From NCBI GenBank assembly GCA_016741915.1, contig JACVCS010000002.1, positions 1 through 64,000 of the forward strand: a stretch of DNA of 64,000 nt, written 5' to 3'. This document shows, piece by piece, positions 1 to 64,000 of this stretch (the stretch's first letter is position 1; the number at the start of each line of letters is the position of its first letter). The notes below the pieces were generated by a model. The model made no database searches. It was not told the origin of the DNA and saw only the letters and a program-made list of their open reading frames with translations. The translations under genes and the position numbers were made by a program. This DNA is from Phycisphaerales bacterium (GTDB lineage Bacteria; Planctomycetota; Phycisphaerae; Phycisphaerales; UBA1924).

Positions 1-9
1 ATCAGGCCA

Positions 10-215
10 GAGCGCTCTGCGCGGGTACCTTTTTACTCTGCGCGGGTACCTTTTTACTCCGCAGAGGTACCTTTTAATTCCTCAGAGGTACCTTTTTACT
101 CTGCAGAGGTACCTTTTCGCTCCGCGCGGGTACCTTTTTTCTTTGCGCGGGTACCTTTTGGCTCTGTCGAGGTACCTTTTTTCTTTGCCGAAGGACCTTT
201 TTCCTCCGCGCGACG
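10..215. repeat. 21-bp tandem repeat array, each full unit with GGTACC
   Basis: GGTACC recurs at 24, 45, 66, 87, 108, 129, 150 and 171, exactly 21 bp apart, followed each time by a T-run. A degenerate unit follows near 192. Read on the minus strand the units encode a Lys/Gly/Thr/Arg/Ala/Glu-rich heptapeptide, and a T-run variant repeatedly creates TAA stops. It may be the decayed 3' end of a minus-strand gene (frame open from about 320 to 96) or a non-coding satellite. There are no unique spacers, so it is not CRISPR. Confidence 0.85.
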
Positions 216-387
216 ACTTCTCCGCCTCGCGCACGGGCGATTCGCAAGCGCGTCCTGAGCTTGCCGGAGGAACTGATCGCGCAATTTCTGCTTGAGGTGA
301 GTGGCGTGGCGTTCAGCGATCCCCCCCTCCCCCCGCTGCGCTTGTCCCTGTTTGCCGTTACGCCACCCCGCCCCGCCCCGTACTCAC

Positions 388-723
388 AGACTTAGGCCAC
401 TCCGGTCGCCACGTGGGAAACCGACGCGGTGAAGGTCCAAACTTCGGGGGCGGGGCGGGGGGGCGGGTGGCGATGTCGTCGGTGTTCTGGAATGCAATGG
501 TCCGCCACCACACAACCGGCGTACCGCCGGGATCTCAGCAATAAACCCGCCGCTCGCGGCACGAGGATCGTAACTGCCGAAAACCCAGCGCGCGGCCGAG
601 TGGGTGAGGTTCGCTCACCCGCAGCGGGATTTCCCTTCCCCCTACCTCCACTCCCCCCCTCACCACTGAGTTGGACTTAAGTCGCTCCGGATACCACACG
701 TGAATCCGACGCGGTGAAGGTCC
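388..723. repeat. Imperfect direct repeat of about 45 bp
   Basis: Positions 388-438 and 673-723 share a block that begins near CTCCGG, runs through ACGTG, and ends in the exact 18-mer ccgacgcggtgaaggtcc (421-438 and 706-723). The segment between holds C/G homopolymer tracts and no convincing gene. With the 21-bp array, this makes 1-790 a non-coding repeat-rich stretch. Confidence 0.6.
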
Positions 724-792
724 TGGCTGCAGGGATGGCTGAGGAGATACGCATTGGACACGCCAAGCCATACGTTGGTGATCAAACGGACT

Positions 793-1230
793 TTACTCCG
801 GCGCTTTGGGCTGACCTTTTTTCAGCAACAGATTCATTTCATTGATCTCAGCAATAACTGACTTCATGTAATCTTCATTCACTCTGTATTTCAAAAGAGC
901 ATCTTGATATGCCTCTTCAGCCGCTTCAGTTGAAATCGGGGGTCGACGAGGAAACGAATCAGCGTAGTTTTTCAGCTGCGATAAAGCAGTCTTCATCGTC
1001 GCATTCACTTCGTCCACGCGAGACAACCAAGCCATATGGGAAGCTCGACGGAGCGCATCCAGCTCACGAGCCCTTTGGTAAAGAACCAACTCTCGCTCGC
1101 TTGATCGTATATGCAGATAAATGCCCAGAACTGTCAAGCAAACAACGACCGTGGCGATCACAACAGCCAGCGGCATTGACAACAAAGGCCGCGGTCGAAC
1201 GTAGAGTTGCGCGGAGTCAATCTGGCTCAT
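793..1230 (-). CDS. Small membrane-anchored protein, unknown function
   Basis: 145 aa. One strong membrane segment (about residues 17-40, Leu/Val/Ile-rich) is followed by a charged, probably coiled-coil region of about 100 residues (ERELVLYQRARELDALRR and onward) and a Lys/Pro tail. This is the layout of an N-in anchor with an outer helical domain. No family is recognised. It lies 84 nt downstream of the large secreted protein on the same strand and could be co-transcribed. The ATG has no strong Shine-Dalgarno, and base composition is somewhat lower in GC than its neighbours. The reading is supported mainly by the coherent membrane/helix pattern. Confidence 0.6.
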   Translation of the reverse strand: MSQIDSAQLYVRPRPLLSMPLAVVIATVVVCLTVLGIYLHIRSSERELVLYQRARELDALRRASHMAWLSRVDEVNATMKTALSQLKNYADSFPRRPPISTEAAEEAYQDALLKYRVNEDYMKSVIAEINEMNLLLKKGQPKAPE

Positions 1231-1314
1231 CGGTCAGGAACTCCAGATACAAACGAAGGTGTCTTCGATCTAGAGTATAGTCGTTTCAATCGACTCCAAA
1301 TCCCCAACTCCCCC

Positions 1315-4300
1315 TCACGGGCACGGCAGGAACAGCGTATTGAAGAACACGTTGTAATCACCCTCGTTCACGCCGTTGTTGGCGGCGGTGGTGCCGCCGG
1401 TGTCGAAGGGTGGGAGGGCCACGCCCTGGTCGTCGGCGATGTCGCAGGACATGCCGACCGCCGCGGGGCCGATTGAGCTTTGGTAGAAGAACCCCTCGGC
1501 GGAGAAGAACGCGTTGTAATCGCCCTCGTTGATCCCCGCGTTGGGGAACTGCGTGTCGCACGGGCCGAAGGGCGGGAGGAAGGTGCCGTCGTCGCGGGCG
1601 AGGTCGGCCGGGAGGCACTTGCTCCCCACCACGCCGAAGAGGCCGGTCACCGTCGCGGGGCCGCAGGGGCCGACGATCTCGCAGCGCACCTCACCCGCCG
1701 AGCCGTTGCCGAAGAGCGGCCAGGAACCGCCCGTGCGCGTGAGCGTCAGCGTTCTGCCCGTCGCGCCGACGGCGCTAAAAGCAACGCCCGAGCCCGGACC
1801 GCCCGGCGTGTTGGTGCCTTCGTTGATGACGGTCCAATCCGTCGGCGGTTGGCCGTTGCGGCCGCGGTAGCTCCAGACGTACGTGAAGGGCCCGCTGCCG
1901 GCGGTGTTGGCGGTGAATGAGGCGGGGGTCTGCGGGCAGACGAAGCTGCCGCCGATGGAGAGCGCCGTGCCGCAGACGGGGGCGGTGAGCGTGACGCGGA
2001 GCGTCTTGCCGTCGGGCAGGAGTTGGTACGAGAAGATGTTGCCGGGGAGTTGCACGAGGCTGTTCGGATCGCCCGCGAAGCCGCTGTTGAACGTCGGCAG
2101 CGAAAGCCCGAGCTGCTGCGCCCCCGCGCGGGTCATCAGCGAGGTAATCGCTAAACCGGCTGGGTCGATTGAAAGCCCGCCCGCGGCGTAGACCATGTCA
2201 AAGGTGTCGCCAACGGAGGGAACAAAGCCGAGCAGATCGGGCTCAAGGACAATCTGCAAACCACCGGCGAGCGTGGCGCCCTGGCCGACTTTCAGTTGGC
2301 TGTAGGTTTCGCCCTGGACGTTCCCGGCGATGAAGAGGCGCATGACGCCGGTGGTGGTTTGGGTGAACGAGCCGGTGACTTCGAGCAGGCCGTCCCAGAC
2401 TACCGAGCCCGTGGACGTTGCCGAGGAGTTCACAACCGGGTTGGACCTCGCAAAGACAATCTGCGGGCGCGAGGGAGAGCCGCCGCCACCGCTTCCATTT
2501 CCGGGCCAAACCCATGGCGAGGAGTTTGTGCCGCAGCGCCACTGGCAACCCCCACCCCCACCGCCTCCGCCGCCACCCCCACCACCACCGCCGCCACCGC
2601 CGAAGACCACCGTGCCCGGCACGGTGATGTTGTAGACCAGCCCAGCGCGGGTGATGGGGATGATGAGCAGCCCGGCGTTGTAGACGTTGCCGTTGATGAG
2701 ACCATTACCGGTAAAGACCGCGCCCTCGGTGATGTAGAGCGTGCCGGCGCCGTTGTTCAGGTTGAGCGTCTCGCCCGAGCCGAGGGTGAAGGGCACGTTG
2801 GGGGCGACGTACATGTCCTGGAAGCTGAGCGTCTGCGTGCTGCCGCTGCCGGGGTCGGAGCGCGGAGCGGTGACGGTGGCGACCTGCGTCGGCTGGGCGA
2901 TGGTCCAGGTGTTGCCAAAGGTCTGCCCCGAGGGCGTGACAAAGCCGGTGACCGAGCCGATGTTGAGGGTGGGGGCTTGAATGACGATGGGGCTGGCGGG
3001 GTTGGTGCCTTGGATGGTGCCGGCGTTGACGAAATTCACTGTGCCGCTGCTGCCGCAGACCCGGGGACCTTGAAGAATGTACAACCCCGAACCTTGGATC
3101 GAAGCACCGCTTGCCAGCGTCACCACGTTCGCGCCGGGGTTGAAACTCGCGAAGTACGCCGGGGCGTTGTTCACAGCGGCGACGTTGATGGTCCCGGTCA
3201 GCGTCTGATTCCCCTCGAAGCTGATCTGCGCACCGCTGTTCATCGTCAGCGTGCCGTTCAGCGTCACGTTGTTCCAGCGAACGATGCCCGTCAGCGGAGC
3301 GAAGTTGCCATTGATGGTCACGTTGGAGAGTCGGTCGGAGCAACTGGTGTAGTACAGAGATGGCGATCCCGCCGCTGTCGGGGTGAGTGTCACGGTGCTG
3401 TCGAGCAGTTCGTTCTGAATCTCAACAGCACCAATCAATCGGCTGTTCCCGCCGACATGGTCGGCCTGCACAACAACAGGGTTGTTCGTGCTGGTACCCT
3501 CAATCGTGCCGTTGTTGACGATGCTCAGGGTGCCGCTGCTGCCGCAGACCCGGGGACCCTGAAGAATGTACAACCCCGAACCTTGGATCGAAGCGCCGCT
3601 CGCCAGAGTCACCACGTTCGCGCCGGGGTTGAAACTCGCGAAGTACGCCGGGGCGTTGTTCACAGCGGCGACGTTGAGGGTCCCGGTCAGCGTCTGGTTC
3701 CCCTCGAAGCTGATCTGCGCACCGCTGTTCATCGTCAGCGTGCCGTTCAGAGTCACGTTGTTCCAACGAACGATGCCCGTCAGCGGAGCGAAGTTGCCAT
3801 TGATGGTCACGTTGGAGAGTCGGTCGGAGCAACTGGTGTAGTACAGAGATGGCGATCCCGCCGCTGTCGGGGTGAGTGTCACGGTGCTGTCGAGCAGTTC
3901 GTTCTGAATCTCAACAGCACCAATCAATCGGCTGTTCCCGCCGACATGGTCGGCCTGCACAACAACAGGGTTGTTCGTGCTGGTACCCTCAATCGTGCCG
4001 TTGTTGACGATGCTCAGGGTGCCGCTGCTGCCGCAGACCCGGGGACCCTGAAGAATGTACAACCCCGAACCTTGGATCGAAGCGCCGCTCGCCAGAGTCA
4101 CCACGTTCGCGCCGGGGTTGAAACTCGCGAAGTACGCCGGGGCGTTGTTCACAGCGGCGACGTTGAGGGTCCCGGTCAGCGTCTGGTTCCCCTCGAAGCT
4201 GATCTGCGCACCGCTGTTCATCGTCAGCGTGCCGTTCAGAGTCACGTTGTTCCAACGAACGATGCCGGTGAAGGATGGCACATTTGTCGAAATGGTGAGG

Positions 4301-4695
4301 TCGGCGAGTCTTCCGCTGCACGAACTGCCGTTGATCGCTCCGCCCGCGCTAATCGCCAGCGTGCCGCTGAGCGTGCCGTTCAAGGTCATCGTGCTGCTGA
4401 GCGTGGTGGCGCTGGTGAAGGTGCCGCTGATGGAGATCGGGCGGCGGATGTCGGCGCTGACCACGGAGATGGTGCCGGTGGCGCTGACGCTTCCGCTCCC
4501 GGCGGGGATGAGGACGGTGTCGGTTGGGCCGGGGACGCCCGCGGGGGTCCAGTTGTTGGCCGTGGTCCAGGAGGTGTTGACCGAGCCGTTCCAGGTTTTG
4601 GATTGGGCGAGGGCGTGGCTGGTAAACGATGCGGCGAAGAAGAGCGCGAGGGTGAACTTGATCACGCCGCCGCGGAGTGCTGCTGAGAGATTCAT
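1315..4695 (-). CDS. Large secreted repeat protein with C-terminal NEGDYN motifs
   Basis: 1126 aa from the ATG at 4695, chosen because a classic signal peptide follows directly (hydrophobic FTLALFFAASF, then ALA|Q). The body is Gly/Asn/Thr/Ser-rich and looks like a beta-solenoid, as in hemagglutinin or autotransporter passengers, but no beta-barrel domain is present. Two and a half near-identical 163-residue repeats span about residues 142-551. A run of about 18-20 glycines lies near residue 700. An Ig-like segment (SGPFTYVWSYRG) lies near 890. The C-terminus carries GINEGDYNAFF and GVNEGDYNVFF, each preceded by an Asp-rich PPF segment, resembling EF-hand/dockerin-type tails of Phycisphaerae surface proteins. 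It is probably extracellular or cell-surface; the ligand is unknown. Confidence 0.85.
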   Translation of the reverse strand: MNLSAALRGGVIKFTLALFFAASFTSHALAQSKTWNGSVNTSWTTANNWTPAGVPGPTDTVLIPAGSGSVSATGTISVVSADIRRPISISGTFTSATTLSSTMTLNGTLSGTLAISAGGAINGSSCSGRLADLTISTNVPSFTGIVRWNNVTLNGTLTMNSGAQISFEGNQTLTGTLNVAAVNNAPAYFASFNPGANVVTLASGASIQGSGLYILQGPRVCGSSGTLSIVNNGTIEGTSTNNPVVVQADHVGGNSRLIGAVEIQNELLDSTVTLTPTAAGSPSLYYTSCSDRLSNVTINGNFAPLTGIVRWNNVTLNGTLTMNSGAQISFEGNQTLTGTLNVAAVNNAPAYFASFNPGANVVTLASGASIQGSGLYILQGPRVCGSSGTLSIVNNGTIEGTSTNNPVVVQADHVGGNSRLIGAVEIQNELLDSTVTLTPTAAGSPSLYYTSCSDRLSNVTINGNFAPLTGIVRWNNVTLNGTLTMNSGAQISFEGNQTLTGTINVAAVNNAPAYFASFNPGANVVTLASGASIQGSGLYILQGPRVCGSSGTVNFVNAGTIQGTNPASPIVIQAPTLNIGSVTGFVTPSGQTFGNTWTIAQPTQVATVTAPRSDPGSGSTQTLSFQDMYVAPNVPFTLGSGETLNLNNGAGTLYITEGAVFTGNGLINGNVYNAGLLIIPITRAGLVYNITVPGTVVFGGGGGGGGGGGGGGGGGGCQWRCGTNSSPWVWPGNGSGGGGSPSRPQIVFARSNPVVNSSATSTGSVVWDGLLEVTGSFTQTTTGVMRLFIAGNVQGETYSQLKVGQGATLAGGLQIVLEPDLLGFVPSVGDTFDMVYAAGGLSIDPAGLAITSLMTRAGAQQLGLSLPTFNSGFAGDPNSLVQLPGNIFSYQLLPDGKTLRVTLTAPVCGTALSIGGSFVCPQTPASFTANTAGSGPFTYVWSYRGRNGQPPTDWTVINEGTNTPGGPGSGVAFSAVGATGRTLTLTRTGGSWPLFGNGSAGEVRCEIVGPCGPATVTGLFGVVGSKCLPADLARDDGTFLPPFGPCDTQFPNAGINEGDYNAFFSAEGFFYQSSIGPAAVGMSCDIADDQGVALPPFDTGGTTAANNGVNEGDYNVFFNTLFLPCP
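3042..4268 (-). repeat. 489-bp near-identical tandem repeats inside the secreted protein gene
   Basis: Copies begin near 3042, 3531 and 4020 with a period of exactly 489 bp (163 codons). The third copy is truncated to about 250 bp. The 3531 and 4020 copies appear identical over their shared length, and the first differs at scattered positions. Such near identity implies recent duplication or gene conversion and gives a substrate for copy-number change in frame. Confidence 0.9.
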
Positions 4696-4992
4696 ATGAA
4701 CACAACTCCCACTGAAGTACGTTGAGCCACCCCCGCGCCTCGATCGGCTTGTGCCATCGCGCGGTCCGGGCTGGATTTCGCGGGCGGAGATTACCACGCG
4801 GCCGACGTTGCCGCGGCGGGGATGTGGTGATTTCACAGAGAATTCAGGCCGAAGATCACCGATGGACGCAACATTGCGCGCAATGCTGGGCATTGGGCGG
4901 CACGTCGCTCAGCGAACGTGCGCGAGTGGAACAGATGTTTCAATGCAGAGACTTCCCATCTTGACATGCCGAGCTTGTCAACATCGCCAAAA
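4696..4992. other. Upstream region of the secreted protein gene, no gene seen
   Basis: About 300 bases between the secreted-protein start and the tRNA terminator. No coding region with good codon structure and no clear promoter hexamers could be named. Confidence 0.4.
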
Positions 4993-4997
4993 CCACA

Positions 4998-5029
4998 ACC
5001 GCCCGAAGCGTTTGGACGCGTCGGGCGGT
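4998..5029 (-). terminator. Hairpin terminator downstream of tRNA(CAT)
   Basis: The stem ACCGCCCGA / TCGGGCGGT (4998-5006 with 5021-5029) has an inner GCG/CGC pair. On the minus strand it is followed by a T-rich stretch (TTGTGGTTTTGG), and it lies 27 nt past the tRNA 3' end. Confidence 0.7.
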
Positions 5030-5055
5030 GTTGGTTGTTCCGTGAAAACGGGAAG

Positions 5056-5129
5056 TGCCGGGGGGCGGACTCGAACCGCCGACCTGAGCGTTATGAATGC
5101 TCCGCTCTAACCAGCTGAGCTACCCCGGC
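5056..5129 (-). tRNA. tRNA with CAT anticodon (elongator Met, or Ile2)
   Basis: 74 nt, folding as a cloverleaf: acceptor GCCGGGG/CCCCGGC with discriminator A, D stem GCTC/GAGC with loop AGCTGGTTA, anticodon loop TTCATAA, T stem GGCGG/CCGCC with TTCGAGT. CCA is not encoded. The anticodon stem GAGCA/CGCTC has an A31-C39 mismatch at the loop end. CAT serves elongator Met or lysidine-modified Ile; the overall form resembles elongator Met. It is not initiator-like, as there is no run of three G-C pairs in the anticodon stem. Confidence 0.9.
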
Positions 5130-5748
5130 ATGGGGTCGAACGTGCGGACCGTCGCCGATGGTGGGCGAAGAGGTCCGGAAGTTGGGGGGAATGGTACGCA
5201 AGCGACGCCCGCTGGCAAGCGGGCGGCTTGCTTGCGGGGTGGAGACTGCGGATGCCGCGTCACCCGCGGGTTTGCCTTCGTGCGAACGCGGGGATGGATT
5301 CGAAGCGGGTTTGGAGAGCCTTCTCGTGTGGGGTTTTCTGCGGCGGCAGGGATCTCAGTCTGTGCCGAAGGCCCATGGCCGTCTCCACTTCGCCGGTGTG
5401 ACCGCTTCCCACGATTCGGCCCTTCCGTGCCCCCCACTCTTCAACCCCGCCCACCCCGCCCGCTTTGCCCCTTTCGCCTCTACCGCCACCGACCGTCCAT
5501 TTCCACTTTCCCCTCCCCGCACTCCCCCTGCCCTTTCCATTGCCCTCTCCCCCGCCACCTGATGCCGGGTTTTTTCCACTGTTGACGGGGCAAATGTCGA
5601 TACCGATTGGTGGATGAGTCCCGGGCTTTCGGTGCGCCCGCGTTGTCCTGACTGAGGCGGGAGCGCGGGTTGGCGGCGGATTCGGGGCAGATTCCACACC
5701 CGGGGGCATAACCTTCCGCGTTCGACTCCTCCCTTTCGGAGATTCACG
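5130..5748. other. Intergenic region with one two-tier hairpin
   Basis: About 620 bases without a credible gene. A strong nested hairpin lies at 5197-5236: outer CGCAAGC/GCTTGCG, inner GCCCGCT/AGCGGGC with loop GGCA. The remainder is C-rich. The hairpin may be a REP-type repeat or a structured leader. Confidence 0.4.
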
Positions 5749-7257
5749 ATGATCATGTCCGCTCGCTCAACGATGTACTCACTCACCGCGGCCTTGCCGC
5801 TGCTTGCCGGTTTGGCCGCTGCTGTTGCCCCGGTTGGTCAGTCCGTGGCCTTTGCGCAGGCGGGGATGAAGGGGGTCGATCCGCACGTGATGGTGGTGAC
5901 GGCGGAGGCGGTGCAGCTCCGCGCGGGGAACAGCACGTTCTCGTACTCCGTCGGGGTGGTGAAGGCCGGGACGATGCTGCGTGTCGATGGCGACGACGGC
6001 ACGTGGCTGCGGGTGTCGTACCCCGCGGGGAGCCGGGCGTTGGCGACGGCGGACGATTTGGTCAACCCTGTGGCGGGTCAGCCCGCGCGGCTGAAGAAGC
6101 CTTCGCGACTGCTGGCGCTGAACAGCGAGGTCGGCCCGCGCGGGTCGTTCATGCCGCTGCTGGCGACGGACCTGGCGCCGGATACGTCGATCAACGTCCT
6201 TGAAGCGGTGAAGTCGGAAGACACCCGCACGGCGGCGTTCTACATCCAGATCCCCGACAACGCCCGCGCGTTTATCGACCGCGGGGCCCTGCGCAAGGCG
6301 ACGGAGGAAGAGACCGCCAAGTTCGCGGGGTTGACGGCTTCGCCCAGCGCGCCGGCGGCCTCGAACCCCGCGACGCCCGCTGCTCCGACGACACCTTCCG
6401 CTTCGACGGCTCCGTCGGGGGCGGTGGTGGGCTCGACGCCGGTGCCGCCGGGCTTTACGCCGGTGAACCCCGGGTCTTCGACGACGGTGATCAATACCAC
6501 CGACCCGGCATCGGGCGGGACGACCACCGAGCCCGCGACCACGCCGCAGGCGCCGGTTGCACCGCCCGCGCCGCGTCAGCCTTCGCGGATCGAGCAGCTC
6601 AACGAGATGTTCGACCGCGTTTGGAAGCAGCCGGCGGAATCGGCGGAGCTTGACGAGGCGATCGCCGAACTGCGCGGGTATGTCGAGACGCTGACCTCTT
6701 CGCCCGCGGACCGTGCGGTGGCGAAGTCGATGCAGCGGCGGATCTCGGCGTTGGAACTCCGCCGCGATCTGCGGAATGAGAAGGTGCGCCAGGAAGAGAC
6801 GCGGCGGACGATCGATACGAAGGTCACGCAGTTGCGTCAGCGGATTCTCGAACTCGAATCGCAGCGGGTCTACACCGTCATCGGACGGTTGATTCCCTCG
6901 GCGGTCTACGACGGCTCGCGCTTGCCGATGCTCTACCGCATCGAATCCCCCGAGCCGGGCTCGGCCCGCACGCTGGGTTACCTTCAGCCCGATCCGAAGC
7001 TCGACCTCTCCAGCAAGCTCGGCGTCGTCGTCGGCATCGAGGGCGAGATCCGCTTTGAGGACTCCCTGAAGGCGAACATCATCACCGCGCGGAAGGTCGA
7101 TCAGATCTCGCTGGAGCCGGTGCAGCCGAGGGTTGTCGGCTCTGAGCAGGTTGTGAAGACCACGACGACCTCCACCACGACCACGACGACGACCCAGCCC
7201 GCGCAAGACAAGCCGCAGGAGATCCCCTCGATGGTGCCGGTGGAAGAGCCGAAGTAA
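5749..7257 (+). CDS. Secreted SH3-like domain protein
   Basis: 502 aa. ATG at 5749 follows CGGAG with 7-nt spacing. A signal peptide occupies about residues 1-36 (leucine/alanine core, cut near AFAQA). Residues 45-180 look like one or two bacterial SH3-type modules (AEAVQLRAGNS, VGVVKAGTMLRVDGDDGTWL). A Pro/Ala/Thr/Ser-rich linker (about 190-275) leads to a charged helical region (about 280-375) and a second small beta domain (VYTVIGRLIPSAVYDG). The end is Thr-rich. Such modules usually bind peptidoglycan or other proteins in the periplasm. No catalytic motif is seen. A bidirectional terminator follows 37 nt after the stop. Confidence 0.75.
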   Translation: MIMSARSTMYSLTAALPLLAGLAAAVAPVGQSVAFAQAGMKGVDPHVMVVTAEAVQLRAGNSTFSYSVGVVKAGTMLRVDGDDGTWLRVSYPAGSRALATADDLVNPVAGQPARLKKPSRLLALNSEVGPRGSFMPLLATDLAPDTSINVLEAVKSEDTRTAAFYIQIPDNARAFIDRGALRKATEEETAKFAGLTASPSAPAASNPATPAAPTTPSASTAPSGAVVGSTPVPPGFTPVNPGSSTTVINTTDPASGGTTTEPATTPQAPVAPPAPRQPSRIEQLNEMFDRVWKQPAESAELDEAIAELRGYVETLTSSPADRAVAKSMQRRISALELRRDLRNEKVRQEETRRTIDTKVTQLRQRILELESQRVYTVIGRLIPSAVYDGSRLPMLYRIESPEPGSARTLGYLQPDPKLDLSSKLGVVVGIEGEIRFEDSLKANIITARKVDQISLEPVQPRVVGSEQVVKTTTTSTTTTTTTQPAQDKPQEIPSMVPVEEPK

Positions 7258-7294
7258 TCGCCCGGGACGCGGGTTCAAACAGCGAGGCCCACAA

Positions 7295-7329
7295 ACGAAA
7301 AAACCAGCCATTTTGGCTGGTTTTTTCGT
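7295..7329. terminator. Bidirectional rho-independent terminator
   Basis: AAAAAACCAGCC / GGCTGGTTTTTT with flanking ACG/CGT. It has a T-run in both orientations, so it can end both the SH3-like gene (plus) and tRNA-Gln (minus). Confidence 0.9.
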
Positions 7330-7331
7330 AA

Positions 7332-7402
7332 CTGGGGATCTAGGATTTGAACCTAGACTAACTGAGTCAGAGTCAGTCGTGCTACCGTTACACCAATCCC
7401 CA
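7332..7402 (-). tRNA. tRNA-Gln (CTG)
   Basis: 71 nt with acceptor TGGGGAT/ATCCCCA and discriminator G, D arm GTGTAACGGTAGCAC, anticodon stem ACTGA/TCAGT with loop CTCTGAC (anticodon CTG), and T arm CTAGG/CCTAG with TTCAAAT. The U1-A72 start is typical of tRNA-Gln. CCA is not encoded. Confidence 0.92.
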
Positions 7403-7484
7403 TTGGATTGAGCCGATATGGTAAGCCCGCTTCGGCCGCGGTCAAGCCGCCATTCGTCCAGCACTTTGCGGTACCCTCTTCGGC

Positions 7485-9386
7485 ATGATCGCACGCAAAC
7501 TTCGTTCTTTTTTCGCGGTTTCGCTCACCCTCGGTGCGGGCTCGACCGCGCTGTTCCATGCACCCAGCCCTGTGTACGCGCAGCTTGTCTCGACCCCGCC
7601 GGCGGAGCGTTCGTCTCGCGCGACGCTGATGGCCCTGCTCGATGAGCAGTATCACGCGAATCTCAAAGCCAACCCCATCGAGGCGACGATCCTGGGCGAG
7701 CAGGGGTATGACTCCAAGCTGCCCGATCTCTCCCGAGCCGGCATCGACGCGCGCCGAGCCGCGAGCGTCCTGCGTCTGACACGCTTGAAGGAACTGAAGC
7801 CCGATGCCGGGTGGAGCGAGGACGACCGGCTCTCGGCCGACCTTCTCGCCCTTGAGCTCACGATGGCGATCGAGGGGGCGAAGTTTTTTCCTGAGCACTA
7901 TGTCCTCGACGACCGATCCGGGCCGCAGATCTGGCTGCCTGAGTTGCCTGACCGCTTGCCGATCCGCAGTTTCCAAGACCAGTTGAAGTACATGTCCCGG
8001 CTTGAAGCAGCGCCGAAGCTCATCGACGACGCGGTGGCGCTTCTGAAGGAAGCCGTGGCGGCCAAGCGTGTGCCGCCGAGGACTGCGGTTGCGTTTGTGC
8101 TTTCGCAGACCAAGAACCTTGCGAGCAAGAAGTTCATCGACGCGCCGGAAGAGTCGCCCTTCTTCCGTCCGTTTGCCACGCTCGAAGCCGACGACCCGAC
8201 GGCGCAGAACGCCAAGTCCGTCATTGCTGAGCAACTCGTGCCGGCCTTCGGTCGCCTGGCGGCGTATCTCGAATCGACGTACTTGCCCGCCTGCCGCGAG
8301 ACGTTCGCCGCGTCGTCCTCGATCGACGGCCCGGCGTACTACGCGCATCAACTCAAACTCCACACCACCACGAACCTCACCCCCGACGAAATCCACGCCT
8401 TGGGGATCAGCGAAGTCGCCCGCATCCGTACTGAAATGTTTGAGGTCATCGCCCGCACTGACTTCCCGCAGAAAGAGACGCTCAAGGGCGACGAGCTCTT
8501 CCGGGCGTTCGTGGCGGATCTGCGCACGAACCCGAAGTTCTATCACACCACGCCGCGTGATCTGCTGGCGGGGTACCGCGATATCGCCAAGCGCATCGAT
8601 GCGGAGCTGCCGCGGTTCTTCGCGGTTCTGCCGCGAAATCCGTACGGCGTGCGCGAGACCCCGCGCACGGCGGCCGAGGCCGCGCCGACGGCGTACTACT
8701 ACCGCGGCTCGCTGAAGGGCGGCACGTCGGGGACGTTCATGGCGAACACCTTCGCCCTCAACCAACGCCCGAAGTATGAGATGATCGCGTTGACGCTGCA
8801 CGAGGCGATGCCGGGGCATCACCTGCAGATCGCGCTGGCGGACGAACTGCAGAACGTCCACCCCTTCCGCCGGCAGACGGACTTCACGGTGTTTATCGAG
8901 GGTTGGGCGCTCTATGCCGAGCGGTTGGGGCTGGAGATGTCCGCCTCGCGGTACCCGACGATCCCCGACGACACCAACGCCCGCACGCGCGACAACACCC
9001 GCGGGCTCTTCGCCGATCCGTACGACGACTTCGGGCGTTTGAACTACGAGATGTGGCGTGCCGCCCGGCTCGTGGTCGACACGGGCCTGCACGCGAAGAA
9101 CTGGACGCGGCAGCAGGCCATCGACTACATGATCGAGAATACGGCCCTCTCTCCGCTGAACATCGAACGCGAGGTGGACCGCTATATCGCCTGGCCCGGG
9201 CAGGCGTGCGCGTACAAGATCGGCGAGCTGGCGATCCGCAAACTGCGCGATCAGGCCCAGCAGACCCTTGGGCAAAGGTTCGATCTGAGAGCGTTCCACG
9301 ATCATCTCCTCGGCGCGGGGGCGTTGCCGCTGAGCACGCTGGAAGCCCGCATGAAGCGGTGGATCGACGCGCAGAACCCGCGGTGA
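7485..9386 (+). CDS. DUF885 family secreted metallohydrolase
   Basis: 633 aa. The N-terminal signal peptide ends near PVYAQ (residue about 31). The family hallmark HEAMPGHHLQ lies at residues 439-448; its paired His and Glu residues probably bind zinc. Downstream EGWALYAE (about 470) supplies a further acidic residue, and the tail matches the usual DUF885 length of about 600. Members resemble M3/M32-type peptidases in fold and are predicted periplasmic peptidases or carboxypeptidase-like hydrolases; the substrate is unknown. The gene stands alone, 83 nt after the tRNA-Gln 5' end and about 100 nt before a TolC-like gene on the same strand. Confidence 0.85.
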   Translation: MIARKLRSFFAVSLTLGAGSTALFHAPSPVYAQLVSTPPAERSSRATLMALLDEQYHANLKANPIEATILGEQGYDSKLPDLSRAGIDARRAASVLRLTRLKELKPDAGWSEDDRLSADLLALELTMAIEGAKFFPEHYVLDDRSGPQIWLPELPDRLPIRSFQDQLKYMSRLEAAPKLIDDAVALLKEAVAAKRVPPRTAVAFVLSQTKNLASKKFIDAPEESPFFRPFATLEADDPTAQNAKSVIAEQLVPAFGRLAAYLESTYLPACRETFAASSSIDGPAYYAHQLKLHTTTNLTPDEIHALGISEVARIRTEMFEVIARTDFPQKETLKGDELFRAFVADLRTNPKFYHTTPRDLLAGYRDIAKRIDAELPRFFAVLPRNPYGVRETPRTAAEAAPTAYYYRGSLKGGTSGTFMANTFALNQRPKYEMIALTLHEAMPGHHLQIALADELQNVHPFRRQTDFTVFIEGWALYAERLGLEMSASRYPTIPDDTNARTRDNTRGLFADPYDDFGRLNYEMWRAARLVVDTGLHAKNWTRQQAIDYMIENTALSPLNIEREVDRYIAWPGQACAYKIGELAIRKLRDQAQQTLGQRFDLRAFHDHLLGAGALPLSTLEARMKRWIDAQNPR

Positions 9387-9490
9387 GCGTGCCGCCGCGT
9401 GGTGTTCGACATGCCCGCGGCAACCCAACCGCGGGTAATCGATGGCCGCTGGTGCTTTGACGAAGGCGAACCGCGTCCGTACGGTTGAGG

Positions 9491-11443
9491 ATGATGAACT
9501 GCACGGGGCGGCTGCGAACGGTGTCGATGTCGGTCGGGTTGGCCGGTGCGCTGGTGATTTTGGCGGGGTGCAGTTCGCCCTTGTACGACACGCGCGATCC
9601 GCAGCTTCAGCAGTCGCTGCTGTCGTTCAGCCAGCGTGAGCTTGCGGAGGCAACGAGCAAGCCGGTGATCAAGGAGCTGCAGCGTTCGCCGCGGGTGGAT
9701 TCGCTGCAGATCTCGAAGGACATTCTGGAGCAGATCGAGCGGACGACCGGGCCGGCGGCGTACCGCGAATGGTCGGGCAGTTCGCTCTCGGCGGACCTGC
9801 TCGGTCAGCAGCAGGTGACGGTGACGGTCGGTCTTCGTCGCGCGGTGATGACCAGCGTGCACAACAACCTCAGCGTGCAGTTCGCGAGGCTCGGGCCGGC
9901 GATCGACGAAGCGCGGGCCCTGGCGGCGGAGTCGGCCTTCGACTGGACGCTCTTTGGAAGTGGGCAGATTTCGCGGACGAACGAGCCGCGGGTGGTGACG
10001 AACGGCGCAACGCCGACGGAGATCGATACGCGGGCGCGGTCGGCGACGGTCGGCGTGCGTCGGCGCCTGACCACCGGTGGTCAGGTCACGGTTCAGCAGA
10101 ACATCACGACGAACAAGGACCTGATCGGGCCCGTCCCGGGCGTCTACACAGCGACGCCCAACCCGGCGAAGCAGGCGGACCTGACGGTGCAGTTGGACCA
10201 GCCGCTGCTGCGCAACTTTGGCTCCGACGTGGCGCTCGCGGAGGTGCGGATCGCCAAGAACGCGTCGCGCGATCAGGTGCAGCAGCTCAAGCAGACGCTG
10301 ATCCGCAACGTGGTGGAGGTTGAAGAGGCGTACTGGAACCTCGTCTCGGCGTACGCGAACCTGCAGATCAGCCAGCGGCTGCTCGAACGCGGGCAGGACG
10401 TGCAGCGCGTCCTGCGCACGCGGCGCGAGAACAACCTCGACGTGAAGCAGAGCCAGCTTTCTGATGCGGTGGCGCAGGTGGAGAGTCGGCGGGCGGAGGT
10501 GATCCGCGCCGAGAACATTGTTCGCAACGCGAGCGATCGGCTGAAGACGCTCGTAAACGATCCGGGTGCGCCGGTTGGCGGGGAGCTTCTGATCGTGCCG
10601 GCGGATGTGCCGGTGGATGAGCCTGTGAAGTTCAGTTTGCTCGAGTCGCTGGCGACGGCGCTGAACAACCGACCCGAGGTGCAACGGGCGCTGCTGGCGA
10701 TCGACGACGCATCGATCCGCATGGCGGTTGCGAACAACCTGCGTTTGCCCGAGTTGAACCTGCGGACGCAGTTGCGCGTCGCCGGGCAGAGCAACAACTG
10801 GGGCGATGCCGTCAGCGACATGACCGACGCGGACTTTGTCAACGCGGTGGTGGGTGTGAGCTTCGAGCAGCCGATCGGCAATCGCCTCGCGGAAGCGACG
10901 TACAAAGCCCGGCAGCTTGAACGCATGCAGGCGGTGATCACGTACAAGGACGTGGCGCAGCGCGTGGTGGCGGACGTGAAAGAGAAACTCCGGATCGTCG
11001 AAACGAACTACAAGCTCATCGAGCAGACACGTGCGGCACGGATCGCCGCGGCGGAGAATGTGCGGACGCTGCAGGTTGAAGAAGAAAATCTTGCGGCGCT
11101 CACGCCCGAGTTCCTCGACCTGAAGCTTCGGCGGCAGCAGTCGCTCGCATTCGCCGAGCAGCAGGAGATTCAGGCGTTGACGGAGTACAACGCGGCGGTT
11201 GCACGCTTGTACGGCTCGATGGGCACCGCGATCGAACGCAACCGAATCGAGTTCCGGGCGGCGTCGCTCGATGAGGCGCTGCGGACGCGATTGCCCGAGG
11301 GTGAGCCCGTCGACGGCGTGAACGCCGCGTCAAACCTTGCCGATGGCGGGCGTGCTGGCGGTGCGGATGCGGGCGTGCAGAAACCCGTGGAGGCGGCGAA
11401 GAGTACTGGCGAGAAAGCTCAGCAGGGGATGCCGAGGAAGTGA
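9491..11443 (+). CDS. TolC-family outer membrane efflux lipoprotein
   Basis: 650 aa. A lipoprotein signal with LAGC (Cys27) follows an N-terminal hydrophobic stretch. The rest shows the two long alpha-helical repeats of OEP/TolC proteins, each with heptad-rich helices (for example VEVEEAYWNLVSAYANLQIS and RVVADVKEKLRIVETNYKLI). The Ala/Gly-rich tail is longer than usual. TolC proteins form trimeric outer-membrane channels for efflux pumps or type I secretion, but no inner-membrane or periplasmic partner is encoded next door. The start is uncertain: TTG at 9485, ATG at 9491 or 9494; GAGG lies just before. Confidence 0.85.
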   Translation: MMNCTGRLRTVSMSVGLAGALVILAGCSSPLYDTRDPQLQQSLLSFSQRELAEATSKPVIKELQRSPRVDSLQISKDILEQIERTTGPAAYREWSGSSLSADLLGQQQVTVTVGLRRAVMTSVHNNLSVQFARLGPAIDEARALAAESAFDWTLFGSGQISRTNEPRVVTNGATPTEIDTRARSATVGVRRRLTTGGQVTVQQNITTNKDLIGPVPGVYTATPNPAKQADLTVQLDQPLLRNFGSDVALAEVRIAKNASRDQVQQLKQTLIRNVVEVEEAYWNLVSAYANLQISQRLLERGQDVQRVLRTRRENNLDVKQSQLSDAVAQVESRRAEVIRAENIVRNASDRLKTLVNDPGAPVGGELLIVPADVPVDEPVKFSLLESLATALNNRPEVQRALLAIDDASIRMAVANNLRLPELNLRTQLRVAGQSNNWGDAVSDMTDADFVNAVVGVSFEQPIGNRLAEATYKARQLERMQAVITYKDVAQRVVADVKEKLRIVETNYKLIEQTRAARIAAAENVRTLQVEEENLAALTPEFLDLKLRRQQSLAFAEQQEIQALTEYNAAVARLYGSMGTAIERNRIEFRAASLDEALRTRLPEGEPVDGVNAASNLADGGRAGGADAGVQKPVEAAKSTGEKAQQGMPRK

Positions 11444-11448
11444 ACGGG

Positions 11449-11530
11449 AAGGGATCGAGGGATCGTGGGACCAAGAGATCAAGGGTCAAGGGACCGGGGG
11501 ATCGAGGGATCGAGGGATCGAGGGATCGTG
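11449..11530 (+). repeat. GGGATCGA octamer array
   Basis: Immediately after the TolC-like stop codon, degenerate 8-mers of the type gggatcga recur, with the tightest run at 11499-11527. This is one of several 7-8 bp arrays in the window placed directly behind stop codons. Confidence 0.8.
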
Positions 11531-11645
11531 ATTGAGAGTTTGGATGCGCTGATTGTTTGCTTGGTGCGTTGCGTGGTTGGTGTCGCGGGCGTTTCACCGT
11601 CGACTGAAGTCGGCGGCTCTGATGGGTGTGGGTTGAGGGCTCTTT

Positions 11646-12821
11646 GTGCGTGTCTTCGGCGGTGAGTCTGGTTCCGGCGGGACGCTCAACGCGGGTGCGC
11701 TCGCGCGGGTGGAGCGGTGTGCCGCGGTGATTTCCGAGGGCGGGCTTGTGGCGTTTCCGACCGAGACGGTCTATGGGCTTGGGGCGCTCGCGCTGAATGA
11801 GGCCGCCGTGAGGCGGGTGTTTGAGGTGAAGGGGCGGCCCGCGAACAACCCGCTGATTGTGCACGTGGATTCGCTGGCGATGGCTCGCGTTTTTTTCAGT
11901 GAGCACGCGTGGGAGCGATTCGGGGAGTTGGTGCAGAAACTCGCGGCGGCGTTCTGGCCCGGGCCGTTGACGGTGGTGATGGAGAAGGCAGAGCGTGTGC
12001 CCGCGGTTGTGACGGGCGGCGGCGCGATGGTGGCGGTGCGCGTGCCGGCGCACGCGATGACGCTGGAGTTGATCCGCCGAGTTGGAACGGGCGTCGTCGG
12101 GCCCAGCGCAAACCGGTCGGGGCACGTTTCGCCCACGAGCGCAGAGCACGTGCGCAGCGAGTTCGGCGACGCGGTGGAGGTGCTCGACGGCGGCGTGTGC
12201 GTGGGCGGGATCGAGAGCACGGTGATCAAGATCGGCCCCGCCGTTGGCGACGGCGTGCGGGTGCTCAGGCCCGGGCTCATCAGTGCGGCGGCGATCGCGG
12301 AGGTCGTTGGCGAGGGTGTGGAAGTTGTCGCCGGCGCGGCGAAGAGCGGCGGGGAACGTGGCGTCGAACCTGCACGCGAACGCGAAGAAGGGAAGGTTAC
12401 GGGTGGTGGAGGTCGCGAGCGCGAGGGCACGCACGAAGTTGCGATGGAGTCGCCCGGGTTGCTCGATCGGCATTACGCGCCGCGCACGCGCGCGGTGATG
12501 TGCGGGCTTGAGGGGTGGACGGGCGTGGTGCTATCGGTCGAGGCGGAGCTCGGCGGGCGGGCGGTTCGGGCCGGGTTGCTCACGCACAGCGAACTGGCCG
12601 GACGGATGTGCGTGCCGCCGCCGACATGCACCGACGTTCTGCCCGGGGATGCTCGTGGATACGCGGCGGGTTTGTACGGGGCACTTCGGCGTCTCGACGA
12701 GGCGGGGTTGGATGTGATTGTGGTGCACGAGCCGCCGACGGCGGGACGGGGCGCGGAGGAGGCTTGGGTGTGGCGGGCGATCGGCGATCGGCTGGCGCGG
12801 GCGACGGAGCGGGAGGGGTGA
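11646..12821 (+). CDS. tsaC: Threonylcarbamoyl-AMP synthase (Sua5/YwlC/YrdC)
   Basis: 391 aa. Makes threonylcarbamoyl-AMP from threonine, bicarbonate and ATP for t6A37 modification of ANN-decoding tRNAs. The YrdC core is clear in the N-terminal half: VAFPTETVYGLG, then KGRPANNPLIVHV, then GPSANRSGHVSPTSAEHV. The C-terminal half (about 250-390) corresponds to the Sua5-specific domain, with SPGLLDRHYAPRT as linker motif, so this is the long Sua5 form and not the short TsaC form. Start GTG at 11646 is tentative; the conserved core begins about 25 residues later. A heptamer array follows three nucleotides after the stop. Confidence 0.92.
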   Translation: MRVFGGESGSGGTLNAGALARVERCAAVISEGGLVAFPTETVYGLGALALNEAAVRRVFEVKGRPANNPLIVHVDSLAMARVFFSEHAWERFGELVQKLAAAFWPGPLTVVMEKAERVPAVVTGGGAMVAVRVPAHAMTLELIRRVGTGVVGPSANRSGHVSPTSAEHVRSEFGDAVEVLDGGVCVGGIESTVIKIGPAVGDGVRVLRPGLISAAAIAEVVGEGVEVVAGAAKSGGERGVEPAREREEGKVTGGGGREREGTHEVAMESPGLLDRHYAPRTRAVMCGLEGWTGVVLSVEAELGGRAVRAGLLTHSELAGRMCVPPPTCTDVLPGDARGYAAGLYGALRRLDEAGLDVIVVHEPPTAGRGAEEAWVWRAIGDRLARATEREG

Positions 12822-12823
12822 AC

Positions 12824-12865
12824 ACATGGCACATGGCACATGGCACATGGCACATGGCAAATGGC
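12824..12865 (+). repeat. ACATGGC heptamer array (six units)
   Basis: Five exact ACATGGC units and one AAATGGC are arranged head to tail, starting three nucleotides after the sua5 stop. The same heptamer flanks the four-helix-bundle gene in the pdh operon (45973-46001 and, inverted, 46414-46431). Confidence 0.95.
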
Positions 12866-13013
12866 ACAACACACAGCCTGAGCGTTGTGGCACTTGCCCG
12901 GTGCTTGCATGACACGTGTTCATGAGCGGAGTGTGGTTTGCGCTTTGGTGCTTTGTTGATGACTCGCGCGTGCTTGGCGTTTGGCGGTGTTTGCGAGTCC
13001 TATTGAAAGTGAA

Positions 13014-13042
13014 AAGCCCCCGCGGTTTGGTCACGGGGGCTT
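13014..13042 (-). terminator. recA terminator
   Basis: The stem AAGCCCCCG / CGGGGGCTT is followed on the minus strand by TTTTCACTTTC, 69 nt beyond the recA stop. Confidence 0.85.
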
Positions 13043-13110
13043 CGGTGAGCTTCTGACTCTGCGTGCGTGATCGCCTCTGTGCGTGGGCTTCGGCGCGTTG
13101 CTCGCGCTGA

Positions 13111-14481
<1,371 letters not shown>

Positions 14482-15371
14482 ACGAACCACCTTTCTTTCC
14501 AGGCGTAGCCGGGGGAGGCTGGTGGCGATCGTGGGTGATGGGCCTTTGCCGCCGAAGCGGCGCGGGACGCGTGCGGGCTGGTTCGTCCCATGGTGAGGAC
14601 GCGGCAGCGGCACGGCCCGAAGCGGGCCCGACCCGAACGACCGACACGCCGCTCACGGGCGCATGGTCCCGGCGAAGGGCTTGATCAACGGGACATTCCC
14701 GCAATCAAGGCCAGGGGCGTCGCCGGACGCGAGCCTGACAGAACGATGTTACCGTAACCCGAACGTGACTGTCAAGTGTCGGGTTGGTTTTTTGGTGGCT
14801 GTGTGGATAAATCGGAGATTTGGGCTGATTTGGCGGAGTTTTTGATGCCTGCAGCGCCGAAATCCATCTCCACGCTCGGTCAGCTGAAGAACTGACCCCA
14901 AGGGGACAACCGAGTTTGACGGGCGGTGAAATGCACAGTTGGGCGTGAAGGAACGCCCGAGCGTGTGCGGCAATCGTGCGTACGTTCAACGCGGAGGGCC
15001 TGCACGAGCCGGGTCGTCCGCTGCGGCCAATCGAGAGTCCGCTCGATCGGGCGATCGCCGAAACGTCATGCGCGATCCGGGAGACGTGCAGCGTTGTCGA
15101 GCGGTCGGGGGCCTCGTCCAAGACACGGCTCGAGGCTCTTCGCCTACAGCGTTTGTCCACGATCCGCAGCGCTTCAACCTGATCGCCGCGGCGTATAATC
15201 CGGTAAAGATGAAGATCCTGCCTGCTGCGTGGTCTCCGGCCGCCACTGCGAGGAACTTACCCTCACGCCGCGATTGAGATCCGTCGGCGACCCTCCCCCA
15301 CTCCCCCACCACACGCGCACCGGAGTTCCTCAACGCCCTGCTGATGTCATCGACCGGTGAATGGATTTCTC
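14482..15371. other. recA upstream / TetR upstream region, no gene seen
   Basis: About 890 bases between the divergent recA and TetR genes. No coherent coding region. A hairpin AACCCGA/TCGGGTT at 14756-14785 is followed by a T-run on the plus strand; it resembles a terminator but has no evident plus-strand gene ahead of it. Confidence 0.4.
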
Positions 15372-15959
15372 ATGGCGCGACCGCAGAAGTTTGAACGCGA
15401 AGAACTCGTGGAGAGGGCCATGCAGGTTTTCTGGGCCAAGGGTTATGAAGCGTCATCGATGAGCGACCTCACGGGCGCGATGGGCATCTTGTCGGGCAGT
15501 CTCTACCACATCTTCGGCGGCAAGAAGGCGCTGTTTCTCGAAGCCCTGAAGCGTTACGACGCGAACATTCAGGGCTTGTTTCAGAGCTCTTTGGAGAAAC
15601 CCGGCACCGGCAAAGACGCCATCTCCCGGTTGTTTGTTCAGGTGGCCACTTTCCTTGGCGAGGATCGAGCGCGTCGCGGCTGTTTGCTTTCAAACACGAC
15701 CCTGGCCTGCACACACCCCGGCGACGCGGCGTTGAAGATCGCCGAGAGCAACCGCTCGTTTATGGAGAACGCTTTTTTCGAAGTGCTGCGCCAGTCGCAG
15801 GCGACCGGAGAAATGCGGAAACGATCCCCGGGTGAAACGCGTGTGCTTGCCCAGGCGCTCGTCAACGCGCTGCGAGGCCTGCACATCACCGCAAAGACCG
15901 TTCACGACGCCGAGAAGCTCCGGCAAATCGCGCGGGCATCGCTCGAGATGCTGAGCTGA
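15372..15959 (+). CDS. TetR/AcrR family transcriptional regulator
   Basis: 195 aa. The N-terminal TetR helix-turn-helix is clear (MQVFWAKGYEASSMSDLTGA, then GSLYHIFGGKKALFLEAL). The C-terminal all-helical domain would bind an effector. It starts at the second methionine (MARPQKF), the conserved beginning of this type; GTG 15 nt upstream is the alternative. Only 168 nt separate it from an azoreductase gene on the same strand, with a perfect 16-bp palindrome in the gap, so it most likely represses that gene. Regulators next to azoreductases often sense quinones, diamides or electrophiles; that is inference here. Confidence 0.9.
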   Translation: MARPQKFEREELVERAMQVFWAKGYEASSMSDLTGAMGILSGSLYHIFGGKKALFLEALKRYDANIQGLFQSSLEKPGTGKDAISRLFVQVATFLGEDRARRGCLLSNTTLACTHPGDAALKIAESNRSFMENAFFEVLRQSQATGEMRKRSPGETRVLAQALVNALRGLHITAKTVHDAEKLRQIARASLEMLS

Positions 15960-16008
15960 AGCCGCTTCCGGAAGGGCTGAGGGCGGCTTTTCTTCGGCGG
16001 CTTGATTT

Positions 16009-16024
16009 TTGGTCGATCGACCAA
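16009..16024. promoter_or_regulatory. Palindromic operator candidate for the TetR regulator
   Basis: TTGGTCGATCGACCAA is a perfect 16-bp inverted repeat, 49 nt after the TetR stop and 103 nt before the azoR start. Length and position fit a TetR-family dimer site controlling azoR. Confidence 0.65.
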
Positions 16025-16127
16025 CTACGATGACAGGCCCCGCTCGGATGGAATCAAACGTGTCGTTGTGCGCCGTGTTTTTGGTCATGTGGCCAAATAC
16101 GGCCTCGACTGATCAGAAAGGACGCGT

Positions 16128-16736
16128 ATGCAAATTCTGCACCTGGACTGCTCGCCTTTGGGGGATCACAGTGAAACTCGCAAACTTTCACGCACGATCG
16201 TTGAAAAGTTCAAGCGTGCCCATCCCGATGCCGGCGTGGTGTACCGTGATTTGGCGGTAAATCCACCCTCATTTGTGAGTGCGGCTTGGATCCTTGGTGC
16301 GTTTGGGCTTCCCGGTAGCGACAGCGCAGAGGCGAAGGCCGCCATTGCCGAATCGGACATGCTGGTGGATGAGCTTCTCGCCGCGGACGTCATCGTCATC
16401 GGCGCGCCGATGTACAACCTCTCGATCCCGGCCGTCTTGAAGGCGTGGATCGACCAAATCGTGCGGCCGATGCGCACCTTCATCCCCCCGCCGCCTGCGT
16501 ACAAACCCTTGGCGGTCGGTAAGCGGGCGATCTTTGCGATTGCCGCCGGTGGCGGCGGCTACGACGAGGGTGGTCCGCGCCAGCAGTTCAACCATGAAGA
16601 CCCTTATCTCCGCTCGATCTTCGCGTTCATCGGCATTGAGGATGTGCAGTTCGTCCATTTCTACAACACTGTGAACGAACGCCGTGAACAGGGCGAGCGG
16701 TCCGCGCAGCAATCGGTGAAGGACCTCGTGGTGTGA
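16128..16736 (+). CDS. azoR: FMN-dependent NADH:quinone oxidoreductase / azoreductase
   Basis: 202 aa, usual length for AzoR. The flavodoxin-like fold starts with MQILHLDCSPLGDHSETRKL (phosphate-binding loop). The signature PMYNLSIPAVLKAWIDQIV lies near residues 100-120, and the Gly-rich AAGGGGYDEGGPRQQFN follows, matching the FMN-binding loops. It reduces quinones and azo compounds by two electrons using NAD(P)H, protecting against electrophiles in the cytoplasm. An AAAGGA ribosome site sits upstream of the ATG. It pairs with the preceding TetR gene and the palindrome between them. Confidence 0.93.
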   Translation: MQILHLDCSPLGDHSETRKLSRTIVEKFKRAHPDAGVVYRDLAVNPPSFVSAAWILGAFGLPGSDSAEAKAAIAESDMLVDELLAADVIVIGAPMYNLSIPAVLKAWIDQIVRPMRTFIPPPPAYKPLAVGKRAIFAIAAGGGGYDEGGPRQQFNHEDPYLRSIFAFIGIEDVQFVHFYNTVNERREQGERSAQQSVKDLVV

Positions 16737-17043
16737 AATGCTGACACCAAAACGAAGCTTCGTCATCTCCTGTTGGTGAACTTTCGCAGGGCGTTCGAGA
16801 ACTCTGGCTCGGACTAAGGAGTTTGTGACTGCGAATCAAGGTCGCGGAGGTCCTCGATGGCGTACACCGTCACCTGATCCACCACAGCCTACCAGTTCCA
16901 CGGCGTCAGTTCGTTCGCTGCGCCCACCTCTGACTCCCCCCACCCACCCTCCCACTCATAGGCGCAACAACCCCTTTACCTCACTCGCGCAGTCAATCGG
17001 ATTTACCCTCCCCTGATCCCGATCAGTTCAGTAAACTGCCCGC
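16737..17043. other. Intergenic region, nothing identified
   Basis: About 300 bases after azoR, with no conserved coding or RNA signal recognised. The last 100 bases are C-rich. Confidence 0.4.
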
Positions 17044-17655
17044 ATGAGCACCGCAGCCGCGAAGTCCAAACCCGCCACTGTCGATGAATACCTCAAAGCC
17101 CTCTCTCCAGAGCGGCTTGAGATCATGCAGGCGCTCCGCAAGGTCATCAACGAGAATCTCCGCGGCGGGCTCGCTGAGGGGCTGCAGTACAACGGCATCG
17201 GGTACTTCATCCCACACTCGCTCTATCCGGCCGGGTATCACTGCGACCCGAAACAGCCGCTGCCCTACGGCGGCATCGCCTCGGGAAAGCAGTACGTCAG
17301 CATCGGGTTCATGTGCTCGTACATGAAGCCCGAGTTGGGCGAGTGGTTTCGAAAGGCCTGGACTGCCACCGGACGCAAACTCGACATGGGGGCGGCGTGC
17401 ATCCGCGTGAAGAAGATGGACGACATCGCGTTTGATGTCATCGCGGAACTCGTCCGCAAGGTGCCGGGCGATGAGTACATCAAAATCTACGAATCGATCC
17501 GGGCGCAGAGCGCCAGCGGTCGGGCGGCGGCGAAGAAGGCGGCGGCCAACGGCTCGACATCGAATAAACCCGCCGCGAAACCCAAGGCGTCCGCTTCCGC
17601 GAAGGCCAAGGGTGGAACCAAGAAGGTCGTCAAGAAGAAGGCCAAGGCCCGTTGA
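17044..17655 (+). CDS. DUF1801 protein with histone-like Lys/Ala tail
   Basis: 203 aa. Residues about 10-145 match the DUF1801/YdhG-like fold (TVDEYLKALSPERLEIMQAL, then LQYNGIGYFIP, then KQYVSIGFMCSY). The last 50 residues are a Lys/Ala/Ser tail (KKVVKKKAKAR) like those of histone H1 or HU-type DNA-binding tails. DUF1801 proteins are cytoplasmic, widespread and poorly characterised; some are linked to iron or metabolite binding. The tail suggests nucleic-acid association, which is inference. It ends 45 nt before the stop of the convergent desaturase gene. Confidence 0.8.
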   Translation: MSTAAAKSKPATVDEYLKALSPERLEIMQALRKVINENLRGGLAEGLQYNGIGYFIPHSLYPAGYHCDPKQPLPYGGIASGKQYVSIGFMCSYMKPELGEWFRKAWTATGRKLDMGAACIRVKKMDDIAFDVIAELVRKVPGDEYIKIYESIRAQSASGRAAAKKAAANGSTSNKPAAKPKASASAKAKGGTKKVVKKKAKAR

Positions 17656-17700
17656 ACGTTGCCGATGAACGGGACGTTCAGCAGTACGTCGGTTTGGCGT

Positions 17701-18621
17701 TCACCCGGTCGGCACGCGCGTGCCAGCCTTCGTCAGCGCGTCGGCGGTGGTCCGGATCGGGCTGGCCAGGGCTTCCGCCGCGGAACGCGTGAGACGCTGC
17801 GTCAAAGTTGGCTCGCATGATGAAGCGGCCTGCGTGGCCTGTGCGGTTCGCACTTCGCCGCCGTTGGCATTTGTGTGGTTCACCGCTTCGGCGTGGACGG
17901 GACTGGTGAGTTCACGCTCGCTGACGATGACCGTCTGCGTCGGCTCGGCTTCTTCTTCGGGTCGTTTCGCCACGCCCGTGAGCTTCAGGATCACCCACTC
18001 CAGCCCGCGCCAGAGTTGGATCGCGTCAACCACCGGGTTCACGTAGTTGGTGATGGTGCAGTAGCGCCGATCGCGCCCGCCGCGGTGATGGCCCGCGTGG
18101 TGCGCGGGCGTTTGCACAAGCCCGGCCTGCTGAAGAAAGACAATCAGCCGCCCGTTCTCGGTCCGCGAGCGGTGGGCCCACTTGTGGAACTCCGCCGCGT
18201 TCACCGCGAAGAGCACGAAGACCACCAGCGTCCAGTGAAAGAGCCCAAGCCCCCACGCGCCCAGCAGCACCAGCCCCGCGATGATCAGCGGCACATCGGC
18301 GCTCCGCAGCCACGAGTTCTTCACGAACGCCCGCGGATCACGGTGGTGAAGCATGTTCGGCGCGATGATCCACTTGCCGATCAGCGGCGTCTTCTCCGAG
18401 AAGTAGCTGTCCTCGATCCAGTGCATGAACCCGGAGACAAAGTCCGCCGCGATGACCGCGAGCAGGAACTGCACCACGATCAACATCGCCGCCAAGACCC
18501 ACGACGACGCGAACGCTTCACCCAGTACACCAACCCCTGAGGCCTCAATCAAACCCGAGCCCGCGGCGGCAAACAGCTCCGCGAGGCTCATCTCCACGCC
18601 CAACGCCAAACCAAGTTCCAC
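17701..18621 (-). CDS. Plasmanylethanolamine desaturase homologue (CarF/TMEM189/Kua family)
   Basis: 306 aa from a GTG at 18621, preceded at 6-nt spacing by AAAGGAG. Four membrane segments are visible. The conserved His pattern of the lipid-desaturase domain is present: DFVSGFMHW (His67), NMLHHRDP (His92-93), EFHKWAH (His146, His150) and AHHAGHH (His174-175, 178-179). This His-rich set defines the family that contains Myxococcus CarF and animal TMEM189, which introduce the vinyl-ether bond of plasmalogens using O2 and a di-iron centre. The C-terminal 90 residues are a variable Thr/Ala-rich cytoplasmic tail. Function in ether-lipid metabolism follows from the family and is unproven here. Confidence 0.85.
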   Translation of the reverse strand: MELGLALGVEMSLAELFAAAGSGLIEASGVGVLGEAFASSWVLAAMLIVVQFLLAVIAADFVSGFMHWIEDSYFSEKTPLIGKWIIAPNMLHHRDPRAFVKNSWLRSADVPLIIAGLVLLGAWGLGLFHWTLVVFVLFAVNAAEFHKWAHRSRTENGRLIVFLQQAGLVQTPAHHAGHHRGGRDRRYCTITNYVNPVVDAIQLWRGLEWVILKLTGVAKRPEEEAEPTQTVIVSERELTSPVHAEAVNHTNANGGEVRTAQATQAASSCEPTLTQRLTRSAAEALASPIRTTADALTKAGTRVPTG

Positions 18622-18801
18622 GTGTGGCTCCTTTCGTGCCGAGTGTCTCAACCGCTCACCGACCGGCCCGGGCACAAAGCAGGCCGACCGACGCCACCTC
18701 CCCGCGAACCATCACCGCATCCATGTGAACACCGACGAAGAAGCGTTTCAGCAAGGCCAACCGGCTTCGGTCCCGACCAGCCCAACCGAGCACGCTGTCC
18801 G

Positions 18802-18815
18802 TTAGTGTTCACTAA
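18802..18815. promoter_or_regulatory. Inverted repeat, possible TetR-type operator/promoter
   Basis: TTAGTG-TT-CACTAA is followed immediately by a second overlapping repeat (ACTAA-G-TTAGT) and TATAC. It lies about 180 nt ahead of the desaturase start, in the only AT-rich part of the gap. TTAGTG/CACTAA half-sites are typical of TetR-family operators; the cognate regulator is unknown. Confidence 0.35.
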
Positions 18816-18971
18816 GTTAGTATACGCTAGCAATGGATGCCGCGTTGCAGTTTTGAGCAAAATCGCTGACGAATGCCCGCAATCGGGGTTTTTGCTGATC
18901 CCTTCGGGGCGACGTTGAACGCCTAGGCGGGTGCGCCCGCCCTCTCGCGCCCGCTCCGCCCCAATGCACAA

Positions 18972-18995
18972 CGACCCACCGAGATCGGTGGGTCG
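18972..18995 (-). terminator. clpX downstream hairpin
   Basis: Perfect 11-bp stem CGACCCACCGA / TCGGTGGGTCG with a 2-nt centre, 44 nt past the clpX stop. No strong T-run follows on the minus strand, so it may act as a 3' stabiliser. Confidence 0.6.
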
Positions 18996-19038
18996 CTGGG
19001 TGAAAACGGGTTTGACGATCAACACGTCCGCAGCCGGC

Positions 19039-20397
19039 TTACGCCGACTCTTTCCGCTTCACGCGGATGTCGGCGAGCTTTCGGCGGGCCGCCACGTCGG
19101 GCTCGTCGATGATGTACTCGAGCCCGCGGGCGTTGGCCTCGGGGAGGTCGTACATCAGGTCGATCATGGTCTCTTCCATGACGGCGCGCAGGCCGCGGGC
19201 GCCGGTCTGGCGGGCGAGGGCCTTGCGGGCCACCGCCTTCAGCGCGGGCTCGGAGAAGGTCAGCTTCGCACCCTCCAGCGAGAAGAGGTGCTGGTACTGC
19301 TTGACCAGCGCGTTCTTCGGCTCGGTGAGGATGTGGATCATCGTCTCGAGGTTCAGCGGCATCAGCGGCGCCAGCACCGGCAGACGACCGACAAACTCGG
19401 GGATCATCCCGAACTCGACCATGTCGTCGGGCTGGACCTGCGTCAGCAGCGCCTCGCGATCGGCCTCGTCGCCCGCGGCCGGGCCCGCGTCGGTGAAGCC
19501 GATGCGGCTCTTGCCGATGCGCCGGCGGATGATGTCCTCAAGCCCGACGAACGTGCCGCCGCAGATGAAGAGGATGTTGCTGGTGTCGATCTGGATGTAC
19601 TGCTGCTCGGGGTGCTTGCGGCCGCCCTGGGGCGGAACGTTCGCGACGGTGCCTTCGAGCATCTTCAGCAGGGCCTGCTGCACGCCTTCGCCGCTGACGT
19701 CGCGGGTGATGGAGACGTTGCTGGAGGTCTTGCCGATCTTGTCGATTTCGTCGATGTAGATGATCCCACGCTGGGCGGCTTCGATATCGAAGTCCGCGTT
19801 CTGCAGGAGCTTGAGCAGGAGGTTTTCAACGTCCTCGCCGACGTACCCCGCCTCGGTGAGGGTCGTGGCGTCGCCGATGGCGAAGGGGACCTTCAGCATG
19901 CGGGCGAGGGTTTTGGCGAGGAGGGTTTTGCCGCTGCCGGTGGGGCCGATGAGCAGGATGTTGCTCTTGTCGAGTTCCACGCCGGTATCTTCGCGCTCGA
20001 CCTGGGCGAGGCGCTTGTAGTGGTTGTGGACCGCGACGGAGAGGGCGCGCTTGGCGAAGACCTGCCCGATGACGTAGCCGTCAAGGAACTCCTTGATGGT
20101 GCGGGGCGAGGGGATCTCGTTAAAGAGCGGGGCGTTGCTGCCGACGCGGCGACGCTCCTGCTTGAAGATGTTCTGGCAGAGGTCGGTACAGGTGGCGCAG
20201 ATATAGACGTCGCTGGGGCCCTCGACCATGGGGCCGACTTCGCGGCTGGTCTTGCCACAGAATGAGCAGGTGGTCAGGCGCCGGCCCTTGAAGCCGTTGC
20301 CGCCACCGCTGCCGGAGCCGCCACCACCGCCGCCGGAGGTACGCGACTGGTCATTGTCTGGGGTTTCGTTGGATGAGTCGTTGCGGGACTTGGCCAT
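19039..20397 (-). CDS. clpX: ATP-dependent protease ATPase subunit ClpX
   Basis: 452 aa. Unfolds tagged substrates and feeds them into the ClpP peptidase. The N-terminal zinc domain is CSFCG (Cys44, Cys47) with YICATC (Cys67, Cys70). The AAA+ module has Walker A GPTGSGKT near residue 150, Walker [11 protein letters not shown], sensor and arginine-finger region [10 protein letters not shown], and the C-terminal subdomain [18 protein letters not shown] Ser/Gly-rich stretch of about 35 residues precedes the zinc domain and is longer than usual. clpP is not adjacent. The downstream hairpin suggests monocistronic transcription or the last gene of a unit. Confidence 0.97.
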
Positions 20398-20551
20398 TGG
20401 TTGGTCTTTCCAGCCTGAAGAGCCTGCGATTCGGGGTCAGGAGGCACGATAGGAACTCAAACTGTATCGGCCCACGAGCGATGCGTCTGGAACGCGGGGA
20501 CGGTTCCCACCAAAAAGAGGCGAGAAGGTGGGTTTATTGCGCGTTACGGGC

Positions 20552-20995
20552 TTATTCGGGCTTTCCCCCGGTCGGCGGGCCGTTGTCGGTTTGACCGGGT
20601 GGGGCGCTCGTGGGCTTCGGCTGACCCGGCACCGGACGGGCCTTGGCCACTCGGGCGAGCCGCCCATCAACCCCCTGCGCAGGGGTGGTGGAGCCCCCGG
20701 AAGTGCCGGCCCCGCTCGGCTTCTCGATCCCCGTGCGGATCTTGCTCACGAGCTTCGCGCGGGCGGCTTGAAACTCCTCGTCGCTGAGCTTGCCCTCCGC
20801 GTGCATGCGCCTCAGAGAATCCATGATCGAGGAGGATTGTACGACCTCGCCCCCCATGGACTTGGTTTTGCAGCGCAGGAAGAGCAGGAAGGTCGACATG
20901 GCCACGATGACGCCGACGAGTATGCCGGTGAGATACAGGATCTCCCTCGGACTTGTCTCGGCAAGCGTCGAAATGGTCGCGAGCGTGGTGACCAT
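20552..20995 (-). CDS. Small single-span membrane protein with SHOCT-like segment
   Basis: 147 aa. A membrane helix occupies about residues 18-41 (ILYLTGILVGVIVAMSTFLL). It is followed by an oligomerisation-like motif, LRRMHAEGKLSDEEFQAARAKL, which matches the SHOCT pattern (short helix, G-x-L/I-T/S-x-E/D-E-F). The tail is Pro/Gly/Thr-rich and probably disordered. SHOCT motifs occur at the ends of many unrelated bacterial proteins. It lies between clpX and another minus-strand gene; function is unknown. Confidence 0.7.
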   Translation of the reverse strand: MVTTLATISTLAETSPREILYLTGILVGVIVAMSTFLLFLRCKTKSMGGEVVQSSSIMDSLRRMHAEGKLSDEEFQAARAKLVSKIRTGIEKPSGAGTSGGSTTPAQGVDGRLARVAKARPVPGQPKPTSAPPGQTDNGPPTGGKPE

Positions 20996-21073
20996 GCGAT
21001 AGACAAAGAGATCGGTCAGGTTCGCGTGCGATGTTGAGCGTGTTGCGACGTGAGTGCAACCGATGCGGGAGGA

Positions 21074-22015
21074 TCAGCGATCGCGTTCGCCGCCGGGGTT
21101 TGGGCCGAAGTCGCCGCCGCCGATGGCGTTGACGACCTCGCGGATGGGGGTGATCATGTGCGGGATGACGCGCTGCTGGATGATCTCATCGCCCTTCGCA
21201 CGCAGCGTGCGCTGGATCTTCAACATGTCGGAGATGTCGTCCACAGCGCCGTAGCGACGGATGATCAGGTAGATGCTCAGCGGGGCCTGGTCGGCGTCGG
21301 AGCCGCCAGCACGGTCGTAATCGCCGTGACGCTGCGATGAGCCGCCCTTGACGGAATACGGCGCGGGGGTGCGGGTGCGGATTTCAAAGTGGGCCTGAAG
21401 GTCGGCACTCTCCGAGAGCGCCACGCCCAGGATCGGCTGGCAATCCACCGGAATCCCCGCGTCGAAAAGGTCTTTGCGACGTCGCCCTGTCGGTTCGATC
21501 AATCGCGCCAGTGGCGAGCCGCCCACGAGCGCGTCGAAGACGATGGCGTCGTGGTTGCCGCCGGTGATGATGTCGAAGCCCCAGAGGAGTTCGAGGTAAT
21601 CGATATCCAGGGGCGAGATGCTCAGGAAGTACGGCGCGATCTCGAGGATCAGCGAGTGCAGCGCATAGGCCTGCTTGCTGGATCGCGGGTTCTCCGTTCC
21701 GGAGCGGACAGAGGTTCGACGCAGTTCGGTCCAGATCTGCTCGCCCGCACCGGCGCTCGCGCCGCCTTGCGCACTTGAAGACTCACCGCCCGTGACGTCG
21801 GACTCCAAAGCCAGCACGCTCGACCCGCGGCGGAATCGCTTCAGTTCCGGGTGATCCTTCCGCAGGCGGTCGAAAATGCTCATGATGGTTTCCCGATTGC
21901 TGGGGAGGTCCATCTTGAGGTTCAGCCGCTGATTGACGTAGAAATCGGAGACGAGCGCTCCGAGGCTCTGCATCCACGGCGAGTCGTTGTGGTGGGTGTG
22001 GTCGTTGTTGGGCAT
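21074..22015 (-). CDS. Conserved-looking protein of unknown function
   Basis: 313 aa, cytoplasmic by appearance, with no signal peptide or membrane span. A mixed alpha/beta N-terminal part (SLGALVSDFYVNQRLNLKM) is followed by a Ser/Gly/Ala linker (about 75-95) and a hydrophobic core region (LHSLILEIAPYFLSISPLDI, then YLELLWGFDIITGGNHDAI). Residues 190-280 have beta-rich segments ending in LSIYLIIRRYGAVDD. Codon structure and domain-like hydrophobic patterning argue that it is real. No family is recognised. It lies 79 nt upstream of the SHOCT-like gene on the same strand and may share its transcript. Confidence 0.7.
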   Translation of the reverse strand: MPNNDHTHHNDSPWMQSLGALVSDFYVNQRLNLKMDLPSNRETIMSIFDRLRKDHPELKRFRRGSSVLALESDVTGGESSSAQGGASAGAGEQIWTELRRTSVRSGTENPRSSKQAYALHSLILEIAPYFLSISPLDIDYLELLWGFDIITGGNHDAIVFDALVGGSPLARLIEPTGRRRKDLFDAGIPVDCQPILGVALSESADLQAHFEIRTRTPAPYSVKGGSSQRHGDYDRAGGSDADQAPLSIYLIIRRYGAVDDISDMLKIQRTLRAKGDEIIQQRVIPHMITPIREVVNAIGGGDFGPNPGGERDR

Positions 22016-22448
22016 GGAGGTGAAAGCCGAGAGGAGAGGTGGGTGAATCCGGCGATGGGGCGGGGTGGCGAAAGGCGTGAAATGGGCCTGAAAAGCGGAA
22101 TTATCGGGGCGATGGGGATCGAATCGTTCAGCCCGACGGATCGCGCCAGCAGGAAGTTTAGACCGCGCAGAGGCTCGGCGCGATGATCGTTCGCAAGACG
22201 CCTTCGAGCGATCGGCGTGAACGGGCGGATTGGGAATCTGCCCTCACCCGCACTTCCTCCCCCCCCACTTCTTGCCCTCCGCATCGTGCCCCCGATCCTC
22301 TGGTTGCTGGTGGGGCTGCTTCGGAATGCTTTGCGGGTTGGTCTGAACGTGTCGGTTTGGTACGCTGGAAGGACATTCGGGCAGGATGGTCGGCGGGTTC
22401 ACCGCGTCAGAACGTTCTGCCCCGAGCGAACAAACACAGGAGCCGAAG
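22016..22448. other. Divergent intergenic region, no gene seen
   Basis: About 430 bases between divergent genes. It is C-rich, with no coherent coding or structural signal beyond the AGGAG ribosome site of the following lipoprotein. Confidence 0.4.
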
Positions 22449-22808
22449 ATGAAGACGTCGCAGTACAGAGTTGGGTTGGGGCGAGCGATCGTGGCAACCG
22501 TGCTGACCGTGTGTCTGAGCGCCGGGCTCAGCGGGTGCAAGAGCCAGGGCGGCGCCGATTCGGGTGCCTCATCCGCAAAGTCGGCCATCCCCCGCGCGGC
22601 CGACGGCTCCATCGTCGCGGTGAACGCGATGTGCCCCGCGATGCCCGAGCACCCGGTGAAGAAGAAGCTCGACGAGTCCGTCGTGCGTGTCTACAAGGGC
22701 AAAGTCGTGGGCTTCTGCTGCAGCGATTGCCCCGAGCAGTGGGACGCGATGAGCGATGCAGACCGCGAAAAGGCTTTGGCGGCGGCGATGAAACCGGCCG
22801 GCAAATGA
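22449..22808 (+). CDS. Lipoprotein with Cys-rich metal-binding (YHS/TRASH-like) domain
   Basis: 119 aa. ATG follows AGGAG. The lipobox LSGC (Cys30) marks an outer- or inner-membrane lipoprotein. The mature domain has VNAMCPAMPEHPV and VVGFCCSDCPEQWDAM: Cys pairs spaced as in YHS/TRASH metal-binding modules, where they bind copper, zinc or other soft metals. The end is helical. A periplasmic metal sensor or carrier is plausible. No partner gene is adjacent. Confidence 0.8.
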   Translation: MKTSQYRVGLGRAIVATVLTVCLSAGLSGCKSQGGADSGASSAKSAIPRAADGSIVAVNAMCPAMPEHPVKKKLDESVVRVYKGKVVGFCCSDCPEQWDAMSDADREKALAAAMKPAGK

Positions 22809-23000
22809 CGTGAGCGTGCAGACGAAACGCCCGCGGCGTGAGGAAGACGCTCTCCGTGTGCTGAACCCGGTGCGCCCGTTGGCGGGCGCGCCGGGGGCGT
22901 GGTGGGCTAAACTGTGGCGCACGCGTGGAGCAGGTCAGCCGCTGTGGTCACGGACGGACTGTTCGCACGCACGAAAAGCGAATCAGGCAGGGAGCAACCG

Positions 23001-23483
23001 ATGAGCCAGGCCGGCGTGGGTGCAGAGACGTCGTTGGGATACACGAACCCTTCGGTCACGCAGTTCAGCATCTTCCTTGCGAACAAGGTGGGCAAGATGC
23101 TGGAACTCGTCAAGGGTTTCGACGACGCGCAGTGCCGCATCTGTGCGCTGGCGGTTCACGAAGCGAGCGACCACGCGGTGGTGCGGATCGTGCCCAACAA
23201 CGCCGAGGCGGGCAGGCGAATCTTGCAGCAGCAGGGGCTCCCGTTCATGGAGACCGAGGTGCTGGCGGTGTGCATCGACCGCGGGCACACCCTCAGCACT
23301 ATGTGTCAGTATCTGCTCAGCGCCGAACTGAGCATCCGTTTCATGTACCCCCTGATGGCCTGGGACGGCTCGCCCCAGACCCTCGCCCTGGCGATCGACG
23401 ATCCGACGCTCGCGGCTCAGATCCTGCGGAGAAAAGAGTTCCGCCTGCTGGGTGAGGCCGAACTGCCGCGTTGGGGTGAATAA
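23001..23483 (+). CDS. Tandem ACT-domain protein
   Basis: 160 aa, started at MSQAGVG, where GGGAGCAACCG provides a ribosome site. Two ACT-like beta-alpha-beta modules are visible: QFSIFLANKVGKMLELVKGF with HAVVRIVPNNAEAGRRIL, and EVLAVCIDRGHTLSTMCQYL with TLALAIDDPTLAAQIL. Stand-alone ACT pairs bind amino acids and regulate enzymes such as acetolactate synthase or aspartokinase in trans. The ligand here is not determined. No amino-acid biosynthetic gene adjoins it. Confidence 0.82.
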   Translation: MSQAGVGAETSLGYTNPSVTQFSIFLANKVGKMLELVKGFDDAQCRICALAVHEASDHAVVRIVPNNAEAGRRILQQQGLPFMETEVLAVCIDRGHTLSTMCQYLLSAELSIRFMYPLMAWDGSPQTLALAIDDPTLAAQILRRKEFRLLGEAELPRWGE

Positions 23484-23602
23484 ACATGACCGGCCGCGGC
23501 TCGTAACGTGAGAAAACAAAGTCAGTGAAACTCCCTTGCACTCCCGATCGGCGGTTGTTATCCTCGTGCGTAGAAACCAATCGAGTGCAACAGGGGCGAG
23601 TG

Positions 23603-24319
23603 ATGAAGAATCAAGCGGTCGTTTCGGGGGGCTTCGGTGATTGCGCGGGCAACTCTTCGGCGATGAACACGGGGGCTTTGATGACCCATCAACGCCGATC
23701 TTCCGACACTGTTCGTCGCGGACGTTCCACGCGATGGGTCGCCTCGCTGCTCATCGGCGCGATGGTTGTCGGGTGCGTGGTGCAGAGCGGCTGTCGGCGT
23801 GGTCGCTGGGGGCGGACGTACGTGCCGCGGACGCGCACCTCGCAGAACTCGCAGCCGACCAAGATCCCCCCCTTCGTGCTCACGGCCGTGCCCGCGGTTG
23901 TGCTCGCGGCGCTGGGCGACGCACGCACCGCGTGGGACGATCTTGCCAGCAAATACGGCATCACCGGCAAGCCCAGCGACGATCCGAGCCTCATCGACAA
24001 ACTCGTCGAGGCCTGGCGTGACGACGCGCCCATCGGCCGCCCGCCCAGCGATCAGATGATCTCGGCGCTGACGGTGGCCTTCGGCGATGCGCTCGTCAGC
24101 AAGTGCGGCATGCAGTGGGCCACGCTCGACGGCGACGTGGTCGGCCTCTGCACGCCCGACGGCATGCTCGCGGTGCTCCCGAAGAGCGTCGTGGAAGAAT
24201 GGGTGAACGGCAGCGAGCCCGTCAAAGTCAACGACATCATCAAGCAGCTCAACGCCGTTGAACGCAAGACGATGAACGAGCCGCTGATCTACTCGGGCAA
24301 CGCGGGCGAAGGAAAGTAA
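23603..24319 (+). CDS. Secreted/lipoprotein of unknown function
   Basis: 238 aa from ATG 23603, with GGGGCGAG upstream. A long polar N-terminus precedes a hydrophobic segment (SLLIGAMVVGCVVQSGC) with two candidate lipobox cysteines. An Arg/Thr-rich linker follows. The globular part (about 95-230) is mixed alpha/beta (VLAALGDARTAWDDLASKYG; MQWATLDGDVVGLCTPDGM). A later start at MTHQRRSS would give a more normal signal length. No family is recognised. A heptamer array follows about 60 nt after the stop. Confidence 0.65.
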   Translation: MKNQAVVSGGFGDCAGNSSAMNTGALMTHQRRSSDTVRRGRSTRWVASLLIGAMVVGCVVQSGCRRGRWGRTYVPRTRTSQNSQPTKIPPFVLTAVPAVVLAALGDARTAWDDLASKYGITGKPSDDPSLIDKLVEAWRDDAPIGRPPSDQMISALTVAFGDALVSKCGMQWATLDGDVVGLCTPDGMLAVLPKSVVEEWVNGSEPVKVNDIIKQLNAVERKTMNEPLIYSGNAGEGK

Positions 24320-24378
24320 GCGGGTATTTGCTCGTGCATCAAGCACAAAGATTCACGCGCGGTTGAGCGCAGCGCACT

Positions 24379-24441
24379 GAACTTTGAGCTTTGAGCTTTG
24401 AGTTCTGAGTTCTGAGTTCTGAGCTTTGAGTCCTGAGCTTG
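24379..24441 (+). repeat. GAGCTTT/GAGTTCT heptamer array (nine units)
   Basis: Nine consecutive 7-mers run without a gap between the unknown lipoprotein and trxB. Seven of them are GAGCTTT (three), GAGTTCT (three) and GAGTCCT (one), with GAACTTT and GAGCTTG at the ends; exact units cluster in blocks of two or three. The array ends 20 nt from the trxB stop. Confidence 0.95.
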
Positions 24442-24460
24442 CAGAACTCTCGCTCAACGC

Positions 24461-25447
24461 TCAGTGCACGCCCTGCGCACCGAGCCACCGCTCGGCATCC
24501 AACGCCGCCTGGCACCCCATCCCCGCCGCGGTGATCGCCTGGCGGTAATGCTCGTCGGCAACGTCCCCCGCGGCAAACACGCCCGGCAGGTTCGTCGTGC
24601 TATCGCGACGTTTCAGATCGACGTAACCCTTCTCGTTGAACTCAAGCCCCGTGCCCTGCAGAAACTTCGTCGCGGGGGTGTGCCCGATGGCGATGAACAG
24701 CCCGCGCACGTCGAGCTTCGAGCGTTCCTTCGTCACGGTGTCTTCGAGCGTCACACCCTCGATGTGCTTCTCGCCCAGAACATCAACAACGACCTTGTTC
24801 CACAGCACCTTCGCGTTCGGGCGGCTGAGGAACCGCTGCTGCATGATCTTGCTGGCGCGGAGCGAATCACGCCGATGGATGATGTAGACGACACTCGCGA
24901 ACTTGGTCAGGTACGTGGCTTCTTCCATCGCGGTATCGCCGCCCCCGACGACCGCGAGGGGCTGATTGCGGAAGGCCGGCAGGGCACCGTCGCAGACGGC
25001 GCACGCCGACACGCCGCCGCCGCTGCGGGCCAGACGCATCTCGTTGTGCAAGCCGATCCAGTTCGCCACCGCGCCGGTGGCGATGATCACCGCGTGCGCC
25101 CTGACCGCCTCGCCGCTGGCGGTATGCAAAACATGCGGCACCTTCGCGGGGTCCTTGGAGAACTCGCACCGCACGATGTCGTCGCAGATCACCTGCGTGC
25201 CGAAGCGTTCGGCCTGCTGCTGAAAGTGCGCCATCATCTCAGGCCCGGTGATCCCGTTGGGAAACCCGGGGTAGTTCTCGACCTCGGTGGTGAGCATCAA
25301 CTGCCCGCCGGGCAGGACTGGCCCCGGGTCCTGCTTCGGAATCCCGATGTACACCTTCGGCTGAAGCTGCGCCCGCGCGGCGTAGATCGCGGCCGTCCAA
25401 CCCGCAGGTCCGGACCCGATGATGACGAGCTTGTGGATTTCACTCAT
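24461..25447 (-). CDS. trxB: Thioredoxin reductase
   Basis: 328 aa, normal TrxB length. FAD-binding GxGxxG is GSGPAG (residues 11-16). The redox-active CAVC lies at 149-152. NADPH-binding GGGDTAMEEA follows, and the C-terminal FAD segment is GVFAAGDVADEHYRQAITAAGMG. It transfers electrons from NADPH to thioredoxin in the cytoplasm. RGxFIAIGHTP supports the low-molecular-weight type. The start MSEIHKLVIIGSG is unambiguous. Confidence 0.96.
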   Translation of the reverse strand: MSEIHKLVIIGSGPAGWTAAIYAARAQLQPKVYIGIPKQDPGPVLPGGQLMLTTEVENYPGFPNGITGPEMMAHFQQQAERFGTQVICDDIVRCEFSKDPAKVPHVLHTASGEAVRAHAVIIATGAVANWIGLHNEMRLARSGGGVSACAVCDGALPAFRNQPLAVVGGGDTAMEEATYLTKFASVVYIIHRRDSLRASKIMQQRFLSRPNAKVLWNKVVVDVLGEKHIEGVTLEDTVTKERSKLDVRGLFIAIGHTPATKFLQGTGLEFNEKGYVDLKRRDSTTNLPGVFAAGDVADEHYRQAITAAGMGCQAALDAERWLGAQGVH

Positions 25448-25482
25448 GGCGATTGTTCAGATGGCGAAGGTCAAACTTCGAT

Positions 25483-27048
25483 TCACTTCAGCGAGCCCGA
25501 GTCCATCAGGTTCTGACGCGACAGGCTCAACACCGGGGGCCAGATCAGGTAGTCGCCCTTGTCGTCCGGCACCGTCTGCGTGAAGCGCCGGCCCTGGTTG
25601 TCCACACCGTCGGGCCCCACCGAGTAAACGATGTAACTCGTCGAGGGAACCAGCACCTGGAACGAAGGCGTACGAACGCCCAGGAACTCCGGGAAGACCA
25701 CGATCTGCAGGTCCTTGCCCGTCGGGGGGATGACGTATCCGAGGAAACGCTTCCGCCCCGGGTCCATCGGATCGATGTCGTTCGTGTCGATGATCGCCGG
25801 GCGGGTCGAGGCCAGGTCCGGCGGCTGGCGACGCTGCGCCAGGATAAAGGCGTACGCCGCAAGGCTCATCCGCGTGCCTGCGGCTTCGACGGTGAGGATG
25901 TTCCGCTGACCGGCGAGTTCGTCGAGGTCGGCCACCATCGCATCGACGAGGGCAAACTTGCCGCGGTCGAGCTGGGCATAGTCCGAGGGGGTTTTCAGCC
26001 GCGGGTCGAAGGGAACCAAGCCCCAACGCAGCGCGAAATCATCAAAGACCCCCGCGACGCGCTTGGCGGTTTCGCTGGTGTTGGCGTGCAGACCACGGAT
26101 GCCGTCCCACTTTGCCGACTCAGAGAACATCCGCAGCGGGCGGTTCTTCGAGCGGATCCGCGCCATGATCGGGCCCCAACGCTCCGGGTCGGGCCCAGCG
26201 CCGGGGGTCATGAGCTGGGCCACAAGCTGTTCCGCCGCGATGCGGTTGCCCGCCGGCGGGGTGATCCGATCGATCCCCAGCATCGCGTTAGCCTTCAGGC
26301 GGCGCACGATCGACCGCACTTCCTCGGCCTTGAGCACCGGCTGCTCCAGCCGACTGTCGCGGTACGCGATATCACGCAGGTGCATCAGCGCCAGCGTCAT
26401 GCAGTTCAAGCCCCAGCTCTTCTCCGTCTGGAACTCGCGCTGCGCCATCATCCGCCCGATCCAGCACAGGCGAACCAACTGGTCCATCGCGTCGGCCGTC
26501 TTGCCCTCGCCCACCAGGCGGTTCGCCTCCGCGTGCATCAGCAGTTCGAGCGAATCGAGCTTCTTCATGTACAAGAACTCGGCCTGCGCCAGCAGCGCCG
26601 GCTCGCCCAGTTCCGTGTACATCTTGTTGATCACCAGCTCCGGATCGATCTTCTCAACCGCGTCCGCGCCGTACGGCTGGCTGATCTGGAAGCACTTCTT
26701 CCAGTCCTCTTCGCTCGTCACCGTCTTCACCGCGTCGATCACGTCGCGCTGCGGCTTCGCATCAACCCAGGGCTTGACCTTCTCAAAGTCCGACATCGTC
26801 GACAGCAGCATCGCCGACCGCTTCGCATCAACCAGCACCGAAGGCGGGTTCTCGATCTTCGCCAGCACCGGGAAGAGGATCTTGTCGGCCGACTTGTTCG
26901 ACTTCACGTCGTTGTACAGCGCATTGGCCTTGGAGAGATAGTCGTCCGCGGCAAAGGCCCGCTGGGCAGGAGCGACGATCGAAACCGTCGCCGCCACGGC
27001 GAGGGTTGTCAGCGACAGGGGCGACCAGTGGCAAGAGCTCGTGCGCAT
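25483..27048 (-). CDS. Large secreted protein of unknown function
   Basis: 521 aa from the ATG at 27048, chosen because GAAGG lies 9 nt upstream and a good signal peptide follows (cut near RAFA|ADDY, about residue 34). The mature part is mostly alpha-helical (YLSKANALYNDVKSNKSAD; VLKAEEVRSIVRRLKANAML), with a C-terminal beta segment (LQIVVFPEFLGVRTPSFQV) that ends in YIVYSVGPDGVDNQGRRF. This last motif is common at the ends of planctomycete secreted proteins and pilin-like fold tails. No catalytic motif is seen. It sits 35 nt upstream of trxB on the same strand, so it could be co-transcribed. Confidence 0.75.
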   Translation of the reverse strand: MRTSSCHWSPLSLTTLAVAATVSIVAPAQRAFAADDYLSKANALYNDVKSNKSADKILFPVLAKIENPPSVLVDAKRSAMLLSTMSDFEKVKPWVDAKPQRDVIDAVKTVTSEEDWKKCFQISQPYGADAVEKIDPELVINKMYTELGEPALLAQAEFLYMKKLDSLELLMHAEANRLVGEGKTADAMDQLVRLCWIGRMMAQREFQTEKSWGLNCMTLALMHLRDIAYRDSRLEQPVLKAEEVRSIVRRLKANAMLGIDRITPPAGNRIAAEQLVAQLMTPGAGPDPERWGPIMARIRSKNRPLRMFSESAKWDGIRGLHANTSETAKRVAGVFDDFALRWGLVPFDPRLKTPSDYAQLDRGKFALVDAMVADLDELAGQRNILTVEAAGTRMSLAAYAFILAQRRQPPDLASTRPAIIDTNDIDPMDPGRKRFLGYVIPPTGKDLQIVVFPEFLGVRTPSFQVLVPSTSYIVYSVGPDGVDNQGRRFTQTVPDDKGDYLIWPPVLSLSRQNLMDSGSLK

Positions 27049-27282
27049 CGACGGCATCCTTCGACGCCGAGGGACCGGGGCTTCGGTGATGGGCATCGTT
27101 GCCCAGTGCTCCCGTGCCGTCGGCCCACTCGGTTGGGTGGGGTGACATGGTAGCAGAAAACTCGCGCGGACGATCCGCCCATCGGGTCAATACGGGAGTA
27201 TCCTGACCCCCGCGGGCAACCGCCCCACCGCCCGCCCCGATCTGTCTCTACGCTCACACTCCACCCACGGTTTGACCCGTTT

Positions 27283-28185
27283 ATGAGCACCCAACCAGCC
27301 AAGTTCCCCAGCCTCATCGATCTCCTCGGCCCCGCTTCGCCGATGCTGACCATCTGTGACGTCGGCGCGATGGCCCTGGAATCCGACCCCGACCCGCTCC
27401 TCACCCTCATGATGCCGGGCAAACACCGGGTGATCGGGTTCGAACCCGTCCCCGCCGAATGCGAAAAGCTCAACCGCAACGCCCTCCCCGGGCACACCTA
27501 CCTCCCCTACTTCGTCGGCGACGGGCGCGAACGCACCTTCCACCTCACCTCCGCCGCCATGTGCTCGTCGCTCTACGAGCCCAACACCCCGCTCCTCGCG
27601 CTCTTTCAGCAGCTCCCCGAAGTCGTTCGCACGGCCGAGTCTTCAAAGGTCAAGACCAAACGCCTCGACGATCTCATCGAAGTCCAAGGCACCGACTACC
27701 TGAAGCTCGACGTGCAGGGGGCCGAGCTCGACGTGCTCAACGGCGCCGAGAAACTGCTCCGCGACTCGGTCTGCGTGGTCAAGACCGAGGTCGAGTTTGT
27801 CCCGCTCTACAAGGGCCAGCCGCTCTTCGGCGATATCGACGCGAAGATGCGCTCGCTGGGGTTCATGCTGCACACGTTCTATCAGCCCGCCGGTCGGTGC
27901 TATTGGCCCTTCGTCTTCGGCGGCAATCCGGATTCCAACGGCTCGCAAGCCATGTGGACCGACGCGTTCTACATCCGCGATCTCACCGTCCCCGGGTCGA
28001 TGACCCCGGATCAGATGCTCAAAACCGCGATCTTCGTTCACGACGTGCTGCAGAGCTACGACCTCGCGGCCATGCTTCTTGCACGCTACGACGAGGCGAA
28101 GAACACCTCGCTCTGGAACGCGTACATGAAGTTGTTCATGCCCAACCCGCCCGCGAAAGCGCCGCAGCGCCCGCCGCTGGCCTGA
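27283..28185 (+). CDS. FkbM family methyltransferase
   Basis: 300 aa. SAM-dependent methyltransferase of the FkbM type: motif I ICDVGAMALES near residue 24, motif II-like VIGFEPVPAECEKLN, and the family signature YLKLDVQGAELDVLNGAEKLL near residues 140-160, then VVKTEVEFVPLYKGQPLFGDID. These enzymes O-methylate sugars or small metabolites; the acceptor is unknown. It is cytoplasmic and divergent from the preceding secreted gene. No glycosyltransferase cluster is nearby. Confidence 0.9.
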   Translation: MSTQPAKFPSLIDLLGPASPMLTICDVGAMALESDPDPLLTLMMPGKHRVIGFEPVPAECEKLNRNALPGHTYLPYFVGDGRERTFHLTSAAMCSSLYEPNTPLLALFQQLPEVVRTAESSKVKTKRLDDLIEVQGTDYLKLDVQGAELDVLNGAEKLLRDSVCVVKTEVEFVPLYKGQPLFGDIDAKMRSLGFMLHTFYQPAGRCYWPFVFGGNPDSNGSQAMWTDAFYIRDLTVPGSMTPDQMLKTAIFVHDVLQSYDLAAMLLARYDEAKNTSLWNAYMKLFMPNPPAKAPQRPPLA

Positions 28186-28211
28186 TCGGTAGCGCGGACC
28201 ATTCAGACAAC

Positions 28212-29288
28212 TCAGACGATCATCCGCCGGGGCTCGTTGTAGCTGTCGTCGGCATCGATCCCCAGATCCCCGGGTTTAAAAAACCGCGTGGGTCGCTCGT
28301 CGTTGAGCTGGCTGTTGAGCTTCCGCAGGGCCTCGTCGGCGATCTGCCGAACACGCTCACGCGAGATGCCGATGGTGCTGGCGATCTGCTTGAGCGTCAG
28401 CGGCTCCTGCCCGTCAAACCCGAAGCGCATCCGCAGAATCCGCGCCTCACGCTCGTCGATCGCGTCGAGCAGCTTGCGGATCGTCCGCAGTTCGTCGTCA
28501 CGCACCAGCGAATCCCCAGGCGGGTTCGTGCGGTGATCCGCCACCATGTCCCCGAAGTTCATCGACTCGCCCGACTCGTCCGTCGGCGCCTGCGAGGGGG
28601 TCTTCACCGCACGCACCGCACGCTTGATGATCTTCAACTTCCGCATCGGAAGCTGCATTTCGTCGGCCAGTTCCTGCATCGTCGGCTGACGACCCAGCGC
28701 GCCCTCGAGCTTCCGGCTCGCCTGCTTCCACTTGGCGATCAGTTCGACCATGTACGCCGGCACGTGGATCGGCTGCACCGCGTTGATCAACGCCCGCTTG
28801 ATCGCTTGCTTGATCCACCAACTGGCGTACGTGCTGAAGCGCGCGCCCTGCGCCGGGTCAAAGCCCTCAACCGCCCGCATAAGCCCGACGTTGCCCTCTT
28901 CGATGAGGTCCTGCAGCGACAAGCCGCGGTTGGCGTAGTTCTTCGCGATCGAGACAACCAGCCGCAGGTTCGCGCGGATCATGCGATCGCGCGACACCGG
29001 GCAGTTGTCGTTGATGATCGCCCAGCCGAGTTGCTTCTCGTCCTCTGCCGTCAGCAGAGCGATCTCGTTGATCTGGCGCAGGTACAGCTGCAAGCCAGTG
29101 TGCAGCTCGGATTGAACCGAGGTTCGAAAAGTCCTGGTTGCCGACACCGAGAATGACCCTTTCCGCGACTCGAGCGGTCGCGTCAGTGGCACCGAACCAG
29201 AAAGGTTCAGCGTGGGCTCCACTCCGCTACGCTCATCCGCACTGAGCGGATGCATCGGACCGTGAGAATACCAGCTTGAGGCTGACAC
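28212..29288 (-). CDS. Sigma-70 family RNA polymerase sigma factor (RpoD/SigA-like)
   Basis: 358 aa. Regions 1.2 to 4.2 are all present: [19 protein letters not shown] (1.2), [20 protein letters not shown] with [19 protein letters not shown] (2.1-2.2), [17 protein letters not shown] (2.3-2.4), region 3, and [20 protein letters not shown] with [17 protein letters not shown] (4.2 HTH). It lacks the long non-conserved 1.1/NCR of primary RpoD, so it is a short primary or group 2 factor. GTG at 29288 is taken as start because a G-run (minus strand) lies just upstream; ATG at 29255 is the alternative. The G-run pairs with an upstream C-run. Confidence 0.93.
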
Positions 29289-29292
29289 TCAA

Positions 29293-29329
29293 CCCCCCCA
29301 CATTGCATGGTTCTCAGCCATTCAGGGGG
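29293..29329. promoter_or_regulatory. Hairpin at the sigma-factor ribosome site / possible plus-strand terminator
   Basis: CCCCC (29293-29299) pairs with GGGGG (29325-29329), with an inner ATGG/CCAT pair. On the plus strand a seven-T run follows, terminator-like, but no plus-strand gene ends nearby. On the minus strand the G7 run is the only Shine-Dalgarno-like sequence before the GTG start, so pairing would hide it. Confidence 0.5.
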
Positions 29330-29638
29330 TTTTTTTCCGCCTTACAACCCATTCATCTTGCCTTCACACACTCCTCATCACACCCTCCCCCCGAGCGTCG
29401 AAACGATCAGCTCACGCACAGATCCGGCTTTTTGTTCCACCACCCGTGATTTGATACCGCACTTTAACCAAACACGCCGATCCCGTCAAGCCCCGCTCCC
29501 GTATAGTGAGAACGCCGTGCAACCGATTCTTCATGCGTCTTTGGCTGATGATTTGGGGAAAACTGCATCTCGCAAGCGATCGGTTATCCACATCGCCCGC
29601 ACCCGTTTTCCGATTTCTGACCTTCAAGGACACACCCT
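29330..29638. other. Upstream region of the UVR-motif gene
   Basis: About 310 bases with no gene. TATAGT at 29503-29508 is a plausible -10 element for the plus-strand gene; the matching -35 is not convincing. Confidence 0.35.
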
Positions 29639-30556
29639 GTGAGCGATTCCAACCCGTCCTGGGACCTCAGCGACCTCCTGAATCAGTGGGCCTACGAGCC
29701 CGGCAAACTGAACGTCCGCGTCATCATGGGGACCGACGGCGAGCCGCGTATTCAGATGCGTCTGGACCTGGGCGTGTTGCAGATGCACATGGAAGGAAGG
29801 CCCGACGGGCAACGTCCGCGCGGGTTTGAGAGTTTGCTGGACTATCACGAGGCCCGGTTGGATAACAGCCCAAACCCCGGCGGCTCGACCGCTGGTGACG
29901 CCGCGAGCGAGCCCGATGCCGGTGCGATCTTTGATGCGGGCGTCTCCGATTCGGAGAGCGAATCAGCCGGGGAGGCGGATGCCGAGGGCGATGGCGGAGC
30001 TTCCGAGCCCACCGAAGCGGACGCACCGCGGCCTCGGGGCGAGCGTTTCACGCTGACCCCCGACGACTGCCGGGAGTTGCGCGAAGAAGCGGTGCAGTAT
30101 TACCACCGCTACATGGCGCTGCTGGTTCTGGAGGATTACGAAGGCGTGGTTCGCGACACCACGCGGAACCTGCGGGTGCTGGACCTGTGCGCCCGCTACG
30201 CGGAAGCCGAGGACGACCGGGCGGCCCTTGAGCCCTTCCGCGCGTACATCACCATGATGCGTGCGCGGGCGCTGGCGAGCCAGGCCCTGAAAGACAACGA
30301 GCCCAAGGCCGCGTTGCACGCGATCGACGAGGGTTTGGACGCGCTACGCCAGCACTTTGCCAGCACGGGGCAGGACGGAGCCTTTGAAGCCTCGGGCGAG
30401 GTGCAGATGCTGCGAGGCATGCGTGAGTCGCTGGTGCCCAAACTGCCCACGAGCCCGCGGGCGGAGCTCAAGAAGCGTTTGGACGCCGCGGTGCGGGCCG
30501 AGAACTACGAGTTGGCGGCGATCCTCCGCGACGAGCTCAAGGCGATGGGCGAGTAA
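29639..30556 (+). CDS. UVR-motif (UvrB/UvrC-type) protein
   Basis: 305 aa, GTG start. The first 60 residues (WDLSDLLNQWAYEPGKLNVR) form a beta-rich segment, followed by an acidic Ser/Ala/Glu linker (about 85-130). Residues 135-260 are helical and TPR-like. The C-terminal 35 residues are a UVR motif (AELKKRLDAAVRAENYELAA, then ILRDELKAM), the paired-helix contact used by UvrB/UvrC and by McsA-type adaptors. No zinc fingers or nuclease domains are present, so it is probably a scaffold or adaptor and not an excision nuclease. The 3' end overlaps the convergent DUF4126 gene by 52 nt. Confidence 0.8.
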   Translation: MSDSNPSWDLSDLLNQWAYEPGKLNVRVIMGTDGEPRIQMRLDLGVLQMHMEGRPDGQRPRGFESLLDYHEARLDNSPNPGGSTAGDAASEPDAGAIFDAGVSDSESESAGEADAEGDGGASEPTEADAPRPRGERFTLTPDDCRELREEAVQYYHRYMALLVLEDYEGVVRDTTRNLRVLDLCARYAEAEDDRAALEPFRAYITMMRARALASQALKDNEPKAALHAIDEGLDALRQHFASTGQDGAFEASGEVQMLRGMRESLVPKLPTSPRAELKKRLDAAVRAENYELAAILRDELKAMGE

Positions 30557-31167
30557 GCCCCCGCCGACGCGGCTGTCAGGGCTTCAACCCCCTTGCGACG
30601 CCGGCGGCGACGGATGACCACCACCGCCAGCATTACCACGCACGCAAGAGCCACCAGCCCAAGCAGCGCCAATACCACCGGCACGACGATCGCCATGATG
30701 CTCGCCAGCAGCGAGGTCGCACTTTCGACGGTAGACACAACCGGGTTTGCCACGCCCGCGGTGCTCACGGTCGACAGCCCGCGCAACGCGACCGAACCGG
30801 CCTTGACCGCGCCGGCGACACCGCCGCCGCCGACCAACGCCGCCCCCCACTTCAGCAGGTCCTGCTCTGATCCCGGCGCGATCCACTGACTTCCCGCAAC
30901 CAACGTCCCCGCGCCGACCGCCAGCGGGGCGGCGACGACATCGAGGGCGTGATCAACCCAGGGGATCCAGTACGCCGCCACTTCGATGAGCGACGCGACG
31001 GAGAGGGCCAGCAGGGCCCCGTCGGTGGAGAGGATGCTCATCGCGGGCGAAAGTTGCACCCCGCCGAAGCGTGCCGCCGCCGCCAGGACCAGCAAAGGAA
31101 CAAAGACCCGCAAACCGCACGACGCGGCCAGCCCCAGCCCGATCAGAATCGGAACCACATGCTCCAT
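30505..31167 (-). CDS. DUF4126 family membrane protein
   Basis: 220 aa with five or so membrane segments. The family pattern is clear in the first 120 residues: GLGLAASCGLRVFVPLLVLA, then WIPWVDHALDVVAAPLAVGAGTLV. An Arg-rich cluster (IRRRRRRK) marks a cytoplasmic end. DUF4126 proteins are uncharacterised inner-membrane proteins. The gene runs convergent to, and overlaps by 52 nt, the UVR-motif gene. Confidence 0.82.
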   Translation of the reverse strand: MEHVVPILIGLGLAASCGLRVFVPLLVLAAAARFGGVQLSPAMSILSTDGALLALSVASLIEVAAYWIPWVDHALDVVAAPLAVGAGTLVAGSQWIAPGSEQDLLKWGAALVGGGGVAGAVKAGSVALRGLSTVSTAGVANPVVSTVESATSLLASIMAIVVPVVLALLGLVALACVVMLAVVVIRRRRRRKGVEALTAASAGAYSPIALSSSRRIAANS

Positions 31168-31223
31168 GCTTGTGTTGTTCGGAAACGCGGGGCGGCGGTT
31201 TCAAATCGTTGGTGAATGGGAGA

Positions 31224-31338
31224 AGTGGCTGAGTGGCAAAGTGGCAAAGTGGCAAAGTGGGCAACGGGTGCCCTCCGGGCCGGTGCGGTCACTTCACGAC
31301 TTCGCCACTGAGCCACTTTGCCACTTTGCCACTTCCCG
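31224..31338. repeat. Inverted pair of AGTGGCAA octamer arrays
   Basis: The left arm (31224-31259) has AGTGGC(TG/AA) units. The right arm (31308-31338) has the same units in reverse orientation (TTTGCCACTTTGCCACT). About 48 bp of unrelated sequence lies between, with no gene. The arms could fold into a long imperfect hairpin. The layout matches that around the four-helix-bundle gene. Confidence 0.85.
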
Positions 31339-31434
31339 ATAAACCAAACCTTGACGCACGCCACATCCCCATTTCAATACAAACCGCGTCGATTCTCAGG
31401 GTTGCTTTCAGGCTACGCTCTGTCCGCTCTGACC

Positions 31435-32778
31435 ATGAACACCACGCCCACCGAACCGCGCACCGAACCCACCACCTCCGTCGTCGGCTCTGTGAACGAC
31501 CTCTCCGCCCGCGCGGGGGCCTGTTCGCTGCCGATCATTCTCGGGTTCACGTTCCTGAACTCCGCCGCCACCGGCGCGACGTTCAACGGCATCTCCTTCG
31601 TCACCTCCAACGCGCTGAACTACGGGCCAATCCAGAACGGGATCATGGGGCTGATGCTGGGTGTGACATACGTCCTCGGTGCCCTTGGGGCCAGCCCCGC
31701 GATCAAGGCCCTGCGGGTCCGCTTCCCCAGTCTCACCGCTCGAACCGTGCTGCTGTATCTGGTTCTCACCGCCGCGGCATTGAACATGTTCCCCGTGCTG
31801 GTCTGGCTCATCGGCGGGGCGTGGACCGACCCGACCCGCGCGCCACGATGCGCCTGGGCGATCTGGCTGTTCGTCGGTCTGTACTCGACCCTGTGCGGGG
31901 CGCTCTGGCCCGTGGTTGAGAGCTTCCTCTCCGGCGGGCGCCGGGGCGAGGCCCTGCGCAGCGCCATGGGACGATTCAACGTCACCTGGAGCGGCTCGCT
32001 CGTAGTCTCAATGTGCATCCTCTCGCCCTTGCAAACCCAAGCCGCCATGCTGCCGCTGGCGGTGATGTCGCTGATGCACCTGGCCTCGCTGGCGTTCCTG
32101 GCGAAACTGCCCAAGGAAGCGGGTGCGCACCTGCACGACGACGCGCACGCCACGCCCGCGAACTATCCCAAACTGCTGCGTGTGCACCGCATCCTTCTGC
32201 CCACCGCGTACGCGGTCATGTACGCGATGTCACCCATGCTCCCGCAGATCATCGATTCCATCGGCTTCGAAAAGACCGTCGCCACGCCCTTCGCCGCGAC
32301 GTGGCTCTTCGGGCGCGTGGTGGCCTTCTTCGTTTTCGAGCGTTGGAAGTCCTGGCACGGTACCTGGGTCACCGCCACCTGGGGCACCGCCTTGCTCCTG
32401 GGCGGCTTCGCCCTCGTGGTCATGTCCCCCGTCATCGCCTCGCACGCAACCCAGGTCGTCGCGCAGGTCGCCTGCGGCATCGGGCTGCTCTTCTTCGGGT
32501 TCGGTGCCGCGGCGATCTACTGCGGCGCGCTCTTCTACGCCCTTGAAGTCGGACAAGCCGAGGTCGACGCCGGTGGCATGCACGAGGCGATGATCGGGCT
32601 GGGCTACACCGTGGGCCCTTTGTGCATGTTGCTGCCGCAGGTCCTCGCCGCACCGTCGTTCATTTCGTCATCTCCCTTGATCAAGGCCGACACCGTCTCG
32701 GGGCTGACCCTGGGTCTGGTTGGGCTGGTGGTCGGTGTGGGGGTTCTTGCGGCTTGGAAGTTCGGCAACCGCCAATAA
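31435..32778 (+). CDS. Major facilitator superfamily transporter
   Basis: 447 aa from ATG 31435. About twelve hydrophobic segments, in two sets of six with a charged central loop (KLPKEAGAHLHDDAHATPAN near residue 225). The loop 2-3 region (ALGASPAIKALRVRFP) is a weak version of the MFS signature. Substrate specificity cannot be read; the second-half helix GFGAAAIYCGALFYALEVG has intramembrane polar residues. It is an inner-membrane permease. An inverted octamer array occupies its promoter region. Confidence 0.85.
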   Translation: MNTTPTEPRTEPTTSVVGSVNDLSARAGACSLPIILGFTFLNSAATGATFNGISFVTSNALNYGPIQNGIMGLMLGVTYVLGALGASPAIKALRVRFPSLTARTVLLYLVLTAAALNMFPVLVWLIGGAWTDPTRAPRCAWAIWLFVGLYSTLCGALWPVVESFLSGGRRGEALRSAMGRFNVTWSGSLVVSMCILSPLQTQAAMLPLAVMSLMHLASLAFLAKLPKEAGAHLHDDAHATPANYPKLLRVHRILLPTAYAVMYAMSPMLPQIIDSIGFEKTVATPFAATWLFGRVVAFFVFERWKSWHGTWVTATWGTALLLGGFALVVMSPVIASHATQVVAQVACGIGLLFFGFGAAAIYCGALFYALEVGQAEVDAGGMHEAMIGLGYTVGPLCMLLPQVLAAPSFISSSPLIKADTVSGLTLGLVGLVVGVGVLAAWKFGNRQ

Positions 32779-33076
32779 CCCGACCGATATCCCTAGTCGG
32801 CGCATCTGGTATCCTCTCCGAGGTCATCGTGCGCCTACGAACGACCGATCTCAGCCTGTCCGCCCGCTTTTTTCTCCTCAGGTCCGGGAAACGATCGGGG
32901 CACCTCGTGCGTACCACCATGAGCGATTCGACCTGAACACCCCGTCCGTCCTGCCTCCAACGGGCGTCCGGCACGAAGACATTCACGACCGCACGCACAC
33001 CAATCCAAGGACCGAACCGTGCCCGCGGGCATCGAAAACTCGCCCGCACCACCGGCACGAACCATCAAGGAACCCC

Positions 33077-35368
33077 ATGAAGCGATCCGCCCTGCTGAAC
33101 CGTCTTGCCCCGTTGGCCCTGCTTGCTTCACTCTCCTTCGTCCCCGCCTCGGCATTGTGCCTGGCCGCGGGTGAACCGACCCCCGTGACCAAAGTCGCCC
33201 TGGCCGACCAGGCCAACCGGTTGTGGGAGAACGCCAAGCAGGGCGACTGGGACGCGGTGCTGCGTGCGATGAACGAATCGCCCGAGGCCCTTCCCCCCTC
33301 GCTGCGGGCGGGGATGAGCCAGCTCCGCGAATCGATCCAGAAGCGTGAGACGATGCGGGCCGCCCGCGTGATGAAGGTGCAGGGCGAACTGACCGAATCG
33401 CTGCAGGGCGACGAGACGCCCGCGAAGGTCTCCGACTCGCTCAAGCACGCGGTGGAACTGCACGAGCTCGCACCCGACGCGGCCGCGAAGGCCGCCGTCC
33501 TCGCCTCTGAGCCGGTGAAGAAGGCCATCGCCCGCGCCGACAACATGGCCCGCGCGATGGAGGTCAAGGGCGAGTGGCTCTGGGCGGCCGAGCTCTTCTC
33601 GCGCCTGAACATCCTCCTCGACACCGACGCGAAGTACAAGCCCGACATCCGCCGATTGAACGACCGCCTGTCGATGCTGCGCCTCTACGCCCCCAAGCGT
33701 TTGTGGGAGCTGCGGAACACGCGCCGCGAGATCGAGCGACAGACCGAGCCCAAGCTCGCCGCGCTGCCGCCGTTCAACTCGGTGGGCGAGGGGTACCAGA
33801 GCAAGCTCAAGGACGTCAGCCGTCCGATCCTCCTCCGCGCCCTGCAATACGGCGGCAACATCCACGTCGAACAGATCCCCATGCGCGAGCTGCTCATCGG
33901 CGGGCTCGAAGCCGTGCGGACGATGTCCACCACGCCCGACCTTCGCGTGGCCTTTGAAGGGCTCGACAACGCCAAGTCGCGCGATATGATGGTCGGGTTC
34001 CTCGACGAGAAGATCAAAGCCCTACGCACCAGCAAGGACGAGATCAGCGACTTCGATCTCGCCGATCTGCTCGACGCGCTCGTGCGCGCCAACGACGTCA
34101 GCGTGAAGATCCCCGAGAGCGCCCTGCTGCACGAGTTCGGCAACGGCGCCTTCGACCGCCTCGACGAGTTCTCCGCCATCATCTGGCCCGACGAGCTCGC
34201 CCGCTTCAAGCGCATGACCGATTCGAGCTTCCCGGGTGTGGGCATCCAGATCCAGCTCGACGAAGAGACGCAGCTTGTGAAGGTTATCACCCCGGTGGAC
34301 AACTCCCCCGCCGCGAAGGCCGGCATCCGCCCGGGCGATTACATCAAGAAGATCAACAACGACAGCGCGCTGGGCATGAGCGTCGATCAAGCCGTCGAGC
34401 AGATCACCGGTCGCGAGGGGACGAAGGTCCGCCTCACGGTCGAGCGTGAGGGCGAGGACCTGGTCTTCGATCTCACCCGCGCCAAGATCCCCAACTACAC
34501 CATCAAGGGCTGGAAGCGCCTGGGCGCCGAGAACAACTGGGACTGGTTGATCGACCGCGAGAGCAAGATCGGCTACGTCCGCATCACCGGGTTCAACGAG
34601 CGCACCAGCGCCGACCTGGCCAACGCCATCGGCAAAATGAAGTCCGAGGGTGCGCAGGGCCTCATCATCGACCTCCGCTTCAACCCGGGCGGGCTGCTGA
34701 CCGAGGCGGTGAACGTCGTCAACACCTTCGTCGATTCGGGCGAAGTGGTCTACACCCAGCGCGCCGACGGTCGGCGCGTGGATACGCACTTTGCCGAGCC
34801 CGACAAGCAGCGCGTCAAGGGCATGCCGCTGGTTGTGCTCGTCAACGACGGGTCGGCCTCCGCGTCGGAAATCGTCTCGGGCGCGCTGCACTACTACGCC
34901 GATCAGGGCAAGATCAAAGCCCTCGTCCTCGGCCACCGCACCTTCGGCAAGGGCTCGGTGCAGAACGTCATCCCCCTGCCCCCCACCGCCGCGCTGAAGG
35001 TCACCACGCAGTACTACTACCTCCCCGACGGCAAGATCATCCACCGCCGCGAGAAGGCCACCACCTGGGGCGTCGATCCTCACCTGAAGGTCGAGATGCT
35101 GCCGCGGCAGGTCGCCGACGCGCTCACGCTCCGCAGCGACGCGGACCTGCAGGCCGACGCGAAGCCGGTTGCACGCCGCATCCTCAAGGACGACGATGAC
35201 ATCATGTACCGTCCGGATCCGAAGAACTTCCCGCCCGATCCCAACCGCCTGATGGCCGACGGCATCGACCTGCAGCTTCAGACCGCGCTGGTCCTGCTGC
35301 AGGCCCAGGTCGAAGGGAAGAAGGCCCAGCTCGCCAACGTCCCCCCGCCGGCAAAGAACCCCGGCTGA
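33077..35368 (+). CDS. S41 family C-terminal processing peptidase (CtpA/Prc-like)
   Basis: 763 aa from ATG 33077 with AAGGA upstream. A signal peptide (residues 1-31) is followed by an extended helical N-terminal region to about 370. A PDZ domain follows (about 386-475; PGVGIQIQLDEETQLVKV, AGIRPGDYIKKIN), then the S41 catalytic core with GLIIDLRFNPGG, NDGSASASEI (catalytic Ser) and HRTFGKGSVQNV (catalytic Lys). The Ser/Lys dyad is complete. The protease cuts unfolded or tagged proteins in the periplasm. The N-terminal part is larger than in CtpA of about 430 aa. A strong terminator follows. Confidence 0.93.
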   Translation: MKRSALLNRLAPLALLASLSFVPASALCLAAGEPTPVTKVALADQANRLWENAKQGDWDAVLRAMNESPEALPPSLRAGMSQLRESIQKRETMRAARVMKVQGELTESLQGDETPAKVSDSLKHAVELHELAPDAAAKAAVLASEPVKKAIARADNMARAMEVKGEWLWAAELFSRLNILLDTDAKYKPDIRRLNDRLSMLRLYAPKRLWELRNTRREIERQTEPKLAALPPFNSVGEGYQSKLKDVSRPILLRALQYGGNIHVEQIPMRELLIGGLEAVRTMSTTPDLRVAFEGLDNAKSRDMMVGFLDEKIKALRTSKDEISDFDLADLLDALVRANDVSVKIPESALLHEFGNGAFDRLDEFSAIIWPDELARFKRMTDSSFPGVGIQIQLDEETQLVKVITPVDNSPAAKAGIRPGDYIKKINNDSALGMSVDQAVEQITGREGTKVRLTVEREGEDLVFDLTRAKIPNYTIKGWKRLGAENNWDWLIDRESKIGYVRITGFNERTSADLANAIGKMKSEGAQGLIIDLRFNPGGLLTEAVNVVNTFVDSGEVVYTQRADGRRVDTHFAEPDKQRVKGMPLVVLVNDGSASASEIVSGALHYYADQGKIKALVLGHRTFGKGSVQNVIPLPPTAALKVTTQYYYLPDGKIIHRREKATTWGVDPHLKVEMLPRQVADALTLRSDADLQADAKPVARRILKDDDDIMYRPDPKNFPPDPNRLMADGIDLQLQTALVLLQAQVEGKKAQLANVPPPAKNPG

Positions 35369-35407
35369 TCGACGGCTGATCGGCACCACGAGAACGGAAC
35401 AACCGCT

Positions 35408-35446
35408 ACCCCGTCAAGGACAACCCTTGGCGGGGTTTGTTTTTTC
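35408..35446 (+). terminator. Rho-independent terminator of the S41 peptidase
   Basis: ACCCCGtCAAGG / CCTTGgCGGGGT followed by TTTGTTTTTT, 39 nt after the stop codon. Confidence 0.92.
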
Positions 35447-35511
35447 AGATTCTCCCTCCGCGATTCACGCATCCCCGCTCGCGGCGTGGTCCGCGTCATA
35501 CCCTCTGCACC

Positions 35512-36792
35512 ATGAGCGTCAGCACGCAAACCACCGTCACGAACACCTCGAACGCCACCAGCACCACCGCCGCGGGCCAGAGCATCAAAGCGAATCGCCT
35601 GCACGCGCTGCCGCCGTTTCTGTTCAACGAGATCGACAACAAGAAGCGGGCCGCGATCGCCGCGGGGAAGGACGTGATCAACCTGGGCGTGGGCGATCCG
35701 GACCGTCCGACGCCCGCCTTCGTGATCGAGGCGATGAACGAGGCGATGCGTGAGCCCGCGAATCACCAGTACCCGGATTGCTGGGGCACCGCGAGGTTCT
35801 TAAACGCCGCCGCCGAGTTCATGCAGAAGCGCTTCGGCGTCACGGTCGATCCGAAGAAGAACATTCTCGCCACCATCGGCGGCAAAGACGGCATCGCCCA
35901 CCTGCCGCTGGGTCTGCTCAACCCGGGCGACGGCGCGATCGTCTGCACGCCCGCGTACCCGGTCTACGCCTCCGCGACGATCCTCGCCGGTGGGTTGGTG
36001 CACCGAATCGAGACAAGCCCCGAGGATCACTGGCTGCCGCGCTTCGATCGCGGGTCCAGCGCCACCGCCCTCCGCACGGCCGCCCCGATGAGCAAGCTCC
36101 TCTGGCTGAACTTCCCCGGCAACCCCACCGGCGCAACCTGCGACGAAAAGTTCTATCAGCAAGCCCTGGCCTTCGCCAGCGAGCACGCCCTGACCGTCGC
36201 CAGCGACCTGGCGTACAGCGAGATCTACCTCGACAACAACCCGCGCAGCATCGTCTCACTCTTCAACGCGCCGGGGGCGGACATCAAGACCACCCGCGCC
36301 ATCGAGTTCCACTCGCTGAGCAAGACCTTCAACATGACGGGCTGGCGCATCGGCTTCGCCGTCGGACACGAGGACGTCATCAACGCCCTTCGCCAGGTGA
36401 AGGACAACTATGACTCCGGGGTCTTCAACGCGATCCAGACCGCCGGCGCGGTCGCCCTCGAACGCTTCAACGACCCGGCCCTCGCGCAGATGCGCAGCGA
36501 GTACGCCAAGCGCGCGAAAATCGTCGTCGACGCCCTGACCAGCATCGGCTGCGACGCGACCATGCCCCGCGCGGGGATCTTCGTCTGGGCCCGCTGCCCG
36601 ATCGACTCGGCCACGGGCCAGCGCATGAACTCCTGGCGACTGGCGGAGAAACTCATCGACGAAGCCGCGGTCGTCACCGTCCCCGGCGCGGGCTTCGGGC
36701 AGCACTGCACCGACTGGTTCCGCGTCAGCCTCACCCGTCAGACGGATCGCCTCGAAGAAGCCATGCGACGCCTGGCCTCGCTGAAGTTCTGA
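35512..36792 (+). CDS. dapL: Class I/II aminotransferase, DapL-type
   Basis: 426 aa. PLP-dependent aminotransferase with INLGVGDPDRPTP near the N-terminus, NFPGNPTGA, SDLAYSEIY, and the lysine motif SLSKTFNMTGWRIGFA (Lys271). It is closest in pattern to LL-diaminopimelate aminotransferases of the DapL2 type, which convert tetrahydrodipicolinate directly to LL-DAP for lysine and peptidoglycan. Other aspartate-type aminotransferases are not excluded. The start follows the terminator by 66 nt. Its last 139 bp are duplicated at 37776-37914. Confidence 0.82.
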   Translation: MSVSTQTTVTNTSNATSTTAAGQSIKANRLHALPPFLFNEIDNKKRAAIAAGKDVINLGVGDPDRPTPAFVIEAMNEAMREPANHQYPDCWGTARFLNAAAEFMQKRFGVTVDPKKNILATIGGKDGIAHLPLGLLNPGDGAIVCTPAYPVYASATILAGGLVHRIETSPEDHWLPRFDRGSSATALRTAAPMSKLLWLNFPGNPTGATCDEKFYQQALAFASEHALTVASDLAYSEIYLDNNPRSIVSLFNAPGADIKTTRAIEFHSLSKTFNMTGWRIGFAVGHEDVINALRQVKDNYDSGVFNAIQTAGAVALERFNDPALAQMRSEYAKRAKIVVDALTSIGCDATMPRAGIFVWARCPIDSATGQRMNSWRLAEKLIDEAAVVTVPGAGFGQHCTDWFRVSLTRQTDRLEEAMRRLASLKF

Positions 36793-37007
36793 TGCCGTAC
36801 GACTGCGTGATGTGCCGGTCCGTGATCGGCATGGGTGAGTGACCAACCGGGTACACACCCGGAACGGCAGCACCTTCGCGCTGTTCAAAGCGGATTCGTT
36901 GAGTTGCCCGAATCAAGCGTCGCCCACAGATGATGGCGATCGACAAACAGATCGATTGGATTCGCCACAATCAGCGAGCACCGCTTCGCGCCGCGATGGC
37001 AGATCGC

Positions 37008-37697
37008 TCACTCAAGCGGCGGATACCAGTTCGGCGGCCATTTCTTGCCCTCGTAATCGATGCCACCCCAAGAATCTGCATCCACGCCGAGGGTTTCAAT
37101 CGGGTGAAACCCGCAGTTTGTCAATCGCAGATCACGCGCCATCTGAATGATATCAAAGGTGCAGAAGATTCGGCTGTGCGTCAAAGGATAGACCGAAAAA
37201 ACTTGCCAGTTCGATGGCACTGGATCCTCAAAACCCACTCGCAAATCAACCTTTCGATGCTCGATCATTATGCCACATTCAGGACAAGACCGATTGATCT
37301 CGCCATCGATCGGGAAGTTCTTTCTTCGAACACGGTAATGACAGTGTATGTAATAGTAGTTTGGAATCCCCGCACTGACCAGTTTTTCGGGTGCGTTCAG
37401 AATCTTGACCGGGAAAAACGATATACCCTGAACACCAAGCCGAATCAGACCGTCTCTGAACTTTTCGCTGACGATACTGTCGTTAGAGCCGTCAACGATG
37501 TCGCTCGGGATTCTCCCCCCTGTGAACACGCACGCACCGGGGCCGTTGGGGTACTTAATCTGAGTTCCGCACGTCTTGCAGGTGACCACAACGCAGTTCC
37601 ATATCCGGAACTCCAAGCCGTCCATGTGCGGGTATTTTCTTCCAAAGGAGGAATCTCTGCCCCACAACTTGAAATACATCGGCACATCATCTCGCAT
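37008..37697 (-). CDS. Double-CXXCG motif (SitI6-like) immunity-type protein
   Basis: 229 aa from ATG 37697, with AAGGGGAG upstream. Two CxxCG motifs, CKTCG (Cys40, Cys43) and CPECG (Cys138, Cys141), are separated by about 95 residues and probably form one zinc site. The C-terminus (WQVFSVYPLTHSRIFC and onward) follows the layout of the double-CXXCG family, to which Myxococcus SitI6 belongs; these neutralise polymorphic toxins. No toxin gene is adjacent, so this looks like an orphan immunity gene. Base composition is visibly lower in GC than both sides, and the gene lies between two copies of the dapL 3' end, indicating acquisition. Confidence 0.75.
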   Translation of the reverse strand: MRDDVPMYFKLWGRDSSFGRKYPHMDGLEFRIWNCVVVTCKTCGTQIKYPNGPGACVFTGGRIPSDIVDGSNDSIVSEKFRDGLIRLGVQGISFFPVKILNAPEKLVSAGIPNYYYIHCHYRVRRKNFPIDGEINRSCPECGIMIEHRKVDLRVGFEDPVPSNWQVFSVYPLTHSRIFCTFDIIQMARDLRLTNCGFHPIETLGVDADSWGGIDYEGKKWPPNWYPPLE

Positions 37698-37775
37698 TGA
37701 GTCTCCCCTTGCTCGCCTCATCCCGGCTATGTTCTTGTAGCTTCGCGTAAAGTGTATCCTCGGACGCAAATCAAC

Positions 37776-37914
37776 CATCGACGAAGCCGCGGTCGTCACC
37801 GTCCCCGGCGCGGGCTTCGGCCAGCACTGCACCGACTGGTTCCGCGTCAGCCTCACCCGCCAGACCGACCGCCTCGAAGAAGCCATGCGCCGCTTGGCTT
37901 CGCTGAAGTTCTAG
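37776..37914 (+). pseudogene. Duplicated 3' end of the dapL-type gene
   Basis: It encodes the same 45 C-terminal residues as the intact gene, from IDEAAVVTVPGAGF to LASLKF. All seven sense-codon differences are silent (for example GGG/GGC, CGT/CGC, ACG/ACC, CTG/TTG), and the stop is TAG in place of TGA. It has no start codon and is not expected to be made. The purely silent divergence means both copies evolved as functional coding ends before being brought together. Confidence 0.9.
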
Positions 37915-38101
37915 AAGATTCGCGAAGCGTCTTTGATCCCTTCAGGTGCGTGGCCGACTCGTGCAGCCCTGCACCATGGCCATCCTTGCGCGCAAAGAGA
38001 CGCCCATGCATGTGTACGGCCTGTGGGCCGCGATGAACTTGGCTGTTTCGCACATGAGCCGTGGTACACTGCGCTGGCTTCAAACCGGGGAGGAACTGCG
38101 C

Positions 38102-39400
38102 ATGACCACTTCGACCGTTCGTATCGGCATCACCGCCCTGACCTTGCTCTGCGGCGTAATGATGCCTTCGTTCACGCACGCCACAGCCTTCGCAGAAAGC
38201 GCCGAGCCCGCAGGCGCGGCGGAAGCGACGCCGACGATCGCGCCGACGCCGGAGGCGGTGCGGAAGGCTCTGGGCGTCGAGGCACGCAAGCGCGTGGTTG
38301 AGGCGGTGGAAGAGGCGGTGAAGTCCACGGGGTATCGCGGGGCGGCGTTGGTTGGTGTTGATGGCGAGGCGGTGCTGATGAAGGGCTGGGGGCGGAGGCT
38401 GCCGCCGCCGGCACGCGGGCCCGGGGGCGATCAGATCATTGACAAGGATTCGGTCTTTGAGATCGCGAGCATTTCGAAGGTCATCACGGCGCAGGCGATT
38501 CTGAAACTCGCGGAGCAGAAGAAACTCTCGCTCGACGACGAGATCGGCGTGTGGCTGCAGCCCGAGATGAAGCCCGACGCCGTACCGGCGAGCTGGAAGG
38601 GCGTGACGATCCGGCACCTGCTCTCGCACAGCAGCGGGCTCGACAACGACACGGGGATCAGCCCGTACAACGAACAAAGCCGGACGGCGGCGGTGAAAAA
38701 GTTCGCACGTTCGGCCGTGCTGACCAAGCCGGGCGAGGCCTTCGCGTACAACAACGCGGCCTACTGCATGCTCGCGGTGATCATCGAACGCGCCTCGGGT
38801 CAGGAGTTCGAACGCTTCATCAAGAGCGAGATCTTCGACCCCGCAGGGATGGCCAGTTCGGCCTTCCCGCCCGGCACGGGGCTCGACGTCAAGCAGCGCG
38901 TGCGGCGCAAGGCCACCGTCACCATGAACGAGCACCCCTGGGGCTGGGGGTACAAAGGCTGCGGCGGCGTGCTGACAACGATGAGCGACCTGCTCGCGTG
39001 GGATAAAGCCGCACGCGAGAACCGCATCATCAGCAAAGCGAGCGAGACGCTCATGCGCACGGGCGTTGTGAAGAACGACACCGAGGAACATGATGAAGAC
39101 GCGATGATCGGCCTTGCATGGTTCATCAGTTCCCACGCAGGTCGAGAGAAACTCACGCACACGGGTGGCAGCTTCGGCGTGCGCTGCGTGATGTTCCGCT
39201 ATCCGAACGAAGGGGTCATCATCGTGACGGCGACCGACGACAGCGCCGAGCCGCTCGCGATCGCGCAGGCGGCGGAGGGTGCTCTGCTCGAAGAGTTGTC
39301 CAGGGCGGGGATCAGGGGTCAGGGGCCTTTGAAGCCGAGCGTGACGAAGACGCCTGAAACCCGGCCGACGAAGAACCCGGAGAAGGAACCCGCGAAGTGA
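38102..39400 (+). CDS. Secreted serine hydrolase, class C beta-lactamase family
   Basis: 432 aa from ATG 38102 (GGGGAGG upstream). The signal peptide is cut near residue 28. Active-site motifs of the beta-lactamase/DD-peptidase fold are intact: SISK (Ser123, Lys126), YNN (Tyr216) and HTG (353-355, in place of KTG). The HTG form is typical of esterases and D-peptidases of this family more than of true beta-lactamases. The tail is Pro/Lys/Thr-rich. Probably a periplasmic esterase or peptidase. The 3' end is 9 nt from the stop of the convergent kinase. Confidence 0.87.
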   Translation: MTTSTVRIGITALTLLCGVMMPSFTHATAFAESAEPAGAAEATPTIAPTPEAVRKALGVEARKRVVEAVEEAVKSTGYRGAALVGVDGEAVLMKGWGRRLPPPARGPGGDQIIDKDSVFEIASISKVITAQAILKLAEQKKLSLDDEIGVWLQPEMKPDAVPASWKGVTIRHLLSHSSGLDNDTGISPYNEQSRTAAVKKFARSAVLTKPGEAFAYNNAAYCMLAVIIERASGQEFERFIKSEIFDPAGMASSAFPPGTGLDVKQRVRRKATVTMNEHPWGWGYKGCGGVLTTMSDLLAWDKAARENRIISKASETLMRTGVVKNDTEEHDEDAMIGLAWFISSHAGREKLTHTGGSFGVRCVMFRYPNEGVIIVTATDDSAEPLAIAQAAEGALLEELSRAGIRGQGPLKPSVTKTPETRPTKNPEKEPAK

Positions 39401-39409
39401 ACGCTCGCG

Positions 39410-42400
39410 TCAAGCCGCGGCGCTGGAGGGCGCTTGCGTGTTCGCCGCGCCGGCGCGGGCTTTGTTCAGCAGTGCGGCGATGGCGGTGAGCACCGCCTGA
39501 CGGTCGATGGGCTTTGACGCGTAATCGTCGCAGCCGGCCTCGACGCACTTCTGGCGGTCGTCGGCCATCGCGTGCGCGGTGAGGGCGAGGATGGGGATCT
39601 GGGAACCTTCCTGACGGAGCGTCCGGGCGAGGGTGTACCCGTCCATCTCGGGCATCTGCATGTCGGTGACGAGCAGGTCGAAGGGGTTGCCCGCGGCGAG
39701 GGCGGTGTGGATCTTGTCGAGTGCGATGCGGCCGTTGTCAGCGACTTCGACGGTCAGCCCGGCCTTCTTCAGCACGAAGGAGATGAGGCGTTGGTTGTCG
39801 AGGCCGTCCTCGGCGAGGATGACGCGGCCGGTCAGGTTCGCGATGACGGGTTTGGCGTGTGTGTTGAATGCCGAGGACTGCGTGACGTTGAACGAGGAGA
39901 TATCGCGGGCGTCGGGGAGGGCGATCAGCGGGAGTTCGACGCGGAAGGTCGATCCGACGCCGGGCTCGCTGCGGACGAGTTTGACGCTGCCGCCCATGAG
40001 CGTGGCGAGTCGGCGGCAGATGGTCAGCCCGAGCCCGGTGCCGCCGTGACGGCGCGTGACGCTGGAGTCGGCCTGAGTGAAGGGCGTGAAGAGGCGCTGC
40101 GACTGTTCGGGGGACATGCCCGCGCCGGTGTCGGAGACATCGATATGGAGTATGCGCGGTGCGGAGGCTTCCGCGGGCGTTACGGACGCGAGACGGATGG
40201 CGATGGCGCCCTTCTCGGTGAACTTCGCGGCGTTGCCCAGGAGGTTGGTGAGGATCTGGCGCAGGCGTGTCGGGTCGGACTGGATGCGGTCGGGGATTGG
40301 GGAATCAAAGTGGATCGCGAAATCGATGTTCTTATCCGCGAGGCGCTTGCTGAAGAGCGTGGAGATCTCCGCGAGCATGTCGGGCACGTTGGTGGGGATC
40401 TGCTCGATGGTCATCTTGCCGGCCTCGATCTTGGAAACGTCGAGGATGTCGTTGATGACGGTGAGCAGGTGAGAACCGGCGGAGCGGATTGTGTCGATGG
40501 TCTGCACGCGGCGCTCGGGGGCCTGGGTGATCTCGCCGTCGGAGCGGAGCAGATCTGCGTAGCCCAGGATCGCCGTCAGCGGTGTGCGGATTTCGTGGGA
40601 CATGTTGGCGAGGAACTCGCTCTTGGCTTTGCTGGCGGCCTCGGCCTGGTTGCGGAGCGCTTCCATCTCGGCGGCGCGGTGGGCGAGTTCGGTTGCCTGG
40701 CGTTCCTTTTCGTCGCGGGCGATGGTGAGGCTGTGGATCAGATCGCGGAGGCGGTCCTGTGCGCGGCGGCGATCGATGACGATCGCGGCGAGGCTCGCGG
40801 TTTCCTGGAGCAGGCGGAGCTGCGGCGGTTTGGGCAGGCAGGGCTTCCGGCAGTAGATGGCCAACGAACCGACGACCTCGCCGTCGCCCGAGACGATCGG
40901 GTGCGACCAGCAGGCCAGGAGCCCGTACTTGAGGGCGGTGGCGGCGAAGTCTTTCCATCGGGGGTCGGTCTGGGTATTCTCGGTGAGGATCGTGGTGTTG
41001 AGCGCGACGGCGGAGCCGCAGGAACCCACGTCGATGCCGTAGCGGATGCCGTCGATGGAGTTGGTGTACTCGGGGGGGAGGCTGGGCCCGGCCGTGTGGA
41101 CGAGTTTGTCGCCTTCGACGAGCAGGACGGAGGCGAGCACCTGTTCGTCCTGTTCTTCGATGATCCGGCAGACGCGCTGGAGGGTTTCGCTGATGGGCTT
41201 GTCGGCGGCGACCATGCCGAGAACTTCGGCGTGCCCGTCGCGCAACTGATCGGCGAGGCGTCGCTGGTTGATATCGGTCTCGATCGCGACGAAGTGCGTC
41301 AGGGTGCCGAAGTCGTCGTAGACCGGGGCGGCGTCGATCTTGACCCAGTAGGGTTCGCCGGACTTGGTGTAGTTGATGGTTTCGACGACGAACGGCCTGC
41401 CTTCGCGGAGGGCCTTGCCCATGGTGGCGCGGGCTTCGGGGTGGGTGCGCGGGCCTTGCAGAACCTCGCCCGGGGTTTTGCCCTTGACTTCGTCGAGTGT
41501 GTAGCCGGTGATCTTGGTGAAGCTGTCGTTGACCCACTTGATCCGTCCGACGGCGTCGGTGATGATGGCGGCGTTGGTGGTTTTCTCGGCGATCAGCGCC
41601 AGGTCACGGGCCTCGCGTTCGCTCTGGGCGAGTTGGGTGCGGGCGTCGTGTGCCTCGGAGACATCCTGGAACGCGCCGTAGATACGAACAACGCGGCCTT
41701 CGATCTGTTCGATGGAGCACTGCGCGCGGACCCAGCGGCGGTTGCCCTTCGCGGTGATGAAGGGCAGTTCAAGATCGAAGGGGATCGCGTCTTCGATTGC
41801 GCGGTCGACGGCGGCGCGGATGACCGGCTGCGCATCGGGCGAGTAGAAACTGATCGCCCGGTCGACAAGGGGAACGGTGTCGTGGGGGAGTTCGTGGATG
41901 TTGAAGACTTCGCGGGTCCAACTGAGCACCCCGGTGCGGAGATCGAGTTCCCAGCCGCCGATGTGGGCGATTTCGCCCGTCTGCTCCTGGAGGGTGGTCA
42001 TCCGGCGGACCTGATCCTCGGCGAGCTTGCGTTTGGTGATGTCGGAGCGGATGGAGACGAGTCGGGTGATTTTGCCGTCGGCGGCTTTGAAGGGGACGAT
42101 GGTTGTATCGACCCAGTAGATTGAGCCGTCTTTCGCGCGGTTGCGGACTTCGCCTTGCCAGACGTTGCCAGCGGAGACGGTCCGCCAGAGGTCCACCCAG
42201 AACTGCTTGGGGTGGTGGCCGGAGTTGATGATGCGGTGGTTCTTGCCGAGGAGTTCTTCGCGTGAGTAGCCGCTGATCTGGCAGAAGCGGTCGTTGGCGA
42301 AGATGATGTTGCCTTTGTTGTCGGTGACGGCGACGATGGTGGCCTGGTCGATGGCGAGCTTGTAGCAGTCGAGCTCGGCGAGTGCGGCCTCGGACTCGAG

Positions 42401-44302
42401 TCGGGCGCTTTCGGCGGCGGCGCTGCGGGCCTGAAGCTCGGTGTTGAAAGCCCGGGCGTCGGCCAGCGCGGATGCGCGGCTCTTGCCGAGCCTCCACGCG
42501 GCGGCGCCGAGACCGGTCGTCAGCACGAAGCCGACGATCCCGATCATCGTGGGCGTGGCGCGATCGATGGAGGCGGTGAACCTTGGTGTGGAGAAGACGT
42601 TGAGCGTCCATTGAGCGCCCGCGACGTTGACCGTATGACGCGCCGCGTAGCTCGGGCCTGAGGGATCAGATCGGCGAGCGGCGTAGATCAGCGCGTTCGG
42701 GCGCGTGTCTGAGGCGATGTACAGGTCCGCGTCGGCGTAACCCGATGTGATCGACTCGGCGTGGGCCAGGAGATCACCCACGGCGACCGGGGAGAAGACA
42801 AACCCGGGCAGCATCCCCGGCGTGCTGAGCGTCACGAAGGGGGGCTTGGCACCCTTGAAGACCGGCAGCAGAAGAACGAAGTAGGTGGAGTTCGGATCCT
42901 GCTCGTCGAGGCGATGGACACGCGTCACGTAGAGGTGATCGCTCATGGCCGCGAGGTAGAGCGAATCATCGAACTTCGGCATCGACACGCAGGTGAACCG
43001 CGGAAGTGGCGTTTCATCGTGATGGAAGTACTTCGGGATGACGTGATCCGCGGTCGAGGGGTCGAAGATGAACTTTGGTGCGATGTAGCCCACCGCGGAG
43101 AACGGTCGCGAGGAGTTGCCTGTGGATTGTGAGGAGACGAAACGGTGGAACTCGCCCGGGTCGACGGTGTTGCTGGCAAGGAACAGCGCGCGTGTGGCGT
43201 GGAGCGAAGCGACGTGGGCGTCGATGCGACGCTGCACCTCGTGCACCAGCATGACCGATTCTCGGCGGAACTGGTCCTCGGCGCGATCGACGATGGCGCG
43301 GTACGACGCCCACACCGCGGTGTATGTCAGCACGGCGCCGAAGAAGATCATCGCGGCGATGGCGCCGGCGAAGGGGATGATCTGGCGGAGTTCGATACGG
43401 TTGAACTGGACCAGGTTCGCGGCGAAATGACGGCGTGCGCCGTGGGTCGTCAGGCAGCCGGCGATCGAGAGCAGAAGGAAAGCGCCGGCGGAGTGAACGG
43501 GGACAGTGGAGAAGATGCCGCCGTGGCTGGAGTTCAGAGCGTGGATGATGAACCAGACCGCGCAGAACGCCGCAAGGATGGTGCTGAAGGCGAACGCGAT
43601 GAACGCCGGGAGGAAGTACGCCAACCCGAGCAGAACGGTGCAGATGCCGAGCGTGGTCAGGCAGGTGGCCTTCAGAACGCTGGGGGGTGCGGGGAGCGGG
43701 AACTCGGGCGGGAGGTCGATGATGCCGAAGAGGGTTTGGTTGAGCCCGAAGCCCGGACTGAGGGCCGGGTTGATGAGGCAGGAGAGGCCATCGATTGTGC
43801 AGAGCGTGCCGAGGATGACGGCGGCGGTGCTGACGGGCGAGCGGCTGGTGCGGAGAGCGTAGAGGGTGACGGCCGTGGCGGAAAGGACCAACGCGATGGC
43901 GGTCATGGGCTGCATGGGCGGAAGGCCCGGCAGCAGCGAGCACATGTGCGGCTCGCGGAAGATCCAGCCGGTCAGCACTGTCACGGCGGCGAGCGCCACC
44001 GTGCCCGCGGCGAGACAGACGCCCAGGTTGGCCCAGATGTGATCAAAGTGCTGGCGGACGGCGCGGTCGGTGATGACCTGTGCGGTGGCGTCGGCACGCG
44101 TGTCCGCTTCGGCACCGGGCGCGGGGCGCGCAAGCGGGATGATGAGCGTCAGCAGCAAAGCCGCGGCGACGATGGCGGGGATGAAGGTTGAGATGGTGAA
44201 AGTCGGAGAAACCAGCCCCGCGGTGGTGAAGATGAAGGCGACACACACGAGCGTGAGCACGAGTGCGCGGAGGCGGGCCGTTCTGAGTGATGGGTGGTGC
44301 AT
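39410..44302 (-). CDS. Hybrid sensor histidine kinase: membrane region, CHASE1, three PAS, GAF, kinase, receiver
   Basis: 1630 aa. About eight membrane spans (1-330) precede an extracytoplasmic CHASE-type sensor (about 345-580). Three PAS domains follow (about 650-760, 770-880, 900-1010; [40 protein letters not shown]), then a GAF domain (about 1030-1180), HisKA with the phospho-acceptor His in [13 protein letters not shown] (near 1237), an HATPase ([37 protein letters not shown]) and a C-terminal receiver (about 1490-1610) with phospho-Asp in [11 protein letters not shown] (near 1546). The receiver is the last domain; no HPt domain or separate regulator is adjacent, so signalling must pass to an HPt protein elsewhere. 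Confidence 0.94.
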
Positions 44303-44614
44303 CGTTCAATCCGCAACCGCTGCGGCGGTTTCGACCGAGGAAAACCCGGTACCGAGAACAACATCGGCGGAACGAAGGTGGTTCTGGAGTGGATGATCGG
44401 AGATCACCCGAACCGTTCGAAACGGGTCGAGACCGCAATGGGCGGTCAAACGGATGTATGAAGTTTGGATTTGTGTTGGGTATCTCGGCTTTCGCATGCT
44501 AAAACAAAGCACCCACGCGTGGGGTGCGTGGGTGCGGTCGAAAGGGCTCTGGATGTGTGGGCCAGTGGTTTTTACGGGGCTCGAAACCGGGTAAAACGCC
44601 AGCACGGCTGGGGT
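44303..44614. other. Intergenic region holding the pdhC terminator
   Basis: About 310 bases. Apart from the terminator hairpin at 44509-44535 nothing is recognised. The part next to the kinase start is its likely promoter region, but no hexamers are clear. Confidence 0.45.
44509..44535 (-). terminator. pdh operon terminator
   Basis: Perfect 10-bp stem GCACCCACGC / GCGTGGGTGC, followed on the minus strand by TTTGTTTTAG, 80 nt past the pdhC stop. Confidence 0.92.
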
Positions 44615-45967
44615 TTATACCAGGAGCGTGGCGGGCGTTTCGAGCATCTGCTTGACCGTGGCGAGGTATTGAGCGGCCATGGCGCCGTCGATGATGCGGT
44701 GGTCGCTGGACATGGTCATCTGCATTTCGTGACCGATAACCAGTTCGTCCTTGCCGTTGACCGTCTGGACGACGGGCTTCTTCACCGCGGCGCCGACGGC
44801 GAGGATGGCGGCGTTGGGCGGGTTGATGATGGCGGTGAAGTGTTCAACGCCGAACATGCCCAGGTTGCTAATGGTGAAGGTGCTGTCGCCCATCTCGTCG
44901 ATGGTCAGGCCCTTGGTGCGGGCCTTGTCGGCGAGGGATTTGGTTTCGCTGGAGATGAGGCGGAGGCCCTTGCTGTCCGCAGAGCGGATGGTGGCGACGA
45001 CGAGCCCGCCGCCTTTTTCGGGCGGGAGGCTGATGGCGACGCCGACGTTGACGTGATCGAGGAGCTGGATGGATTCCTGACCCTTCGCGCCGACCCAGCG
45101 CGAGTTGACGTACGGGTGCTGGTGCATCGCCAGGGCGCAGGCGCGGACGAGGAAGTCGTTGACGCTGAGCTTCACACCCTGCGGCGAGAGTTGGTCGTTG
45201 AGCTGCTGACGAAGGGCAAGCAGAGCGTCCATCCGCACGGCGACGGTGACCTGGTAATGCGGGATGGTGGTCTTGCTCTCGACAAGGCGTGCGGCGATGG
45301 TGCGGCGCATGTTCGAGAGGGGCTGCGTCTCGGCGCGGAGGGTGCCGGGCGTGTGGACGAAAGCGGAACCCGGCACGACGGCGGCGGCGGCGGGGTGGGC
45401 CGGCGCGGTGCGCTGCGGCGCGGGCGATGAAGTTGCCGGGGCGGCCGCGGGCGTGCTCGAAGTGCTGGAAGCGATGAAGGCTTCGACGTCTTTGCGGACG
45501 ATGCGACCCGAGGGGCCCGAGCCTGAGAGGCGGGAGAGGTCAACGCCCGTGTCGGCGGCGATCTTTCGGGCGAGGGGCGAGGCGAAGATGCGCTCGGAGG
45601 TGTGGCCGTTGGAGGCGTGTGCGGGTGCGTCGAGGACGGCGGTGGAGGAGGAGGCGGAGGACGAGCCGACGGCGTTGGCGGCGGCGGCTTTGCTCGCGCT
45701 GCCCTTCACCTCGGCGCCGCCCGTGCCACCTTCCCACGAGAGGATGAGGGTGCCGACGGGGACGGGCTGGCCTTCCTTGACGTTGAGCTCGGCGATGGTG
45801 CCGTCCTCGAAGGTTTGGAGTTCCATGGTGGCTTTGTCGGTCTCGATGTCGGCGATGACGTCACCAGACTTGACCTTCTGGCCGGGCTTGGCGTGCCACT
45901 TGATGATGGTTCCGACTTCCATGGTGTCGGAGAGGCGGGGCATGGTCAGATTCTTGGGCACGATCAT
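44615..45967 (-). CDS. pdhC: Dihydrolipoamide acetyltransferase (E2) of pyruvate dehydrogenase
   Basis: 450 aa from ATG 45967 (GGAG just upstream). One lipoyl domain at the N-terminus, with MPRLSDTMEVGTI and lipoyl-lysine ETDKATM (Lys45). A peripheral-subunit-binding domain follows (about 122-160; ASPLARKIAADTGVDLSRL, GSGPSGRIVRKDVEAF), then the catalytic acyltransferase domain ending in SSDHRIIDGAMAAQYL (active-site His near 422). It transfers acetyl from lipoate to CoA and forms the complex core. Ala/Ser/Pro linkers separate the domains. It is the last gene of the pdh unit; E3 is not in the window. Its leader consists of the heptamer array left by the inserted four-helix-bundle gene. Confidence 0.95.
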   Translation of the reverse strand: MIVPKNLTMPRLSDTMEVGTIIKWHAKPGQKVKSGDVIADIETDKATMELQTFEDGTIAELNVKEGQPVPVGTLILSWEGGTGGAEVKGSASKAAAANAVGSSSASSSTAVLDAPAHASNGHTSERIFASPLARKIAADTGVDLSRLSGSGPSGRIVRKDVEAFIASSTSSTPAAAPATSSPAPQRTAPAHPAAAAVVPGSAFVHTPGTLRAETQPLSNMRRTIAARLVESKTTIPHYQVTVAVRMDALLALRQQLNDQLSPQGVKLSVNDFLVRACALAMHQHPYVNSRWVGAKGQESIQLLDHVNVGVAISLPPEKGGGLVVATIRSADSKGLRLISSETKSLADKARTKGLTIDEMGDSTFTISNLGMFGVEHFTAIINPPNAAILAVGAAVKKPVVQTVNGKDELVIGHEMQMTMSSDHRIIDGAMAAQYLATVKQMLETPATLLV

Positions 45968-45972
45968 TCTCC

Positions 45973-46001
45973 ACATAGCACATGGCACAGGGCCACATGG
46001 C
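45973..46001 (+). repeat. ACATGGC-type array, left side of the four-helix-bundle gene
   Basis: ACATAGC, ACATGGC, ACAGGGC, then ACATGGC offset by one base. It lies between the four-helix-bundle stop and the pdhC start, and it is the same heptamer as at 12824-12865. Confidence 0.85.
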
Positions 46002-46005
46002 ACAT

Positions 46006-46416
46006 TCAAACTTGTTTCTTCGCACCAACGGCGGTCTTACGGGTACGGGTGATCATTGCACCGAACATCTTCTTGAGTTGGAGTGCTTCCTGCAACAGGG
46101 GATCAAGGCGGTCCTGCTGAATCCACTCTCGCATCACGCACAGTTCAAGCCAGAATCGCGTCTCGTTGAGTTCCTTGATCACGATGCCAAGCGTCTTCGC
46201 AAAATCGGCTCTGCTCATTGCCTCATCGGCTTCGTAGAGGTTCGCCCCGACGCTGCAGCCGCTGGCGGTCAGTTGGTCAAGCAATCGGCGGGAACGGCCT
46301 TGACTTTCGAGGGTCTCCACAACGTGCAGCACCCTGTTGGCGAACGTGCGGACGCGGGTCAGTGTGTCTGCTCGCAATCTGCCCAAGATGCTGTCTCCGA
46401 TGTGCTCTGTGGCCAT
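46006..46416 (-). CDS. Four-helix-bundle protein (IVP/S23/Avd-like family)
   Basis: 136 aa. Helical throughout, with the family pattern: VRTFANRVLHVVETL, then GRSRRLLDQLTASGCSVGANLYEADEA, split by conserved small residues, then FAKTLGIVIKELNETRFWLEL. The family includes proteins encoded in 23S rRNA intervening sequences and the Avd accessory protein of diversity-generating retroelements; basic surfaces suggest nucleic-acid binding. It has no metabolic link to pyruvate dehydrogenase, yet it lies between pdhB and pdhC on their strand. The start ATG is itself part of an ACATGGC heptamer, and the stop is 4 nt from the opposite array. No reverse transcriptase or template repeat is nearby, so it is not a diversity-generating cassette. 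Confidence 0.88.
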   Translation of the reverse strand: MATEHIGDSILGRLRADTLTRVRTFANRVLHVVETLESQGRSRRLLDQLTASGCSVGANLYEADEAMSRADFAKTLGIVIKELNETRFWLELCVMREWIQQDRLDPLLQEALQLKKMFGAMITRTRKTAVGAKKQV

Positions 46417-46431
46417 GTGCCATGTGCGGTG
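46414..46431 (-). repeat. ACATGGC array, right side, inverted
   Basis: On the minus strand the sequence reads GCACATGGCACATGG, two units of the same heptamer as at 45973-46001 but in the opposite orientation. It fills the 15-nt gap between the pdhB stop and the four-helix-bundle start. Confidence 0.8.
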
Positions 46432-47487
46432 TCAGCCCTTGCTCACAACACTCTTCACCGCCCGCATGATCTTGCCCTTGTGCGGCAGGTACTCCGCTTC
46501 CAGGTTCTTCGCGTACGGCGTCGGGACGTCGTCGGTGTTCACACGCACCGGCTGGTGGTCGAGGTAGTCGAAGGCCTTTTCGCAGACCTGCGTGATCACT
46601 TCGCTGGCGACGCTGGCGAAGGGCCAGCATTGGTCGACGACGACGATCTTGTTCGTGCGCTTGATGCTCTGGATGATGCTGTCGATGTCGAGCGGGCGGA
46701 CGGTGCGCATGTCGAGCACGTCGCAGACGATGCCGTCTTTTTCGAGTTCGTCGGCGGCTTCGACGCAGAAGTTCACCGGGCGGCCGAAGGAGACGAGGGT
46801 GACGTCGCTGTTGCGTTCACCCGACCAGGTGCCGCGGCGGAGGGCGGCCTTGCCGAAGGGGATGAAGTACTCCTCCTGCGGGACGTGCGCCTTGTCGGAG
46901 AGCATGCGTTCGCTCTCGAGGAAGAAGACGGGGTCGTCGTCGACGATGGCGGTTTTGAGCAGGCCCTTGGCGTCGTAGGGGTTGCTGGGGATGGCGATCT
47001 TCAGGCCCGGGACGTTGGCGTACATGGCCTCGACGGTCCAGGAGTGGGTGGAGCCGAGCTGACCGCCGGCGCCGTTGTTACCGCGGAAGACGACGGGGCA
47101 GCCCCACTGCCCGCCGGACATGTAGAGCATTTTGGGGACGTTGTTGAGGAGCTGATCGGCGGCGACGAGGGAGAAGGACCAGGACATGAACTCGATGATG
47201 GGGCGCAGGCCGTACATCGCGGCGCCGACGGCGAGCCCGGCGAAGCCGTTCTCGGAGATGGGGGCGTCGATGATGCGCTGGGGCCCGAACTCGTCGAGCA
47301 TGCCCTGCGAGACTTTGTACGCGCCGTTGTAGTACGCGACCTCTTCGCCCATGAGGAAAACGCGGTCGTCCTTGCGCATCTCCTCGGTCATGGCCTCGCG
47401 GAGGGCTTCACGGAACTGGATGACGCGGTCGCCCTGCTCGGAGGGGAGGGGCTTGGAAAAGTCGATTTCGGCGAGTGTGGTCGGCAT
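46432..47487 (-). CDS. pdhB: Pyruvate dehydrogenase E1 beta subunit
   Basis: 351 aa from ATG 47487 (TTG 12 nt earlier is possible). Transketolase-like beta subunit: FLMGEEVAYYNGAYKVSQGM, then ISENGFAGLAVGAAMYGLRP, then FMSWSFSLVAADQL and RGNNGAGGQLGSTHS. The C-terminal transketolase domain has IVVVDQCWPFASVASEVITQ. With E1 alpha it decarboxylates pyruvate using thiamine pyrophosphate and acetylates the E2 lipoyl arm. It is 179 nt downstream of pdhA on the same strand, with a hairpin repeat in the gap. Confidence 0.96.
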   Translation of the reverse strand: MPTTLAEIDFSKPLPSEQGDRVIQFREALREAMTEEMRKDDRVFLMGEEVAYYNGAYKVSQGMLDEFGPQRIIDAPISENGFAGLAVGAAMYGLRPIIEFMSWSFSLVAADQLLNNVPKMLYMSGGQWGCPVVFRGNNGAGGQLGSTHSWTVEAMYANVPGLKIAIPSNPYDAKGLLKTAIVDDDPVFFLESERMLSDKAHVPQEEYFIPFGKAALRRGTWSGERNSDVTLVSFGRPVNFCVEAADELEKDGIVCDVLDMRTVRPLDIDSIIQSIKRTNKIVVVDQCWPFASVASEVITQVCEKAFDYLDHQPVRVNTDDVPTPYAKNLEAEYLPHKGKIMRAVKSVVSKG

Positions 47488-47626
47488 GGGGAGGCTCAAC
47501 TTTCAACAGAAACAGCACACGATATCGGTTGTGTGATTCGTTCGAGATCGGTCAACGGACTCTTCAAGGACGCTCGGCAGGTTTGCCTGAGCCGGGCGTC
47601 ATCGAAGAGGGCTTCATCGCTCCGGC

Positions 47627-47648
47627 GCACGGCTCTGGAGAGCCGTGC
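47627..47648. repeat. REP-like hairpin between pdhA and pdhB
   Basis: GCACGGCTC TGGA GAGCCGTGC, a perfect 9-bp stem, 18 nt past the pdhA stop. There is no T-run, so it may stabilise mRNA ends or set the pdhA:pdhB ratio. The form resembles dispersed hairpin repeats known in planctomycete genomes. Confidence 0.55.
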
Positions 47649-47666
47649 CACCAAAGTCGGCATGGC

Positions 47667-48893
47667 TCAGAGCAGGGCGTTCTTCGTGCCGTGGACGTAG
47701 TCGCGCGTCGGGCTGAGGTTCGGTTGGATGTTTTTGTACACGTCGCTGTAGAGCTCTTCCAGCTCCGGAGCGGCGGCGTTCTCGGCGAACTCGACGCTGT
47801 CGGCCGAGAGGCTCTTGCACTCCGCGACGATCGCGTCGACGTCGGCCTCGCTGATGCACTTGCGCTCGGTGAGCAGGTGCTGCTCCAGCAGCGTGATGCT
47901 GTCGCGCTGCTTGAACATCTCCACCTCGTCCTTCACGCGGTACTTCTGCGGGTCGGACATCGAGTGGCCCTGGTAGCGGTACGTCAGCAGATCGACGAAG
48001 GCGGGGCGCGAGTTCTCGCGGCAGCGGTCCACCAGCGGCTTGAACTCGTCGTAGATGTTGCGGATGTCCATCCCGTCGATGTGCACGCCCTCGAAGCCGT
48101 AGGCGACGGCTTTCTGCTTCAGGTCGTGGGCCATGGTGGTGCCGCGCTCGATGGCGGTGCCCATGGAGTAGCGGTTGTTCTCAACGACGAAGATGACGGG
48201 CAGGCCCCAGAGGCCCGCGAGGTTCATCGCTTCGTGGAGTGCGCCCTGGTTCAGTGCGCCGTCGCCGAGATAGGCCAGAGCGACTTTCTTCTTCGCGGGC
48301 GAGCCGTCGACGGAGCGTTTCATCACGTCGAACTCGTACTTGGCGGCGAAGGCCAGGCCCGCGCCCAGCGGGGTTTGCGCGCCGACGATGCCGTGCCCGC
48401 CGAAGTTCCAGTTGGGCTTGTCGAACATGTGCATCGAGCCGCCCTTGCCCTTGGCGCAGCCGGCGAGCTTGCCGAACATCTCGGCCATGCAGGCGCGGGG
48501 CGACATGCCGCGGGCGAGTGCGTGCCCGTGATCGCGATAGGCGGTGACGATCGGGTCGTCGTGGTTGAGGGAGTTGATGGTGCCGACGGCGAGGGCTTCC
48601 TGTCCGATGTAGAGGTGACAGAAGCCGCCGATCTTGGCCTGCTGATAGGCCTGGGCGCAGCGGTTCTCGAACTCGCGGATGAGGATCATGTCGCGGAGCC
48701 ACTTGATGAGCGTGGCGTTGGGCAGCGCGTCGCTGGGGCGCGGGCCTTGGCGCTGGGCCGGCTTGCCTTGCCCGTTCATGTGCACCTTTGAGGAGGTGAT
48801 GTTGTAGATTGAGCCCTCGGGGTGCTGGATTGCTCCGGGTGCGGCCGTGGGCTGCGTGCTGCTCTGATGCTGGGTCATGGTGCTGCTCGTCAT
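47667..48893 (-). CDS. pdhA: Pyruvate dehydrogenase E1 alpha subunit
   Basis: 408 aa from ATG 48893; a second ATG lies 15 nt later. The TPP-binding motif GDGALNQGALHEAMNLAGLW, then GLPVIFVVENNRYSMGT, lies near residues 206-240. KGGSMHMFDKPNWNFGGHGI and YRYQGHSMSDPQKYR (phosphorylation-loop equivalent) are conserved. It forms the E1 heterotetramer with the pdhB product. The first 55 residues are a Gln/Ser/Pro-rich extension before the conserved LIKWLRDMILIREFENRCAQ. It is the first gene of the operon; the upstream 365 bases should hold the promoter, but no hexamers are evident. Confidence 0.96.
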   Translation of the reverse strand: MTSSTMTQHQSSTQPTAAPGAIQHPEGSIYNITSSKVHMNGQGKPAQRQGPRPSDALPNATLIKWLRDMILIREFENRCAQAYQQAKIGGFCHLYIGQEALAVGTINSLNHDDPIVTAYRDHGHALARGMSPRACMAEMFGKLAGCAKGKGGSMHMFDKPNWNFGGHGIVGAQTPLGAGLAFAAKYEFDVMKRSVDGSPAKKKVALAYLGDGALNQGALHEAMNLAGLWGLPVIFVVENNRYSMGTAIERGTTMAHDLKQKAVAYGFEGVHIDGMDIRNIYDEFKPLVDRCRENSRPAFVDLLTYRYQGHSMSDPQKYRVKDEVEMFKQRDSITLLEQHLLTERKCISEADVDAIVAECKSLSADSVEFAENAAAPELEELYSDVYKNIQPNLSPTRDYVHGTKNALL

Positions 48894-49259
48894 GGAGTGA
48901 ACTCGACGGCGGGGAAATGGGTCCGGGACAGACAAAGGGGATGATCGGACGACGGAAAAGCGGAGAACGAGGCAAGTCGAAAAACGGTCGATCCACGCGG
49001 GACGCACTATGGGCACGGATCGGGATGAGGCCAAGACCGCGGGCCCGGAAGGCCCGAAATGAGGCCCCGGGGACGGGCCGCGGGTCGGGGAAACTGCCGT
49101 CAGGGGTGGGCCTGAGGGCGGAGACCCGGCTCGCGGGTTGCGGAACTGGGAAGCGTATTCTGAAAGATTGCCCGGGTCGATAGACTGGGTGGGAGGAAAT
49201 GTTCGGCTGCGGATCGCAAAGCGGACGTTGAGGTCGGGTTTAGGGAGCAGGCCAGCCGT
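48894..49259. other. pdhA / GNAT divergent promoter region
   Basis: About 365 bases, G-rich on the plus strand, without a recognisable gene or clear promoter motif. Confidence 0.4.
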
Positions 49260-49730
49260 ATGAACGCGGAACTGATCCAGTTCAGGCCGGTGGTGCGGGG
49301 CGACCTGCGGACGCTGTATGTGATGCAGCAGGACGAGGCGGGGAACCAGCTCGCGGGGACGAAGACGCGGTCGTGGGAGGCGTTCGCTGCTCGGTGGGAG
49401 GCGGTGCTGATCGACCCGCGGGTGACTGCGCGGGCGATTGTTGTTGGTGCGGAAATCCTTGGGGCGATCAACGTCATTCCCGACGAATCTTGCCTGTGGC
49501 TTGGGTATTGGATCGATCGCCAGTATTGGGGACGCGGGGTGGCTTCGGCCGCGGTGCGGCTGATGCTGCGTGAAGTGACGCCCAGACCGATCTTTGCGCG
49601 TGTAGCGACGCACAACCCAGCCTCGCTGCGGGTGCTGAAGCGCAACGGCTTTGTTGAGATCGAGCGGCAGTATCGCGCGGCGACCGAACGGTTCGTTGCG
49701 TGCGAGGTGATCACGCTCCGTCTTGTCTGA
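49260..49730 (+). CDS. GNAT family N-acetyltransferase
   Basis: 156 aa, typical of RimJ/RimL-type GNATs. Acetyl-CoA motif A is WLGYWIDRQYWGRGVASAAV (with R/Q-x-x-G-x-G/A as YWGRGVAS), and motif B is RVATHNPASLRVLKRNGFVE. The substrate is likely a protein N-terminus or a small amine; it cannot be read from sequence. It ends 13 nt before the stop of convergent prfB. Confidence 0.88.
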   Translation: MNAELIQFRPVVRGDLRTLYVMQQDEAGNQLAGTKTRSWEAFAARWEAVLIDPRVTARAIVVGAEILGAINVIPDESCLWLGYWIDRQYWGRGVASAAVRLMLREVTPRPIFARVATHNPASLRVLKRNGFVEIERQYRAATERFVACEVITLRLV

Positions 49731-49743
49731 TCGATCGATTGGC

Positions 49744-50887
49744 TTAGCTGGATTTGGCCGCGGCGAGGGCGAGCTCGCGGCGGCGGCGCTGCAGCTCGGC
49801 ATCGATGAACGGTTGGATATCGCCGTCGAGGACTTTTTGCACGTCGCCGGATTCGTACCCGGTGCGGTGGTCCTTCACGCGTGAGTCATACACGACGTAC
49901 GAGCGGATCTGCGTTCCCCAGCCCGACTCCATCGCGCCGCCCTTCGCGGCGTTGATTTCCTTCTCGCGCTTTTCCTCGGCCATCTGCTCGAGCTTCGCCT
50001 GGATGATCCGCAAGCACTGGGCGCGGTTCTGCGGCTGGTCGCGGAAGGTGTTCGCCACGACCGTGATCCCCGTGGGCTTGTGGACCATGCGGATGGCGGT
50101 GGCGACCTTGTTGACGTTCTGACCGCCCGGGCCGCTGGCGCGGACGAAGGGGGTGACTTCGAGATCGCGGTCGGGGATTTCGACCTTGACGTCTTCGAAC
50201 TCGGGGGTGACTTCGACGGTGGCGAAGGAGGTCTGGCGTTTGCCCTGGGCGTTGAAGGGCGAAACGCGGGCGAGGCGGTGGGTACCGCGTTCACACTTCA
50301 GATAGCCGAAGGCGTAGGGGCCCTTGACGTGGAGGGTGACGGAGTCGAGGCCGACCTCGGAGCCGAAGCCGCGTTCGATTTCCTCGATGGCGAACCCGGC
50401 CTTTTCGAGGTAGTTCAGGTACATGCGGAAGAGCATCTCGGCCCAGTCGTTGGCCTCGGTGCCGCCGTCGCCTGCGCTGATGGTGACGAAGCAGTTGCGG
50501 TGGTCGTGCTTGCCGCTCATGAGTGAGCGGAGCTCGATCTTGTCCATCTTCGTGCTGAGATCGAAGAGGATCGAGTCGGCCTCGGCAAGAAACTCTTTGT
50601 CGGGCTGGCCCGGGGTGCCGGCCTCTTTGGCCATCTCGAAGGCGGCCTTGGCGTCCTCGAACTGCTTGGAGGCGGACTCCAGCGGCTCGATCTGCGTGTT
50701 GAGGAACTTCAGGTCGGCAACGACCTTGTTCGCGGCCTGCTGGTTGTTCCAGAAGTCCGCGTCCTCCATCTTTTTCTTCAGTTCGTCGCGCTGGGAAGCC
50801 TTGAAGGCATAGTTAAAGCGAGTCGCGGATCGTCAAAATCCGCGCCTCAAGCTCGTCGATCACGGGTTGGAGAGCGTCGTAATGCAT
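49744..50887 (-). CDS. prfB: Peptide chain release factor 2, expressed through a +1 frameshift
   Basis: 381 aa when the +1 shift is made. The zero frame starts at MHYDALQPVIDELEARI (ATG 50887) and stops after 24 codons at CTT TAA. Slipping one base forward at CTT continues as NYAFKASQRDELKKKMEDAD, restoring the normal RF2 N-terminal domain at exactly the place where other prfB genes shift. RF2 identity is given by the stop-recognition tripeptide SPF (RVSPFNAQG, near 209) and the catalytic GGQ (SGPGGQNVNK, near 251). The recoding site differs from the usual CTT TGA C: the stop is TAA, and no AGGGGG-like stimulator lies upstream. Confidence 0.93.
50812..50818 (-). other. prfB +1 recoding site CTT TAA C
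   Basis: The minus-strand heptanucleotide CTTTAAC. Reading CTT then AAC skips the T at 50815. In classical sites CTTTGAC gives Leu-Asp; here the result is Leu-Asn. Confidence 0.85.
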
Positions 50888-50990
50888 ACTGCGACAACGG
50901 TAGGCGCACGGCGATGGGCTTTCAGCGTGAGTTGAACGGTTGGGCGTTGGCGAATCGGCGGACGTCCGGTACGCTTGGGAAGTGGAACGG

Positions 50991-51539
50991 ATGCTCGACA
51001 ACCCGGCAAGCACCGCCGCGTCGAAATCGACCGCGACGCTCGTGATCGAGTTCCAGCCTTCTTTCGGGCTGCGGTGGGAGATCGTTCAACCGTCACGGAC
51101 CGTGATCGATGCCAACGGGGAGACCAAGCAGTATCCGGCCGGGCCGATTGCGTTTCAGGGCGTGTCCGTCGGCGCGCCGGCGGCGGCTCCGACTACGCCG
51201 ACACGATCGGAGAGTTCGAACGCCATCGCCGCACCCGTGCTGGTGATCATCGGCGCGATCGTCGTGGTCTTCGTGCTGATGTACCTGGTGCGCGTTGCGC
51301 GAGAGAACGCCGAAGTCTCGCTGACGCCCGGCGGCAAGCGCAAGCCGCGTCTGGTCAACGGTCGGCGGGCGAGTGCTTGGGAGGAAGCCGGTCGGCGGAC
51401 GAAGGTCGATTCGCCCGAGGGCACGCCGCGGGAGCCGGGGCTTGGGGGCATCCGCGGCGAGGGGATGTTCGACGACAACGACGACGAAGACAATCCCGAT
51501 CGGCCGATGTCGGGTGATTCGCCCCGGGGGGAGCGATGA
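50991..51539 (+). CDS. Single-span membrane protein, unknown function
   Basis: 182 aa from ATG 50991. A short beta-like N-terminal region (ATLVIEFQPSFGLRWEIVQP), an Ala/Pro/Thr linker, one membrane helix (IAAPVLVIIGAIVVVFVLMY, near 80-100) and a basic then acidic cytoplasmic tail (DDNDDEDNPDRP). The stop overlaps the next gene's ATG (ATGA), so the two are translationally coupled. No family is recognised. Confidence 0.7.
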   Translation: MLDNPASTAASKSTATLVIEFQPSFGLRWEIVQPSRTVIDANGETKQYPAGPIAFQGVSVGAPAAAPTTPTRSESSNAIAAPVLVIIGAIVVVFVLMYLVRVARENAEVSLTPGGKRKPRLVNGRRASAWEEAGRRTKVDSPEGTPREPGLGGIRGEGMFDDNDDEDNPDRPMSGDSPRGER

Positions 51540-52330
51540 ACGTGAACCCGGGAACGCCGCCGCGGGCGTTGGTGATTGGTGGTGCGAAGCGCGTCGGGCG
51601 TGCGATCTGTCTTGAACTCGCGCGACAGGGTTGCGAGGTGGTCTTTACGTACAACACCAGCGGGAGCGAGAGCGAAACGCTGCTGCACGAGTTGCGGACC
51701 CTCGGCGGCGCCAGCGGATCAACACCAAAGCTCTTCGCGTGCCATCGACTCAACCTCTCAGACGCGGGCGAGCGTTGGGCGGAGTTGGACGCGGTGGTTT
51801 CCAGCAGTCCACGGTGGGATGTGCTGGTGCTCAGCGCGTCGGTCTACGAGCCTTGCGAACTTCCGGAGCTTTCGCGCGATCGGCTTGTGCGAGACTACAC
51901 GGTCAACGCCATCGCACCTGCGATGATCGCGCGGGCGATGGCGCCGCATCTGTCCAAATCAACCCTGCCCGGCGGCGGGTCGGTCGTGATCATGGGCGAC
52001 GTGCACGCGATGGGCCCCTGCGGGCGGCCGCGGACGGGGTTCATTTCGTACTCGATGAGCAAGTCGGCGCTGACGGAGTTTGCGCTCTCGATCAGCCGGG
52101 CGCTGGCGCCGCGGGTGCGGGTGAATGTCGTCGCGCCGGGGGTGGTTGCGTTTCCGGAGAATGGGCCCGAGAGCGACCCTGCGGAACAGCAGCGGTACCT
52201 CAGCCGCGTGCCGATGGGGCGTGCGGGGACGCCCGAGGAAGCGGCGCAGGCGGTTGCGTGGCTGGCACTCTCGGCGACGTACACCACCGGGCAGGTGCTC
52301 CGCGTCGACGGCGGGCGCGGCCTCGTCTAA
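51536..52330 (+). CDS. SDR family oxidoreductase, pteridine reductase/FabG-like
   Basis: 264 aa. Short-chain dehydrogenase: the nucleotide-binding GGAKRVGRAI (residues 15-24) has the Arg-rich form seen in pteridine reductases (PTR1/FolM), which favours NADPH. LSASVYEP replaces NNAG, and the catalytic YSMSK (Tyr172, Lys176) follows Ser/Gly-rich VVIMGDVHAMG. The C-terminal APGVVAFPENG and YTTGQVLRVDGGRGL are typical. Substrate could be dihydropteridine or a ketone. It overlaps the upstream membrane-protein gene by 4 nt. Confidence 0.88.
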   Translation: MNVNPGTPPRALVIGGAKRVGRAICLELARQGCEVVFTYNTSGSESETLLHELRTLGGASGSTPKLFACHRLNLSDAGERWAELDAVVSSSPRWDVLVLSASVYEPCELPELSRDRLVRDYTVNAIAPAMIARAMAPHLSKSTLPGGGSVVIMGDVHAMGPCGRPRTGFISYSMSKSALTEFALSISRALAPRVRVNVVAPGVVAFPENGPESDPAEQQRYLSRVPMGRAGTPEEAAQAVAWLALSATYTTGQVLRVDGGRGLV

Positions 52331-52357
52331 TCGCTTTCGCAACTCAACCAATACGCG

Positions 52358-53482
52358 TCACTTCGGCTGAGGCGCGGACTTCGTTTCGGTCGCGTGCTTG
52401 TCGAGCGACGCCAGAAACTCTTTCGCCGGCGCGTGACCGAAATCCACCGCGACCTGCGCGGCGCTGCGGGCCATCGACAGATCGCCGCCCTTCTGGAACC
52501 ACTTCGCGGCTTCAAGGAACAACAGCGGGTCGTTGTTCTTGTAACTCGCCGCGTTGGCGTATGCCTTCGCCGCGGCGAGCGGGCGCCCGAGCATGCCGTA
52601 GGACTCCGCGAGGGTTTGCAACGCGTTGGACTTGATCAGGTCCTCGGGGTTCAAACCCGAGAGCAGATCGACCGCTTTCTGCGGCTGGTTGTTGCGCTTG
52701 TGGATCTTCGCCTCGACGTTGCGCCACTGGGCCGACTCGGGCTGCAGCGTGCGGGCCTTGCCCACCTGATCGAGTGCCAGATCGAGCGTGTTGGCCTTCA
52801 GCGAGAGTTCCGCCAGCGTGCCCCACGCCTGCGGGATGTCGTTGTTCAGACGCAGGGCCTTCGTCAACGAAGCGACCCCGGGGCCCTCTTCGCCCAGTTT
52901 GATCTGCACCATGCCCAGGAAGAGCGGGTACTGGGCTTCGGTCGGATCTTTCATGGCGGCGAGGTTGAAGAGTTCGGCCGCCCGCGCCGGTTTGCTGGCC
53001 TGATTCGCGATCACGCCGGTATCGAAGTAGAGCTTCGCGGTCGGCGGCCCGATCCGCACCGCCTCCTCCATCTGCGTCAGCGCGTCCGCGAAACGCTCCT
53101 GCCCGATCAGCGCCGCGGCGTACATCTGCCGCAACTGCGAATCGTTCGGGAACTTCGCGCACGCGCGGTCGGCGATCACCCCCGCATCCACATACCGCCC
53201 CTGCCTCATGTAATCGTCGATGGCGGTGGTCGCCAGGTTGATCGTGTCTACCGGCTTCGAGCGTGCTTCGGCTGAGCCGGCGGTGTTGCCGATGGGCGCC
53301 GTGCCGCCGGCGGGAGTTAAAGAGCCCGCGGGCGAGGGGGTGGTGGAAGCGGGCGGCGAGAGCAGGGTCTTGAAGACCAGATACGTGAGGATGCCCGCCA
53401 CCAGCAGCATGACAAAGAGCGTGAGCTTCAGGTTGCCGCTGGAGCCCGGTCGGTTGGTCGGTGAAGCGTCGTTGGTGCCCAT
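52358..53482 (-). CDS. Membrane-anchored TPR-repeat protein
   Basis: 374 aa from ATG 53482. One membrane helix near residues 18-38 (LKLTLFVMLLVAGILTYLVF) is followed by a Pro/Thr/Ser linker. Six or so TPR-like helical pairs follow (YVDAGVIADRACAKFPNDSQ; PEDLIKSNALQTLAESYGML). It resembles periplasmic TPR scaffolds. Partner unknown. It is divergent from valS with 113 nt between starts. Confidence 0.8.
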   Translation of the reverse strand: MGTNDASPTNRPGSSGNLKLTLFVMLLVAGILTYLVFKTLLSPPASTTPSPAGSLTPAGGTAPIGNTAGSAEARSKPVDTINLATTAIDDYMRQGRYVDAGVIADRACAKFPNDSQLRQMYAAALIGQERFADALTQMEEAVRIGPPTAKLYFDTGVIANQASKPARAAELFNLAAMKDPTEAQYPLFLGMVQIKLGEEGPGVASLTKALRLNNDIPQAWGTLAELSLKANTLDLALDQVGKARTLQPESAQWRNVEAKIHKRNNQPQKAVDLLSGLNPEDLIKSNALQTLAESYGMLGRPLAAAKAYANAASYKNNDPLLFLEAAKWFQKGGDLSMARSAAQVAVDFGHAPAKEFLASLDKHATETKSAPQPK

Positions 53483-53595
53483 CGAAGCAAAGGGTATACA
53501 GGGCCTCACGCAAACCAACCACCTCGACGCGTCGCCCTCAGAACCAGGCCGCCCAGCACCTGCGTCGTGCGAACGGCGGTCTAACATCCCCGCGT

Positions 53596-56500
53596 ATGAG
53601 CCAGAGCACCACGCAAACGGGTCAAACCAGCACGCAATCCCTCGCGCACAGCGCGGGGCTTTTGGAATCCATGCCCAAGCAGTTCGTCCCGGTTGAGCAC
53701 GAGAACCGCATCAGTGCGCGCTGGGAGAAAGCCCGCGCCTTCCGGGCTGATCCCGGCGCCGTGCTGCGTGGCGAGCGCAAGCCCTTCTCGATGTTCATCC
53801 CGCCTCCGAACGTCACCGGTGCGCTGCACCTCGGGCACGCGCTGAACAACACGCTGCAGGACGTGCTCACGCGGTACCACCGCATGGCGGGGTACGAAAC
53901 ACTCTGGATGCCCGGGACCGACCACGCCGGCATCGCCACGCAGGCGGTGGTGGAGAAGCGTCTACGAAAAGACGGCGAGCTGAAAGGCCCGCTCAAAGAC
54001 GCCGACCGCAACGGCGGCTGGACCCGCGAGAAGTTCGTCACCAAGGTGCAGGAGTGGAAAGACGAGTACGAAGCGCGGATCACCAACCAGCTCAAGGCGA
54101 TGGGGGTGAGCTGTGATTTCTCGCGCCAGCGCTTCACGATGGACCCGGTGTGCGCCGCCGCGGTGCGCGAGGCGTTCTTTCGACTCTTCAGCGACGGGCT
54201 GATCTATCGCGGCAAGCGTCTGGTGAACTGGGACCCCGCGCTGCAGACGGCCGTGGCGGACGATGAGTGCTACGACGAAGAGATCAACGGCAACTTCTAT
54301 TACCTGCGGTATCCGCTGGTGCACGCCTCAAGCCAGGACCCGGCGATCCGCACGGGCGGGCGCGAGAATGTCGATCCGCTGCCGCTGACATGGGGCGAAC
54401 TCGCCCGGCGTGGTTACCCCGGCGCGGAGCAGTTCGACAGCGACGTGCAGGCGTGGGTGACCGTCGCCACCACGCGTCCGGAGACGTACCTGGGCGATAC
54501 CGCCGTCGCGGTGAACCCGCACGACCCGCGGGCGAAGGCCCTTCGCGGCGTCTTCATCGAGCTGCCCGTGGTGGGGCGCATCATCCCGATCATCGAGGAT
54601 GAGTACGTGGTGCTGCCGCGCGAGGTGGCCGAGCGACTCGGGCGCGAGGACGACGCGAAAGACCCCAAGAGCGCCTTCGCGTCGGGGTTCCTGAAGGTCA
54701 CGCCCGCGCACGATCAGAACGACTGGGAGCTCGGCCTGCGCCACGGCCTGGCGGTGATCAACGTCATGGCCCCCGACGGCAGCATCTCCAGCACGCACGG
54801 CTGGTCCGACGTGGGCAACGCAACCATCTTCGTGGGCAAAAAGCGCGAAGACGCCCGCAAGAGCGTGGTGAAGTACTTCGAGGAGCATTCGATCCAAGGC
54901 TCGGCGTACAAACTGCTCGAACAGATCAAGCCTTACCGCCACAGCGTCAAACACAGCGACCGCAGCAAGGCGATCGTGGAGCCGTACCTCAGCGACCAGT
55001 GGTACGTGAAGGTGACCGACCCGCGGATGGCGAAGGCGGCGAATGAGACGCTGGCGAAGCCGGAGGCACTGGGCACTGGGCATCAGGCATCAGGCAAAGC
55101 AGAAGACACCACGCACCTGACCTTCCACCCCGAGCGCTATGCGAAGACCTTCCAGCAGTGGCACGAGGGGATTCGGGACTGGTGCATCAGCCGGCAGCTT
55201 TGGTGGGGGCATCGGATTCCGGTGTGGGGTACCAAACAGGGCCATCAACATGATCTCCGTTTTCTGATGCAAGTTCGAGAGTGGGAGAAAGCAGGTCGGG
55301 TGTTCGCGAAGTTCACGAACGATCAGATCGAGACAGACGCTGGCGCAGGAGCGAAGTTCCCCCACTACATCTGCGTACGGAGCCCTGACGATCGTGAAGT
55401 GATCGCAGCAATCGAAGCCGACGGCTTCACCCAAGACCCCGACGTCCTCGACACCTGGTTCTCCTCCGCCCTCTGGCCGCTCAGCACGCTGGGCTGGCCT
55501 GATGCCGCCGCGGCGGAGAAGATGCTCCCCGGCTCGCAGTTCACCGGCTTGCTCGCCGCGTTCAACCCCTCCAGCGTCCTCAGCACCGCGCGCGAGATCA
55601 TCACCCTGTGGGTCTCGCGCATGGTGATGATGAATCGCTACATGCTCCCTCCTCGTGCTCCAGGACACTTTGCAGCAACGTGGCGCAAGGTCATCGATCT
55701 CAATCGGGAAGAGGACTTTGCCGCGAATAGCAAACCCTTCGGACCAGATCCGAACAAGGGACCATCATTCAGCGACATGCTGATGAACTGCGTGGACGGC
55801 ATGAGCGTGGAAGCAACCCGACTTTCGGACGGTCAGAAAGTTGATCCGTCAACGCTCTTCACCACGAATACGTCGTCGAAAGATCTGTACGAGTTCCGGA
55901 TTCAGGTGCAGTCACCCGAACTCGTCAAAACATGGCAACTCGTCGAAGCTGGCTTTGAACCCGATTTCACCCGCTCAAGTGCGAAGGCCAGCACCGGCCC
56001 CGTCCCCTTCCGCAACGTCTTCGTTCACGCCGTCGTGCAGGACGGCGAGGGCAAGAAGATGTCCAAGTCCGCCGGCAACGGCGTCGATCCGCTCGACATC
56101 ATCGCCAGCCACGGCGCCGATGCCATGCGCTTCACGCTCTGCCAGATGTCCACGCAGACTCAGGACGTCCGCATGCCCGTGCAGGTGGACTCAAAGACCG
56201 GCAAGAACACCTCGCCCAAGTTCGATCTCGGCCGCTCCTTCGCCAGCAAGCTCTGGAACGCGTGCCGATTCGCGCTGACGATGCTCGAAGGCTCCGCGAG
56301 TGCGTCAACCGACAGCACGCCGATCGACCCCGCGTCGCTGAGCCTCGTTGACCGCTGGATGCTCTCGCGTCTGCAACGCGGCATCGCTGCGTGCGAGAAG
56401 GCGATCCACGCCTACGAGTTCAATTCGTACGCCGAGGCGTGCTACGACCTTCTGTGGCGTGATTTCTGCGACTTCTACTTGGAGGCGATCAAGCCGACGG

Positions 56501-57222
56501 TTGCGCAGAGCGCTGAGCAGCGTGCCGTGCTTCGCAACGCGCTGGAGACCATCGTGCGGCTGCTGCACCCGATGATGCCCTACGTCACCGAGGCCGCGTA
56601 CGAAAAGCTCGTCGCGCTGCCGAGCCGGTCGATCACGGGCTTGACCCTCTCCAGCGGCCGAGCATCGCAGGTCAGCGACGGCGCCACCCCACTGCTCTGC
56701 GTCAGCGCCTGGCCTGAGGCAAAGAACCTCATCGACGAGGCCAGCGAGCAGGCGGTGCAGCGACTGCGCGAACTCGCCACGACGATCAACCAGGTGCGTG
56801 CGACGTATAACGTGCCCCCCAAGGCCCGCGTGACGCTCTTCGCGTCCGAGAACGTCCGCACGCTGCTCACCCACGCGCCGAAAGTGGTCGAAACACTCTC
56901 GGGGCTCAACGCCGTCGAGGCCCAGGGTGCGAAGACGCCCGATGGTCCGGGAACCGCGAAGGTGCTCTTCGAGGGTCAGGAACTGCGGCTGACCGGGCTT
57001 CCCCAGGTTGAAGCCAGCGAGGGCGGCTCATCCGAGAAGGACCGCCTGAGCAAAGAACGTGCGGAGATCAGCAAGAAAATCGCCGTGCTCGAAGGGCGTT
57101 TGTCCAATCCGGGGTATATTGGCAGGGCCCCGGCGAAGCTCGTGGAGGAAACCAAATCCCAGTTGCACAGCGCCCAGAACGAACTGAAAGTCATCGACGA
57201 CGCCCTCAAGGCGCTCGGCTGA
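53596..57222 (+). CDS. valS: Valyl-tRNA synthetase, oversized
   Basis: 1208 aa; bacterial ValRS is usually 880-950. HIGH motif is HLGH (78-81) in [13 protein letters not shown], and KMSKS is at 821-825. Between them lie the CP1 editing domain ([20 protein letters not shown]), GHRIPVW, and [20 protein letters not shown]. The C-terminal anticodon-binding domain and coiled coil ([20 protein letters not shown]) are normal. HIGH and KMSKS are about 743 residues apart, roughly 230 more than in E. coli. Extra material is seen near residues 489-503 (a heptamer array), 546-605 (in place of the short Cys-rich segment) and 685-800 (between MMNRYM and [15 protein letters not shown]). It charges tRNA-Val in the cytoplasm. 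All catalytic motifs are intact, so it should be active. Confidence 0.95.
   Translation: [1208 protein letters not shown]
55066..55099 (+). repeat. Heptamer array inside valS
   Basis: GCACTGG, GCACTGG, GCATCAG, GCATCAG, GCAAAGC: five 7-mers, each starting GCA, in the coding sequence. They encode part of the extra loop [14 protein letters not shown]. Confidence 0.9.
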
Positions 57223-57254
57223 TCGGCTTCACTCGCGCCGTCAAGGCCGCGGGC

Positions 57255-58388
57255 GTGGTCTCGGCGTTGTTGCTGGCCCTCAGCACCGGTGCCTGCGCCG
57301 GGTCACGCGCCAGCGATCCCTCAGGCCCGATCGCGATGTCCGACCTGGGCTCAAAGGCCCGCCAGCGCGGGCCGGTCGCCGGCGGCTCGTCGAGTTCACC
57401 ATCCGCCGCCAACGCCCCGGGCGTGGGCGTAGTCCGCTCCGTCTCGCATTGGTCGTTTGAAGGTACCGCGGGGCAGACGATCTCCACCGACCACTTCATC
57501 ATCCGCACCACCGACAGTTCTCCCGCCATCGCGGAGCGCTTGCCGGGGATGATGGAAGCCGCACTGGCCAACTACACCAGCGTCATTGCCGACCTTCCCG
57601 CGCCGAAGCGCGTGATGGAGATGTTCGTCCTCTCGCAGCGTTCACAGTGGCAGCGACTGACCCTCCGCGAGCTCGGCGAACGCGGCCGCGGCGTGATCTC
57701 CATCGGTCGCGGCGGGTTCGCCTTCGGCGGTCGGGCCTACCTCTTCGACATCGGCTCCGCCGACACCATGAGCATCGCCAGCCACGAAGGCTGGCACCAG
57801 TACGTGCAGACCACCTTCGTCGAGTCGCTGCCCGTCTGGGCCGACGAAGGCATCGCCACCTTCATGGAAGGCCACCGCTGGGTCAGCACGCAAGGACAAA
57901 TGAGCGTAGGGTTCAGCGGCTGGTCGAACATGGAACGCTTCGAACGCCTCCGCAGCGCCAGCAACACGGGCGACGCGGACGATCTTTTGACCCTCGAAGT
58001 CCTCCTCGGCGCCTCCCCCGACCAAATCCTGGCAATGGGCAATGACAAGGGCGTGACGTACTACGCGCAGATCTGGGCGCTGATCCACTTCCTCCGCGAG
58101 GGCGAGGGTGGACGCTACCGCGCCGGGTTTGAACGCATGGTCAAAGACGCCGCCACCGGCCGCCTGGGCGCAACGGTGATCAACCGCCTTCGTGCCAGCG
58201 GGCAGCTCGAAGGCACCAGCCGCAACGGCGTCTTCGTCCTCGCCCGAAGCCTGGGCGTGCAGATTTTCCGGACGTACATCGACCCGGACATCAACCGTCT
58301 GAACGGTGAATACCAGCGCTTCGTGCAGCAGGTGGTCGCCCCGGGGTCCGCCCAGCGGATCAGCCAGGGTCAGTCGCCGATCCGCTAA
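57255..58388 (+). CDS. Gluzincin-like putative metallopeptidase, lipoprotein or secreted
   Basis: 377 aa from GTG 57255; a non-ATG start up to 36 nt earlier cannot be excluded. The hydrophobic N-terminus (VSALLLALSTGACAG) gives an export signal with a possible lipobox Cys. Zinc-binding HEGWH is at 177-181, and a third-ligand Glu in PVWADEGIATFMEG is at 198, the HExxH...E spacing of gluzincins (peptidase MA clan, DUF1570-like). It begins 33 nt after valS and may share its transcript. The substrate is unknown. Confidence 0.78.
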   Translation: MVSALLLALSTGACAGSRASDPSGPIAMSDLGSKARQRGPVAGGSSSSPSAANAPGVGVVRSVSHWSFEGTAGQTISTDHFIIRTTDSSPAIAERLPGMMEAALANYTSVIADLPAPKRVMEMFVLSQRSQWQRLTLRELGERGRGVISIGRGGFAFGGRAYLFDIGSADTMSIASHEGWHQYVQTTFVESLPVWADEGIATFMEGHRWVSTQGQMSVGFSGWSNMERFERLRSASNTGDADDLLTLEVLLGASPDQILAMGNDKGVTYYAQIWALIHFLREGEGGRYRAGFERMVKDAATGRLGATVINRLRASGQLEGTSRNGVFVLARSLGVQIFRTYIDPDINRLNGEYQRFVQQVVAPGSAQRISQGQSPIR

Positions 58389-58771
58389 AGGCAAATCCGC
58401 CGATCCGATGAAACCGGGCCGTTCTCACCCGCGTATCACCGCGTCTCCGGGTCGTTCGACCCTGGAAAGACCGGTCGCCCCCCCACCGTTCGAGCGGATC
58501 GGTCGCTCGCGCTGCAGGCGATGGGCGGACGACATCCGATCAACCGCAGATATGACCAGAAACGGTCGACAAAGTGGTGCTCTGGGTCACTTCCGGTCGG
58601 GGAATCAGGCCGGTCGGGCGGGAATTGCTGGCGTCCTCCCATTCGGGGGGTAAACTGGATGGAAGGTGCGCAGTTCGGTTGACGTTTGTTCAGGAGCATC
58701 GGATGCCGCGCGGTACGTTTCGACACGCTGGTCAGGTTCAACGTCAGGCTCAATGTCAAGGGGGTCATCCC
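58389..58771. other. Upstream region of the amylase gene
   Basis: About 380 bases with no separate gene. The last 70 bases form an alternative in-frame N-terminus of the amylase (ATG 58703, GGAG upstream), with a 12-bp direct repeat (GTCAGGTTCAAC, GTCAGGCTCAAT). Confidence 0.5.
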
Positions 58772-61615
58772 GTGGTGAACGTTCATACTCGCGGCCCGTG
58801 TCGCCGGCCGACGGCTGCGGCTCTGGCCCTGCTCGCCGGTCTTGGGCTGGCCTGTACGTCTGTGCTGGTCTCTGCCCAGCCCGCCCGCGCCGACGACCGC
58901 GAGGTCTTCCTGCAGTGGTTCGAGACGTCGTGGACGAACATTGAAAAGCGGATGCCCGACGCCTTCGTCAGCGGGTACAACGCCTTCTGGCTGCCGCCGA
59001 TCTGGAAGGCGAGCTTCAGTTCCGCGGGGTACGACATCTTCGACCGGTTCGATCTCGGTCAACCGGGCTCCGAGACGACCTACGGCACCGAGTCGTACTT
59101 CCGCGCCATGATGGGCGAGACCCAGCGCGCCAACATCGGGGTCTATCCCGACCTGATCATGAACCACAACGGCGCGCGAACGAGCAACGCGCAGTTCCTG
59201 GCCGACGGCGGTTGGCCCGGGTTCTATCTGCCCAACACCGGGACGGACCCGTGGGGTGATTTCCACAACGGCACGACGCAGAGCCAGCAGCCGAACCCGC
59301 AGAGCGGCGACCAGCCGTACAACCTGTGGGAGGGCGACCTGGTCAGCCTGATCGACATCGCGCAAGAGAAGAACTATCAGTACGTTCGTCACCCGGTGAG
59401 CAGCACGCCGCCGGTGGGCGCGGTGAACCTGCCGGCGGGGCTGGTGCGGAACAAGCCGGACGCGAACAACGCGCGGTTCTATCCGGACCGTCAGCTCACG
59501 CCGTTGACGTTCACGAACCCCTCGGACGGGGCGAATTGGACGGTGTACCCGTTCAACACGACGACGCCCTTGAACGGCGACGCGTACGCCGAGAACGCCA
59601 CTGGGCTTTTGATGCGGTCGGCGCAGTGGATGCTCGACGAGTTCAAGGTGGCGGGGTTCCGCCTGGACGCGGCGAAGCACATCCCGCAGTGGTTCTGGAA
59701 CAGCTTCTACGACCCGATCGTCTTCAACCGCATCGTCACCCCGACCGGGACGCGGCGCACGCCTTATTCCTTCGGTGAGTCGGTGGCGGGCAACGACTTT
59801 GTGCAGACGTACATCCGCAACAAGGACGGCTTCGGCAACCGCGACGCGCTGGACCTCAACGGCGCGGGGCAGCTCCGCGATATCCGCTCGCAGCGCGGCT
59901 TCGGCAGTTGGCTCAACGTCCTCAACGCCGCGATCGACAATCAGGACGACGGGGCCAACAACGGCAGCCAGGGTGTTCGGCACGTCTACTCGCACGACAA
60001 CGGCTCGACCGGCGGCGGCGGCAGCGCGCCGGGCGTCCCCGGGCCTGAGCTCGCGGCACTCCCCGAGAACGCCTTTGTGCTGCTCGCGGCGGGCAAGCCC
60101 ATCATCTACTACAACGGTCGCGAGATGCACGACCGCTTCCAGAGCCGCGGGTTCTGGCCGCGCGAGGGCAACCCCACGGCCCTGGGCAACGACAACCAGC
60201 ACCTGCAGCGACTGGTGCAGATCGCGCAGGGGTACGTTCGGCACGATAACGCGAACATTCCCGGGGCGATGAAGAACTATTTCTACGTCCTGAACAGCAC
60301 CGACCCGGTGAACACCTCGCTGAACGACGTGCTGGTCTTTGAGCGGTCGAACTACAACGCCAGCGATACGTCGCGGAACGACATCGGGACCGAGGCGGCG
60401 GCGAGCCTGCTGGTGGGGTTGAGCGATTCGTACTCCACCGGCGTACAGCAGCGGAGCGTGCAGACGAGCTTCCCGCCCGGGACGCGTCTGCGCGAACTGA
60501 CCGGCGCGTGGAGCGACAGCACCGTCAACGCGACGGGGCAGATCCCGCAGGTCTTGGTGGTGGACAACAACCGGCGCGTGCTGCTGACGATCCCCAACAA
60601 CGCGAGTCTTGTCAGCGGCCAGACGGTTGAGCATCACCGCGGGTACGTGGTCTATGGCCCGGCGGCGCCTTCGGGGACGCTGAGCCTTGTGGGCACGACG
60701 TCGACGATCCCGGCCGACCCGCCCAGCGTGCCGACGTATCAGCGTCGTTTGACGCCCATCGACGTGATCACGACCCCGACGTTTGAGATCCGCCTCGACA
60801 CGACGAAGACCGATACGAACGACCCGAACTGGGATGATTTCGCGGTCTTCCGAATCGACGGCGGGTACGTGGATTACAACGGCAACGGCAACTTTGATCA
60901 GTCGGCCTCGCTGGCGCTCGACGGCGGGATGGAGCAGTTCCTGACGCAGAAGAGCTCGATCGCCGGGCCCGGCGGCACGGGGACGACGGGGGTGTATCGC
61001 CAGACGATCAATACCTCGCAGCTCAGCGAAGGCACGCACTATCTGTCGGTCTTCGCGTATCGGCGCCGGACCGACGGCGGGGCGCCGATTCTGACCGACT
61101 TCCGCAAGGTGTTTTATGTGGATAGGCTTCCGCCGCAGGTCACGCTGCAGCCGAACGTGATCGCCTCGGGTGGCGGGACGTTCCAGTACCGCGTGACGAC
61201 GACGGACCGGACGGTGAACGCGGTGCACATCATCGCGAATGTGCCGAACGGGACGGACCCGCTGACGCTGGTGAACTCGGGAAACCGTGCGTTCCAGTAC
61301 GACCGGTTCGAGTGGCGGCTGGCCTCGGGCTCGTTGCCCCCGGGGACGAATCAGATCACGGTGGTGGCGTACGAGCTTTCGGGGCGGTCGAGCGTGCAGA
61401 CGGTGCCGATCACGATCGATCTGGGCTCGGGCGATGTGAACCGCGACGGGCTGGTGAACATTGACGACCTGTACGCGAGTTGGCTGCTGACGGGGTATCA
61501 GGCCGAGGCGGACATGAACCGCAACGGGCAGTGGGACCCGGTGACGGACCGCGTGCAGCTTGAGTTGCTGCTGCGTCAGCAGGAAGTGCAGCGGATGGAG
61601 GGCTTGCAGCGGTAA
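58772..61615 (+). CDS. Secreted GH13 alpha-amylase-type glycoside hydrolase with dockerin-like tail
   Basis: 947 aa from GTG 58772, chosen because AAGGGGG lies 7 nt upstream and a normal signal peptide follows (cut near ARA|DD). GH13 regions are present: GVYPDLIMNHNG (region I), FRLDAAKH with nucleophile Asp299 (II), FGESV with acid/base Glu336 (III), YSHDNGS with Asp409 (IV). After the barrel come beta-sandwich modules and a C-terminal pair of Ca-binding loops, DVNRDGLVNIDDL and DMNRNGQWDPVTD, as in dockerin type I. It cleaves alpha-glucans outside the cell; the tail may anchor it to a cohesin-like partner or the surface. A terminator follows. Confidence 0.92.
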   Translation: MVNVHTRGPCRRPTAAALALLAGLGLACTSVLVSAQPARADDREVFLQWFETSWTNIEKRMPDAFVSGYNAFWLPPIWKASFSSAGYDIFDRFDLGQPGSETTYGTESYFRAMMGETQRANIGVYPDLIMNHNGARTSNAQFLADGGWPGFYLPNTGTDPWGDFHNGTTQSQQPNPQSGDQPYNLWEGDLVSLIDIAQEKNYQYVRHPVSSTPPVGAVNLPAGLVRNKPDANNARFYPDRQLTPLTFTNPSDGANWTVYPFNTTTPLNGDAYAENATGLLMRSAQWMLDEFKVAGFRLDAAKHIPQWFWNSFYDPIVFNRIVTPTGTRRTPYSFGESVAGNDFVQTYIRNKDGFGNRDALDLNGAGQLRDIRSQRGFGSWLNVLNAAIDNQDDGANNGSQGVRHVYSHDNGSTGGGGSAPGVPGPELAALPENAFVLLAAGKPIIYYNGREMHDRFQSRGFWPREGNPTALGNDNQHLQRLVQIAQGYVRHDNANIPGAMKNYFYVLNSTDPVNTSLNDVLVFERSNYNASDTSRNDIGTEAAASLLVGLSDSYSTGVQQRSVQTSFPPGTRLRELTGAWSDSTVNATGQIPQVLVVDNNRRVLLTIPNNASLVSGQTVEHHRGYVVYGPAAPSGTLSLVGTTSTIPADPPSVPTYQRRLTPIDVITTPTFEIRLDTTKTDTNDPNWDDFAVFRIDGGYVDYNGNGNFDQSASLALDGGMEQFLTQKSSIAGPGGTGTTGVYRQTINTSQLSEGTHYLSVFAYRRRTDGGAPILTDFRKVFYVDRLPPQVTLQPNVIASGGGTFQYRVTTTDRTVNAVHIIANVPNGTDPLTLVNSGNRAFQYDRFEWRLASGSLPPGTNQITVVAYELSGRSSVQTVPITIDLGSGDVNRDGLVNIDDLYASWLLTGYQAEADMNRNGQWDPVTDRVQLELLLRQQEVQRMEGLQR

Positions 61616-61623
61616 GTGGTGGA

Positions 61624-61644
61624 AGTCGCGAGTCGCGAGTGGAG
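61624..61644 (+). repeat. AGTCGCG heptamer array (three units)
   Basis: AGTCGCG, AGTCGCG, AGTGGAG, starting 9 nt after the amylase stop and ahead of its terminator. Confidence 0.75.
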
Positions 61645-61666
61645 AGAAGAAGAAGATTCCTCAGAG

Positions 61667-61694
61667 CCGCGGGCTTCAGCCCGCGGTTTTTCTT
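61667..61694 (+). terminator. Amylase gene terminator
   Basis: CCGCGGGC TTCA GCCCGCGG followed by TTTTTCTTT, about 50 nt after the stop. Confidence 0.94.
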
Positions 61695-61747
61695 TGGATG
61701 TTCATCGTGCTGAGGCGTGAATCGGTTTGTGCTACGCTTGTTTCTGC

Positions 61748-62665
61748 ATGTCGCGGGCAACGATGACCAATCCGGCGCCGGTGATGACGCCGCAGGCGGA
61801 ACTGCTGCGGGTGAGCGATTTGCGCGTGCATTACCCGGTGCGGAAGGGGATTTTGCAGCGTGTGCGCGGGGTGGTGAAGGCTGTGGACGGGGTGAGTTTG
61901 ACGCTGCGTGCGGGCGAGTCGCTGGGGCTTGTGGGTGAATCTGGGAGCGGGAAGACGACGGTCGGGCGGGCGGTGCTGGCGCTGATCAAGGCGACGGGAG
62001 GGCGTGTGCTCTTCGACGGGCAGGACGTGCTGACGGCGCGCGGCGCTCGGATGAAGGCTCTTCGGCGGCAGATGCAGATCATCTTTCAGGATCCGGGCGG
62101 GTCGCTGAACCCGCGGATGACGGTGGAGCACGTCGTCGGCGAGCCGCTGGTTGTGCACGGGCTGGCGGGCGGGCGGGATGAGCTGCGCGAGAAGGTGCAC
62201 AGCACGCTGGAGCGGTGCGGCATGCCGCGGTCGGCGGCGGAGCGGTACCCGCACGAGTTTTCGGGAGGTCAGAAGCAGCGGCTGGCGATTGCGCGGGCGT
62301 TGATTTTGAGGCCGCGGTTTTTGGTGTGTGACGAGCCGACGAGTGCGCTGGATGTCTCGGTGCAGGCGCAGATTTTGAATCTGCTTAGCGATCTGCAGAG
62401 CGAGTTTCAGTTGGCGTATTTGTTCATCAGCCACGACATGGCGGTGGTTCGGCACATGTGCTCGCGCCTCGCGGTGATGTACCGCGGGAAGATTGTTGAG
62501 GAGGGCACGCGCGAGGCGGTGGTGGGCAGCCCGAGCCATCCGTATACGAAGTCGCTGCTGAGCGCCGTGCCCGAGCCTGATCCGCGGAGGGTGCGCGTGC
62601 GGCTGAAGTTTGATCCGGAGACGATGTCGACCGGATCGGCGGCGGGATCATCCGCGGAGGTGTAG
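61748..62665 (+). CDS. Oligopeptide/dipeptide ABC transporter ATP-binding protein (OppF/DppF-like)
   Basis: 305 aa. Walker A GESGSGKTT, Q-loop IIFQDPGGSLNPRMTV, signature FSGGQKQRLAIARAL, Walker B FLVCDEPTSALDVSV and H-loop SHDMAVV are all intact. The C-terminal oligopeptide-type extension HPYTKSLLSAVPEPDP assigns it to the Opp/Dpp family, whose F subunits pair with a D subunit to energise peptide import. No permease, binding protein or OppD gene is adjacent, so this is an orphan subunit here or its partners lie elsewhere. The start may also be the ATG 15 nt downstream. Confidence 0.92.
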   Translation: MSRATMTNPAPVMTPQAELLRVSDLRVHYPVRKGILQRVRGVVKAVDGVSLTLRAGESLGLVGESGSGKTTVGRAVLALIKATGGRVLFDGQDVLTARGARMKALRRQMQIIFQDPGGSLNPRMTVEHVVGEPLVVHGLAGGRDELREKVHSTLERCGMPRSAAERYPHEFSGGQKQRLAIARALILRPRFLVCDEPTSALDVSVQAQILNLLSDLQSEFQLAYLFISHDMAVVRHMCSRLAVMYRGKIVEEGTREAVVGSPSHPYTKSLLSAVPEPDPRRVRVRLKFDPETMSTGSAAGSSAEV

Positions 62666-62731
62666 CCCGGTGATTCGACGGTGATTTCCGCGGTGTTGGC
62701 TGTTCGGCGAACTCGGTACACTGGACCGATC

Positions 62732-63553
62732 ATGGGCGAGACCTTTGAGATCGAACGATCGGGTGCGGGCGAGGGCTCGAACGGACGGCCTTGCCCCGCG
62801 TGCGGGAAGATGATGGCTCCGACGGACGTGGTGTGCATCGCGTGCGGGTTTGATACGCGCACGGGGGTGAACGTGCCGGCGGCGGTGGCGAGTTCGACGG
62901 CGGAGGCGGCGGGCAAGACCGCGCCGGCGAGCGGAGCGGGCGAGGCGTCGGGCGGCGCGGGGATCAGCGGCGCGGAAGCGATGCACGCGGAGGCGGCGAA
63001 GGAGGATGCGCAGGCGATCAGCCCGGATTCGAAGCCCGGGCTCAACGTGCTGTTGGGCATCGGCGGCGTGGCGGCGGTGTGTGCACTCGTGGTCATCGCG
63101 GCGGGTGCGCCGGTGGGCGCGGGGCTGTGGATCGTTTCGGGCCGCGTGCTGCTGGGTCTGTACGACATCGCGATCCATACGGGGACGGGTGTCGTCGCGG
63201 TGGTGCTGGCGGGGCTCTTACTCAAGAAGCCCGTGGGGCGGTTGGACCTCGCGGCGGGGCGGATGCTGCTTGCGTTCTCGGTGTTTTTGCTGGTGAGCAA
63301 GATCCAACCCGGGGCGCTGGGATGGTTCGGGGTTCTGATGATGATGCTCATGGGTGCGGCGGCGTACTGGGTTTCGCTGCTGCTGCTGTTCAGGCGGAAC
63401 GTGCAGGAGACGCACACCATCGCGTGCGCGCACGCGGGGTTGTACATCGTGGTGTGGCTGGGGACGAGCCTCGGGCTGGTGCTGGATGCGGCGGAGAAGC
63501 AGTTGCCGCGGGCGCCGACGCCTGCGCCGCCGGCGCAGGTGCAGGGGCCGTGA
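62732..63553 (+). CDS. Zinc-ribbon membrane protein, unknown function
   Basis: 273 aa from ATG 62732. The N-terminal zinc ribbon is CPAC (Cys21, Cys24) with CIAC (Cys35, Cys38). An Ala/Ser/Gly linker (50-105) leads to about five membrane spans (LNVLLGIGGVAAVCALVVIA and onward) and a Pro/Ala tail. Such ribbon-plus-membrane proteins are common in planctomycetes and uncharacterised. It follows the Opp-type ATPase by 66 nt on the same strand; a functional link is not evident. Confidence 0.78.
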   Translation: MGETFEIERSGAGEGSNGRPCPACGKMMAPTDVVCIACGFDTRTGVNVPAAVASSTAEAAGKTAPASGAGEASGGAGISGAEAMHAEAAKEDAQAISPDSKPGLNVLLGIGGVAAVCALVVIAAGAPVGAGLWIVSGRVLLGLYDIAIHTGTGVVAVVLAGLLLKKPVGRLDLAAGRMLLAFSVFLLVSKIQPGALGWFGVLMMMLMGAAAYWVSLLLLFRRNVQETHTIACAHAGLYIVVWLGTSLGLVLDAAEKQLPRAPTPAPPAQVQGP

Positions 63554-63679
63554 GTTTGGGGTTCGCGGCGTGGCGGGTTGTCCAGGGTGGAGTTGGTGAG
63601 GAAAGCGTACGGAAGTGCAACGCGGGGGCGGCGCGGGCGATATCCTGTTGCACCCACGGGGCGGGCACATGGAGCACGG

Positions 63680-64000
63680 ATGGTTCCTCCTTTTTCACCC
63701 GCGTCGGATTATGTCCCCTCGAAGATCAACGCCGCGAGCTGGGATGAGCTTGAGCCTTTGTACCGCGGGCTGATCGAGAGATCCTTGAAGTGTTCGGGGT
63801 GCCTTGAGCAGTTGCTGCTGGACCGGTCGGAGCTTGACGCCGCGGCGAGCGAGGCGAGCAGCGACCTGTACATCGCGATGACGTGTCATACCGACGATGC
63901 CGCGGTGAAGAAGGCGTACCTCGATCACGCGGAGCAGGTGCTTCCCAAACTGAAACAGGCGAGCTTTGAACTGGATAAGAAGATCGCGCAGAGCCCTTTC
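63680..64000 (+). CDS. M3 family oligoendopeptidase, 5' part only
   Basis: 107 codons from ATG 63680, open to the window end. The N-terminal segment matches M3 peptidases of the PepF type: ASWDELEPLYRGLIER, then LEQLLLDRSELDAAASEASS, then DLYIAMTCHTDDAAVKKAYL. The zinc-binding HExxH would lie beyond the edge. It is a cytoplasmic peptidase that degrades short peptides. Confidence 0.85.
   Translation, partial: MVPPFSPASDYVPSKINAASWDELEPLYRGLIERSLKCSGCLEQLLLDRSELDAAASEASSDLYIAMTCHTDDAAVKKAYLDHAEQVLPKLKQASFELDKKIAQSPF

Follow-up and report, generated by a model that had tools for sequence, protein, structure and literature searches.

A four-helix-bundle gene bounded by inverted heptamer arrays in a planctomycete pyruvate dehydrogenase operon: evidence pointing to a widespread mobile or selfish DNA element

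The intervening sequence (IVS) of the Coxiella burnetii 23S rRNA is closed by a 28-bp terminal stem, carries an S23 ORF in the loop, is cut by RNase III and has been termed a selfish element (PMC4990558). Structures of the S23 family (TIGR02436) have been solved, while its function is unassigned; heptamer arrays, likewise, have long been reported from bacteria without an owner. The GGGAATC repeats of Xanthomonas form mostly four-unit arrays, with 70-75 inverted pairs per genome and with marked neighbours that include groES and dnaE, and were linked in that study to no gene or mobile element (PMC4692102); heptanucleotide repeats of cyanobacteria (Calothrix) are among the work cited there. Linking the protein family to such arrays gives both a testable context.

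The window analysed here is a 64,000-nt stretch of a Phycisphaerales genome (contig JACVCS010000002.1, positions 1 to 64,000). At 45978-46427 it holds an element of ~450 bp, in which a TIGR02436 (S23/IVS-type) gene is bounded by inverted CACATGG arrays (Table 1). The gene order on the minus strand, across 44615-47499, is pdhB, four-helix gene and pdhC, with the element beginning 4 nt beyond the stop codon of pdhB. The encoded protein scores 78.8 bits against the TIGR02436 profile, the curated cut-off of which is 24. A first-pass annotation of this DNA had described a 136-aa four-helix-bundle gene separating pdhB from pdhC, with its start ATG inside an ACATGGC unit, its stop 4 nt from an array and the two arrays facing opposite ways, and the coordinates bear out each of these points: the ATG (46416-46414) falls within an ACATGGC unit, the copy closest to the stop codon is 4 nt away, and the copies at 45980 and 45995 (plus strand) are oriented oppositely to those at 46412 and 46419 (minus strand). 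The window contains 17 copies of ACATGGC, where 7.8 are expected, and none of 100 shuffles reached this count. On the coding strand, the two arms could pair over ~25 bp with a duplex energy of -50.5 kcal/mol (shuffled mean -17.5; as low in 0 of 500 shuffles), and a free fold of the entire element also closes this stem, with a total energy that is modestly unusual (z -1.67). The ORF of the window element is enclosed by terminal inverted repeats, and the start codon is buried in the arm stem. Repeats of this kind, each with ~4-5 units of 7 or 8 nt and a length of about 32 bp, leave hardly any space for the gene to have its own promoter. As the element lies just after a stop codon and is co-oriented with the host operon, it is probably transcribed together with its neighbours.

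Table 1. Features of the window that are discussed in the text (coordinates from the first letter of the window).
Feature	Position	Strand	Basis
Four-helix-bundle gene, 136 aa (TIGR02436 / S23-IVP family)	46006..46416	-	ORF call, 78.8 bits, AlphaFold2 model, Foldseek
5' arm, coding sense GCACATGGCACATGGCCACAGAGCACAT, includes start codon	46400..46427	-	
3' arm, coding sense GAATGTGCCATGTGGCCCTGTGCCATGTGC, inverse of 5' arm, overlapping stop codon	45978..46007	-	
pdhB (E1 beta)	46432..47499	-	NF006667, 437.9 bits
pdhC (E2), from ATG with GGAG motif just upstream, directly after element	44615..45967	-	TIGR01349 match
Gene-less array of the window unit, five ACATGGC and one AAATGGC	12823..12868	+	
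Gene-less inverted pair of 8-nt arrays AAGTGGCA, short loop; same element class, different unit	31219..31344	.	
Gene-less array, GGGATCGA-type 8-mers	11450..11528	+	

The AlphaFold2 model of the window protein consists of four helices (pLDDT 93.1). The nearest structures returned by Foldseek were, in order, the S23-family entries 2rld (TMt 0.86-0.92) and 2gsc (about 0.81; the Xanthomonas campestris protein XCC0516), followed by Avd (4dwl), and the profile match to 2rld reached 1.5e-29; 2rld and 2gsc comprise five chains each. The kinship with IVS proteins and Avd that the first-pass annotation had stated for this gene thus holds at the level of the fold. Being a four-helix bundle by both profile and model, the window gene is not a Y1 (HUH) transposase. 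Ratios of dN/dS between 0.04 and 0.28 in six gene pairs (two more pairs were saturated at synonymous sites) indicate that the protein is under purifying selection and therefore matters, be it for the host or for the element.

That a gene of this family and its arrays belong together had been proposed from the window alone, and the flanks of other family members agree. For 122 TIGR02436 genes from the family, the order and the phylum, each gene's upstream sequence was compared with its downstream sequence in reverse complement. Scores between the arms of one locus had a median of 20, those between arms of different loci a mean of 7.9; the former exceeded the cross-locus 95% level (10.5) in 101 of the 122 loci (family 62/69, order 13/13, phylum 26/40), and displaced windows, used as a control, scored at most 13.5. 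Inverted arrays were also present at 65 of 80 loci in a public-genome scan of all bacteria, these being the best 80 of at least 585 loci and biased towards one subfamily, from Bacteroidota, Pseudomonadota, Verrucomicrobiota, Acidobacteriota, Chloroflexota, Cyanobacteriota, an archaeal MAG and others. Clear arms were missing at 21 of the 122 and 15 of the 80 loci; the former, many of them from a few genomes, may represent another subfamily. Units are 7 nt long in 73 loci, 8 nt in 25 and 9 nt in 3, number 4.4 per arm in the median (interquartile about 4.1-5.3) over a paired segment of ~32 nt, and are private to each locus (e.g., GGACAGT, CGAAAAG, GGCATTC, AGGCACT and GAGCGACG). A tblastn search of 50,697 phage records gave no match; 37 plasmid records matched, mostly cyanobacterial, and all six cyanobacterial plasmid copies have arms. 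On cyanobacterial plasmids of two genera (L350 and L352), a four-helix gene with heptamer arms lies between cas6 and cas4.

The two arms of a locus agree better in register (identity 0.87) than after a shift by one unit (0.77), the former being higher in 48 of 54 loci, so that they have individual unit variants in common, beyond a consensus. Where different genomes have an element at the same junction, their units differ, yet the arms of each genome match each other: own and cross-genome scores are 18.1 and 8.9 at pdhB-pdhC, 24.2 and 11.2 at dcd-nrdJ, and 28.5 and 13.0 in dnaE2. Cross-locus, same-site cross-genome and displaced-window controls exclude shared composition or genome-wide units as the source of the match. 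Furthermore, the unit goes with the protein. Unit similarity correlates with protein identity (Mantel r 0.355, 0 of 2000 permutations, 62 family loci), and units are equally long in 0.82-1.00 of close protein pairs but in about 0.5 of distant ones; paralogues within one genome have different units. A loose G-N-N-A pattern is common to the 7-mers above the level of letter-shuffled units, clearly within the family and more weakly outside it.

Arrays are also dispersed without a gene. Six heptamers had been listed at 12824-12865 in the first-pass annotation; a gene-less array is indeed located there, with five exact copies, the sixth being a variant (Table 1). A survey of about 332 kb of the window genome (about 9% of the genome; two small contigs of the surveyed DNA read N; lags 4-16 tested) found ~45 arrays, most often with lags of 7 and 8, against two four-helix genes in the whole genome. 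The second of these genes lies in an element at accB-accC (contig C81) with units of the GGGATCGA type, and several unit families of this genome have no resident four-helix gene. Two successive exact window units (ACATGGCx2) gave 13 matches in the window genome and one locus in its congener, G001, with none in 35 other genomes. Similarly, GGACAGTx2, from the unit of an element in G007, gave 19 matches at about ten loci in that genome and none in 36 others; the places fetched comprise three gene-less hairpins and otherwise single arms. A third unit, AAATCAGC of G031, showed no dispersal within G031. The arms of the hairpin at 31219-31344 have more than 30 matches in the congener. Other repeats in the window include a heptamer array (GGCACTG/GGCATCA) in frame within an apparent valyl-tRNA synthetase (55065-55096), a lone array of TGAGTTC/TGAGCTT heptamers (24378-24440) near which no inverted partner was noticed, a tandem array CTCCGCGCGGGTACCTTTTTA with periods of 21/42/63 nt (15-212) and a tandem repeat with a period of 489 bp and 2.5 copies that are 98% alike (3041-4266). 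Elsewhere in the genome, a hairpin-like locus (L014, contig C138) has arms of two unit families (GGGATCGA and CATGTGC), as if two elements had recombined, and ~24-nt similar units (AAGGAGTTT...GGCCG) adjoin an ACATGGC array from about position 560 of another (L296, contig C53).

The pdhB-pdhC element is present in 6 of 37 family genomes (G000, which is the window genome, G004, G007, G014, G030 and G034). The junction is empty, with a plain short gap, in the sole congener compared and in many other relatives, and a gap of 106 nt in G009 resembles a gene-less remnant; the search for empty sites that the first-pass annotation had suggested thus found them in most relatives, and the element is not fixed. 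Sites recurring within the family are groES-groEL (15 loci), dcd-nrdJ (13), pdhB-pdhC (6), a single internal site of dnaE2 (6), accB-accC (3) and also iscS-iscU, neighbours other than pdhB and pdhC being named by eye from translations and by tblastn between loci. Two of these junctions are occupied beyond the phylum as well: Luteimonas and Rhodanobacter have an element at accB-accC, and a Kiritimatiellaeota MAG has one at groES-groEL. From the upstream stop codon to the left array the distance is 4 nt in the median (interquartile 1-6; 29 loci measured), and among armed loci the gene runs with both neighbours in 76 and against both in 6, counts that are approximate because neighbours were called by open frame and GC3. 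The gene tree follows the insertion site strongly, in that the 8 sites need 12 changes on it where shuffled sites need 30 on average, and therefore most copies are likely to be old and inherited in place, with movement comparatively rare. The trees rest on about 110 columns, and the shortness of the proteins leaves many forks open. In neither of them do the pdhB-pdhC copies form one clade; one tree forces at least two changes, and although the second by itself would be compatible with one origin, a single old insertion at this junction was set aside. The idea of a small mobile unit at gene ends is upheld in part: gene and arrays recur together, as a single entity, at many gene ends, a few nucleotides past the stop codon, but no movement event or target-site duplication was seen. 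Words shared by the flanks outside the arrays are 3.24 nt long against 3.10 across loci, a weak comparison given the fuzzy array ends.

The further proposal that insertion leaves operons unbroken fits the copies that sit after stop codons, but six elements (L117, L123, L126, L130, L133 and L145) are located inside dnaE2, in frame and at one site. In all six, no stop interrupts the dnaE2 frame across the two arms and the four-helix gene, the latter itself using another frame; such an in-frame insertion within a coding gene is not the situation of the window copy. When synonymous codons of the four-helix gene were permuted, the probabilities of zero stops in the host frame were 0.26, 0.11, 0.002, 0.013, 0.020 and 0.055, and the corresponding frame is stop-free in just 4 of 63 other family elements. 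On this basis, translation of dnaE2 through the element is likely. These copies represent a gene overlapping, out of frame, a stretch that is held open for the host polymerase.

The most probable reading, to which we assign a probability of roughly 0.6, is that the gene and its two arrays constitute one small selfish or mobile DNA element, REPtron-like, that moves rarely and is mostly inherited in place. It could be argued instead that the arrays are independent host short-tandem-repeat families, moved or expanded by another system, and that the four-helix gene is a mere passenger among them. The arrays of the window genome do far outnumber its four-helix genes, some of their unit families have no such gene in residence, and the Xanthomonas heptamers were described with no gene assigned to them (PMC4692102). 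However, a passenger would hardly be expected to have arms around most sampled members of its family in many phyla, to be followed by the sequence and length of the unit along the protein tree, to differ in unit from its paralogue in the same genome, or to reside in the very genome or genus to which its unit is restricted, as for two of the units; we regard this explanation as unlikely. The possibility of an ordinary host operon gene, equipped with a repeat-based attenuator or translation-control hairpin and lacking mobility, draws on the strong purifying selection, the co-orientation with the operon and the start codon within the stem of the window copy. It is highly improbable in view of the patchy presence at pdhB-pdhC, including the absence from the congener, the split of these copies in both trees, and the occurrence of the family at unrelated operons and inside dnaE2.

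An element acting at the RNA level deserves separate attention. Its arms would pair in the transcript and RNase III would remove the hairpin, rendering insertion into an operon harmless. The Coxiella IVS has the same protein family and the same gene-in-loop layout (PMC4990558), the window arms give a strong RNA duplex, and in nearly all cases gene and operon point the same way. If the arms were maintained by pairing of the sense RNA, however, G.U mismatches should outnumber those of the A.C type, and over 165 loci the two types number 189 and 209 (p 0.34). On this count an RNA hairpin was rejected as the main cause of arm matching; the arms have rather the look of terminal repeats of the DNA itself, which recopying, or pairing of either DNA strand, would keep alike. 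The dnaE2 frame, open through the element in every copy, likewise points to read-through translation rather than excision. An Rfam rRNA search around 40 loci, that of the window included, gave no match, and a location of the window element in an rRNA gene is excluded by its position between pdhB and pdhC. Taken together, these results render an RNA-level element rather improbable, although single copies may still act in this way.

The architecture around most sampled relatives points to a widespread, apparently undescribed mobile or selfish DNA element, and a feasible model for such an element may be as follows. An oligomer of the four-helix protein, as suggested by the five chains of the solved relatives and by the resemblance to the pentameric Avd, would recognize the arm unit as DNA and would either unite the two ends or offer them in hairpin form to an enzyme of replication, recombination or transposition that is provided in trans. 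Copying of one arm onto the other may be part of this process and would keep the arms alike while the unit drifts; gene-less pairs would follow passively, and the element would occasionally gain a new junction. A Y1/RAYT transposase was considered as the partner enzyme, but the palindromes that flank most Y1 genes in eight relatives are of another, GC-rich class, and thus Y1 is not obviously the partner. Protein, ends, gene-less satellites and preferred sites (inside dnaE2, or behind the stop codons of genes in conserved operons) would then belong to one type of element, and, provided that the protein does read the unit, natural protein-unit pairs in their hundreds could be used as a recognition code. 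It is also tempting to speculate, tentatively, that S23-family proteins are the sequence-specific factor of a pan-bacterial mobile DNA with private 7/8-nt arrays at its ends, in which protein and unit co-evolve and the arms are recopied from each other, and whose gene-less descendants include the heptamer arrays scattered over cyanobacteria, xanthomonads and planctomycetes. For Xanthomonas, the link to four-helix elements is proposed from its relatives Luteimonas and Rhodanobacter, where elements with GGGAATC/GGGATTC arms are located at accB-accC.

Compared with known systems, the elements described here resemble the 23S rRNA IVS in their protein family, in an ORF placed between terminal inverted repeats and in a size of about 430-450 bp. 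By contrast, they are located at mRNA junctions or inside dnaE2 and not in rRNA, their arms are locus-private 7/8-nt arrays with no G.U signature, and gene-less arrays are spread in the genome. As in the RAYT/REP/REPIN system (PMC3116915), a gene is situated beside repeats of its own class that are also present as gene-less inverted pairs, and gene-less dispersal of the flanking repeats was found for two of three units, including that of the window; however, the element contains no Y1 transposase, and the repeats are tandem 7/8-mers instead of single palindromes. Avd of diversity-generating retroelements (4dwl) shares a similar fold (TM 0.79 on the target) but only 12% sequence identity, and neither a reverse transcriptase nor a template repeat is found among the immediate neighbours of the window gene. 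The dnaE2 copies are similar to the Rickettsia palindromic elements (PMC10969869) in that they are inserted in a coding gene with the host frame open; the latter are about 150 bp long and form fused coding segments, whereas the former encode a second, separate protein in another frame. The TAACTGA arrays of marine Beggiatoaceae (PMC4679880) are likewise intergenic heptamer arrays of unknown origin, but there one unit is repeated directly, upstream of genes, and is inverted in a single instance, and the text of that paper mentions no four-helix gene. A search of the open literature, with preprints and most subscription papers outside its range, returned no description of four-helix genes linked to inverted heptamer arrays. 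The protein family, the IVS elements, the REPINs and the heptamer arrays of Xanthomonas and Beggiatoaceae were known already, and what is apparently new is the association of the four-helix gene with inverted arrays.
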